A DNA stretch of 33,142 bases, from IMG/VR virus record IMGVR_UViG_3300032093_000501, positions 1 to 33,142 of that record. One strand, 5' to 3'. Every line of letters starts with the position of its first letter. Position 1 is the first letter of the stretch. The stretch is from a virus. The notes beneath the pieces are model-generated. The model did no database searches, had not been told where the DNA came from, and saw only the letters and a list, made by a program, of their open reading frames with translations. This document shows positions 1 through 33,142 of this stretch, one piece after another. A program made the translations under genes and the position numbers.

Positions 1-354
1 CGTCAGCGGCTTGCGCTGGGGTGGGGATGTGTAGAGCAGATTGCTTCCAACAGGCAGGTCATGCCGCCAATCGTCGAACTCTCTCGCTCCGTTGGGTGTG
101 ATGTAAATGGACGCCACCGGCTCCTGCACCAGCTCTACTGGGCGCTGGGGTGGGTGCCACTTTGTGTCTGAAGTGCCATTGATGTGTGACCACGCCACCG
201 GCTCCTGCACCGGCTCTGCCAGCGCGGCGCGGAGGTTCTTCTCGGCCTTGCGCAAAAACTTTCGCGTCGGGCTGTTCAGTTCCCAATGCACATCGGTCTG
301 CGCCAATTCCAACGCCTCCAGCGCCTGCTGGGCGGCTTCGCGAAGTGCGCTCAC
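1..354 (-). CDS. Phage protein with repeated EPVA modules, partial at C-terminus
   Basis: The frame opens with GTG at 354 and stays open to the left edge, giving 118 codons. The GTG overlaps the stop of the upstream 66-aa gene by 4 nt (GTGA), so translation is probably coupled. The N-terminal third is helical and charged. It is followed by two modules, each beginning with EPVA and rich in W, P and aromatic residues, the last ending near LLYT-PPQR. The DNA repeat behind this is exact over 20 bases (111-130 and 192-211), 81 bp or 27 codons apart, so it is an in-frame duplication. EPVA...LYT-PPQR tails are common in small phage proteins of unknown function. I know no biochemical role for them. 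Confidence 0.65.
   Translation of the reverse strand, partial: MSALREAAQQALEALELAQTDVHWELNSPTRKFLRKAEKNLRAALAEPVQEPVAWSHINGTSDTKWHPPQRPVELVQEPVASIYITPNGAREFDDWRHDLPVGSNLLYTSPPQRKPLT
111..211 (-). repeat. 20-bp exact direct repeat inside the left-edge gene
   Basis: ACGCCACCGGCTCCTGCACC at 111-130 and 192-211, 81 bp apart and in frame. It encodes the duplicated QEPVA module starts. Confidence 0.6.
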
Positions 355-551
355 TTCAGCCACCCCGCAACCAACACGCCAGCCAGGATGGCCGAGCCGG
401 CCAGCACGGCCACAACGACAACACCCTGCAGCATGTCGAGCCAATGCTCGCGGCCGTAGAAGCTGGGCTCCTCCACGTCAACCTCGCACGCCTCCGGCGT
501 CGGGCATGGCACCCTGCCCTGCTGGCACGGTCCATTGCAGCCCGGCCTCAT
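351..551 (-). CDS. Small single-pass membrane protein
   Basis: A 66-aa protein. The N-terminal half is Cys/Pro-rich (three Cys within the first 16 residues, plus one near residue 22). The C-terminal 25 residues form one strongly hydrophobic Val/Ala/Leu/Gly segment ending in WLK, a likely transmembrane helix. It overlaps the upstream gene by 4 nt (ATGA at 548-551) and the downstream gene by 4 nt, so the three genes are one translationally coupled unit. The function is unrecognised. An inner-membrane phage accessory protein is the simplest reading; there is no evidence for holin activity. Confidence 0.6.
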   Translation of the reverse strand: MRPGCNGPCQQGRVPCPTPEACEVDVEEPSFYGREHWLDMLQGVVVVAVLAGSAILAGVLVAGWLK

Positions 552-736
552 GCCTCACGCTCCTGCGACAGGAACGCATTCAGGCGATCGATGCGGGCCT
601 GGTGGTACGCGATCATGCTGTCGGCGTACTCGGCCGCAGAGTGCGCCTCCAACAGCGAGCGGCGGGCCTGATCGAGCTCGTTTGTTGCGAGCATCTCGGG
701 TGACGGTGTGCGGAACCAATTGCGCCAGAAGTTCAT
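548..736 (-). CDS. Small hypothetical protein, 62 aa
   Basis: The start at 736 is chosen because GGAGACGACC sits directly before the ATG, the same ribosome-site wording used by several other genes here (5895, 6118, 7627). A longer frame to 802 would run through the operator at 767-782 and lacks a ribosome site. The protein begins MNFWRNWF and is otherwise an Ala/Glu/Arg-rich helical chain, probably a short coiled coil. Its stop overlaps the next gene by 4 nt. The function is unknown. Confidence 0.6.
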   Translation of the reverse strand: MNFWRNWFRTPSPEMLATNELDQARRSLLEAHSAAEYADSMIAYHQARIDRLNAFLSQEREA

Positions 737-766
737 GGTCGTCTCCATGAGTTGAGGATGTCCGAT

Positions 767-782
767 TATCACAATGCCTATA
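767..782 (+). promoter_or_regulatory. Operator-like site (consensus TATCACAATGCTGATA)
   Basis: TATCACAATGCCTATA, 14 of 16 consensus positions, in the 62-bp gap between two leftward genes. Confidence 0.6.
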
Positions 783-798
783 CGCGGGCGCCAGTCAA

Positions 799-1152
799 TC
801 ACCCCAGAGTCTTGTCAACATAGGCGGCGATCATCTGCGCGGCCTCGCGCACCAGCCGGTCGTCGTCCGGGCTGGCCGCCAGGCTGTCGCGCAGCCACGG
901 CCGCCATCGGCGGGTCAGAGCCCGCCAGTGCGGCTCATGCACGACGTGCAGCCAGTCCACCGCAGCCTGCACCGCCCGAACCTCCAGCGGGCTGTAGCCG
1001 GTGACCTCGAGCTCCTCGGCCGAGTCGGCCACGCCGCGGAACATCGGCGACACGCTCGGGTAGCCCAGGTCACGCCGGGCCTGGCCCCAATCGCCGCCGG
1101 CCCAGACCTGCAGCAGCTCGTTGACCCAATCAGGCACGCTTTTTGCTGTCAT
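799..1152 (-). CDS. Possible Q-like late antiterminator
   Basis: A 117-aa protein. ATG at 1152 follows GGGG by four bases and lies inside the last codons of RusA (23-nt overlap). Residues 15-40 carry a Trp/Gly-rich stretch followed by GYPSVSPMFR, and residues 55-90 contain an Ala/Val-rich helix and a Trp/Arg-rich segment (LTRRWRPW). Small phage Q-type regulators often have a WG...GYPS.SP segment and a helix-turn-helix-like second half, and Q genes often lie just after RusA and before the late region, as here. The call rests mainly on position and a remembered motif. It could be an unrelated DNA-binding protein. Confidence 0.4.
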   Translation of the reverse strand: MTAKSVPDWVNELLQVWAGGDWGQARRDLGYPSVSPMFRGVADSAEELEVTGYSPLEVRAVQAAVDWLHVVHEPHWRALTRRWRPWLRDSLAASPDDDRLVREAAQMIAAYVDKTLG

Positions 1153-1795
1153 TTTCCCCAGACTGTACGCCTGTACAGTTGCCCAGCGTTTCGACCGTCA
1201 GCAGCACTTTTCCGCCCGGCTCGGGCGGCACCCACTCGAACGTCTCCTGGCGCAGCACCTTGCACGAGTCGTCGACCCACAGGCCGGCCAGGGTGAGCGC
1301 ATCGGCTGCCTCCTTGCGCACGTTGTCGAGGTCTCTGGCCCGGTGGTCTGGTGGGGCGATGACCCAAGACGCCTTCAGCGGGCCCGCCAGAGGCCTCAGG
1401 CTCGTTTTTCTGGCCTGACCCTTACCCAGCCCCATCCCGGCCAGCAATCGCAGCACAGCGGCCCGATACGCCACGGTCTCGGCGGTCTTGTAGTGCCCAC
1501 CAGTCCGGGTGTGCTTCGTCGCGTGGTTCCCGGTCGGCGGCCAGGGCAGTTCAAGGGTGATCGTGTGCTTTTTGTGAGTGGACACTAACTCAGAACTTAG
1601 GCTGTCGTTCTGGCTGTCTTTTGGTGCCTTGGCCGGGCCCGATGAGGGCATCGTTTTGGGTGCCGCCAACCCCTTGCCGCCAGCATCCGCCACCTTATAA
1701 GGTGGTGGCGGATAGGCGGATGAACGGCCCCCGGATTTCATCCGCCAGTCATCCGCCAACCCATTGGCGGATGCTAAGTCGTTGTCGGCATTCAT
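1130..1795 (-). CDS. rusA: RusA-family Holliday junction resolvase
   Basis: The C-terminal ~130 residues match RusA: LPWPPTGN near the start of the domain, then RDLDNVRKEAADAL and LWVDD, which supply the Asp triad and Lys used by RusA to cut four-way junctions. The enzyme would resolve recombination or replication intermediates before packaging. The start is uncertain. ATG at 1795 has AGAAAGG at suitable distance and is used here. GTG at 1933 overlaps the primase gene by 8 nt. GTG at 1585 would give ~151 aa, close to the usual family length, and would leave the repeat-filled stretch upstream non-coding. The region before the domain is low-complexity and unlike RusA, which favours a later start. 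Confidence 0.75.
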   Translation of the reverse strand: MNADNDLASANGLADDWRMKSGGRSSAYPPPPYKVADAGGKGLAAPKTMPSSGPAKAPKDSQNDSLSSELVSTHKKHTITLELPWPPTGNHATKHTRTGGHYKTAETVAYRAAVLRLLAGMGLGKGQARKTSLRPLAGPLKASWVIAPPDHRARDLDNVRKEAADALTLAGLWVDDSCKVLRQETFEWVPPEPGGKVLLTVETLGNCTGVQSGENDSKKRA

Positions 1796-1911
1796 GTTTT
1801 TGCCTTTCTCTGACTTCCATCCGCCAGCAACCGCCAATTCATCCGCCACCTCAAACCCCCTGGCGGATGAACGTGTTTTTTGGGGGTCATCCGCCAGCTT
1901 TTTGGCGGATG
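1684..1911. repeat. Iteron-like cluster, candidate replication origin
   Basis: Eleven copies of CATCCGCCA or its complement TGGCGGATG lie in 228 bp: forward at 1684, 1739, 1750, 1818, 1840 and 1888; reverse at 1706, 1715, 1765, 1861 and 1903. Nine are perfect and two (1706, 1715) have one mismatch. Several pair into hairpins (1750-1773, 1840-1870, 1888-1911). A 16-bp perfect palindrome centred on TTATAA lies at 1690-1705. The cluster adjoins the primase-helicase gene, the usual place for a phage or plasmid origin. Origin function is inferred. Confidence 0.6.
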
Positions 1912-1925
1912 AATTTGCACAAAAA

Positions 1926-4022
1926 TTAAGCACCCTCGCCCCCCTTGTTGAGCAGCATGGCGCCGGTCATGGACAGGTGGTCTAGGGCTGTTTCTGAGAG
2001 CTCCCAGCCGGCCTGCTTACTGGATGCCTGTACAGCCAGTCCTTGGTCTTTCATGGCCTTCATGATCCGGCTCAGGGATCGCTCGGAGCACCCCAATGTG
2101 CTGGCCATGGGGGGCACGCCCGGCCACCGCGGATGCATGGCCTTGGCCACGTCCAGGGCCGTGATGTCGCCGCCGTTGGTGCGCGAGCCCACCTTGAACT
2201 CCAGCGGGTTACCGTCAATCTCCAGGTACGCCCCGGTAATCTCGACACCGCAATCGTCTTCGACGCCCAGGCCGAGCTGGGCGATCTTGAATCGTCTGGA
2301 CGCTGGCATCTCTGCGTCCTTCATCTTGGTCACGGCGAGCTCCAGCATCCCGCCAGAGCCCTTGACCCAAAGCTCCTGGTCCATGGCCGCCCGGAACGCG
2401 CTCGAGCCCCGGGCCCGTTCCATCTCGTGTCCGGAGTGGTGGACGGTCTGGACGTGGCACTTGAACTCGCGCCGGATCTCGTCCATGGCTTCGATGAAGC
2501 GGTTCGCATCGGCCTGCTTGTTCTCATCGCCGTCGCCGAAGTTGCGGGCCAGCGTGTCGATCTGGATGAGAACGGGCATGTGCCCGGTGCGCCGGGCCAG
2601 CTCAGCCACCTCGGCCTTGACGGACTGGGCGGCGTTGGCGTCCAAGAACTGCACGGCACGGTTGGACTTGAACAGCGGCGTGTCCTTGGTGATCTTCACC
2701 CCCGTGGCCTTAGACCACGCTGCGAACCGCCGCGCCAGGCCTTGGTGACCTTCGCCCGCGATGTAAAAGACAGCGCCCTGCTTGACTTGGCAGCCAAACC
2801 AAGGTGCGCCGGTGGCCACACTGCAGGCCAGACTGACGGCCACGAACGACTTGCCGCCGCCTGAAGGACCGAACAGCATACCCAGCGCATCCTGCTCGAG
2901 GTAGCCCTCCACCAGCCAGTCGATCGGCCTGATGCCGTCCAGCAGTTCGTGGACGGGTGTGAAGAGGGGGTTGTGGGGAACGATCTCGCCGGTCTCTTCA
3001 TCCACCGTAGTCGGAGCCCCCTGCAGGTGAACGACGTTGCTGTCACGGGCGCGCTTGCTGGAGGCGTTGACCCACCCGCATGCCTGCGCCATGCCGAACA
3101 CCGTGCGGTAGGTGATCTGGCGCTTGGGGTCTGAGCCGCCGGCCAGTGCCTGTGGCTTGAACCCGTGCCACTTCTCCACCGTCTCGCCGGCCTTGTACTT
3201 GCTGCTGCGCTGGCTCCAGCGGTCCCACAGGTCAAAGCCTGCGTCACCGATGGTCTTCAGTGCCAGGCCGACGCGGATCCAGTTGTCTCGGTCGTCGCTG
3301 TCGACGTATGCCAGGGCGGACTCCAAGTCCTGCCGGGTGATCTGGTCCACCTCAAAGGCCTTCATGGCTCGGCCGACATCGGCCTGCGATGGGCGGCCGC
3401 CAATGCGCTCGAGCCACTCTGGCACCCGAGCGATGTCCTGGCCATCCAGCGGGTTGGAGCTGGACTCCCAGCCGTAGGACTTGCCAAGCGGGTGGACGCT
3501 GGGCTCGACCACGATGTAGCCGCCGGCCTGCTTGATGTCCACGCCGGGCCCCAGCTTGCCGCTGAACTTGGTGCCGAAGGGAACCTGGAAGCACAGGTGC
3601 CGGCCGCCGCCGCCGGTGAGCTGGTCCCAGGTGTCGGGGAACTTGCCGTACCGGGCCTCGATCTCATCGACTGTGGAATCGCCGCCGTTGCGGGGGTCGA
3701 TGTCCACCACCACCATCCCATCGGGGACAGCCACGCCGATGTTCATGCCCGGGTAGCGGCTGATGATCGTGTCGAGCAGCTCAACGTCATCCGTCGCTGA
3801 GTTGACCCCGCTGCGCATCTCCGGTGTGGTCAGGGGATGCTTGCCGCGGTTCCTGTCGCACTCGGGGCTGCCGCACAGGCACTTCCACTGCGCACCTTGC
3901 TGGACCACCCCCCACAGGGGCAGCACCCTGAGCCCTAAGCCCACGTACTGGCGCACGTACCACTTGAGCTCATCGACCCTCTTTTGGATGGGACTCAACC
4001 CCGGCGTTGTTTCAAGCTCCAT
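1926..4022 (-). CDS. Primase-polymerase / RepA-like helicase fusion
   Basis: A 698-aa replication protein. Residues 30-205 form an archaeo-eukaryotic primase (bifunctional prim-pol) domain with D107-x-D109 (VVVDIDP) and a GGRH histidine at 142; a CxCx4C...H cluster at residues 48-62 looks zinc-binding. Residues 235-290 resemble the PriCT-2 linker (DRDNWIRVGLAL...DLWDRWS). Residues 375-560 are a RecA/RepA-type AAA ATPase with Walker A GPSGGGKS (385-392), Walker B VLIQID (484-489) and a following HHSGH segment. The C-terminus looks like a winged helix. Such fusions prime and unwind at phage and plasmid origins. The iteron cluster just downstream (1684-1911) is a plausible target. ATG at 4022 has only a weak ribosome site. 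Confidence 0.9.
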   Translation of the reverse strand: MELETTPGLSPIQKRVDELKWYVRQYVGLGLRVLPLWGVVQQGAQWKCLCGSPECDRNRGKHPLTTPEMRSGVNSATDDVELLDTIISRYPGMNIGVAVPDGMVVVDIDPRNGGDSTVDEIEARYGKFPDTWDQLTGGGGRHLCFQVPFGTKFSGKLGPGVDIKQAGGYIVVEPSVHPLGKSYGWESSSNPLDGQDIARVPEWLERIGGRPSQADVGRAMKAFEVDQITRQDLESALAYVDSDDRDNWIRVGLALKTIGDAGFDLWDRWSQRSSKYKAGETVEKWHGFKPQALAGGSDPKRQITYRTVFGMAQACGWVNASSKRARDSNVVHLQGAPTTVDEETGEIVPHNPLFTPVHELLDGIRPIDWLVEGYLEQDALGMLFGPSGGGKSFVAVSLACSVATGAPWFGCQVKQGAVFYIAGEGHQGLARRFAAWSKATGVKITKDTPLFKSNRAVQFLDANAAQSVKAEVAELARRTGHMPVLIQIDTLARNFGDGDENKQADANRFIEAMDEIRREFKCHVQTVHHSGHEMERARGSSAFRAAMDQELWVKGSGGMLELAVTKMKDAEMPASRRFKIAQLGLGVEDDCGVEITGAYLEIDGNPLEFKVGSRTNGGDITALDVAKAMHPRWPGVPPMASTLGCSERSLSRIMKAMKDQGLAVQASSKQAGWELSETALDHLSMTGAMLLNKGGEGA

Positions 4023-4056
4023 GCGTCACTTTCTGCACGCCACTTTTCGACAGAGG

Positions 4057-4120
4057 TTGACCCGGCGGACTCCGTGAAGTGACGAAAACCGGATAGCGTG
4101 GCCGCGCCCCGCCGGGTCAA
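4057..4120. repeat. 12-bp perfect inverted repeat upstream of the primase-helicase
   Basis: TTGACCCGGCGG at 4057-4068 and its exact complement at 4109-4120, 40 bp apart, in the leader of the primase-helicase gene. It could be a protein-binding pair or an mRNA structure; I cannot tell which. Confidence 0.5.
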
Positions 4121-4121
4121 A

Positions 4122-4137
4122 TATTTGCATTGTGATT
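4122..4137 (-). promoter_or_regulatory. Operator-like site upstream of the primase-helicase
   Basis: The minus strand reads AATCACAATGCAAATA (13 of 16). It lies in the intergenic gap before the primase-helicase gene and is oriented with its transcription. Confidence 0.6.
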
Positions 4138-4138
4138 T

Positions 4139-4657
4139 TTAGAGTCGGGGCTGATCAGCGCCGTGCTCAAAGCGGGCCGATCTCGCTGCTGCGACGGCCC
4201 TTGCGTAGGGTGACTCCAGGTCGCCTGCGTAGGCGCCTCCCCAGCCGGATGCGTAGAACATCCGGTACTCGCCAGAGTGAGAGCCACCCGGCAGGTACTT
4301 GGACATGAACACCGCGTCAAAGTCCGCGTTCCCGTTACTGTCGAAGAGCGTGTATGGCTTGAATGCTGGCGTCCCCACCAGCAGAAGTACGCTGTGGCCA
4401 GAATCCCGGGCTAACTGCTGCGCTTTTGCGTCGTCCCCCGTGCGAGGCTTCACCTCAACAAAGACGCCGGATGCCGGGTCGCAGAACCTCGGCAGCCAGA
4501 AGTCTGGCAGGTAGCGCTCGCCTGTGCTGAGCGTGTATCCCTCCGGCTCGTACTCCCACTCAATGCCGATGGTGTCGAAAAAGATCGCCCACCTCGCCTC
4601 AAGCCGGCTTCTGAACAAGTAGCCGCGGTACTGCGTGTCGATAGCCTTGACGGCCAT
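4139..4657 (-). CDS. PD-(D/E)XK nuclease-like protein
   Basis: A 172-aa protein starting at ATG 4657, with AGGAGG seven bases upstream. The N-terminal 75 residues carry the nuclease layout: E20 in FRSRLEARWA, D52 in YLPDFWLP, and E68-x-K70 in FVEVKP. This arrangement is typical of small stand-alone phage nucleases of the PD-(D/E)XK fold. The C-terminal 90 residues are Gly/Ala/Tyr-rich and unrecognised. It is the first gene after the leftward promoter at 4751-4778 and lies upstream of the primase-helicase, so a role in phage DNA metabolism is likely. The substrate cannot be told from sequence. Confidence 0.7.
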   Translation of the reverse strand: MAVKAIDTQYRGYLFRSRLEARWAIFFDTIGIEWEYEPEGYTLSTGERYLPDFWLPRFCDPASGVFVEVKPRTGDDAKAQQLARDSGHSVLLLVGTPAFKPYTLFDSNGNADFDAVFMSKYLPGGSHSGEYRMFYASGWGGAYAGDLESPYARAVAAARSARFEHGADQPRL

Positions 4658-4750
4658 GTCAATCCTCCTGTTGAACCTCCCGGTAGAACCACTGGCCAGG
4701 CGGGGGAGGTGTCCGCTTTTCGCCCCGTCGGGCTAGGCCATGGCCGTTTC

Positions 4751-4778
4751 ATTCTATGGCATTGTGATACTTGCGCAA
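4751..4778 (-). promoter_or_regulatory. Sigma70-type leftward early promoter
   Basis: On the minus strand TTGCGC (4773-4778), a 16-bp spacer and TAGAAT (4751-4756). An operator-like site fills most of the spacer. It should drive the nuclease, primase-helicase, RusA and Q-like genes. Confidence 0.6.
4754..4769 (-). promoter_or_regulatory. Operator-like site in the leftward promoter spacer
   Basis: The minus strand reads TATCACAATGCCATAG. The first eleven bases match the consensus perfectly. It overlaps the -10 and spacer of the leftward promoter at 4751-4778, so binding should block RNA polymerase. Confidence 0.7.
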
Positions 4779-4794
4779 ACTCAAATTGCGCCGG

Positions 4795-4810
4795 TATCAG
4801 GTGCGTGATA
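4795..4810. promoter_or_regulatory. Operator-like dyad TATCA-N6-TGATA at the end of the Cro-like gene
   Basis: The minus strand reads TATCACGCACCTGATA: perfect outer arms with a different centre. It lies 17 bp upstream of the leftward promoter -35 and overlaps the Cro-like stop codon. Confidence 0.5.
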
Positions 4811-5021
4811 CTTTGTGACTAGAATTCCGCACGGGTTTACGGCCAAGAATGGCCTTGTCTGCCTTCAGCCGTCCGCCCGTGAGGTGTTCTATGCGTAGCT
4901 GCTGCAGACGCGGTACAGAGCCGCGTGCGCGCCACATGCTGATCGTGGGTTGCGTGACCCCAATCGCAGCCGCAGCCGCGACCTGGGTGCCCCAGAAGGT
5001 GATGACTTGATCGACGTGCAT
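4797..5021 (-). CDS. Cro/YdaS-like helix-turn-helix regulator
   Basis: A 74-aa protein from ATG 5021 (MHVDQVITFWG). Residues 10-60 follow the Cro/YdaS pattern: an Ala-rich first helix, then GVTQPTISMW as turn and recognition helix, then a VPRLQQLRIEHLTGG tail. It is divergent from the XRE repressor at 5126 and is the natural Cro partner in the lysis-lysogeny switch. A longer frame to 5096 would run through the operator region and lacks support. The chosen ATG has no clear ribosome site, and a 15-bp dyad (5033-5047) ends 12 nt upstream, so autoregulation is plausible. A YdaS-type antitoxin reading is possible but no toxin is adjacent. Confidence 0.75.
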   Translation of the reverse strand: MHVDQVITFWGTQVAAAAAIGVTQPTISMWRARGSVPRLQQLRIEHLTGGRLKADKAILGRKPVRNSSHKVSRT

Positions 5022-5032
5022 GCGTGAATTTG

Positions 5033-5047
5033 TTGTGAATATCACAA
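5033..5047. promoter_or_regulatory. Perfect 15-bp dyad in the divergent immunity region
   Basis: TTGTGAATATCACAA is a perfect inverted repeat built from two TCACAA half-sites. It lies 12 nt upstream of the Cro-like ATG, over the most likely -10 of that gene's promoter (TTGCAG as a possible -35 on the minus strand). It uses the same half-site as the other operators in a different spacing. Confidence 0.5.
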
Positions 5048-5125
5048 AGAGGTCGGCAGTGTACTGCAACCCCATCAGCCTTGTGAAGTCGGGCAAGTTG
5101 TTGTTTCTACATATGAAGAACGGAA

Positions 5126-5512
5126 GTGATCAGCAGCATGAAAAAACCCGTCGAATCTGATAGGTCTTTTGCGAAGTGGGCGAAGGCTGCGACGATAGGC
5201 GAACGGATCCGCTGGCTCATCGAAGCCAGGGGCTACAAACAGACCGAACTCGCCGCCAAAATGGACCTGACTCAAGCCACCATCAGCAACTGGATCACGG
5301 GCGCCTCTCGTAAGCCCAACGCACCCAGCCTCCTTAAGCTCGCCGCCGCACTGCAGTGCAACCCGCAATGGGTCATCGACGGAACGGGTGATCCCTGGCA
5401 GATGAACCAGATGACCCAGGAGTCCGAGCAGGAACTGCTCGAGGCCTTTCGCGCGATGGAACCCCAGGCCCAGGCCGCCTTGATTGCTGCAGCCAACGCG
5501 ATGCGCAAGTGA
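5126..5512 (+). CDS. XRE-family phage repressor (CI-like, single domain)
   Basis: A 128-aa protein. Residues 22-85 are a classical HTH_3 domain (GERIRWLIEARGYKQTELAA, then LTQATISNWITG), with a short helical C-terminal tail. There is no S24/LexA-like peptidase domain, so RecA-driven self-cleavage is not expected and induction must work otherwise. GTG at 5126 opens the frame; ATG at 5138 is an alternative with GGAAG about 12 nt upstream. It heads the rightward operon, opposite the Cro-like gene. It is the best candidate to bind the scattered TATCACAATGCTGATA elements. That pairing is inference. Confidence 0.8.
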   Translation: MISSMKKPVESDRSFAKWAKAATIGERIRWLIEARGYKQTELAAKMDLTQATISNWITGASRKPNAPSLLKLAAALQCNPQWVIDGTGDPWQMNQMTQESEQELLEAFRAMEPQAQAALIAAANAMRK

Positions 5513-5522
5513 CCTTGCGAAA

Positions 5523-5538
5523 GATCACATTGTTGATA
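5523..5538 (+). promoter_or_regulatory. Operator-like site after the repressor gene
   Basis: GATCACATTGTTGATA (13 of 16), ten bases after the repressor stop and upstream of the small early genes. Confidence 0.55.
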
Positions 5539-5566
5539 AACATGTGTGGTCTTGTCTGTTCCTGAA

Positions 5567-5582
5567 TATCACAAGCGTGATA
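5567..5582. promoter_or_regulatory. Near-perfect operator dyad TATCAC-AAGC-GTGATA
   Basis: Six-base arms around four bases, the most symmetric copy. It lies in an AT-rich pocket before the early gene at 5619, where a rightward promoter is expected, though I cannot place convincing -35/-10 boxes. Confidence 0.6.
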
Positions 5583-5618
5583 CAGTCGGCTCCATCGACA
5601 CACCCACTGGAGCTCGAC

Positions 5619-5867
5619 ATGACCCTCCCCCTCGCCACCCGCCCCACGTTCATCGGCTTCGCCCAGCGCGACTGCGGCCTGACCGCAGCGCAAGCCGCTT
5701 GGGAGTTCGACAACGTGCTGACCGCCAACGGCCACGCCGTGCTGCGCGACTTCTACCTGCACACCTCCCGCGTCGGTGCCCCGTTCGCCATGAACCGCGC
5801 TGAGCGCCGCAGCCTGTTCATGAGCTTTGAGAACGCTCAGGGCCACGCCTACTTCGCTGCCGCCTAA
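5619..5867 (+). CDS. Small early hypothetical protein, 82 aa
   Basis: ATG at 5619 follows GGAG by five bases. The protein carries an amphipathic helix in its first half (DCGLTAAQAAWEFD) and an aromatic, Arg-rich second half. No family is recognised. It is the first gene after two operator-like sites (5523-5538, 5567-5582), so it is probably shut off in the lysogen and made early. Its stop is followed immediately by another operator copy (5869-5884). Confidence 0.6.
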   Translation: MTLPLATRPTFIGFAQRDCGLTAAQAAWEFDNVLTANGHAVLRDFYLHTSRVGAPFAMNRAERRSLFMSFENAQGHAYFAAA

Positions 5868-5868
5868 G

Positions 5869-5884
5869 TATCACATTGCTGATC
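5869..5884 (+). promoter_or_regulatory. Operator-like site between small early genes
   Basis: TATCACATTGCTGATC (14 of 16), filling most of the 27-bp gap between two early genes; no promoter is seen there. Confidence 0.6.
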
Positions 5885-5894
5885 GGAGACCACC

Positions 5895-6095
5895 ATGACT
5901 ACCGAGCAATCGAAGCTCCTCCAACGAATCGCCGCGCTGCCTGGCACGACGCTGGAGCCGTACCGAAACGGCGGCGGCGTCCACATCGTCGAAAGGCTGA
6001 AAGACGGCGTGCGCTTCTCCGGCGTCTGGCTGAACAAGCCCAACACGGTTGACCACCTGCAGGATTACCTGCAGCGCCGCTCGACTTCACAATGA
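5895..6095 (+). CDS. Small early hypothetical protein, 66 aa
   Basis: ATG at 5895 is preceded by GGAGACCACC, the recurrent ribosome-site wording of this phage. The chain reads as a short alpha/beta protein (LLQRIAALPGTTLEPYRNGG...VHIVERLKDGVRFSGVW). No family is recognised. It lies in the run of small early genes between the repressor and the recombination module. Its stop codon falls within an operator-like site (6085-6100). Confidence 0.6.
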   Translation: MTTEQSKLLQRIAALPGTTLEPYRNGGGVHIVERLKDGVRFSGVWLNKPNTVDHLQDYLQRRSTSQ

Positions 6096-6100
6096 TCATA
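6085..6100 (+). promoter_or_regulatory. Operator-like site over a stop codon
   Basis: CTTCACAATGATCATA (12 of 16). The stop of the 66-aa gene lies inside it. Confidence 0.45.
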
Positions 6101-6117
6101 TTTTCTAGGAGACCGAC

Positions 6118-6429
6118 ATGCACAACTACCCCGACTCCGTCCTGGCCGACGCCCGTGACGAATTCCTCGCCGATACCTGGGCGACTTCCGACTGGCTGAA
6201 CCAGAACCTGCAGCAGGCCGAAGGCCAGACCACCTTCATCGACGGCAACTGGGAAGACTTCAGCGGCGCCACGGTGGACCAGCTCTGGACGCTGATCCTC
6301 ACGGGCAGCAACCGCCAGTGCCTGCTGGCCCGCCACGAGCTGCGCGAGCGCATGGCCGACACGTCCGAGCGCGAGATCGCGGTCCGGGTTCCCAGCATGA
6401 TCGCCCGCCGCTTCAAGGAGGCCGCATGA
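6118..6429 (+). CDS. Small early hypothetical protein, 103 aa
   Basis: ATG at 6118 follows GGAGACCGAC. The protein is acidic in its first half and contains several Trp residues; the second half is Arg-rich and helical. There is no recognised domain. It overlaps the next gene by 4 nt (ATGA), so the two are probably co-translated. Its position among early genes suggests a host-takeover or DNA-metabolism role, but nothing in the sequence fixes it. Confidence 0.6.
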   Translation: MHNYPDSVLADARDEFLADTWATSDWLNQNLQQAEGQTTFIDGNWEDFSGATVDQLWTLILTGSNRQCLLARHELRERMADTSEREIAVRVPSMIARRFKEAA

Positions 6430-6590
6430 GCCGCTCCAACCCCATGCACCACGGGCGCGAGCCCGTCCAGCGCAAGCCCTGGCCCTTCCCCGTGCGCCTG
6501 CTGGACTACCCAACCATTCCGCCCGCGCCCAAGCGCGTGCCGACCCCGCAACCCAAGCCGCCGGTGGACGCCGAGCCGGCCCCCTTCTGA
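6426..6590 (+). CDS. Proline-rich small protein, 54 aa
   Basis: It starts at ATG 6426, overlapping the preceding stop by 4 nt. It is strongly enriched in Pro, Arg and Lys (about one residue in four is Pro), with a PAPKRVPTPQPKPP tract, so it is almost certainly disordered. There is no recognised family. The tight overlap and the gene following 10 bp later support a real gene, though a short low-complexity frame in GC-rich DNA is always less certain. Confidence 0.5.
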   Translation: MSRSNPMHHGREPVQRKPWPFPVRLLDYPTIPPAPKRVPTPQPKPPVDAEPAPF

Positions 6591-6600
6591 GGACATCACC

Positions 6601-6816
6601 ATGACCCGCCTTTTCGTCAAGACCGCCAGCCTCACCCCCGGCTCGATCCCTCAGTACGGCCAGCTCCACTACATGCAGTTGGACGCCGAGTTCAGCGAGA
6701 GCCAGGCCCGCGAGGCCATCATCAGCCTGCTCAACACGATGCCCGAGCAGCGCGCCTTTGAGTGGATGCGCTCGGAGTTCCCGGAGTGGTTCTCCGCTCA
6801 ACTTGTCACCGAATAA
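6601..6816 (+). CDS. Small early hypothetical protein, 71 aa
   Basis: ATG at 6601 has GAGGA eight bases upstream. A beta-like start (LFVKTASLTPGS) is followed by an acidic helical half with FEWMRSEFPEWF near the C-terminus. No family is recognised. It is the last gene before the strong internal promoter at 6829-6856, and its stop codon touches the first operator of that promoter. Confidence 0.6.
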   Translation: MTRLFVKTASLTPGSIPQYGQLHYMQLDAEFSESQAREAIISLLNTMPEQRAFEWMRSEFPEWFSAQLVTE

Positions 6817-6831
6817 ATCACAATGCTGTTG
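6816..6831 (+). promoter_or_regulatory. Operator-like site over the -35 of the 6829-6856 promoter
   Basis: AATCACAATGCTGTTG (13 of 16). It shares its last three bases with the TTGACT -35 box, and its partner copy begins 23 bp downstream. Confidence 0.65.
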
Positions 6832-6856
6832 ACTACAGCATCACAATGGCTATACT
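6829..6856 (+). promoter_or_regulatory. Sigma70-type rightward early promoter
   Basis: TTGACT (6829-6834), a 16-bp spacer and TATACT (6851-6856). It lies upstream of the gene at 6911 and the recombination operon. Two operator-like sites cover the -35 and the spacer/-10, the arrangement expected for a repressed lytic promoter. Confidence 0.7.
6839..6854 (+). promoter_or_regulatory. Operator-like site in the spacer of the 6829-6856 promoter
   Basis: CATCACAATGGCTATA (12 of 16). It occupies the spacer and the first bases of the TATACT -10 box. Confidence 0.65.
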
Positions 6857-6910
6857 GACCGCACAGGTTCTCAACCGCTGCAAATGCAGCACAACGAAGG
6901 AAGCAAGACC

Positions 6911-7294
6911 ATGAAGCCCATGACTCTCACCGAACTGATCGCCGCCCGCATCGCCGCCAAGCGCGCCGAGGATGCTGCAGTCGCAGCCCGCCGCGAGGTC
7001 GACGCCGAGCTCGCTCTTCTGCTCAAGGAGCGCGACATGCTCGAGGGCACCGTCTCCGCAAAGGAGAACGGCTTCAAGATCAGCGTCACCTACAAGGTGG
7101 ACCGCAAGGTCGACACCGACAAGCTCCAGGCCGACTGGAGCCAGCTCAGCCCCGCTGCCAGCGCCGCCTTCAAGTGGAAGGCCGACGTCTCGGTCTCCGC
7201 GCTGCGCAAGCTGGAAGGCGCCGACGCTCAGGCCGCCGCCGCCTACATCACCACCAAGCCGGCCACGCCGAGCATCACCATCGAGGCCATCTGA
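6911..7294 (+). CDS. Conserved phage early protein, 127 aa
   Basis: The start is taken at ATG 6911, which has GAAGGAAG at good spacing; the in-frame ATG at 6884 lacks a ribosome site. The first 55 residues are a charged, Ala-rich helix, probably a coiled coil (LIAARIAAKRAEDAAVAARRE...LLLKERDML). The second half is a mixed beta region with a conserved-looking FKISVTYKVDRKVD. Similar proteins precede Sak4-type modules in other phages, from memory, without a known function. It is the first gene behind the operator-controlled promoter at 6829-6856 and ends with a 1-nt overlap (TGATG) with the MazG-like gene. Confidence 0.6.
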   Translation: MKPMTLTELIAARIAAKRAEDAAVAARREVDAELALLLKERDMLEGTVSAKENGFKISVTYKVDRKVDTDKLQADWSQLSPAASAAFKWKADVSVSALRKLEGADAQAAAAYITTKPATPSITIEAI

Positions 7295-7605
7295 TGTCCG
7301 CCACCTTCCAAGACCTGCAGATGCAGGTCATCCGCTGGGCCGAGGCCCGCAAGATCATCCCCAACAGCACGCCCCAGGCGCAGCTCCTGAAGACCGTCGA
7401 GGAGCTCGGCGAGCTGGTCGGTGCGGTGGTGCGTGGCAACAAGCCCGCCATCGAAGACGGCTTCGGTGACGTCATGGTCACGCTCATCCTGGCGGCCGAC
7501 CTGTCGGGCATCGACCTGACGCAGGCCCTGGCCTACGCCTACGACGAGATCAAGGACCGCCGCGGGACGATGTCCCCCGAGGGCGTGTTCGTCAAGGAAT
7601 CCTAA
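7294..7605 (+). CDS. MazG-like nucleotide pyrophosphohydrolase
   Basis: A 103-aa protein with the MazG-type four-helix signature: VEELGEL at residues 35-41 (ExxE metal motif with E36, E37 and E40) and IEDGFGDVMV at 53-62 (ExxD motif). Single-domain MazG proteins hydrolyse NTPs or dNTPs to monophosphates. In phages they are thought to clean nucleotide pools or lower alarmone signalling. The start at 7294 is fixed by the TGATG overlap with the preceding stop. It sits directly upstream of the Sak4-like gene in the recombination operon. Catalysis is likely; the substrate is not readable from sequence. Confidence 0.75.
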   Translation: MSATFQDLQMQVIRWAEARKIIPNSTPQAQLLKTVEELGELVGAVVRGNKPAIEDGFGDVMVTLILAADLSGIDLTQALAYAYDEIKDRRGTMSPEGVFVKES

Positions 7606-7626
7606 ACCGCCAACTGGAGACGACCA

Positions 7627-8304
7627 ATGGCAATCACACTCAAGTCCACCCGCGATGCCGCGCTCGACGGCATCAAGATCCTGGTCCACGGCCCGGCCGG
7701 CGCAGGCAAGACCAGCCTGTGCGGCACCACCGGCGGCAGCACGCTGATCATCAGCGCCGAGTCGGGCCTGCTGTCGCTGCGCGCCTTCGACATCCCGGTG
7801 CTCGAGGTCAAGACCCTGGACCAGCTCTACGAGGCCTACCAGTTCGTGACCGATACCGACGAGGGCAAGGCCTTCCAGTGGGTCTGCCTGGACTCCATCT
7901 CGGAGATCGCCGAGGTGGTGCTCAACCACGAGAAGAAGACCGCCAAGGATCCGCGCCAGGCCTACGGCGCCCTGGCCGAGAAGATGACCGACATCCTGCG
8001 CGCCTTCCGCGACTTGCCCGGTCGCAACGTGTACTTCGCCTGCAAGCAGGAGCGCACCAAGGACGAGCAGTCGGGCGCGATGCTGTACTTCCCCAGCATG
8101 CCCGGCAACATGCTCAAGCAGGGCGTGGGGTACTTCTTCGACGAGGTGTTCGCCCTGCGCGTGGAGAAGGACGCCGAGGGCAACCCGACCCGCTGGCTGC
8201 AGACCAACCGCGACTACAACTACGAGGCCAAGGACCGCTCCGGCAGCCTCGAGATGTTTGAGCCCGCCGACCTGTCGGCCATCGCAGCCAAGATCAAAGC
8301 CTAA
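7627..8304 (+). CDS. Sak4-type RecA-like ATPase / recombinase
   Basis: A 225-aa P-loop protein: Walker A GPAGAGKTS at residues 22-30, a beta strand with LIISAESG near 40-46, and Walker B WVCLDS at 85-90. This is the AAA_24 / Sak4 layout, a reduced RecA core found in phage single-strand annealing systems. Sak4 proteins work with a partner SSB, and the next gene is a DUF669 SSB-like protein, followed further on by a 5'-3'-type exonuclease. ATG at 7627 follows GGAGACGACCA. Together these form the phage recombination module. The exact recombinase activity is inferred from family. Confidence 0.75.
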   Translation: MAITLKSTRDAALDGIKILVHGPAGAGKTSLCGTTGGSTLIISAESGLLSLRAFDIPVLEVKTLDQLYEAYQFVTDTDEGKAFQWVCLDSISEIAEVVLNHEKKTAKDPRQAYGALAEKMTDILRAFRDLPGRNVYFACKQERTKDEQSGAMLYFPSMPGNMLKQGVGYFFDEVFALRVEKDAEGNPTRWLQTNRDYNYEAKDRSGSLEMFEPADLSAIAAKIKA

Positions 8305-8314
8305 GCCGCGTGGG

Positions 8315-8351
8315 CTTTCAATCACGCCGCATATCACATTGCCATTGAAAG
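8315..8351. repeat. 8-bp inverted repeat abutting the DUF669 ribosome site
   Basis: CTTTCAAT at 8315-8322 and ATTGAAAG at 8344-8351. The right arm runs into AAAGGA, so the hairpin could modulate DUF669 translation. Confidence 0.35.
8332..8347 (+). promoter_or_regulatory. Operator-like site upstream of the DUF669 gene
   Basis: TATCACATTGCCATTG (11 of 16, first eleven bases with one mismatch), in the 57-bp gap after the Sak4-like gene. Confidence 0.5.
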
Positions 8352-8361
8352 GACAGCCATC

Positions 8362-8886
8362 ATGGCTCAATTCAACTTCGACACCAGCAGCGTTGAGAAG
8401 CGCGAGAACAACTACGAGCTCCTGCCCGCGGGCTGGTACGTGGGTCAGGTCACCGAGAGCGAGATCGTCCCGCTGAAGTCGGGCAACGGCCAGTCGCTCA
8501 AGCTGACCGTGGAGATCCTCTCCGACGGCTATCGCGGCCGCAAGGTCTGGGCGCGCCTGAACGTGCAGCACAGCAACCCCGAGGCCGAGCGCATCGCTCA
8601 GCAGCAACTGCGCGAGCTCTGCGAGTCCATCGGCCTGGGCCGCATGACCGACACGGTGCAGCTCCACAACCAGCCGTTCGGCGTGAAGGTCAAGATCCGC
8701 GAGGACAAGACCGGCCAGTACGAGCCGCAGAACGAGGTGGCTGGCTTCAAGCCCGCCGGTGGCAGCCCGGTCCACGGCCAGGCGATCGCCGCCGGCATGG
8801 CCGCCCGCGCCCCGCAGGCGCCCGCCAACGCGCCCGCGGCCGCCGCTGGCACCTCCGCCCCTCCCTGGGCCAAGCGCGCAGCCTGA
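8362..8886 (+). CDS. DUF669 protein, probable ssDNA-binding partner
   Basis: A 174-aa protein. Residues 1-120 match DUF669: a start with FDTSSVE, a beta region with YELLPAGWYVGQVTESE, then LKLTVEIL and a helical segment NPEAERIAQQQL. The last 50 residues are Ala/Pro-rich, disordered and end near PPWAKRAA, resembling the flexible tail with an aromatic tip seen in SSB proteins. DUF669 genes regularly adjoin Sak4-type ATPases and are thought to coat ssDNA. The 57-bp leader holds an operator site and an 8-bp inverted repeat (8315-8322 / 8344-8351) that abuts the AAAGGA ribosome site. Confidence 0.7.
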   Translation: MAQFNFDTSSVEKRENNYELLPAGWYVGQVTESEIVPLKSGNGQSLKLTVEILSDGYRGRKVWARLNVQHSNPEAERIAQQQLRELCESIGLGRMTDTVQLHNQPFGVKVKIREDKTGQYEPQNEVAGFKPAGGSPVHGQAIAAGMAARAPQAPANAPAAAAGTSAPPWAKRAA

Positions 8887-8943
8887 GCCCCGCTGGGCGG
8901 CCCTGCGCCGCCCTCTTCTTTCCCTCAACTACAGGAGACCCCT

Positions 8944-9126
8944 GTGAATTCCGACGTGACCATCAATCTGCCCATGGCGACGGTCGATGCCTGCATCACC
9001 GCCCTGAGCAAGTTCCCCTACGAGCAGGCCGCCCCGCACATCGACGTGCTGCGCGCCAGCGTGAACGCGGTGCTGACCCAGTCGGTCAGCGTGACCGTGA
9101 CCGAGTCCGAAGGGGGTGAGGCATGA
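8944..9126 (+). CDS. Small hypothetical protein, 60 aa, GTG start
   Basis: GTG at 8944 follows AGGAGACCC. The chain carries a short amphipathic helix (MATVDACITALSKFPYEQ) and a Val/Ser/Thr-rich C-terminus ending EGGEA. It overlaps the next gene by 4 nt (ATGA at 9123-9126). No family is recognised. Position between the SSB-like and exonuclease genes suggests an accessory role in the same operon. Confidence 0.55.
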   Translation: MNSDVTINLPMATVDACITALSKFPYEQAAPHIDVLRASVNAVLTQSVSVTVTESEGGEA

Positions 9127-9317
9127 AGACCAAGATCTACCGCGTGACCCGCGATGACGGCGCCACGTTCCTGGTCGAGGCCAACAACCGCGCCTCTGCG
9201 GTGAACCACATCGCCCGCTCTTCGCACACCGCGGAGCTGGCCAGCCAGCACGACTTGGTGGCCGCGGTGCGCGCCGGCGTGTCGATCCAGCGCGCCGGAG
9301 AGGCAGAGACCGAGTGA
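9123..9317 (+). CDS. Small hypothetical protein, 64 aa
   Basis: ATG at 9123 overlaps the preceding stop. The layout is beta-beta-alpha: KIYRVTRDDGATFLVEANNRASAVNH, then a helical stretch and a short tail. Small phage proteins with a YRVT...FLVEA.n...A start are widespread, without assigned function. The following 84-bp gap holds a perfect 8-bp GC hairpin (9322-9341). Confidence 0.55.
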   Translation: MKTKIYRVTRDDGATFLVEANNRASAVNHIARSSHTAELASQHDLVAAVRAGVSIQRAGEAETE

Positions 9318-9321
9318 CCTG

Positions 9322-9341
9322 CAGGGGGCGCCAGCCCCCTG
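9322..9341. terminator. GC-rich hairpin without a T-tract
   Basis: CAGGGGGC / GCCCCCTG with a four-base loop: an 8-bp perfect stem in the 84-bp gap before the gene at 9402. No T-run follows, so it is at best an attenuator or RNA-processing/stability element. Confidence 0.3.
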
Positions 9342-9401
9342 TACCGGCGAGCGCCCTGCCCCGGACGCTGGCCCGTACAACCACCGCAGGAGCCCTGCAC
9401 C

Positions 9402-9746
9402 ATGCTGACCGACAAGTCCCAGCACATCCTCACCCAGGCCGCCGAGTCCATTGAGGAGATCGTCGAGAACGCCCGCTCCATCCACGGCGACTCGTTCGCC
9501 GACTTCCTGGTGTTCGTCAACCGCAACTCGGGCGTGATCAAGCTGCTGGCCACCGCCCGCCACATGCCCGACGAGCACGCTGATCAGGTGATGAGCGTGG
9601 TCTGCGACATGATGGGCCGCTCGGCCGCCGACTACGGCAAGGCGCTGCACCTCACCCAGGCGCAGGTCCACGACGCGCTGAACCTGTGCGGCACCGTGCA
9701 GGACCGCATCCGCAGCGTCGAGCAGGCAGTGTCGAAGGGTCTGTGA
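9402..9746 (+). CDS. Hypothetical helical protein, 114 aa
   Basis: ATG at 9402 has AGGAG eight bases upstream. The protein appears all-helical and acidic, with several His and Met residues and no low-complexity tract. Its stop overlaps the exonuclease start by 1 nt (TGATG), which suggests coupled translation and perhaps a partner role. No family is recognised. Confidence 0.55.
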   Translation: MLTDKSQHILTQAAESIEEIVENARSIHGDSFADFLVFVNRNSGVIKLLATARHMPDEHADQVMSVVCDMMGRSAADYGKALHLTQAQVHDALNLCGTVQDRIRSVEQAVSKGL

Positions 9747-10801
9747 TGGCTGCGATTCCAGAACCCCTGAACAGCACCGCCGCCAAAATCTTCGCCGCCT
9801 ACGAGGCGGCCGCAGACGACGGCCACCGCCCGCACCTGGGCGCCAGCATCATCGGCCACAACTGCGAGCGCCGCCTGTGGCTGACCTTTCACTGGGCCAA
9901 GAAGGAGCGATTCTCTGGCCGCATGTTGCGCCTGTTCCAGACGGGCCAGCTCGAGGAGCCGCGCATCGTGCGCGACCTGCGCTCCATCGGGGTGGAAGTC
10001 CACGCCACCGCGCCCGACGGCGCCCAGTGGCGCGTGGCCGACATCGGTGACCACTTCGGCGGCAGCATGGACGCCGCAGCCGTCGGTGTGCCCGAGGCGC
10101 CCAAGACCTGGCACGTCTGCGAGTTCAAGACCCACAACCAGAAGTCCTTCGACGATCTGGTCAAGCGCCGGGTCCAGGCCGCCAAGCCCCAGCACTACTC
10201 CCAGATGCAGGTCTACATGGGCCTGACCGGTATGGAGCGCGCCCTGTACGTGGCGGTGTGCAAGAACACCGACGACCTGTACGTGGAGCGCCTGGAGTTC
10301 GACGCGGTGGAGTTCGCCCGGCTGCGCGCCAAGGCCGAGCGGGTGATCCGGGCCGCAGAGCCGCCGCTGCGGGTCAGCAACGACCCGTCCTGGTACGAGT
10401 GCAAGATGTGCCACTTCTCGCCGATCTGCCACGGCACCGATCTGCCCGAGGTGAACTGCAGGACGTGCGCGCACTCCACGCCAGAGGTCAATGGCCAGGC
10501 CCGCTGGACGTGCGCCGAGCACGAGCAGGATCTGGAGTTCAACGAGCAGCGCACCGGCTGCGAGCGCCACCGCTACATCCCCATCCTGCTGGAGAAAGTC
10601 GGCCAGCAGACGGACGTGCTGAACGGCGACGTGCTGTACCGCGACCACGACGGCCAGACGTTCGCCAATGGCAACGGCAAGACCGCGCTCACGTCGGTGG
10701 AGCTGCACCGCCTCGAGCACAAGTCCATGGCCGCCGAGGCCTGCCGCATGAAGGGCGCGCTGCACCAGCAGGGCATCACGACTGCGGAGGTAGTGGCGTG
10801 A
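9746..10801 (+). CDS. RecB/Cas4-like PD-(D/E)XK exonuclease with Fe-S cysteines
   Basis: A 351-aa nuclease. C40 (GHNCERRLW), D109 (GGSMDAA), E126-x-K128 (CEFKTH) and a Gln/Tyr motif around 149-157 (QHYSQMQVY) give the RecB-type active site. C219, C222 and C228 (WYECKMCHFSPIC) together with C40 are placed as the four ligands of a Cas4/AddB-type iron-sulfur cluster. A further Cys/His-rich segment follows at about 235-290. It would resect DNA ends to give ssDNA for the Sak4/DUF669 pair upstream. The start is fixed by a TGATG overlap; the stop overlaps the methyltransferase GTG by 4 nt. Confidence 0.8.
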   Translation: MAAIPEPLNSTAAKIFAAYEAAADDGHRPHLGASIIGHNCERRLWLTFHWAKKERFSGRMLRLFQTGQLEEPRIVRDLRSIGVEVHATAPDGAQWRVADIGDHFGGSMDAAAVGVPEAPKTWHVCEFKTHNQKSFDDLVKRRVQAAKPQHYSQMQVYMGLTGMERALYVAVCKNTDDLYVERLEFDAVEFARLRAKAERVIRAAEPPLRVSNDPSWYECKMCHFSPICHGTDLPEVNCRTCAHSTPEVNGQARWTCAEHEQDLEFNEQRTGCERHRYIPILLEKVGQQTDVLNGDVLYRDHDGQTFANGNGKTALTSVELHRLEHKSMAAEACRMKGALHQQGITTAEVVA

Positions 10802-12024
10802 GGTTCGGGTCAGTGTGCAGTGGCATCGAAGCTGCGAGCGTGGCCTGGGAGCCCCTGGGCTGGCAAGCTGCGTGGTTTGCCGAGATCGAACCCTTTCCTT
10901 CTGCTGTCCTGAAGTATCACTATGCCAATGTCCCGAACCTCGGGGATATGACGCGCCTGCCGGAGATGATCCGCGCCGGCGAGGTCGAGGCGCCAGACCT
11001 GTTCTGCGGTGGCACCCCGTGCCAAGCGTTTTCTGTGGCCGGGTTGCGGAAGTCCCTGGACGATGCTCGCGGCAATCTGTCCCTTACCTTCTGCGAGATC
11101 GCAAATGCAATTGACCATGTTCGATCTGCTCGAGGAGAGCTGCCAGCCATCGTCTTCTGGGAGAACGTCCCGGGAGTTCTCAGCACTGCCGACAACGCCT
11201 TCGGCTGCTTCCTTTCAGCGCTCGCTGGCTGCGATACCGCCATCGACCCGTTGGCCGCAACCGGGTGGACCAACGCGGGTGTGGTTGCTGGACCCCAGCG
11301 CACAGTCGCCTGGCGTGTCCTGGATGCCCAATACTTCGGACTGGCCCAACGACGCCGCCGTGTGTTCGTTGTCGCAAGTGCTCGAGCGGGGTTCGATCCC
11401 GCCTCGGTTCTTCTTGAGTGGGACGGCCTGCGCCGGGATTCTGCGCCGAGCAGAAAGGCGGGGAAAAGCGCTGCCGCCTGCGCTGCATCGGGCGCTGCAT
11501 TCGGTGGCAACCGCACCAGCGGCCCAATTGACGTAGCCCCAGCACTGAACGCCTGCGGCACCGCCAGCGGCCGCCAGGATTTTGAGACGGAGGCTTTCGT
11601 CACCGCCTTCCACCCCACGCAAGACCCCATCAGCAGCACCGATGTGTGCCATGCCATTGGCACCGGCAACGGGCAGGGTTGCGCGACTGCGGCAGTGGCG
11701 CTCCAAGCGAACTCACGCGATGAGGTTCGCATCATGAACGGCGATGGTCAGATAACTGGGGCGCTGACCGATGAAGGGCGCGTTAGGCGCGGTGGCACAA
11801 CTCAGATTGCCACCGCCATGCAAGTCCGCCGCCTCACGCCCGTCGAGTGCGAGCGGCTACAGGGCTTCCCTGACGGCTACACCGCCATCCCCTGGCGCAA
11901 CAAGCCCGCCAGCGAGTGCCCTGACGGCCCGCGCTACAAGGCCTTGGGCAACTCCTGGGCAGTGCCCTGCGTACGCTGGATCGGCCGCAGGATTCACAAT
12001 GCTGTAGTCGGGAGGCCTGCATGA
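10798..12024 (+). CDS. DNA (cytosine-5) methyltransferase
   Basis: A 408-aa protein starting at GTG 10798 (GTGA overlap). The m5C motifs appear in order: FGSVCSGIEAA (motif I, residues 3-13), GGTPCQAFS (IV, catalytic C75), ENV (VI, 122-124) and QRRRRVF (VIII, 183-189); ALGNSWAVP near the C-terminus is motif X. The stretch around 195-330 is the target-recognition region, Gly/Ala/Ser-rich and of visibly different composition. No restriction enzyme is adjacent, so this is an orphan phage methylase, likely protecting phage DNA or marking it for regulation. The recognised site cannot be deduced here. Its last codons hold an operator-like element (11992-12007). Confidence 0.9.
   Translation: MRFGSVCSGIEAASVAWEPLGWQAAWFAEIEPFPSAVLKYHYANVPNLGDMTRLPEMIRAGEVEAPDLFCGGTPCQAFSVAGLRKSLDDARGNLSLTFCEIANAIDHVRSARGELPAIVFWENVPGVLSTADNAFGCFLSALAGCDTAIDPLAATGWTNAGVVAGPQRTVAWRVLDAQYFGLAQRRRRVFVVASARAGFDPASVLLEWDGLRRDSAPSRKAGKSAAACAASGAAFGGNRTSGPIDVAPALNACGTASGRQDFETEAFVTAFHPTQDPISSTDVCHAIGTGNGQGCATAAVALQANSRDEVRIMNGDGQITGALTDEGRVRRGGTTQIATAMQVRRLTPVECERLQGFPDGYTAIPWRNKPASECPDGPRYKALGNSWAVPCVRWIGRRIHNAVVGRPA
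11992..12007 (+). promoter_or_regulatory. Operator-like site at the methylase-helicase junction
   Basis: ATTCACAATGCTGTAG (11 of 16), in the last codons of the methylase, 14 bp before the helicase start. Confidence 0.4.
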
Positions 12025-13628
12025 AGCTGCGCGACTACCAATCCCGCACCCTCGACGAGCTCTGGTCCTGGTTCAACCGCCACACCGACGGCAACCCCAT
12101 CGTGGAGGCCGCGGTGGGCGCCGGCAAGAGCCTGATGATCGCGGCCCTGGCGCAGCGCGCTGACACCGAGTACCCGGGCACCCGCATCCTGGTGCTGGTC
12201 CACCAGAAGGAGCTGCTCGAGCAGAACGTCGAGAAGATCCTGGCCATCTGGCCGCAGGCCGACGTGGGCATCTACAGCGCGGCGGCCGGGCGCAAGCAGC
12301 TCGGCCGGCAGATCACCTACGCCACGATCGGCAGCATCTACAAGCAGGCCTACAACCTCGGGCGCATCGACATCGTGCTGGCCGACGAGTGCCACCTCAT
12401 CAACCCGAAGGAGACGGGGATGTGGCGGCAGTTCTTGAACGACCTGGCACGCCCCTGCCCGCACGCCCGCACGATCGGCTGGACCGGCACCCCTTTCCGC
12501 GGCAACGGCGTCTGGCTGACCGCAGGAGACGAGGCCCTGTTCACGCACGTCGCCACCCGGGTGACGATGCGCGAGCTGCTGGACCTGCAGTTCCTCACGC
12601 CACTGCTGCCGGCCCCCACCGCCACCCGCGTAGACGCCAGCGACGTGCGCACCTCGGGCGACGACTACGTGGTCAGCGAGCTCGCCAAGGTCACCGACCG
12701 GGAGGAGCTGGTCGAGGCCACCTGCGACGAGATCGTGCAGCTCGCCGCCGACCGCAAGCGCTGGCTGGTGTTCGCCGTCACCATCGATCATGCGGATCAC
12801 GTATGCGCATCCCTCGTGCGCAGAGGCGTGAACGCCGCCGTGGTGAGCGCAGAGACCCCGAAGCACGACCGCGCTGCCCTGATCAAGGCCTTCCGCCTGG
12901 GGCAGATCCGGTGCCTGGTGAACGTGGCCGTGCTGACCACCGGCTTCGACGTGCCGCAGGTGGACTTCATCGCCCTGCTGCGCGCCACCAAGAGCCCCGT
13001 GCTGTACGTGCAGATCGCCGGCCGCGGCATGCGTCTGGCTGACGGGAAGGACAACTGCCTGTGGGCCGACTTCACCGACACCACCGAGCGCATGGGTCCG
13101 GTGGACGCCATCAAGGGCCGGCTGCCCAGCGCAGCGCGCAAGGGCGAGGCGCCGACCAAGCTCTGCCCCGAGTGCGGTAGCCAGAACCCGGCATCGGCCA
13201 CCGAGTGCATCGACTGCGGGTTCAAGTTCCCCGAGCCCGAGCGCATCAAGCACGGCAACAAGGCCAGCGCCGCGGCCGTGCTGAGCAGCCAGCAGGAGGC
13301 GCTCTTTGAGGAGGTGCCGGTGGACGAGGTGCGCTACCGGCTGCATCAGAAGGAGGGCTCGCCGCCCAGCCTGCGAGTGGAGTACCTCAACGGCATCATG
13401 GTGGCGGCGCGAGAATGGGTCTGCGTTTCACACCAGGGCTACGCACGCAAGAAGGCCGAGGCCTGGTGGGCGACGCGCTCAAAGATCGATGCGATCCCGG
13501 GCAGCGCCGAGGAGGCCATCGAGTGGCTGGAGTACGACGCAGACATCCTGCGCAAGCCAGCCATGATCCGTATCACAAAGATGGACAAGTACCCGCAGGT
13601 GGTGTCCTACGAATGGGGGCAGGCATGA
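12021..13628 (+). CDS. SF2 DNA helicase with C-terminal zinc ribbon
   Basis: A 535-aa DEAD/DEAH-family helicase: motif I EAAVGAGKS near residues 28-36, motif II DECH (LADECHLI), motif III-like WTGTPFRG, and motif VI around QIAGRGMR. A four-Cys element (CPECG...ECIDCGF) near residue 385-405 is a zinc ribbon. It overlaps the methylase by 4 nt (ATGA) and the next gene by 4 nt. UvsW/RecG-like remodelling of recombination or replication forks is the usual assumption for such phage helicases. It works next to a full exonuclease/annealase set. Confidence 0.85.
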   Translation: MKLRDYQSRTLDELWSWFNRHTDGNPIVEAAVGAGKSLMIAALAQRADTEYPGTRILVLVHQKELLEQNVEKILAIWPQADVGIYSAAAGRKQLGRQITYATIGSIYKQAYNLGRIDIVLADECHLINPKETGMWRQFLNDLARPCPHARTIGWTGTPFRGNGVWLTAGDEALFTHVATRVTMRELLDLQFLTPLLPAPTATRVDASDVRTSGDDYVVSELAKVTDREELVEATCDEIVQLAADRKRWLVFAVTIDHADHVCASLVRRGVNAAVVSAETPKHDRAALIKAFRLGQIRCLVNVAVLTTGFDVPQVDFIALLRATKSPVLYVQIAGRGMRLADGKDNCLWADFTDTTERMGPVDAIKGRLPSAARKGEAPTKLCPECGSQNPASATECIDCGFKFPEPERIKHGNKASAAAVLSSQQEALFEEVPVDEVRYRLHQKEGSPPSLRVEYLNGIMVAAREWVCVSHQGYARKKAEAWWATRSKIDAIPGSAEEAIEWLEYDADILRKPAMIRITKMDKYPQVVSYEWGQA

Positions 13629-13828
13629 ACAAGACCGAACTGCAGATCAGGCGCGATCTCTTCCGCCGCGAGCTCAAGGCGCTCGAGTCCATCACGGTCG
13701 AGTGCTTCACCTGTCAGCACTACGCCACGGCGCACGGCCCGACGTGCTCCATGTTCAACGCAACGCCGCCGGCCGACGTCGTCAAGACCGGATGCGACGA
13801 ATGGATTCACGACCCTATTCCATTCTAA
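13625..13828 (+). CDS. Small putative zinc-binding protein, 67 aa
   Basis: ATG at 13625 overlaps the helicase stop. After a charged helix, the chain has CFTCQHY, then PTCSMF and TGCDEWIHD: four Cys and a His spaced like a small zinc-binding fold. Short proteins with this CxxCxHY...C...GCDEW layout are common in phages and have no known role. Confidence 0.6.
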   Translation: MNKTELQIRRDLFRRELKALESITVECFTCQHYATAHGPTCSMFNATPPADVVKTGCDEWIHDPIPF

Positions 13829-13845
13829 ATATCACAAGGGTAAAC

Positions 13846-13861
13846 TATCACAATGGCAACA
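13846..13861 (+). promoter_or_regulatory. Operator-like site containing the XF1762-like start codon
   Basis: TATCACAATGGCAACA: the ATG at 13853 is part of the element. A half copy (TATCACAAGGG) lies 16 bp upstream at 13830. Confidence 0.55.
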
Positions 13862-14338
13862 CCGCTGCGCATTGTTCCCTGTGACCTAAAGACGGCAAAC
13901 GAGTTTGTGCGCAATCTGCATAGGCACAGTCGGCCAGTGGTGGGGCACAAGTTTGCTGTAGGTGTGGAAGCCTGCACCAGCATGGTCAATGATGAGCAGT
14001 GGGCGTTAGTGGGGGTCGCGATTGTTGGAAGACCTGTTGCACCTCGGTTGGACGACGGCAAAGCAGCGGAAGTGACTCGGCTTTGCACAGACGGCACGCG
14101 CAACGCCTGCAGCATGCTTTACGGGGCGGCCCGGCGCGCTGCACGCGCACTTGGTCATGCGCCGATCTACACGTACACGCTTCCCGACGAAGGCGGTGCC
14201 AGCTTGAGGGCCGCTGGATTCAAACTAGACAAAGCAGACGCCGGTGGGAGTGCTGCGATGTGGCACAGCCGGCCAGGGCGCAAGGCCCAGCCTGTTGGAG
14301 ACGACCTGATCGGTGGCAAGTGGAGATGGATTGGCTGA
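13853..14338 (+). CDS. XF1762-like phage protein, GNAT-like fold suspected
   Basis: A 161-aa protein. LHRHSRPVVGHKFAVG near residues 22-37, a VGVAIVGRPVAP strand and an EVTRLCTDGTRNACSMLYGAARRAARALG helix match the XF1762 family of phage proteins. The arrangement recalls small N-acetyltransferases, but no activity is established. The ATG lies inside an operator-like element (13846-13861), and the next gene's ATG lies in a second copy, so the gene is flanked by an exact 14-bp direct repeat. Base composition is less GC-rich than its neighbours. Both features suggest acquisition as a cassette. Confidence 0.65.
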   Translation: MATPLRIVPCDLKTANEFVRNLHRHSRPVVGHKFAVGVEACTSMVNDEQWALVGVAIVGRPVAPRLDDGKAAEVTRLCTDGTRNACSMLYGAARRAARALGHAPIYTYTLPDEGGASLRAAGFKLDKADAGGSAAMWHSRPGRKAQPVGDDLIGGKWRWIG

Positions 14339-14370
14339 GGTCATCTCATCTGCAATAAACAAATAGCGAA

Positions 14371-14386
14371 TATCACAATGGCAATC
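14371..14386 (+). promoter_or_regulatory. Operator-like site containing the DUF3310 start codon
   Basis: TATCACAATGGCAATC: the ATG at 14378 is part of the element. The first 14 bases equal the copy at 13846. Confidence 0.55.
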
Positions 14387-14611
14387 TGCGCAAACGACAC
14401 CCAGGTGGGTGGCAATCACTACAAGGACATGGCCGTCGAGCCATGGGACGTGATCGACACCTGGCCGCGTGAGCAACGCATCGGTTTCTATCGTGGGAAT
14501 GCGCTCAAGTACATCATGCGCATGGGCACCAAAGACGAACAGCTCAAGGAGATCGGCAAGGCGCAGCACTACCTGCAGAAGCTGGTCGAGGAGCTGGAGG
14601 AAGGGCTATGA
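14378..14611 (+). CDS. DUF3310 protein
   Basis: A 77-aa protein with the DUF3310 hallmarks: DTQVGGNHYKDM at residues 7-18, EPWDVID, then a helix with NALKYIMRMGTKD and a C-terminal helical EIGKAQHYLQKLVEEL. The family is widespread in phages and some members are annotated as nucleotide-kinase-like. The function is unproven. ATG 14378 sits inside an operator-like element and has no clear ribosome site. Its stop overlaps the next gene by 4 nt. Confidence 0.8.
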   Translation: MAICANDTQVGGNHYKDMAVEPWDVIDTWPREQRIGFYRGNALKYIMRMGTKDEQLKEIGKAQHYLQKLVEELEEGL

Positions 14612-14742
14612 GACGCCAAGGAATAGACTTGTTGGACTTGCTGGTGCTGGCCGCAGTGTGGGCCGGTGGCTTGGTGACGATCGGCCTCGTGGCACGAGCG
14701 GCCTACGAGCTCGCCAAGTTTGGCTGGGGGTTGCTGCCGTGA
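14608..14742 (+). CDS. Very small membrane protein, 44 aa
   Basis: This frame starts at ATG 14608 (ATGA overlap with DUF3310) and ends at 14742, overlapping the excisionase GTG by 4 nt. Residues 7-32 form one hydrophobic helix (LLDLLVLAAVWAGGLVTIGLVA), followed by a short amphipathic tail. The double coupling to neighbours supports a real gene. There is no recognised family. Confidence 0.5.
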   Translation: MRRQGIDLLDLLVLAAVWAGGLVTIGLVARAAYELAKFGWGLLP

Positions 14743-14927
14743 CCGCAACCAGATACGTGCGCCTGCCGCTCTTTGAGCGCCTGACAGGCTACACCCAGAA
14801 GGCAGTGCGCCGAAAGATCGAGGAAGGCGTCTGGCTTGAGGGAAAGCAGTACCGCCGCGCCCCGGACGGTCACATCCTCATCGACATGGACGGGTACGAA
14901 AAGTGGGTAGAAAGAGCAATGGCGTAG
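14739..14927 (+). CDS. xis: Excisionase-like winged-helix DNA-binding protein
   Basis: A 62-aa protein from GTG 14739. VRLPLFERLTGYTQKAVRRK is a MerR/Xis-type helix-turn-helix, followed by an IEEGVWLEG wing and RRAPDGHILIDMDGYEKW. This is the standard layout of small phage excisionases encoded just before integrase. It would bend attP DNA and drive excision. It overlaps the integrase start by 25 nt, so Xis and Int are probably made from one transcript with coupled translation. Confidence 0.7.
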   Translation: MTATRYVRLPLFERLTGYTQKAVRRKIEEGVWLEGKQYRRAPDGHILIDMDGYEKWVERAMA

Positions 14928-16078
14928 AGGTCAGGGATGGCAGCATCCGCCTGAACTTCACATACGATGGCCAGCGGTATCGCAAGACGCTGCTGGTCGA
15001 CAACAAGCCGTTGGCACCCACGGTGGCCAACCGCAAGTACGCGACCCGCCTGATCGAGGAGATCCACGACAAGATCCGGCTGGGCGTGTTCGTCATGGCC
15101 GAGTACTTCCCGGCCTCGGGCACCACCTCGGGCCTGACCGTCGCAGACCAGCTCGACACCTGGCTGGCCGGGCAGCGCATCGAGAACTCCACCAAGGCCG
15201 GCTACAGCAGCGCGATCAAGTTCTGGAAGGCTGCCCCCTACGACGACCCCAAGAGCGGCGCCATGGGCGACCTGCTTCTGCGCAAGCTGGTGTCCAGCCA
15301 CATCAAGATCGCGATCGCCAGCAAGCCGGGCCTGTCGGGCAAGACCGTCAACAACTACGTGAGCGTCCTGCGCGACGCCCTCGAGCTGGCCGTCACCGAC
15401 AAGGTACTCAGGGATAACCCTGTGTCCAGCATCAAGCGCGCCAAGTACCAGAAGCCCACGCCGGACCCGTTCAGCGCCGAGGAGCGCGAGAAGATCATCG
15501 CCAAGATGGCCGAGCGCCACCCGGGCCAGGTGGCCAACATGGTCGAGTTCTGGTTCTGGACAGGCCTGCGCACGGGCGAGATGTTCGGTCTGGCCTGGCG
15601 CCACGTTGACCTAGCCTCCGGCACCGTGCTGGTGGCCGAGACGGTGGTCAGGGGCGAGGAGAAGGACAGCACCAAGACCGACACCGCCCGCACGGTCAGG
15701 CTGAACAGCCGGGCCCTGGCGGCCCTACAGCGCCAGCGCCAGCACACCCAGATGGCTGATGACGGGCGCGTGTTCCACGATCCCCGCTATGGGGTGGGCT
15801 GGCACGAGGAGCGGGCATTCCGGCGCAGCTACTGGGAGCCGGTGCTCAAGGCGCTGGGCATGCGCTACCGCCGGCCCTACAACTGCCGGCACACCTACGC
15901 CACGGCGATGCTGATGGTGGGAATGACGCCGGCCTTCTGCGCCAAGCAGCTTGGCCACAGCGTCGAGATGTTCCTCAAGACCTACGCCAAGTGGATCGAC
16001 GGCGATCGGGATGCCGCCGAAATGGCAAGGCTCGAGATGAATCTGCAGGCTCCGAAAGTGGAGAGGCAGGCCTCATGA
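14903..16078 (+). CDS. int: Tyrosine integrase with DUF3596 arm-binding domain
   Basis: A 391-aa protein starting at GTG 14903. The N-terminus (MGRKSNGVEVRDGSIRLNF) is the DUF3596 arm-type DNA-binding domain. Residues 78-175 are the core-binding SAM-like domain. Catalytic residues are visible: R223 (TGLRTGEM), K258 (DSTKTDTAR), R329 (CRHTYAT), H352 (LGHS) and Y361 (LKTYAKWIDG). The usual His before the second Arg is Tyr here (YNCRH), as in many DUF3596 enzymes. It recombines attP (16737-16763) with a host tRNA-His gene. It overlaps the HNH gene by 4 nt. Confidence 0.92.
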   Translation: MGRKSNGVEVRDGSIRLNFTYDGQRYRKTLLVDNKPLAPTVANRKYATRLIEEIHDKIRLGVFVMAEYFPASGTTSGLTVADQLDTWLAGQRIENSTKAGYSSAIKFWKAAPYDDPKSGAMGDLLLRKLVSSHIKIAIASKPGLSGKTVNNYVSVLRDALELAVTDKVLRDNPVSSIKRAKYQKPTPDPFSAEEREKIIAKMAERHPGQVANMVEFWFWTGLRTGEMFGLAWRHVDLASGTVLVAETVVRGEEKDSTKTDTARTVRLNSRALAALQRQRQHTQMADDGRVFHDPRYGVGWHEERAFRRSYWEPVLKALGMRYRRPYNCRHTYATAMLMVGMTPAFCAKQLGHSVEMFLKTYAKWIDGDRDAAEMARLEMNLQAPKVERQAS

Positions 16079-16800
16079 GTGACGTCTACACCGCCTTCAT
16101 GCAGTCGATCTACTCTGCCCGCAAGCGCGCCAGCAAGTCGGCCGCAGCGCATGAGCTGACGAAGGAACAGGCCGAGCAGTTGTGGGAGAGATGCGGCGGG
16201 AGCTGCGAAGTCACGGGCATCGCGTTCAGCATCAAGCAGATCCCCGGCAGTGCGCGCAGGCCCTGGGCCCCAAGCATTGACCGCATCGACGCCCAGGTGG
16301 GCTACACCGTTGACAACGTGCGAGTGGTTTGTGCTGCGGTCAACATCGCGATGAACCAGTGGGGCGAGGACGTCCTCTACACCATCGCGGCATCCATCAT
16401 GGCAAACGGCCGCGCCAGGCGGATGGCAAGGTCATCGCAGCACACATTTGAACTGCCGATGGACGTCAGGCTGTACCGCGGCAGGAAGTCGATCGCCTAC
16501 GTGGCCCGCGTCAGAGACTTTGGCGTCGAGCAGTACCTGGGCCGATTCTTCACCGTTGACGACGCCCTAGCGGCACGCAAAGCGTGGGCGCTGGAGAACG
16601 GATCGGCGAAGGTTTTGCACCAGATCTACCAGTTCACCCGCGAGGCAGACCTGCTGGAGCAGATTCGGAAATTGTCCCTGGATGGGTACTGGAAAAATCC
16701 AGATTCCGAAAACGCCTTTGAAATCAACGTGTTAGATGGGGTGGCTGATGGGACTCGAACCCAAGCAGGGGGGGAAACTAGGGGAACCGATGGGACGTAA
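16075..16800 (+). CDS. HNH-type nuclease with AP2-like domain; 3' end contains attP
   Basis: A 241-aa protein. Residues 36-100 form an HNH-like module: C40 and C44 in ERCGGSCEVTG, then SIDRIDAQVGYTVDNVR and C86...N90. The first His of the classical triad is replaced by the SIDRID type. Residues 125-180 (IAYVARVRDFGVEQYLGRFFTVDDALAARKAW) resemble an AP2 DNA-binding domain. HNH-AP2 pairs are typical of mobile phage endonucleases. The last 20 codons are not protein-like: residues ~222-230 are the antisense of a tRNA-His T-arm and acceptor (ADGTRTQ) and the rest come from the attP right arm. Integration would therefore change the C-terminus. Confidence 0.7.
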   Translation: MSDVYTAFMQSIYSARKRASKSAAAHELTKEQAEQLWERCGGSCEVTGIAFSIKQIPGSARRPWAPSIDRIDAQVGYTVDNVRVVCAAVNIAMNQWGEDVLYTIAASIMANGRARRMARSSQHTFELPMDVRLYRGRKSIAYVARVRDFGVEQYLGRFFTVDDALAARKAWALENGSAKVLHQIYQFTREADLLEQIRKLSLDGYWKNPDSENAFEINVLDGVADGTRTQAGGETRGTDGT

Positions 16801-16872
16801 GTTGTTGATTTCAAAGGGCCTGATTCCCCTGGCTTCCCCACCCTTCCCACAAATTGTCCCTGAGATTGTCCC
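16669..16872. repeat. Repeats flanking attP, candidate integrase arm sites
   Basis: AAATTGTCCCTG occurs exactly at 16669-16680 and 16851-16862, and its core ATTGTCCC again at 16865-16872. A 14-bp perfect inverted repeat, CCTTTGAAATCAAC at 16715-16728 and its complement at 16804-16817, encloses the core. Both sets fit arm-type sites for the DUF3596 domain or Xis. The assignment is inferred. Confidence 0.5.
16737..16763 (-). other. attP: attP core: 3' end of a tRNA-His gene
   Basis: On the minus strand the 27 bases read as T-stem, TTCGAGT loop, CCCAT and an acceptor ending CAGCCACC-CCA. Discriminator C before CCA with a GTGGCTG-type acceptor is specific to tRNA-His. Only positions from about nucleotide 50 to the CCA are present; the sequence diverges before that, so this is not a tRNA gene but the identity segment used for integration. 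It lies downstream of int, inside the 3' end of the HNH gene. Confidence 0.85.
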
Positions 16873-16877
16873 CAGGA

Positions 16878-16893
16878 ATTCACAATGCCATCT
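16878..16893 (+). promoter_or_regulatory. Operator-like site in the attP right arm
   Basis: ATTCACAATGCCATCT. The core TCACAATGC is intact; the right half is degenerate. It is intergenic, 36 bp before the TTG at 16930. Confidence 0.4.
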
Positions 16894-16929
16894 GGTTTCG
16901 TTCACAAAGCCTGAAGAAAAGGAAAACCC

Positions 16930-17220
16930 TTGAGTACCGTTTTTGCCATCGCGAATGTCTTGCATTCGCTACAAGCCCTGAAGGAAACCGTCCCGCCCAA
17001 TGAGTGGGGCGAGACCCCCCTGCCCGTCATCGCCGCCCCGGGCTGGTGGATGCGGCAGGTGTCCGAGGAGCTCGGCCAGCCGGCAGACATGGAGCCGGCC
17101 GAGGTGCATGGCTGCAGCGTTGTGCGCAACGACGACATCGCCGAGCCGGTGCTGGTGTCGCACGAGGGCAAGACCTACCCCGTGCTGCCGGCCTGGATGC
17201 GGGCGAAGGAGGCGACTTGA
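16930..17220 (+). CDS. Hypothetical protein, 96 aa, TTG start
   Basis: TTG at 16930 opens the frame and follows AAAAGGAAAACCC. No ATG lies nearby. NEWGETPLPVIAAPGWWMRQ around residues 24-43 is the most distinctive segment, followed by an acidic beta-rich half ending in PVLPAWMRAKEAT. No family is recognised. It lies just beyond the attP right arm and overlaps the next gene by 4 nt. Being on the plus strand opposite the late genes, the pair could be expressed separately, for instance from the prophage, but no promoter is obvious. Confidence 0.55.
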   Translation: MSTVFAIANVLHSLQALKETVPPNEWGETPLPVIAAPGWWMRQVSEELGQPADMEPAEVHGCSVVRNDDIAEPVLVSHEGKTYPVLPAWMRAKEAT

Positions 17221-17858
17221 ACTTTGTCACCCCCCTGCCCCCGCAGAAGGTCTGGATCCGCGCCGAGTACCTGTACGACTTCGACCCCGAGCGCAACGGC
17301 GAACTGGTCGAAGGTGTGTGGGTCAGCGTCAAGTCGATCCGCGGCCAGGCCTTCCGCTTCGAGACCTACCTGCCAGCGTTCGGCGCGCTGTACGACAAGC
17401 TGCCGATCAGCGCCTTCCAGCACTGCACCCGCAGCGGCGAGGATCTGCCGCTGGACGTCCTGCAGATCTGGGACTGCCTGAGCTACCACGTCAGCGTGGT
17501 GGAGAAGCCGCTGCTGAGGGGGCTGCGCGCCGAGTTCTTTGGCAAGGACCGCCAACTCCACGGTGGCGAGTACCTCTTCACGCTGGACAACTGCAACCCG
17601 GACCCCCGCATCCCCGACTTCGGGTTCAGCGAGACGCCCGAGGAGCACAAGAGCTACAACGTCCTGGCGCTCGACAACGGGCAGTTCGCCCTGCAGCCGA
17701 ACAACCGCTGCCGGTTCTTCGACCCGGCGCTCACGCACTCGCAGTTGAAGACGCCCGACTTCAAGGTCTGCACCAAGACCTACCGCGTCGAGAACACCGC
17801 GAAGTGGCGCCTGGGCGACACCTCGACGGTGACCTACGACGAGAGGGCCGAAGCCTAA
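17217..17858 (+). CDS. Hypothetical phage protein, 213 aa, TTG start
   Basis: TTG at 17217 is supported by AAGGAGG five bases upstream, an excellent ribosome site, and by the 4-nt overlap with the preceding stop. The protein is rich in aromatic and acidic residues and looks beta-rich (KVWIRAEYLYDFDPERNG, then ETYLPAFGALYDKLPISAF). No catalytic motif is visible. The stop overlaps the end of the convergent endolysin gene by 4 bases, with no terminator hairpin between them. The function is unknown. Confidence 0.6.
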   Translation: MNFVTPLPPQKVWIRAEYLYDFDPERNGELVEGVWVSVKSIRGQAFRFETYLPAFGALYDKLPISAFQHCTRSGEDLPLDVLQIWDCLSYHVSVVEKPLLRGLRAEFFGKDRQLHGGEYLFTLDNCNPDPRIPDFGFSETPEEHKSYNVLALDNGQFALQPNNRCRFFDPALTHSQLKTPDFKVCTKTYRVENTAKWRLGDTSTVTYDERAEA

Positions 17859-18466
17859 GCGAACGCGGTGACCACGCTGGCGTAGCGCGTCTTGCGGTCA
17901 GTCAAGCCAATCAGGCCGCCGTTGATGCGCTTCGTCAGCTTTTCAAACTCGCCCGCATCTGCCAGCGCTCCGCAGCCGTTGGCACTCCAGAACCAACCGG
18001 CTGAACGGGCTGCGAACTTGGGTGACAGCAGCAGGTCAGGATCCTTCAGCAGGTCCACGCCCATGGCTTCGCCGCATCGCCGGTAGTTGTCCGCACCGGT
18101 GAGCTGCTTCAGGCCTCTGCCGCGGTAGCGCCACCCGTCGCCGCTGGCCGCTGGCCCGTTGCCCATCCGGCTGGAGTAGACCGCATTGGCGATCAGCTCA
18201 GGCTGGCGGTGAAACTTCTTGGCGAACTCAAGCGTGGGGAACCGCTTCGGCCAGATCCTCATCAGCGCCTCGGCGCTGTAGTTGAGGTTCTCCACTAGGC
18301 GAGTGAAGCCGCCGCTCTCGTGCGCAGTCTGCGCCAGGAACGCGGCAATCCGCCTGTCGGTGTTGATCTCGTAGCGCTCGCAGGCTGCCTGGATCGCCGG
18401 TAGCCACTGCTGCGCGACGTCCGGCTTGACGCCTGCGGCCACGAGGTGACGCATCTCCGGGATCAC
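17855..18466 (-). CDS. GH19 chitinase-like endolysin
   Basis: A 203-aa protein from GTG 18466, overlapping the holin stop (GTGA). AFLAQTAHESGGFTRLVEN at residues 42-60 holds the GH19 catalytic Glu (E50) and a second Glu (E59); YRGRGLKQLTGADNYRR at 114-130 is the conserved substrate-cleft segment. GH19 endolysins cut the glycan strands of peptidoglycan at the end of the lytic cycle. There is no signal peptide or membrane anchor, so release should depend on the adjacent holin-type proteins. It is the last gene of the leftward late operon. Confidence 0.85.
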   Translation of the reverse strand: MIPEMRHLVAAGVKPDVAQQWLPAIQAACERYEINTDRRIAAFLAQTAHESGGFTRLVENLNYSAEALMRIWPKRFPTLEFAKKFHRQPELIANAVYSSRMGNGPAASGDGWRYRGRGLKQLTGADNYRRCGEAMGVDLLKDPDLLLSPKFAARSAGWFWSANGCGALADAGEFEKLTKRINGGLIGLTDRKTRYASVVTAFA

Positions 18467-18942
18467 TTCTTCTCGTCCTTGACCCGCGAGCCGAAGGACG
18501 AGCCAAGCAGGAAGCTGAACATGCTGGCCATCACGGTGCCCAGCATGAACCCCAGGATCGTGTCCGCAAAGCGCACGTTCTCCTGCGGGATGCTGGAGAA
18601 GGTGATCAGCGGTATGTAGGTCATGGCGAAGACCGACCACACCGTGATGAAGTAGTAGGTGAAGCGACGCACAAAAGGATCACTCGAGGACATCGCGTGC
18701 TTAGCCATATCGCGGGCGTTGGCCCGGTCCTTGATCTCGGCCTCGACCATGAACTCCTCGTGCTGCATGGCACGCTCGCGCAGGTCTTTGATGTCCTCCG
18801 GCTTCATCTCCTCCTCGGGCTTGAGCGTGACACCGAGCTTCTGCTCGACGTAGTCCACGCCCTTCTCAAGCACCGCATCGGCGATCTTGGGTAGCCCGTT
18901 TGAGATCAGGCCAGAGATGATGGATGCGACAACTGGCAGCAT
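18463..18942 (-). CDS. Holin-like membrane protein (GTA_holin_3TM type)
   Basis: A 159-aa protein with a weakly hydrophobic N-terminal helix (MLPVVASIISGLISNGLP), a long charged middle (residues 35-85) with SSDPFVRRFTYY, then two clear transmembrane helices (about 91-113 and 126-148) and a basic tail. This matches the 3TM holin family best known from gene-transfer agents. It would permeabilise the inner membrane for the GH19 enzyme whose start overlaps its stop. The family call is from the pattern; holin activity is inferred from position. Confidence 0.65.
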   Translation of the reverse strand: MLPVVASIISGLISNGLPKIADAVLEKGVDYVEQKLGVTLKPEEEMKPEDIKDLRERAMQHEEFMVEAEIKDRANARDMAKHAMSSSDPFVRRFTYYFITVWSVFAMTYIPLITFSSIPQENVRFADTILGFMLGTVMASMFSFLLGSSFGSRVKDEKK

Positions 18943-18944
18943 GA

Positions 18945-19349
18945 TCAGTCCTTCTTGGTGGTGATGACGTCGTCACCCTTCGTGACCGTCACCCGGCCGC
19001 CATCGACGTCAACGCTCATGGGTGGCTCGCGCTTGTCAAGCCTGTTGATCAGGTCACTGATGACCTTGAACTCTGGCTTGTCCTGCTTCTCGGCCGTGTC
19101 GGTGATGCCCTTGAGCATCTGGATGATTGCCACCAGCGCGCCGCCGATCATGGTCATCACCGCAGTGATGGCCGACTCGGTCAGGAAGTAGCTGCTGCCC
19201 ACACCCACCAGCACGATCAGAAAGATGTAGAGCAGGCCGTGCCTGCCGATGGACTTGCTGGCCACCTCCTTGGCCGGTGCCTGCGCCTCAATGCGGCGCA
19301 GGTCGGCCTCGGTTTGTGCCTTCATCAGATGAATGTCGTTTGACTCCAT
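18945..19349 (-). CDS. Phage membrane protein, possible second holin/antiholin
   Basis: A 134-aa protein: a charged N-terminal 35 residues, two transmembrane helices (about 38-57 and 60-82, GLLYIFLIVLVGVGSSYFL and a second TMIGGALVAIIQML), then a hydrophilic C-terminal half. ATG 19349 follows GGAGAGTTCC. It ends two bases before the holin-like gene. Two hydrophobic proteins before an endolysin commonly form a holin/antiholin or pinholin set, but nothing specific distinguishes the roles here. No Rz/Rz1 pair is visible. Confidence 0.5.
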   Translation of the reverse strand: MESNDIHLMKAQTEADLRRIEAQAPAKEVASKSIGRHGLLYIFLIVLVGVGSSYFLTESAITAVMTMIGGALVAIIQMLKGITDTAEKQDKPEFKVISDLINRLDKREPPMSVDVDGGRVTVTKGDDVITTKKD

Positions 19350-19381
19350 GGAACTCTCCGTTGCAACTGGTCTCCGTGGCG

Positions 19382-19397
19382 TCTCACAATGCTGATA
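19382..19397 (+). promoter_or_regulatory. Operator-like site, best consensus match
   Basis: TCTCACAATGCTGATA (15 of 16), in the 49-bp gap between the LPD38-type gene and the membrane-protein gene. No promoter is evident, so it fits a transcription-blocking site. Confidence 0.6.
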
Positions 19398-19398
19398 T

Positions 19399-22350
19399 TC
19401 AGGGCTGCTTCATGCCCTGCAGGAATTCCTTGTTGAACTCGATGGCCAAGCGGTCGCGCTCGGCCTGTAGCCGCTTGCGCTCGGCCTTCTTCTCGGCGTC
19501 AGGCCGGTCGCTGCGGACGATCTCCACCTCTTCCTTGCGCATGCGCGTGAGCTCCTTCTGCTGGCGCTCCTGCAGCTTGGCCAAGTCCAGCAGGCGGTTG
19601 GTCTCGGCGTCCAGCTCAGGCTCGATGCCGATCTTGCGCTGGCGCTTGACCTCCTCCACCAGCTCGTCCACCTTGCGCCGGCGCTCGGCCGCGCTGCGGA
19701 TCGTGGCGTCCTCGTCCACCTCGCCGTAGAAGCGGTTGACCACCGGCATGCTCTTGGCGCGTAGGTTTTCGTCGTCGCTGGACATCGCAATGATGGAGTC
19801 GGCCATCTGGTTGACGAACGTGCCCAGGCCGCCGCCGGTGGCCGAGATCAGCGTCTTGATCGTGCCCGGCGTCACCGAGGTCTCCACGCCCAGGATCTCG
19901 CCAGGCTTGGCCGCGTTGCCGCCGCCCGCGGTGTTGAGCGCCTCGGCCACCTTCTGCGCAGCCGTGCCCTGCATGGACGGGAACATGCGCTCGGAGTCTG
20001 GCCTGGTGTCGAACGACGCCTTGCTGGGCGAAGCCGGCGAGCCGAACGTGTTGCGCTCGGTGGCAAGCTGGATCGGCAGGTCGACCAGGGTCGGCATCGC
20101 CGCCAGCAGCACCTGCACGCCGTCGGTGACGTCGACGGATCCACCAAAGGGGTTGACTGAGCCGAACACCACCGAGGTCATGTGGACGGCCGCCTTGGCC
20201 GGCGTCACGCCACGGGTCTTGTCTTGGCTGTTGCGCCAGACGTCGGCCGTCATGTAGCCCAGGTTGGGGAAGATGTTGAAGCCGTACTGCACGGGGATCT
20301 TGATGTACCGGCCACGCTTGCCCACCCGGCTGATGCCCTCGCCCAGCGGCTCGCCAGGCGGCAGCATGATGATCAGGTTGCGCTCCTTCTCAAAGGCCGG
20401 CACCTTGTCCCAGTACGCCTCGCCGTCGTCGTCCTCGCCGCCCGCAGACGCGCCGTACAGGGCCAGCATCGCGCTCACCCCAGCCACGCCCGCCATGGCC
20501 GACATGACGGCCGGGCTCTTGAGCACGCGCCCGAGCTGCGCCGTGCCCTGTACGCCGGCGTTGAAGAACAGGTACAGGTTGTTCAGCGCCCCGCCCCACT
20601 CGCCCTTGCGGTTGAAGTTGGTGGTGCCGTTCTTGGCCAGCAGGGCCGCCTCGACGCGGGTCTTGCCCACATCTTTGGCGGCGGTGTAGAGCGCGAACCG
20701 GGTGGCGTTCTCGCTGGCCGAGCCCAGGAACTCGAGCGACCTCATGACGAACCGCGCCGCCTTGAGCGGGTAGGCCTTGGACTTCGGCCCGGCCATCATC
20801 AGGTCGCGCTGCAGATCCTTCCTGATGTCCTCGACCGAACGCATGTAGAAGCCGCCCGTGATGCCGCCGGCCGTGCGGAACTCGTCGTACAGCGGGTCAG
20901 CCTTGAGTCCCAGTTCGGACTTGCCAGAGGCCACCAACGCCTTGCCGAAGTTCAGCGTGTAGCGCGCCAGGCCCTTGGGCCCGAGCTCAGCCAGGGCTGC
21001 AGTGGTGCCCGACCACAGGGCGTCGCGGGGGAGGTTGATCGCCGCGAAGGCCGGGTTGTAGCGGGTCAGCACGGCGCGCAGCCAGTTGTTCCACCAGCCG
21101 GTGGCCGCCAGGGTGGCGCGCTCGAGCCCGCTTATCTCGTCCTTCCAGGCCTGGCGCAGCGCACGGGCGAGCTCTGGGTCGGCCAGCTTGATGTAGACCT
21201 GATTGCCGCCCACCTTCACGCCGATGGTGTCCTCGCCCTTCTCGACGTTGGACGTGAACTGCACGACGCCCTGCGCCTTGTTGAACGTGGGCTTGCTCTT
21301 GACCACGTCCACGCCCCACAGGTCGGGGTCGGGGTTGGACAGCACGAAGTCCAGCAGCACCTTGCCGACGTCGTTCTTTTCGATGCGCTGGATCACGCGC
21401 TCGTAGTCGCGGATGGCGTTCTCGATCAGCCCGCCCGCACGCGAGGTGCGCCCCAAGGCACGGATCGTTTCCTGGCCCCGGATGTTGACGCCGCGGCCCA
21501 CCCCTGGCCGGGCCACGCCGGTCTCCTCCACGACGTTCTCCCAGCCCCGCAGGGGGATGTAGAACTCGTAGGCGCCGTCCATGGCGTCAAACTCGTCCTG
21601 CGTGATCAGGCCCTCGTTCAGCATGAGCTGCCGGGTGGTGGCCGTGATCGACATCAGGTCTTTGTGCAGCGCGTCGTACTCGGCCTGCTTGCCCGACTGA
21701 GCCACCCGCTGCAAGATCGCGGCGGCGTCTGCGTTGGTCATGCCCGAGCCACCGTCGGGCAGGCGCGGGTTGATGCTGGCGATGTAGGCGTTGCGCTCTG
21801 CGGCGTGCTTGGCGTAGGCGTAGATGGCCAGCTCGTCCATCTCGATGTCGGCCTTGATCGCCCGCTCGGTCATCGGCCGCAGCACGTCGACGCGGAAGTC
21901 CTCCACCGCAGCCTGGATCCGGCCGGGCATCAGGGTGTTGGCGTCGTAGAAGTTCTGTCTTTCTCCGACCCTGCGGCCCTTGGCTTTGACCGCGTCGATC
22001 ACGCGCCTCATGCGCAGCGCATCGTCCTGCAGTTTGATGCGGACAGCGTCGGTGGCCGACGTCGCGGGCAGCGTCATGGTCTGGCCGATGACGGGGCCGC
22101 GATTGCTGGCAGCGATGCCTTCTTCCTCGACAGGTGTTGCAACCTCAGACTCTGGAACCTCTTCCACCATCCCCGCCGCATCCATGATCAGCGTGCGCAT
22201 CTGCTGCGCCCGCTCGATGATGGCCTTGGCTGCGGCAATGGCCGCGGCGTTGCCGTTGCCGCCGACGCGCTTGATCTCGCTCTCGAGCTCGGCCACGTCC
22301 TTCGGGCTGAACAGCTCGGTCGTGGTGATGCACTTGCTATACGTGGCCAT
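19399..22350 (-). CDS. LPD38-type large polyvalent-associated virion protein
   Basis: A 983-aa protein. The start at ATG 22350 is preceded by AGGAG at 7 nt. The open frame continues further upstream but only as the shadow of the repeat gene, whose stop it overlaps by 14 nt. The long central part (AFAAINLPRDALWS; SLEFLGSASENATRFALY; NGTTNFNRKGEWGGALNNL) matches the large polyvalent protein-associated domain LPD38, with helical and membrane-active-looking segments near residue 650. A charged coiled coil forms the last 100 residues. An ASNRG motif near residue 80 echoes the linkers of the giant protein at 24832-33142. It is probably packaged or ejected with the DNA. Confidence 0.65.
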   Translation of the reverse strand: MATYSKCITTTELFSPKDVAELESEIKRVGGNGNAAAIAAAKAIIERAQQMRTLIMDAAGMVEEVPESEVATPVEEEGIAASNRGPVIGQTMTLPATSATDAVRIKLQDDALRMRRVIDAVKAKGRRVGERQNFYDANTLMPGRIQAAVEDFRVDVLRPMTERAIKADIEMDELAIYAYAKHAAERNAYIASINPRLPDGGSGMTNADAAAILQRVAQSGKQAEYDALHKDLMSITATTRQLMLNEGLITQDEFDAMDGAYEFYIPLRGWENVVEETGVARPGVGRGVNIRGQETIRALGRTSRAGGLIENAIRDYERVIQRIEKNDVGKVLLDFVLSNPDPDLWGVDVVKSKPTFNKAQGVVQFTSNVEKGEDTIGVKVGGNQVYIKLADPELARALRQAWKDEISGLERATLAATGWWNNWLRAVLTRYNPAFAAINLPRDALWSGTTAALAELGPKGLARYTLNFGKALVASGKSELGLKADPLYDEFRTAGGITGGFYMRSVEDIRKDLQRDLMMAGPKSKAYPLKAARFVMRSLEFLGSASENATRFALYTAAKDVGKTRVEAALLAKNGTTNFNRKGEWGGALNNLYLFFNAGVQGTAQLGRVLKSPAVMSAMAGVAGVSAMLALYGASAGGEDDDGEAYWDKVPAFEKERNLIIMLPPGEPLGEGISRVGKRGRYIKIPVQYGFNIFPNLGYMTADVWRNSQDKTRGVTPAKAAVHMTSVVFGSVNPFGGSVDVTDGVQVLLAAMPTLVDLPIQLATERNTFGSPASPSKASFDTRPDSERMFPSMQGTAAQKVAEALNTAGGGNAAKPGEILGVETSVTPGTIKTLISATGGGLGTFVNQMADSIIAMSSDDENLRAKSMPVVNRFYGEVDEDATIRSAAERRRKVDELVEEVKRQRKIGIEPELDAETNRLLDLAKLQERQQKELTRMRKEEVEIVRSDRPDAEKKAERKRLQAERDRLAIEFNKEFLQGMKQP

Positions 22351-23317
22351 CCAGAACTCCTGATGAGACAAGGCCGAAGAGGAACTCGCTGATCTCGGCG
22401 TCCTCGGCCAGGGCGATCTCGCGGAACTGCTGGTCCCACGGGTCGATCGCCGGTGAATCGTCTTCCTGCTGCTGATCGGCAGGCAGTGGCCGCCGGCGCT
22501 TGCGCTGCACCGTGAACGGGCCGATCGGCCCACCGCCGGTGTTGACCCGGTACTTCCAGTCGGGTGGTCCGAAGGGCTCGCTGCGCGCACCCACCGTCGC
22601 GTTGAAGAACTGGCTGCCGTTGTCGAACCTGGCTGGCGCCAGAGTGATCGCTCCAGTGCTGACAACAGCAGCAAAGAACGCATTGACGTTGTCAAAGCGC
22701 GCTGCGGTGAGCGACACAGCGCCAGTGGTGAGCGTGGCACCGTAGAAGACCTGAGCGTTGTCGTACCGTGCCGGTGCCAAGTTGGCGCCACCCGTGGACA
22801 CGACAGGCGAGTAGAAAGTCGACGTGTTGTCAAAGCGGGAGGCAGTGAGCGTGACCACCCCACGCGCCACAGTGGGCGCATAGAACGTCTGAGCGTTGTC
22901 GTAGCGGGCAGCCGACAGCGTGACCGCGCCCGCAGCAATCGTCGGCCCATAGAACGTCTGCGTGTTCGTGTAGAGCGCCGGCGCAAGGGTGACGCCACCC
23001 TGGGTGACAACAGGGCTGTAGAAGACCTGGGCGTTGTCGTATCGTGCCGGCGTGAGCGCCACCGCGCCGCGCCCGACCGTGGGGCCGTAGAACGTCTGTG
23101 CGTTGTCGAACCTGGCTGCCGTGAGCGTGACCGCACCCGTGGCCAGCGTGGGCGCGAAGAAGCTCTGAGCGTTGTCAAACCGCGCCGGGGTGAGCGTGAC
23201 CGCGCCTCGGCTTACCGTTGGCCCAAAGAACGCTTCGCTGTTGGTATACAGCGAAGGCGCAAGCGTCTGTGTTCCAGGCCCTGCCCCGCCCTGGCCCAGC
23301 AGCAGGGTCAGCAGCAT
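22337..23317 (-). CDS. Ten-fold 23-residue repeat virion protein
   Basis: A 326-aa protein. After a short start, residues ~18-245 consist of ten degenerate 23-residue units of the form GAVTLTPARYDNAQTFYGPT plus three residues. The motif L.p..Y.N.qtFy.pTV repeats with strict length, suggesting a beta-helix or beta-solenoid. The C-terminal 80 residues contain a basic KRKRRR patch and an acidic tail. Such repeats occur in phage structural genes near tail-fibre loci and may form an extended surface part. Start ATG 23317 lies 4 nt after the upstream gene's stop. The DNA units (69 bp) are diverged, so the array is old or under selection to vary. Confidence 0.7.
   Translation of the reverse strand: MLLTLLLGQGGAGPGTQTLAPSLYTNSEAFFGPTVSRGAVTLTPARFDNAQSFFAPTLATGAVTLTAARFDNAQTFYGPTVGRGAVALTPARYDNAQVFYSPVVTQGGVTLAPALYTNTQTFYGPTIAAGAVTLSAARYDNAQTFYAPTVARGVVTLTASRFDNTSTFYSPVVSTGGANLAPARYDNAQVFYGATLTTGAVSLTAARFDNVNAFFAAVVSTGAITLAPARFDNGSQFFNATVGARSEPFGPPDWKYRVNTGGGPIGPFTVQRKRRRPLPADQQQEDDSPAIDPWDQQFREIALAEDAEISEFLFGLVSSGVLDGHV
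22600..23290 (-). repeat. Ten degenerate 69-bp tandem repeats
   Basis: These are in-frame units of the 23-residue repeat protein, recognisable on the plus strand by recurring GTTGTC.AA.C.. (Asp-Asn) and GTAGAA (Phe-Tyr) words every 69 bases. They are diverged at the DNA level but constant in length. Confidence 0.7.
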
Positions 23318-23320
23318 GGC

Positions 23321-23974
23321 TTAGAAGACCTCGAAGGTGATCTCGAAGGACAGGTTACCGACGCTGGCCACCGTGCCTTGAACAAAACGCAGGCCGGTGT
23401 TCTCGCGCACGATCAAGTCCGCGCCCTCGTTGCGGACAAACTCCGCGCCCAAGACCCCAGCAATGCCGCTGGCGGCGTTGGTCTCCTCGGTGAACACAAA
23501 CCGTTGGCCGATCAGCGCGCCCGCCGTCGCCCCGCCTGTGGGAGCAGAACGGGCCGTAATGTTGGCCGACAGCGCCGCGTTGGCGGTGTCCATCTTGCTG
23601 ATGGTGATCGCCGTCAACGATGTGCCGTCCGCAGTCGCCGACGTGCCCCCAGTGCCCACTGCCGTGGTGCGCGTCAGGTTCACCTCAACGCCCAGCGTGC
23701 CGGTCACCGCCGTGTCGTTGTCCACGTAGCAGTAGGCCGACAGGATGCGCAGCGTTCCGCCGCTGCCCGTGGCGTTGAACAGGTCTAGGAACACCTTGTT
23801 GGCGCCCACCGCCTGAGCGGGGCAGATCATGCGGTACTGCGGCAGGCTGCCGCTCAGGTGCCCGTCCGGCAGCGCCAGCATGACGACCTGGTACTCCTTG
23901 GAGGACACCAGCTGCGTGGCCACCGTCGCCCCCGAACCAGGGGTGACGGCGATTGAGTCGTTTGGCAGCGCCAT
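23321..23974 (-). CDS. Beta-rich phage structural protein, 217 aa
   Basis: ATG 23974 follows GAGGTAAATC. The protein is Gly/Ala/Thr/Ser-rich with alternating hydrophobic residues, and no charged clusters, typical of phage beta-sandwich virion parts. The middle (YVDNDTAVTGTLGVEVNLTR) and the end (GTVASVGNLSFEITFEVF) look conserved in style. It lies between two other small structural-type genes, 3 nt and 8 nt from its neighbours, in the late operon. It is probably a head-tail, tail or decoration component; the exact role is unknown. Confidence 0.55.
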   Translation of the reverse strand: MALPNDSIAVTPGSGATVATQLVSSKEYQVVMLALPDGHLSGSLPQYRMICPAQAVGANKVFLDLFNATGSGGTLRILSAYCYVDNDTAVTGTLGVEVNLTRTTAVGTGGTSATADGTSLTAITISKMDTANAALSANITARSAPTGGATAGALIGQRFVFTEETNAASGIAGVLGAEFVRNEGADLIVRENTGLRFVQGTVASVGNLSFEITFEVF

Positions 23975-23982
23975 GATTTACC

Positions 23983-24384
23983 TCAGAGCTGGAAGATCCC
24001 GCTCGCATTCCAGGTCACATTGATGTCGCCGCCGTTGGGCGTGACCGGCAGACCCGTCACCCCGGTGTCGATGAACGCCACTAGGCGCGACGTGCCGGCC
24101 GTGCCGGTGTCGATGTAAAGCACCAGCGCCTCGGCGGTGTTGCCCGTCACGGCGCTGTAGGTCACATCGCCACCGTCGAACACACCGTTGGTGTACGACT
24201 TGGTGGCGCCGATGGTCTGCGCCGTGCCGACCACGCCCGACAGGCTGGTCAGGAATTCGTGCGCGGCGCTGTAGGTGTAGGTGCCGGTGTCAACCAGCGC
24301 GGCCTTGACCGTGCCGGTCAGAGAGGAGTTGGCGCTGCTCTGCAGCACGGCTTCCTTGTACTTGGGGTAGATGGCATTTGGCAT
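23983..24384 (-). CDS. Conserved phage virion-type protein, 133 aa
   Basis: It begins MPNAIYPKYKEAVLQ, followed by GTVKAALVDTGTYTYSAAHEFL and, near the end, GLPVTPNGGDINVTW. This YPKYKEAlL...VKvaLVDT..YTYSAAHeFL...vtPNGGDi signature recurs in many phage genomes beside tail or packaging genes, without an assigned function. It is beta-rich with few charges. Start ATG 24384 has AAGGAG upstream. Confidence 0.65.
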   Translation of the reverse strand: MPNAIYPKYKEAVLQSSANSSLTGTVKAALVDTGTYTYSAAHEFLTSLSGVVGTAQTIGATKSYTNGVFDGGDVTYSAVTGNTAEALVLYIDTGTAGTSRLVAFIDTGVTGLPVTPNGGDINVTWNASGIFQL

Positions 24385-24394
24385 GGTTCACTCC

Positions 24395-24844
24395 TTACTC
24401 GGGGATTGCTCTGATGGACTCGACGAGGCCGTCCTTGCCTCGTGCGAACTCAAACTTCCAGCCCTTTGGACGGGGCATCTCGACGTTGACGACGGGCGTC
24501 GGCATGTCGATCTTTGGCATTGTGATATTTGGGGCAGCTTGATTAACCTGCAGCTTCAGGTTCTGCACCGCTTTCACAAGGGCGTCGAAGTTGGCCTGGT
24601 TGGCGCGCACCGCCTCGGCCACGGATGACACGTCCAGCTCCGGCATCGGGGGCGGCGCCTTCACCGCCTCAGCCGCCTGCAGGGCGCTCTCAACCTGCGA
24701 CATCAGGGCCTGCATGCTGCGCTTGCCGTCCTGCAGCAGGCGCATCGCGGCGTCCACCGACATCTGGTCGGAACCCTCGTCATCAAAGGTGCCGCCGATC
24801 TCGTTGGCCAGAGATGCCCATTCACTTGACTTCATTGCAGGCAT
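24395..24844 (-). CDS. Phage protein with C-terminal WKFEF...IRAIPE module, 149 aa
   Basis: The first 110 residues are helical and acidic; the last 30 (KGWKFEFARGKDGLVESIRA) form a small motif often found at the end of phage virion-associated proteins. ATG 24844 has GGAG at 8 nt; ATG 24835 is an alternative that overlaps the giant gene's stop by 4 nt. An operator-like element lies inside the coding sequence (24512-24527). The function is unknown. Confidence 0.55.
   Translation of the reverse strand: MPAMKSSEWASLANEIGGTFDDEGSDQMSVDAAMRLLQDGKRSMQALMSQVESALQAAEAVKAPPPMPELDVSSVAEAVRANQANFDALVKAVQNLKLQVNQAAPNITMPKIDMPTPVVNVEMPRPKGWKFEFARGKDGLVESIRAIPE
24512..24527 (-). promoter_or_regulatory. Operator-like site inside a late gene
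   Basis: The minus strand reads TATCACAATGCCAAAG (12 of 16), within the 149-aa gene and oriented with its transcription. Confidence 0.45.
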
Positions 24845-27800
24845 TTCAGCAGCTCCGAGTAACGGTTGATTTTAGCGTCGAGCTTCTCCACCGCGCCAGC
24901 GGGATTAGGCACGCGCATGGTGCGGCCGCCGATGATGACGGACACCGGGCCTGCGGGCTCGGACGCAGCCATCTCGGGGGCGGCGCGGTTGGAGGCTTGC
25001 ACCGCGTCTCCGACCCGGCCTTCGGTCCACGTCCACTTAGGCATGAGCCCGGTCTTCTGGTCGGCGAAGACGGTGTCTTTGACGATGGCTGTGCGGTTGT
25101 GCTCGCCGACCGTAATGGTCCGCCAGTTGTCCGGGTGCAGTTGCTCCGCCTTCTCTTGCCCGACCACGTCCTTGAGCAGCTCCGGGTTGTAGTTCAGCCA
25201 AGAGTTCTGGCCGCGGGTCTCGCTGGTGATGGCGGCCACAGCGCTGCCAGTGAACAGCCTGGCGTGCGCCTGCCAGGCGTTCTCCTCGCCCTGCTCGCGG
25301 AACCCTGCGCCTTCCATGCCGTGGCCAAAGGCATCATGCACGGCGCGGAACAGGTCGTTGGCCAGCACAGGCCGGAGCTCACCGTCGGGCGAGCCATAGG
25401 GCCAGAGCATGTCGGTTTCGGCTTCCATCAGGTTGCCTTCGAAACCGCTGTCCGACTCCTCACTGCCAAACCCATCGGCAGTCGAGAACACGCCCATCGA
25501 CTGCTTCGACCGCAGGTCGCGCAGCGCGTCCCAGGGGCTCTTGTATGGGTCGTTCTTGGGGTCGATGAACCAGAACTTGTAGCCGGCCGCCTCAAGGGCG
25601 CGGTACTGCGCAGTCGTCTGGCGGATCAGGTTGTCGTAGGCTTCCTTGACCTTCGGATCCTGCGGCGCGTGAGCCATCGCCTCGTAGACGGCCGCGATGC
25701 GTGCGGCACGCTTGGGGTCTACTCGGACGTATTCGGCTTGTCGCTTGAGGTCGATCCCGTTTTCGCGGGCGTACTGCTCTGCGACTGCGACGATGCGAGG
25801 GTCCGGGCCTGTTGCGCCCTCGATGACCGGGACGCCTGGAAGCGGCGCCGGTCCTGCACTATCTGCGCGTCCTCTTCCGTCTCCGACGGCTCGATTGGAG
25901 GCGCTGATCTGGTTCCCACCAGGAAGTTCTCCTCCCTGTTGGCTTCCATCGACCGATACCCGTCCAACTGCTGCCGCAATGCTCTCACGAACGGGGCGTC
26001 CCTGCCAAGCCTGGCTTCGGCTCTGATCAGTTCCTGCTGTAGATGCTGCACCTGAGTAGGCATCGATTGCTCCTTGATACTCGCCAGCAAACCGCGTATC
26101 GACTTCATAGTCGAAGCGGCCGGCAAATGACACACCGTCGAACTTACGCAGGACTTCATCGGCAAAGTTGCCAAGGTTGTCTGCGCGCTCTCTGATGATA
26201 TCACCAATGTTATTTTCTGTGGCATCAGCAAGCCGCGGGTCAAGGCCGTATCGCGCCTCAAACTCAGGCATGTAGATGATTCGCATGCCAACCGGAGTGC
26301 CCATCGCGCCGGAGCGAGTCGTCGGGGTGCGGCGGCCGTCCACGATGATGGTGTAGCCGGCAACCTCAAAGTAGCCAGGGCCGACCTCGGTGGTCTTGGC
26401 GATGCGCTTGCCAGCGATCTCGGCCATCATCTTGGCCGCTTCCTCGGCCTGCTTCATGTCCCGGAAGTAGATCTCGATGCCGGGCCGGTGCTTCAGCGGA
26501 TCGAACTTCTCATCCGGGCGCAGCACCCGTGCGACGAACGCCGAGTCTTGGTTCGCGTCTCGAGCAGCCGTGAACACTGCCGCCGCCATCGGCCGCGCAT
26601 TGAAGCCGGCCCGGGCAATGACCTCCATGTCAAGGGCGCGTTCGACTGAGCCATAGCGGCCCTGGGTCGAGATCGCTTTCAGGCCAATGACCGTCGCCCC
26701 ATCGTCGACCGAGATAACAGCTTTTTCAATCGAATTGGCCAGGTCTGACATGGCCGTATCTGTTGGCTGCTGATCGCCCTGCTGAATCGACAGGCCGCCC
26801 ACAAACCTGTCCACGGTGCGGGACATCTGCTTGAGCTTGCCCACCGCCGCAGCCCGGCTGGCCTGGCTCTGCTCCACCGTAGGCTTGCCCAGCGTGCGCT
26901 GCGCCTTGGAGATCTGCTTCTCCAGATCTTTCACCGCCACGGTCTTCCGGGCCTTGTCGATGGCCTTGCGCGCCGCTGCGTTCTCAGCCGCGATCTCCTT
27001 CTTCTGCGCGCCGGTCAGTTTGTCCTCAGGCTTGGCCGTCTTGTCGGCAACCAGGCGCTGAGCGTTGCGATCCAAGACAGCGTTGGCCTGGGCAATCGCC
27101 GGCACGCTCTCAATCTCCTTGCGCACCCGGGCGATATCAGCGGTCGCTTGCGCACGCTGCTCAGCCGTTGTTGCCACGGAGCTGTCAGCGATGCGACGCA
27201 GGTCGGTCACTGCATCCCGGTCCTTGATACCGGCCAGATCGGACTCGAGCTCAAAGGAGCCGCCCTCACCAGCAGCGGAAGTCCAGTTGCCCTTGGTCCA
27301 GACCTCCTTCTCAATGAACCACACCAGCGCCTGCAGGTCGTCATCGTTGATGCTGCGCAAGGTTGCGTCTTGAGACAACTCCGCGTCGTTGCGGATGAGC
27401 TTGACAGCCTCGCCGAAGACGTTCTGCCCAAAGCCGAACTGCAAGGTGTTGCGCCCATCCTCCAGCGCTTGCCCACTGACGCCGCCCTCGGCCATGCTGG
27501 GGATACGCGCTCCCCCAGCCAGCCTCTGCAGCATGCGCGCCGCCCAGACGTCGATCGTTGCTCTTGCGCGGAAGCCGATCAAGTTGCCCGAGAAGTTGAT
27601 TGCCTTGGGCGCGGTGCCTCCGCGGTTGATGTCCGGGTCTGCGTTCTTGACTACCCGCCACAAGTCGACGATGGCGCGCACGACGTTGCCGCCGTTGAAG
27701 CCGAACTTCTTCCCGTTCGCCTTCGTGGGCATCAGGCTGTCGGGGAGCTTCCTGGCATCAGCCAACTCCTTGGCCATGACCTTGTACTCGTCGGTCTTCT

Positions 27801-30800
27801 TGATGGCCGCCTTGGACATGCCGCCTTCTTGCTTGGCGTTGAACCAAGCGCGGAACTGCGTTTCAAGGTCGTTGACTTTCTGTGACCACTCAATCCACTT
27901 GGGCACCATGTCGTCGAACTTGCCGTTCGACAACAGACGCAGCGCCTCGACACTGTTGTCCCAGTTGGTGCGAACGGGTGTGTTCGGGCTGGTGGCACCC
28001 AGCAGATCCGCGAACAGATCGCCAAGCCCGCCGAACTCTTGCCGCAGGCGGGTGCGCATCTCCTTGTACCAGCCAGACTGGTCGATGATCTTGCGCGCTG
28101 CCGCGTCGCCGGCCTGGGCGCGCTTGTAGACGGCGCGCACCTCTTCCAGCATCTTGCTGGCCAGTTGATCGACCTGGACGGTGTACGCAGATGTCTCGGG
28201 CTGCAGAGACTTCCCGCCGCTCCCATTGCTGAATTCGTAAGGGATGGTCTTGTACTGCAGCACGTACTTGCCGGTGACGTCGTCCTTCTTGACGCCGTTG
28301 AAGACCAGCGGCGCCCAACCGTCTTCGACCGGGTGGGCGGCCTTGTGCTCTCGCACTTGGGTCTCAAGCTCGCTTGCCGAGAGCTTGAGCTTGGCGGCGC
28401 TGGCTCGCACTTTGGTCTTCTCTTCGGCGGACACGACCGTGCGCTCGGCAATAGACCGCTCACCCCGCACGGCAGCCAGGATGTGAGTGTCAACAGAGCC
28501 CACCCGCTTGCCTTCTGTCGGGGCGTCCTCTTTCACCTTGTTGCTGAACATCGGCAGCCCGCTGGTGGCCACCTTCTCGCGCATGGCGGGGGTGATGTCG
28601 AAGCCGGATTGCTGGCTTGGTACCTCGGACAGCGCGACCATGTCGCCGCCGAGCGCCTGTGCGGCCGATATGGAACCGGCCTGCTGCATGGCGCTTTCGA
28701 TTGACTGCCCGCGGCGCACCAGGTCTGCGACTTCGTTGAGCTGCGATTGGATCGCCGACGGCAGGTTTGGGTCGTCAGCCACTGCGCGAATCTCAAACAC
28801 ACCCAACGTGGGCCCTTGGTACTCGCGACGTTCCTGCAGGCCGGTGCCGCTCTCCGGCCGACCTTGCACGTCGATCGTCGCCGCAATAACCTGCCCACCA
28901 CCCACCTTCGGCAGCAGCTTCTTCAGCGAGCCGAGCAGGAATGATGGCGCTCCCGTCTTGGGGTTCATACCGCTCTTGTCACCGTAGAAGGCCTCAAAGC
29001 CCTCACGGCGCGGCATCGCAGTACCAGCGCCTTCTGCCTGCATGCGCTCCCAGATCTTGGGCGCAAGGTCCGCAGCGTTTTGCCCCTCGGTCAGCGCCGG
29101 GCGGATCGTGTTTTCCAGTTCTTTGACGGAGCGAACGGTGTTGCTGTTGGTCTTGGACAAGCCGCGTGCAACAGCCTCAGCCTCAAGGTTCATGCCGGCC
29201 GCGTCGCCGCCTTCCTGGCTCTTGGCGCGGACAAGAAACGACCCGTCAGGCTGCTTGGCCCAGTCGATGCGCTCTGTGCCCCAGCGCTTGAAGTGAGGCT
29301 CTGCGTCAGCGAACGCCACCCGGTCGTAGCCACCCTCGGCAGCCATGACCATCAGGCGCTTGAGGGCGAGGTTCAGCCAGCCTTCGGTCTTGGTGACGAA
29401 GGGGGCCTTAGGAACGCCGCTGGCATTCGCGCCGATGAACCCGGCGGGGTCGCCTTCCATCCCAGCAACGAACTGTGGTTCACCCTTGAACCCCTTCTTC
29501 TTCCCCTCCTGCCCCCAATCCGACTGCAGCTCCTCGACGAACAGCACGCGTTTGCCATCGGCATCGGTGCGGTCGTTCACGCGGATGTGGGCCAAGACGT
29601 TGGGCTGGTCCCAGTGGCTTGAGCGGTACTGCGCAGCTGGGGCTTCGGCTGACGCGTACGACAGCATGCGATTGCGCTCAAGTTCCTCTGGCGTCGCTTT
29701 CTGCAGCCAACCATTGCCGTACTTTTCCCGCATTGCCTGCTTGAAAGCATTGGCCTTGTTCAGTTTGACCTCAGCGCTTTCAGGGCCGGGGGTATTCGGC
29801 AGCGTCAGCAACACCTCACGGTAGTTCTCACCGCCGGGGAGGGTGTACTGGCCGTACTTGGTCGGGCGCTCGGCTGCGGAGTCTGGATCCCAGCCGTCGG
29901 CCATCGCCTCGGCTGACGTGGCGCCCTCTCCGCGCACCTCATTGTTGTCATCAACCAGCACGTAGCGGTAGGCGGCGTCGTCGTCTTCGGTCGCCTCGCG
30001 CACGCGCCAGCCGGCAGGCAGGTCTGTGGTGCCCTCGTCGGACAGCACCGTCTCCTCCACCCGCACCCCACCCTGCTGCAGGTACTCGGCCACTTCGGCC
30101 TTCGTCACCTTCTGCCCGGCAGCGCGCTTGAGCTCGAGGAAGTCCTCGACGCCAGACCACTCGATTTCGTCGGGCTTGACGCCCTTGGTGGTCAGGCCGC
30201 GGATGTAGCCGCGCCACTGGTCCGGCATCGCTTGGCCGGGTCCGGCGTCAATCTTGCGCGCCAGCTCGCTGTACATGCCCAGCGGGTTGACGTCGGCGGC
30301 GCGGTTGCTGGCAGTGATGCCCGGTGCGGTAGCCGTCGTGGCAGCCGCAGGCACCTGCTGCCCCTGAGCCTTCATGGCATCGGCGTAGGCCGTCGACACG
30401 GCGTCGCGCACGGCCACCGCATCGGTGGCGTAGCGCTGGATGAAGTCGTCACCGTAGGCGCTCTGGGCGCCCTGGATGAAGGTGTTCAGCTTGTCGAGGA
30501 TGACCTTCGCGACCTCGGTGAAGTCGCCGTCGCCCATCTTCGTGCGCAGCTCTTGCCAGAAGTCCTGCCGCTTGGTGACCGCCTGCGTCATGAACGCGGC
30601 GATCTCGTTGTCGATCTCAGCCTCGTTGTTGATGTCGTACTGGAACTTCTGAGCGAAGTCCGCACGCATGTCGGTCTTGGTCAGACCCTTGATTGTCGTG
30701 ACCAGCTTCTCGCGAATCGGCTGCGGCAGTGCATGCACGCCCTCGTGCATCATCACGAACAGCGCGCCGTCGCTCGACTTGCTGTCCAGGTAGATGTTCT

Positions 30801-33142
30801 GATCTTTGCCCGGGATCACAAACCCGTTGGGCATCTCGTCCGCAGGCCCGGCCACGTAGTCCAGGTACGTGACCGTCTTGCCCACCAACCGCGCCATCGC
30901 GCTGGCGACCTTCTGCTGATCGGTCAGGTCTCCTGCGTGCAACTCGACATCGACACCGCGGGCGTTCTTCAGCATTGTGATAGCTTGGCCCGCAGAACGA
31001 AGCGGCGCGGGCGGGGCCAACTTCAGGGTGAAGGCAGGTTCATTTGCCGCAGCACCTCCGACCGTAGCGGCTCCTCCAGGCAGTCCGGGTGGATTACCTC
31101 CCCCCTGTCCGAGATCGACCATCCCTGCGCCCGCAACTCCTGGCTGCTGCGCGCCACTTCCGCTCGCCGTTGCAGCCAGGCCTTGGCCTGCTGCTCCAGT
31201 GACTGCTGTTCCACTCGCGTCTCCCTTCTGGTATCCAACGATCTGGAAGCGCCCATTGCCCATCGGCTCGACGCGCCAGTCGTGCGTTTGCCTGGTGTCA
31301 ATGACCGTGCTCGCGGTGGCCATTGCCTGCTCGGCGTCTTGCTCATTCGCATAGCCGGTCTTTGTGCGACCGGCCCAGGTCAGCGGCTTGCTCGCCTCAG
31401 TCAGACCTGCAGCCTGCTCGGCTCGAGCCAGCAGGTCGGCGTCAGTGGCGCGCTCACCGCGCCCGGCGCTCAGTGACGGGCCAGGCTGGGTGGCTCCAGC
31501 TCCCAGAAGTGCAGCACCTCCATCACCGGCCAGAGCTCCTGCGGCATTGACACCTCCGGTGCCTGGGACTGCAGCATCTCGTCCTGCACCGCCCAGGCCT
31601 GCGAGAGGGTCACTGCCCCCTGCAACACCGCTTCCTCCAGCCAGTCCTCCAAGTACATTTGGTAGGCCGACATCAGTTCCTCCGGCTGCAGCAGGCGCCG
31701 TCGGCACCACGATGGGCGCCAGGCCAGCCTGCGCAGTGATGCTATCAGGGGGGGTGAAGTTGATCGTGCTGCCGATCAGGCCTGCGTCGTCGCGTGCCGG
31801 TGCGGACGGGCCCACGTCCATCGCAGAGCGTGCGGTCTGCGTGGGAGAGATGAACTCTTCAGACGGGTTCGTCGTGCTCAAGTTGGCACGGGCGTAGGCG
31901 TCGGTGAGCGGGTCCACGCCCTGCTCTCGGCTCGCAAGGTACGCGGACGCGCCGGCCGTTGGTGAGGTGGTCACCAGGGTGGTTGCGGCGATCTGGCCGA
32001 AGTCCTGCGTGAGCGCGCGATTGGGGTCAACCTGCCCGATGGCAAAGTTGGCCGCGCCAGTGGTCGTCAGCTCGTCAGCAAGCTCCGTCGTGATCTCCGT
32101 GACGGCTGCACGCTTGGCTGCTCCTCCAACAGCCTGCCCTGCGATCTTCTTGGCCAGCAGCCCCTCAAAGCCAGCAGCACCAAAGATCACGCCGCCGGTT
32201 GCGGCAATGCTCTGCGCCAGGCGCGCCTTGGTCAGCGCGACTTCGCTCCGCGCTTCCTCAAACGTCTTGCCCTCGTCCATGAGGCGCTTGACGTCGGCGT
32301 TCTCGCGCATCAACTGCGCGTTCTTCTTGCTGGTCAGCTCCTCGTAGACCTGACCAGCAGCATCGCCGCCTGCGGCAACAGCGGCCGCACCACGGGCAGT
32401 GGCAACAGCGCCAGCAGCGCGCCCTGCGCTGACCACCATGCCCCCAGAGATGGCGTCTGCAAGTGCGACCTTGGGCGCGACTGCCGCCGCGCCACGCACC
32501 GCCAATCCACCCACGCCGCCGCCGAACACGGTGGCCGCGATCATGGCTCCCATGAGCGGGCCCTGACGGACAACCTCCTCGACCGCGATCGTCGGGTTGG
32601 TCACGAACTCCGCCAGCATGACAGCGCCCTTGGCCCACTCGTTGGGCTGCTGCGCCAGCTTGGACGCAAACTGCTGGGCCCGGTACTGCTCAGGCGCAGA
32701 GATGGCCTCCTGCGAGGCCTTCATCTTCTGGGCCAGCTCTGCAGCCCATTGGCTTGTCGGGTCGATCGTGTTGGCGATGACTTGGCGGGCCATGATGCCG
32801 CCCTGCTCAAGCCGAACGCCCAGGTCGCCCAGGTACTCCCCAACCGTGCGGTCGCGATCCAGGTTGACGACCCTGTTGGCCTCGTCCATGCGCATGCCTT
32901 CGTCGGCTGCGCGAACGCCCTGCGCCAGCATGCGCCGCTCGGCGATCTGCTTGGCGGTGCGGCCCTCCATGACGTCGCTGATGCCGGGGAAAACATCGGG
33001 CACCGGCACGGGGGGCGGCGCCACGCCTGCGCCCGGGCGCGGAGGCGGCAGGTTGCCAGGGCCACGCGGGGCGTCCAGCAGTCGCTGAGCGCGCCCCTCT
33101 TGGTCGAGGTTGATGCGCTTGTTCTCTGCCTGCACCTCGGCC
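24832..33142 (-). CDS. Giant polyvalent virion-associated protein, N-terminus off the window
   Basis: The frame is open from the right edge to 24832, giving 2,769 codons, and the true start lies outside. Residue numbers below count from GTG 33135. Residues ~170-240 are Ala/Gly/Val-rich and membrane-prone. A zincin-like HEGVH motif lies near 796 (MMHEGVHALPQP). Around 1172-1207 is the phage module SHWDQPNVLAH...LFVEELQSDW. Around 1718-1735 is SPNTPVRTNWDNS (a DUF7178-like module, from memory). A C-terminal module near 2598-2640 has HDAFGHG and TRGQNSWLNY. ASNRA recurs between modules (about 946, 2415 and 2717). Low-complexity linkers separate domains. Such multi-enzyme chains are packaged and delivered with the DNA in podoviruses and are thought to modify host targets. 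Confidence 0.8.
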   Translation of the reverse strand, partial: AEVQAENKRINLDQEGRAQRLLDAPRGPGNLPPPRPGAGVAPPPVPVPDVFPGISDVMEGRTAKQIAERRMLAQGVRAADEGMRMDEANRVVNLDRDRTVGEYLGDLGVRLEQGGIMARQVIANTIDPTSQWAAELAQKMKASQEAISAPEQYRAQQFASKLAQQPNEWAKGAVMLAEFVTNPTIAVEEVVRQGPLMGAMIAATVFGGGVGGLAVRGAAAVAPKVALADAISGGMVVSAGRAAGAVATARGAAAVAAGGDAAGQVYEELTSKKNAQLMRENADVKRLMDEGKTFEEARSEVALTKARLAQSIAATGGVIFGAAGFEGLLAKKIAGQAVGGAAKRAAVTEITTELADELTTTGAANFAIGQVDPNRALTQDFGQIAATTLVTTSPTAGASAYLASREQGVDPLTDAYARANLSTTNPSEEFISPTQTARSAMDVGPSAPARDDAGLIGSTINFTPPDSITAQAGLAPIVVPTAPAAAGGTDVGLPNVLGGLAGGSGVAGGSDPLAGLGGAGRDAAVPGTGGVNAAGALAGDGGAALLGAGATQPGPSLSAGRGERATDADLLARAEQAAGLTEASKPLTWAGRTKTGYANEQDAEQAMATASTVIDTRQTHDWRVEPMGNGRFQIVGYQKGDASGTAVTGAAGQGLAATASGSGAQQPGVAGAGMVDLGQGGGNPPGLPGGAATVGGAAANEPAFTLKLAPPAPLRSAGQAITMLKNARGVDVELHAGDLTDQQKVASAMARLVGKTVTYLDYVAGPADEMPNGFVIPGKDQNIYLDSKSSDGALFVMMHEGVHALPQPIREKLVTTIKGLTKTDMRADFAQKFQYDINNEAEIDNEIAAFMTQAVTKRQDFWQELRTKMGDGDFTEVAKVILDKLNTFIQGAQSAYGDDFIQRYATDAVAVRDAVSTAYADAMKAQGQQVPAAATTATAPGITASNRAADVNPLGMYSELARKIDAGPGQAMPDQWRGYIRGLTTKGVKPDEIEWSGVEDFLELKRAAGQKVTKAEVAEYLQQGGVRVEETVLSDEGTTDLPAGWRVREATEDDDAAYRYVLVDDNNEVRGEGATSAEAMADGWDPDSAAERPTKYGQYTLPGGENYREVLLTLPNTPGPESAEVKLNKANAFKQAMREKYGNGWLQKATPEELERNRMLSYASAEAPAAQYRSSHWDQPNVLAHIRVNDRTDADGKRVLFVEELQSDWGQEGKKKGFKGEPQFVAGMEGDPAGFIGANASGVPKAPFVTKTEGWLNLALKRLMVMAAEGGYDRVAFADAEPHFKRWGTERIDWAKQPDGSFLVRAKSQEGGDAAGMNLEAEAVARGLSKTNSNTVRSVKELENTIRPALTEGQNAADLAPKIWERMQAEGAGTAMPRREGFEAFYGDKSGMNPKTGAPSFLLGSLKKLLPKVGGGQVIAATIDVQGRPESGTGLQERREYQGPTLGVFEIRAVADDPNLPSAIQSQLNEVADLVRRGQSIESAMQQAGSISAAQALGGDMVALSEVPSQQSGFDITPAMREKVATSGLPMFSNKVKEDAPTEGKRVGSVDTHILAAVRGERSIAERTVVSAEEKTKVRASAAKLKLSASELETQVREHKAAHPVEDGWAPLVFNGVKKDDVTGKYVLQYKTIPYEFSNGSGGKSLQPETSAYTVQVDQLASKMLEEVRAVYKRAQAGDAAARKIIDQSGWYKEMRTRLRQEFGGLGDLFADLLGATSPNTPVRTNWDNSVEALRLLSNGKFDDMVPKWIEWSQKVNDLETQFRAWFNAKQEGGMSKAAIKKTDEYKVMAKELADARKLPDSLMPTKANGKKFGFNGGNVVRAIVDLWRVVKNADPDINRGGTAPKAINFSGNLIGFRARATIDVWAARMLQRLAGGARIPSMAEGGVSGQALEDGRNTLQFGFGQNVFGEAVKLIRNDAELSQDATLRSINDDDLQALVWFIEKEVWTKGNWTSAAGEGGSFELESDLAGIKDRDAVTDLRRIADSSVATTAEQRAQATADIARVRKEIESVPAIAQANAVLDRNAQRLVADKTAKPEDKLTGAQKKEIAAENAAARKAIDKARKTVAVKDLEKQISKAQRTLGKPTVEQSQASRAAAVGKLKQMSRTVDRFVGGLSIQQGDQQPTDTAMSDLANSIEKAVISVDDGATVIGLKAISTQGRYGSVERALDMEVIARAGFNARPMAAAVFTAARDANQDSAFVARVLRPDEKFDPLKHRPGIEIYFRDMKQAEEAAKMMAEIAGKRIAKTTEVGPGYFEVAGYTIIVDGRRTPTTRSGAMGTPVGMRIIYMPEFEARYGLDPRLADATENNIGDIIRERADNLGNFADEVLRKFDGVSFAGRFDYEVDTRFAGEYQGAIDAYSGAASTAGTDQSRSQAWQGRPVRESIAAAVGRVSVDGSQQGGELPGGNQISASNRAVGDGRGRADSAGPAPLPGVPVIEGATGPDPRIVAVAEQYARENGIDLKRQAEYVRVDPKRAARIAAVYEAMAHAPQDPKVKEAYDNLIRQTTAQYRALEAAGYKFWFIDPKNDPYKSPWDALRDLRSKQSMGVFSTADGFGSEESDSGFEGNLMEAETDMLWPYGSPDGELRPVLANDLFRAVHDAFGHGMEGAGFREQGEENAWQAHARLFTGSAVAAITSETRGQNSWLNYNPELLKDVVGQEKAEQLHPDNWRTITVGEHNRTAIVKDTVFADQKTGLMPKWTWTEGRVGDAVQASNRAAPEMAASEPAGPVSVIIGGRTMRVPNPAGAVEKLDAKINRYSELLKCLQ
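25719..26063 (-). CDS. Nested ORF 3 in the +1 frame of the giant gene, 114 aa
   Basis: ATG 26063 has a perfect AAGGAG with six bases of spacing. The first ~65 residues (MPTQVQHLQQELIRAEARLG, then APFVRALRQQLDGYRSME) read as a well-formed helical protein like small phage coiled-coil proteins. The last 35 residues are Ser/Thr/Lys-rich and overlap a conserved-looking part of the host frame, so they may be passenger sequence. The host frame over the first part is a Ser/Gly/Ala linker. It shares the same relative frame as the two other nested ORFs. Confidence 0.4.
   Translation of the reverse strand: MPTQVQHLQQELIRAEARLGRDAPFVRALRQQLDGYRSMEANREENFLVGTRSAPPIEPSETEEDAQIVQDRRRFQASRSSRAQQARTLASSQSQSSTPAKTGSTSSDKPNTSE
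30967..30982 (-). promoter_or_regulatory. Operator-like site inside the giant late gene
   Basis: The minus strand reads TATCACAATGCTGAAG (14 of 16), just downstream of nested ORF 2 and oriented with transcription. Confidence 0.5.
31023..31214 (-). CDS. Nested ORF 2 in the +1 frame of the giant gene, 63 aa
   Basis: GTG 31214 is preceded by AAGGGAG with six bases between. The product begins VEQQSLEQQAKAWLQRRAEV, continues with GWSISDRGEVIHPD and ends LRSEVLRQMNLPSP: a charged helix followed by a small beta turn, protein-like throughout. The host frame is a Gly/Pro/Ala linker here (residues ~641-705). It uses the same alternative frame as the nested ORFs at 31470 and 25719. Open frame upstream of the GTG (to 31352) has shadow-like composition and is excluded. 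Confidence 0.45.
   Translation of the reverse strand: MEQQSLEQQAKAWLQRRAEVARSSQELRAQGWSISDRGEVIHPDCLEEPLRSEVLRQMNLPSP
31470..31673 (-). CDS. Nested ORF 1 in the +1 frame of the giant gene, 67 aa
   Basis: ATG 31673 has a GGAGG ribosome site five bases upstream. The product (MSAYQMYLEDWLEEAVLQGA, then LSQAWAVQDEML and LWPVMEVLHFWELEP) looks like a genuine acidic two-helix protein and not an out-of-frame shadow, which here are usually R/S/P-rich. In the host frame the same DNA encodes a Gly/Ala-rich linker (residues ~488-556). It is therefore a candidate overprinted gene. The alternative is that Gly-rich codons happen to give a protein-like frame. Confidence 0.45.
   Translation of the reverse strand: MSAYQMYLEDWLEEAVLQGAVTLSQAWAVQDEMLQSQAPEVSMPQELWPVMEVLHFWELEPPSLARH

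Follow-up and report, generated by a model that had tools for sequence, protein, structure and literature searches.

Small genes probably nested in linker-coding stretches of a giant polyvalent-type phage gene

Can the flexible linkers of a giant phage protein be, in another reading frame, genes in their own right? The question is raised by three small ORFs that lie within a giant multidomain ORF of a virus record, which we analysed entire (33,142 bases; the window). From sequence comparison, we consider it probable that these small genes are expressed through internal initiation and that the host frame over them is merely Gly/Ala/Ser linker. The unbroken host frame would then encode a spacer, rich in Gly, Ala and Ser, that separates domains of a giant phage protein of the polyvalent type, and the +1 frame would give small, mainly helical proteins: n1, n2 and a fusion of n3 and n4 (Table 1). 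Ribosomes would initiate internally at strong Shine–Dalgarno (SD) sequences on the same late mRNA to make the small proteins, and selection would act chiefly on these, with the host frame needing only to remain open and flexible.

Table 1. Host gene, nested ORFs and their initiation signals in the window
Feature	Coordinates	Strand	Remarks
Host ORF	24832..33135	-	Giant multidomain polyvalent-type ORF, 2767 aa from first GTG
Host domain separating n1 from n2	31228..31460	-	Conserved; limits approximate
n1	31470..31673	-	67 aa, ATG, frame +1
n2	31023..31214	-	63 aa, GTG, frame +1
n3 core	25884..26063	-	Residues 1-60 of 114-aa ORF; predicted helical hairpin
n4-like C-terminal half of 114-aa ORF (ETEEDAQIVQDRRRF...)	25719..25883	-	Separate SD-led nested ORF in relatives
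SD of n1	31679..31683	-	GGAGG, 5 nt before ATG; -9.5 kcal/mol
SD of n2	31221..31227	-	AAGGGAG, 6 nt before GTG; -8.4 kcal/mol
SD of n3	26070..26075	-	AAGGAG, 6 nt before ATG, inside host codons for YQGAI; -7.7 kcal/mol

The host ORF is truncated at its 5′ end by the window edge; many of its relatives have a closed 5′ end and measure 2,300–3,400 aa. By tblastn it is related to a DarB-like protein and to one annotated as a large polyvalent protein, and we therefore treat it as polyvalent-type; Pfam assigned no individual domains to it. Through the host gene we collected 51 loci, among them L002, which is the same virus (100%). The contig of L002 and L085 (IMGVR_UViG_3300032116_001685) is identical to the window across the 3′ part of the host gene and the genes that follow, and as the same virus it provides no independent evidence. 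The domain between n1 and n2, which the initial annotation had picked out as conserved-looking, is indeed so, with 82–83% identity to L116–L118 over 65 aa. Elsewhere in the window, a 978-aa protein (19399-22335, minus strand) matches giant polyvalent families in their C-terminal region (in phrog_14770, residues 2525-3417 of 3427). Its counterpart forms part of the giant ORF in L010, L110, L022, L040 and L043, but here it is a separate gene, with four genes between it and the host ORF. These four free-standing genes (24844-22337) were not found in the fused relatives, nested or otherwise.

The initial annotation had placed the three ORFs in a shared +1 frame, each behind a strong SD 5–6 nt ahead of its start. 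Both observations are borne out, the third ORF spanning 26063-25719, and the SD duplex energies rank n1, n2 and n3 in the strongest 2.4%, 5.3% and 7.1%, respectively, of 169 out-of-frame internal starts. An element similar to the n3 SD is present in L003, L049–L051 and L112. Each ORF is complete within another ORF in a different frame, the arrangement of a same-strand nested gene. The third had also been described as beginning in a Ser/Gly/Ala linker; it actually starts where a conserved host domain reaches its C-terminal limit (...EYQGAIDA...), not in mid-linker. These three are the only SD-led +1 ORFs of at least 60 aa in the host gene. Synonymous shuffles of that gene (n = 500) contained a mean of 0.5 such ORFs and reached at least three in 1% of cases, so the ORF observation alone is suggestive, not decisive. 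Because the +1 frame also holds 342 of the 360 SD-led nested ORFs in giant ORFs of this kind, largely for compositional reasons and mostly as R/S/P-rich shadows of the host, the common frame is weak evidence alone.

The relatives are more informative for n1 and n3. The window's own nested proteins, used as sole queries, matched no homologue; tblastn against the host-gene relatives found n1 in L005, L010 and L011 and n3 in L003, L004, L030 and L049–L051, nested in the same frame. Scans with family alignments brought the tally to 18 n1 loci and 19 n3 loci, with two n1 loci added later (L100 and L105) and n3 also present in L112, a contig of a Burkholderiales metagenome-assembled genome (MAG). 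In the final counts, which include the window and exclude near-duplicates, n1 occurs on 20 viral contigs as 16 distinct proteins and n3 on 20 contigs (one of them the Burkholderiales MAG) as 18 distinct proteins, all wholly nested, on the same strand and in +1. Both frames are maintained throughout: in none of the 40 cases is the host frame interrupted by a stop where the nested gene lies. The nested starts and SD are kept down to about 40% protein identity; the SD is weak or absent in L105. Homologues therefore exist, and the nested frames are open in relatives. The earlier impression that all three ORFs encode real proteins is upheld for n1 and n3, which form conserved families; the protein homology of n2 is not significant. 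The L112 giant ORF (CAIVGK010000053.1), with its nested n3, comes from a contig assigned to the bin of an uncultured Burkholderiales bacterium, a hint that Burkholderiales may be the host group.

Substitution patterns distinguish the two frames. Identity in the nested frame exceeds that in the host frame in all 78 pairs of n1 sequences, and host-frame identity is the higher in just 1 of 91 pairs for n3. In close pairs, differences within the nested genes peak at host codon position 1, which is nested position 3, and those in the remainder of the same gene peak at host position 3. For L064 and L065, differences at host positions 1/2/3 number 15/2/1 in n1 versus 142/94/547 in the rest of the gene, with a pN/pS of 0.06 in +1 and 6.9 in the host frame; L053 and L059 show a similar flip. 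For n3, the counts are 15/9/7 between L071 and L073 and 16/7/12 between the window and L003 (8/2/0 in the best stretch), the latter a weaker flip than in close pairs. The comparison of the window with L003 was left out over n2, where the host frames of the pair are misaligned. When 1,112 aligned segments were scanned blind with a sliding window, most of the flips fell in n1, in n3 and in two additional nested genes, and weaker ones, some in the +2 direction, lay in fast-evolving linkers. The expectation that the nested frames would be under purifying selection distinct from that on the host frame is thus confirmed for the n1 and n3 families, including the window's n3 against L003, and we regard both genes as almost certainly double-coded.

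Codon usage in the window adds a ranking of its own. Under four scorings of the codon-usage margin, the 20 stretches that most favour +1 all fall within the three ORFs or overlap them. The scan is robust as a ranking only, since its absolute sign depends on training: it is positive when nested regions are excluded, but with those regions in training, +1 never rises strictly above the host frame against one of the two backgrounds. Read in its own frame, n1 has GC contents of 0.70/0.36/0.90 at codon positions 1/2/3; read in the host frame, it has 0.90/0.70/0.36. The nested-frame values are 0.73/0.44/0.83 for n2 and 0.64/0.45/0.70 for n3. Across loci, codon usage does not favour the nested frame uniformly: it does so in 10 of 14 for n1, 7 of 8 for n2, 8 of 12 for n3 and 0 of 5 for the FKSK family described below.

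The 114-aa ORF is probably two nested genes fused. In L004 and L030, n3 (61 aa) stops at a TAA, and right after it comes another ORF with its own SD and ATG, n4 (PETEQDAQ...RRRFQAL...). We read the window's ORF as a fusion because its C-terminal half aligns with, and is homologous to, this separate nested ORF. Of about 45 loci, most carry a similar ORF ahead of this same host domain, and many of these ORFs have an SD and an ATG. Over n4, both the host and the nested frames are conserved, and in one of two groups the host frame is the more conserved. Since the host frame is conserved there too, n4 is less certain than n1 or n3, and double coding is somewhat more likely than not.

The case for n2 comes from position, SD and base composition, which together make a double-coded nested gene likely. 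In nearly all n1 loci, a nested family with the signature KPLKPSKxKRK is located after n1, and in L053 the nested ORF of this family is preceded by the same host domain as in the window (GNGRFQIVGYQK) and an SD. The window's n2 occupies the same position, with an SD directly upstream as in L053. It does not contain the KPLKPSK block, and its best score against the family, 42, was reached in 52 of 2,000 shuffles, a similarity that is not significant.

Further nested families sit in different linkers and are unrelated to one another. A member of phrog_2423 is nested in +1 within the giant ORF of L024 (L024:8133-8303; E = 2.4e-21) and likewise in L026, L027, L029, L034, L037, L046, L047 and L052; no phrog_2423 gene was found in the window. 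In other phages, the family is free-standing, for example after a P22-like coat gene (MW202867) and in phiEap-2, and in Acinetobacter phage AB1 it makes up the N-terminal end of the head maturation protease. The FKSK family (MPFKSKQQVKYLYSQEP...), nested in +1 in L013, L015 (8694-8843), L019, L020, L028 and L031, has a clear phase flip (14/2/0), little or no SD and a weak match to phrog_1375 (E = 4.8e-4). One pair of loci also suggests how nested genes might take part in host evolution: the n1 DNA of L053:7871-8077 and L057:4635-4841 is 98% identical between flanks of 34% and 52% identity. This island looks like a recombination joint between exchanged host modules, and n1 islands may more generally act as joints for the exchange of host domains.

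How might such genes have come to lie where the host protein has its linkers? The likeliest account, which we judge to have an even chance of being correct, is that small genes lying between domain-coding genes, or at their ends, were bridged when the neighbours fused, and that their −1 shadow became the linker. In high-GC genes, shadows in this frame are rich in Gly and Ala and fairly often free of stops. Back-translated n1 and n3 read in the host frame are 64% GASPTQN and stop-free in about 23% of cases (8.7% for n1 in the other frame), so bridging a small gene in the host frame would naturally give a flexible linker. Because phrog_2423 is free-standing in unrelated phages, the linker over its nested members must be the younger frame; because the nested frame of n1 has the more normal codon composition, the linker there may have begun as a shadow cast by the gene and not as a landing place for it. 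As to whether the nested gene is older than the linker, phrog_2423 and the codon use of n1 favour this, FKSK does not and n3 is mixed.

The initial annotation had instead seen the linkers as landing places for nested genes. Its core very probably stands, in that conservation, selection in +1 and the conserved ATG and SD all point to genuine nested genes in linkers, but the view of linkers as landing places is supported only in part: phrog_2423 and n1 codon use speak against overprinting of a pre-existing linker, and a joining of neighbouring genes over a small one explains the data no less well. A search among the relatives for empty sites gave no clean case with both flanks, and no split relative with free-standing n1–n3 was found; for this reason, the bridging origin is something we infer, and de novo overprinting, in which n1, n2 and n3 were born as new genes within flexible linkers that already existed, is a serious rival, one that we consider possible though short of probable. 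L005, L010 and L022, which align on both sides of the n3 site and have a linker of similar length with no recognised n3, would suit such an origin. So would the distribution of the genes: a proposed check for free-standing homologues returned nested copies only, with no free-standing n1, n2 or n3 in phage records, IMG/VR scans or one GTDB contig scan, and no match when phage records were searched by tblastn using the n1 and n3 relatives. What speaks against it is that phrog_2423 is an old free-standing family, which makes its linker the younger frame, and that n1 is more genome-like in codon composition than the host frame at the 10 of 14 loci noted above.

The small genes could also have been inserted into linkers as mobile elements, in the manner of the out-of-frame homing HNH gene in phage methylases (ShiLan), a precedent for an out-of-frame gene within a phage gene that is read through without stops (PMC11855218). 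The presence of unrelated families in different linkers would agree with this, but we consider it unlikely, as neither Pfam nor PHROGs matched a nuclease or other mobility domain and no empty site with both flanks was found. Chance open frames in a GC-rich gene, made protein-like by host conservation, would account for the abundance of long, R/S/P-rich +1 ORFs and for the shuffles that reach three; this reading is very improbable overall, being contradicted for n1 and n3 by a substitution phase that tracks the nested frame and not the host, by nested proteins better conserved than the host frame and by starts and SD that persist at low identity, and it is possible for n2 and n4. That the +1 segments are alternative host C-termini reached by programmed frameshifting is scarcely credible: in the window, 34 codons ahead of n1 and 121 ahead of n3 are free of stops in the nested frame, but ATG and SD are conserved, and a nested-frame stop directly before the start rules out frameshift access in L057 and L058 (n1) and in L076, L079, L087 and L112 (n3).

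Structure prediction gives n1 three to four helices (pLDDT 77) and n3, modelled on the relative in L074, a helical hairpin (pLDDT about 90 over residues 1–37). A fold search with n1 against viral and PDB libraries returned no match with E below 1. Because phrog_2423 adjoins a coat gene elsewhere, our guess, offered tentatively, is that the small proteins might be late accessory phage proteins.

Gene finders usually discard ORFs that lie wholly within larger ORFs, so at least four small phage families (n1, n2-like, n3 and nested phrog_2423) would be missed in the annotation of these genomes. Polyvalent linkers might often be shadows of older bridged genes that are still expressed, with islands serving as joints for domain swaps and the giant gene amounting to a hidden operon, an idea that we put forward as speculative. 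If linkers are generally shadows of bridged genes, this would provide a concrete, testable route to many-domain proteins, in which domains are formed and exchanged while the small genes are kept, and it would indicate a place to seek unannotated phage proteins.

The initial annotation knew of no description of nested genes in polyvalent proteins, and our literature search likewise returned none, although it covered subscription journals little and so argues only weakly for novelty. The polyvalent proteins known from phages and conjugative elements are very large and multidomain, with shuffled domains (PMC5512222), and some relatives here are annotated as DarB-like or polyvalent; searched by term, that paper mentions neither linkers nor genes that overlap or lie within others. 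The nested phrog_2423 genes (L024, L034 and others) belong to a family that is free-standing elsewhere. The small gene Rz1 likewise lies entirely within a larger phage gene, Rz, in a different frame and with an internal start of its own (PMC6139136), but the two are one lysis pair with partner proteins, Rz itself is small and there is no link to interdomain linkers. The HNH gene of ShiLan is, like the genes here, complete and out of frame within an outer frame that stays open, and the outer-frame segment is predicted to loop out of the methylase (PMC11855218). ShiLan, however, involves a homing nuclease with a disjunct distribution, whereas here there are no nuclease matches and small proteins lie at fixed sites, several per host gene. 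The hepatitis B virus (HBV) polymerase spacer over the surface gene also joins two domains of a large protein and is the alternative frame of another gene; a review has proposed that the short gene S originally sat between two others, which became linked through a frame that arose inside S (PMC8227390), an explanation of the same kind as the bridging proposed here. HBV is a eukaryotic virus with one such overlap, whereas here several unrelated small genes occupy different linkers of one phage protein family.
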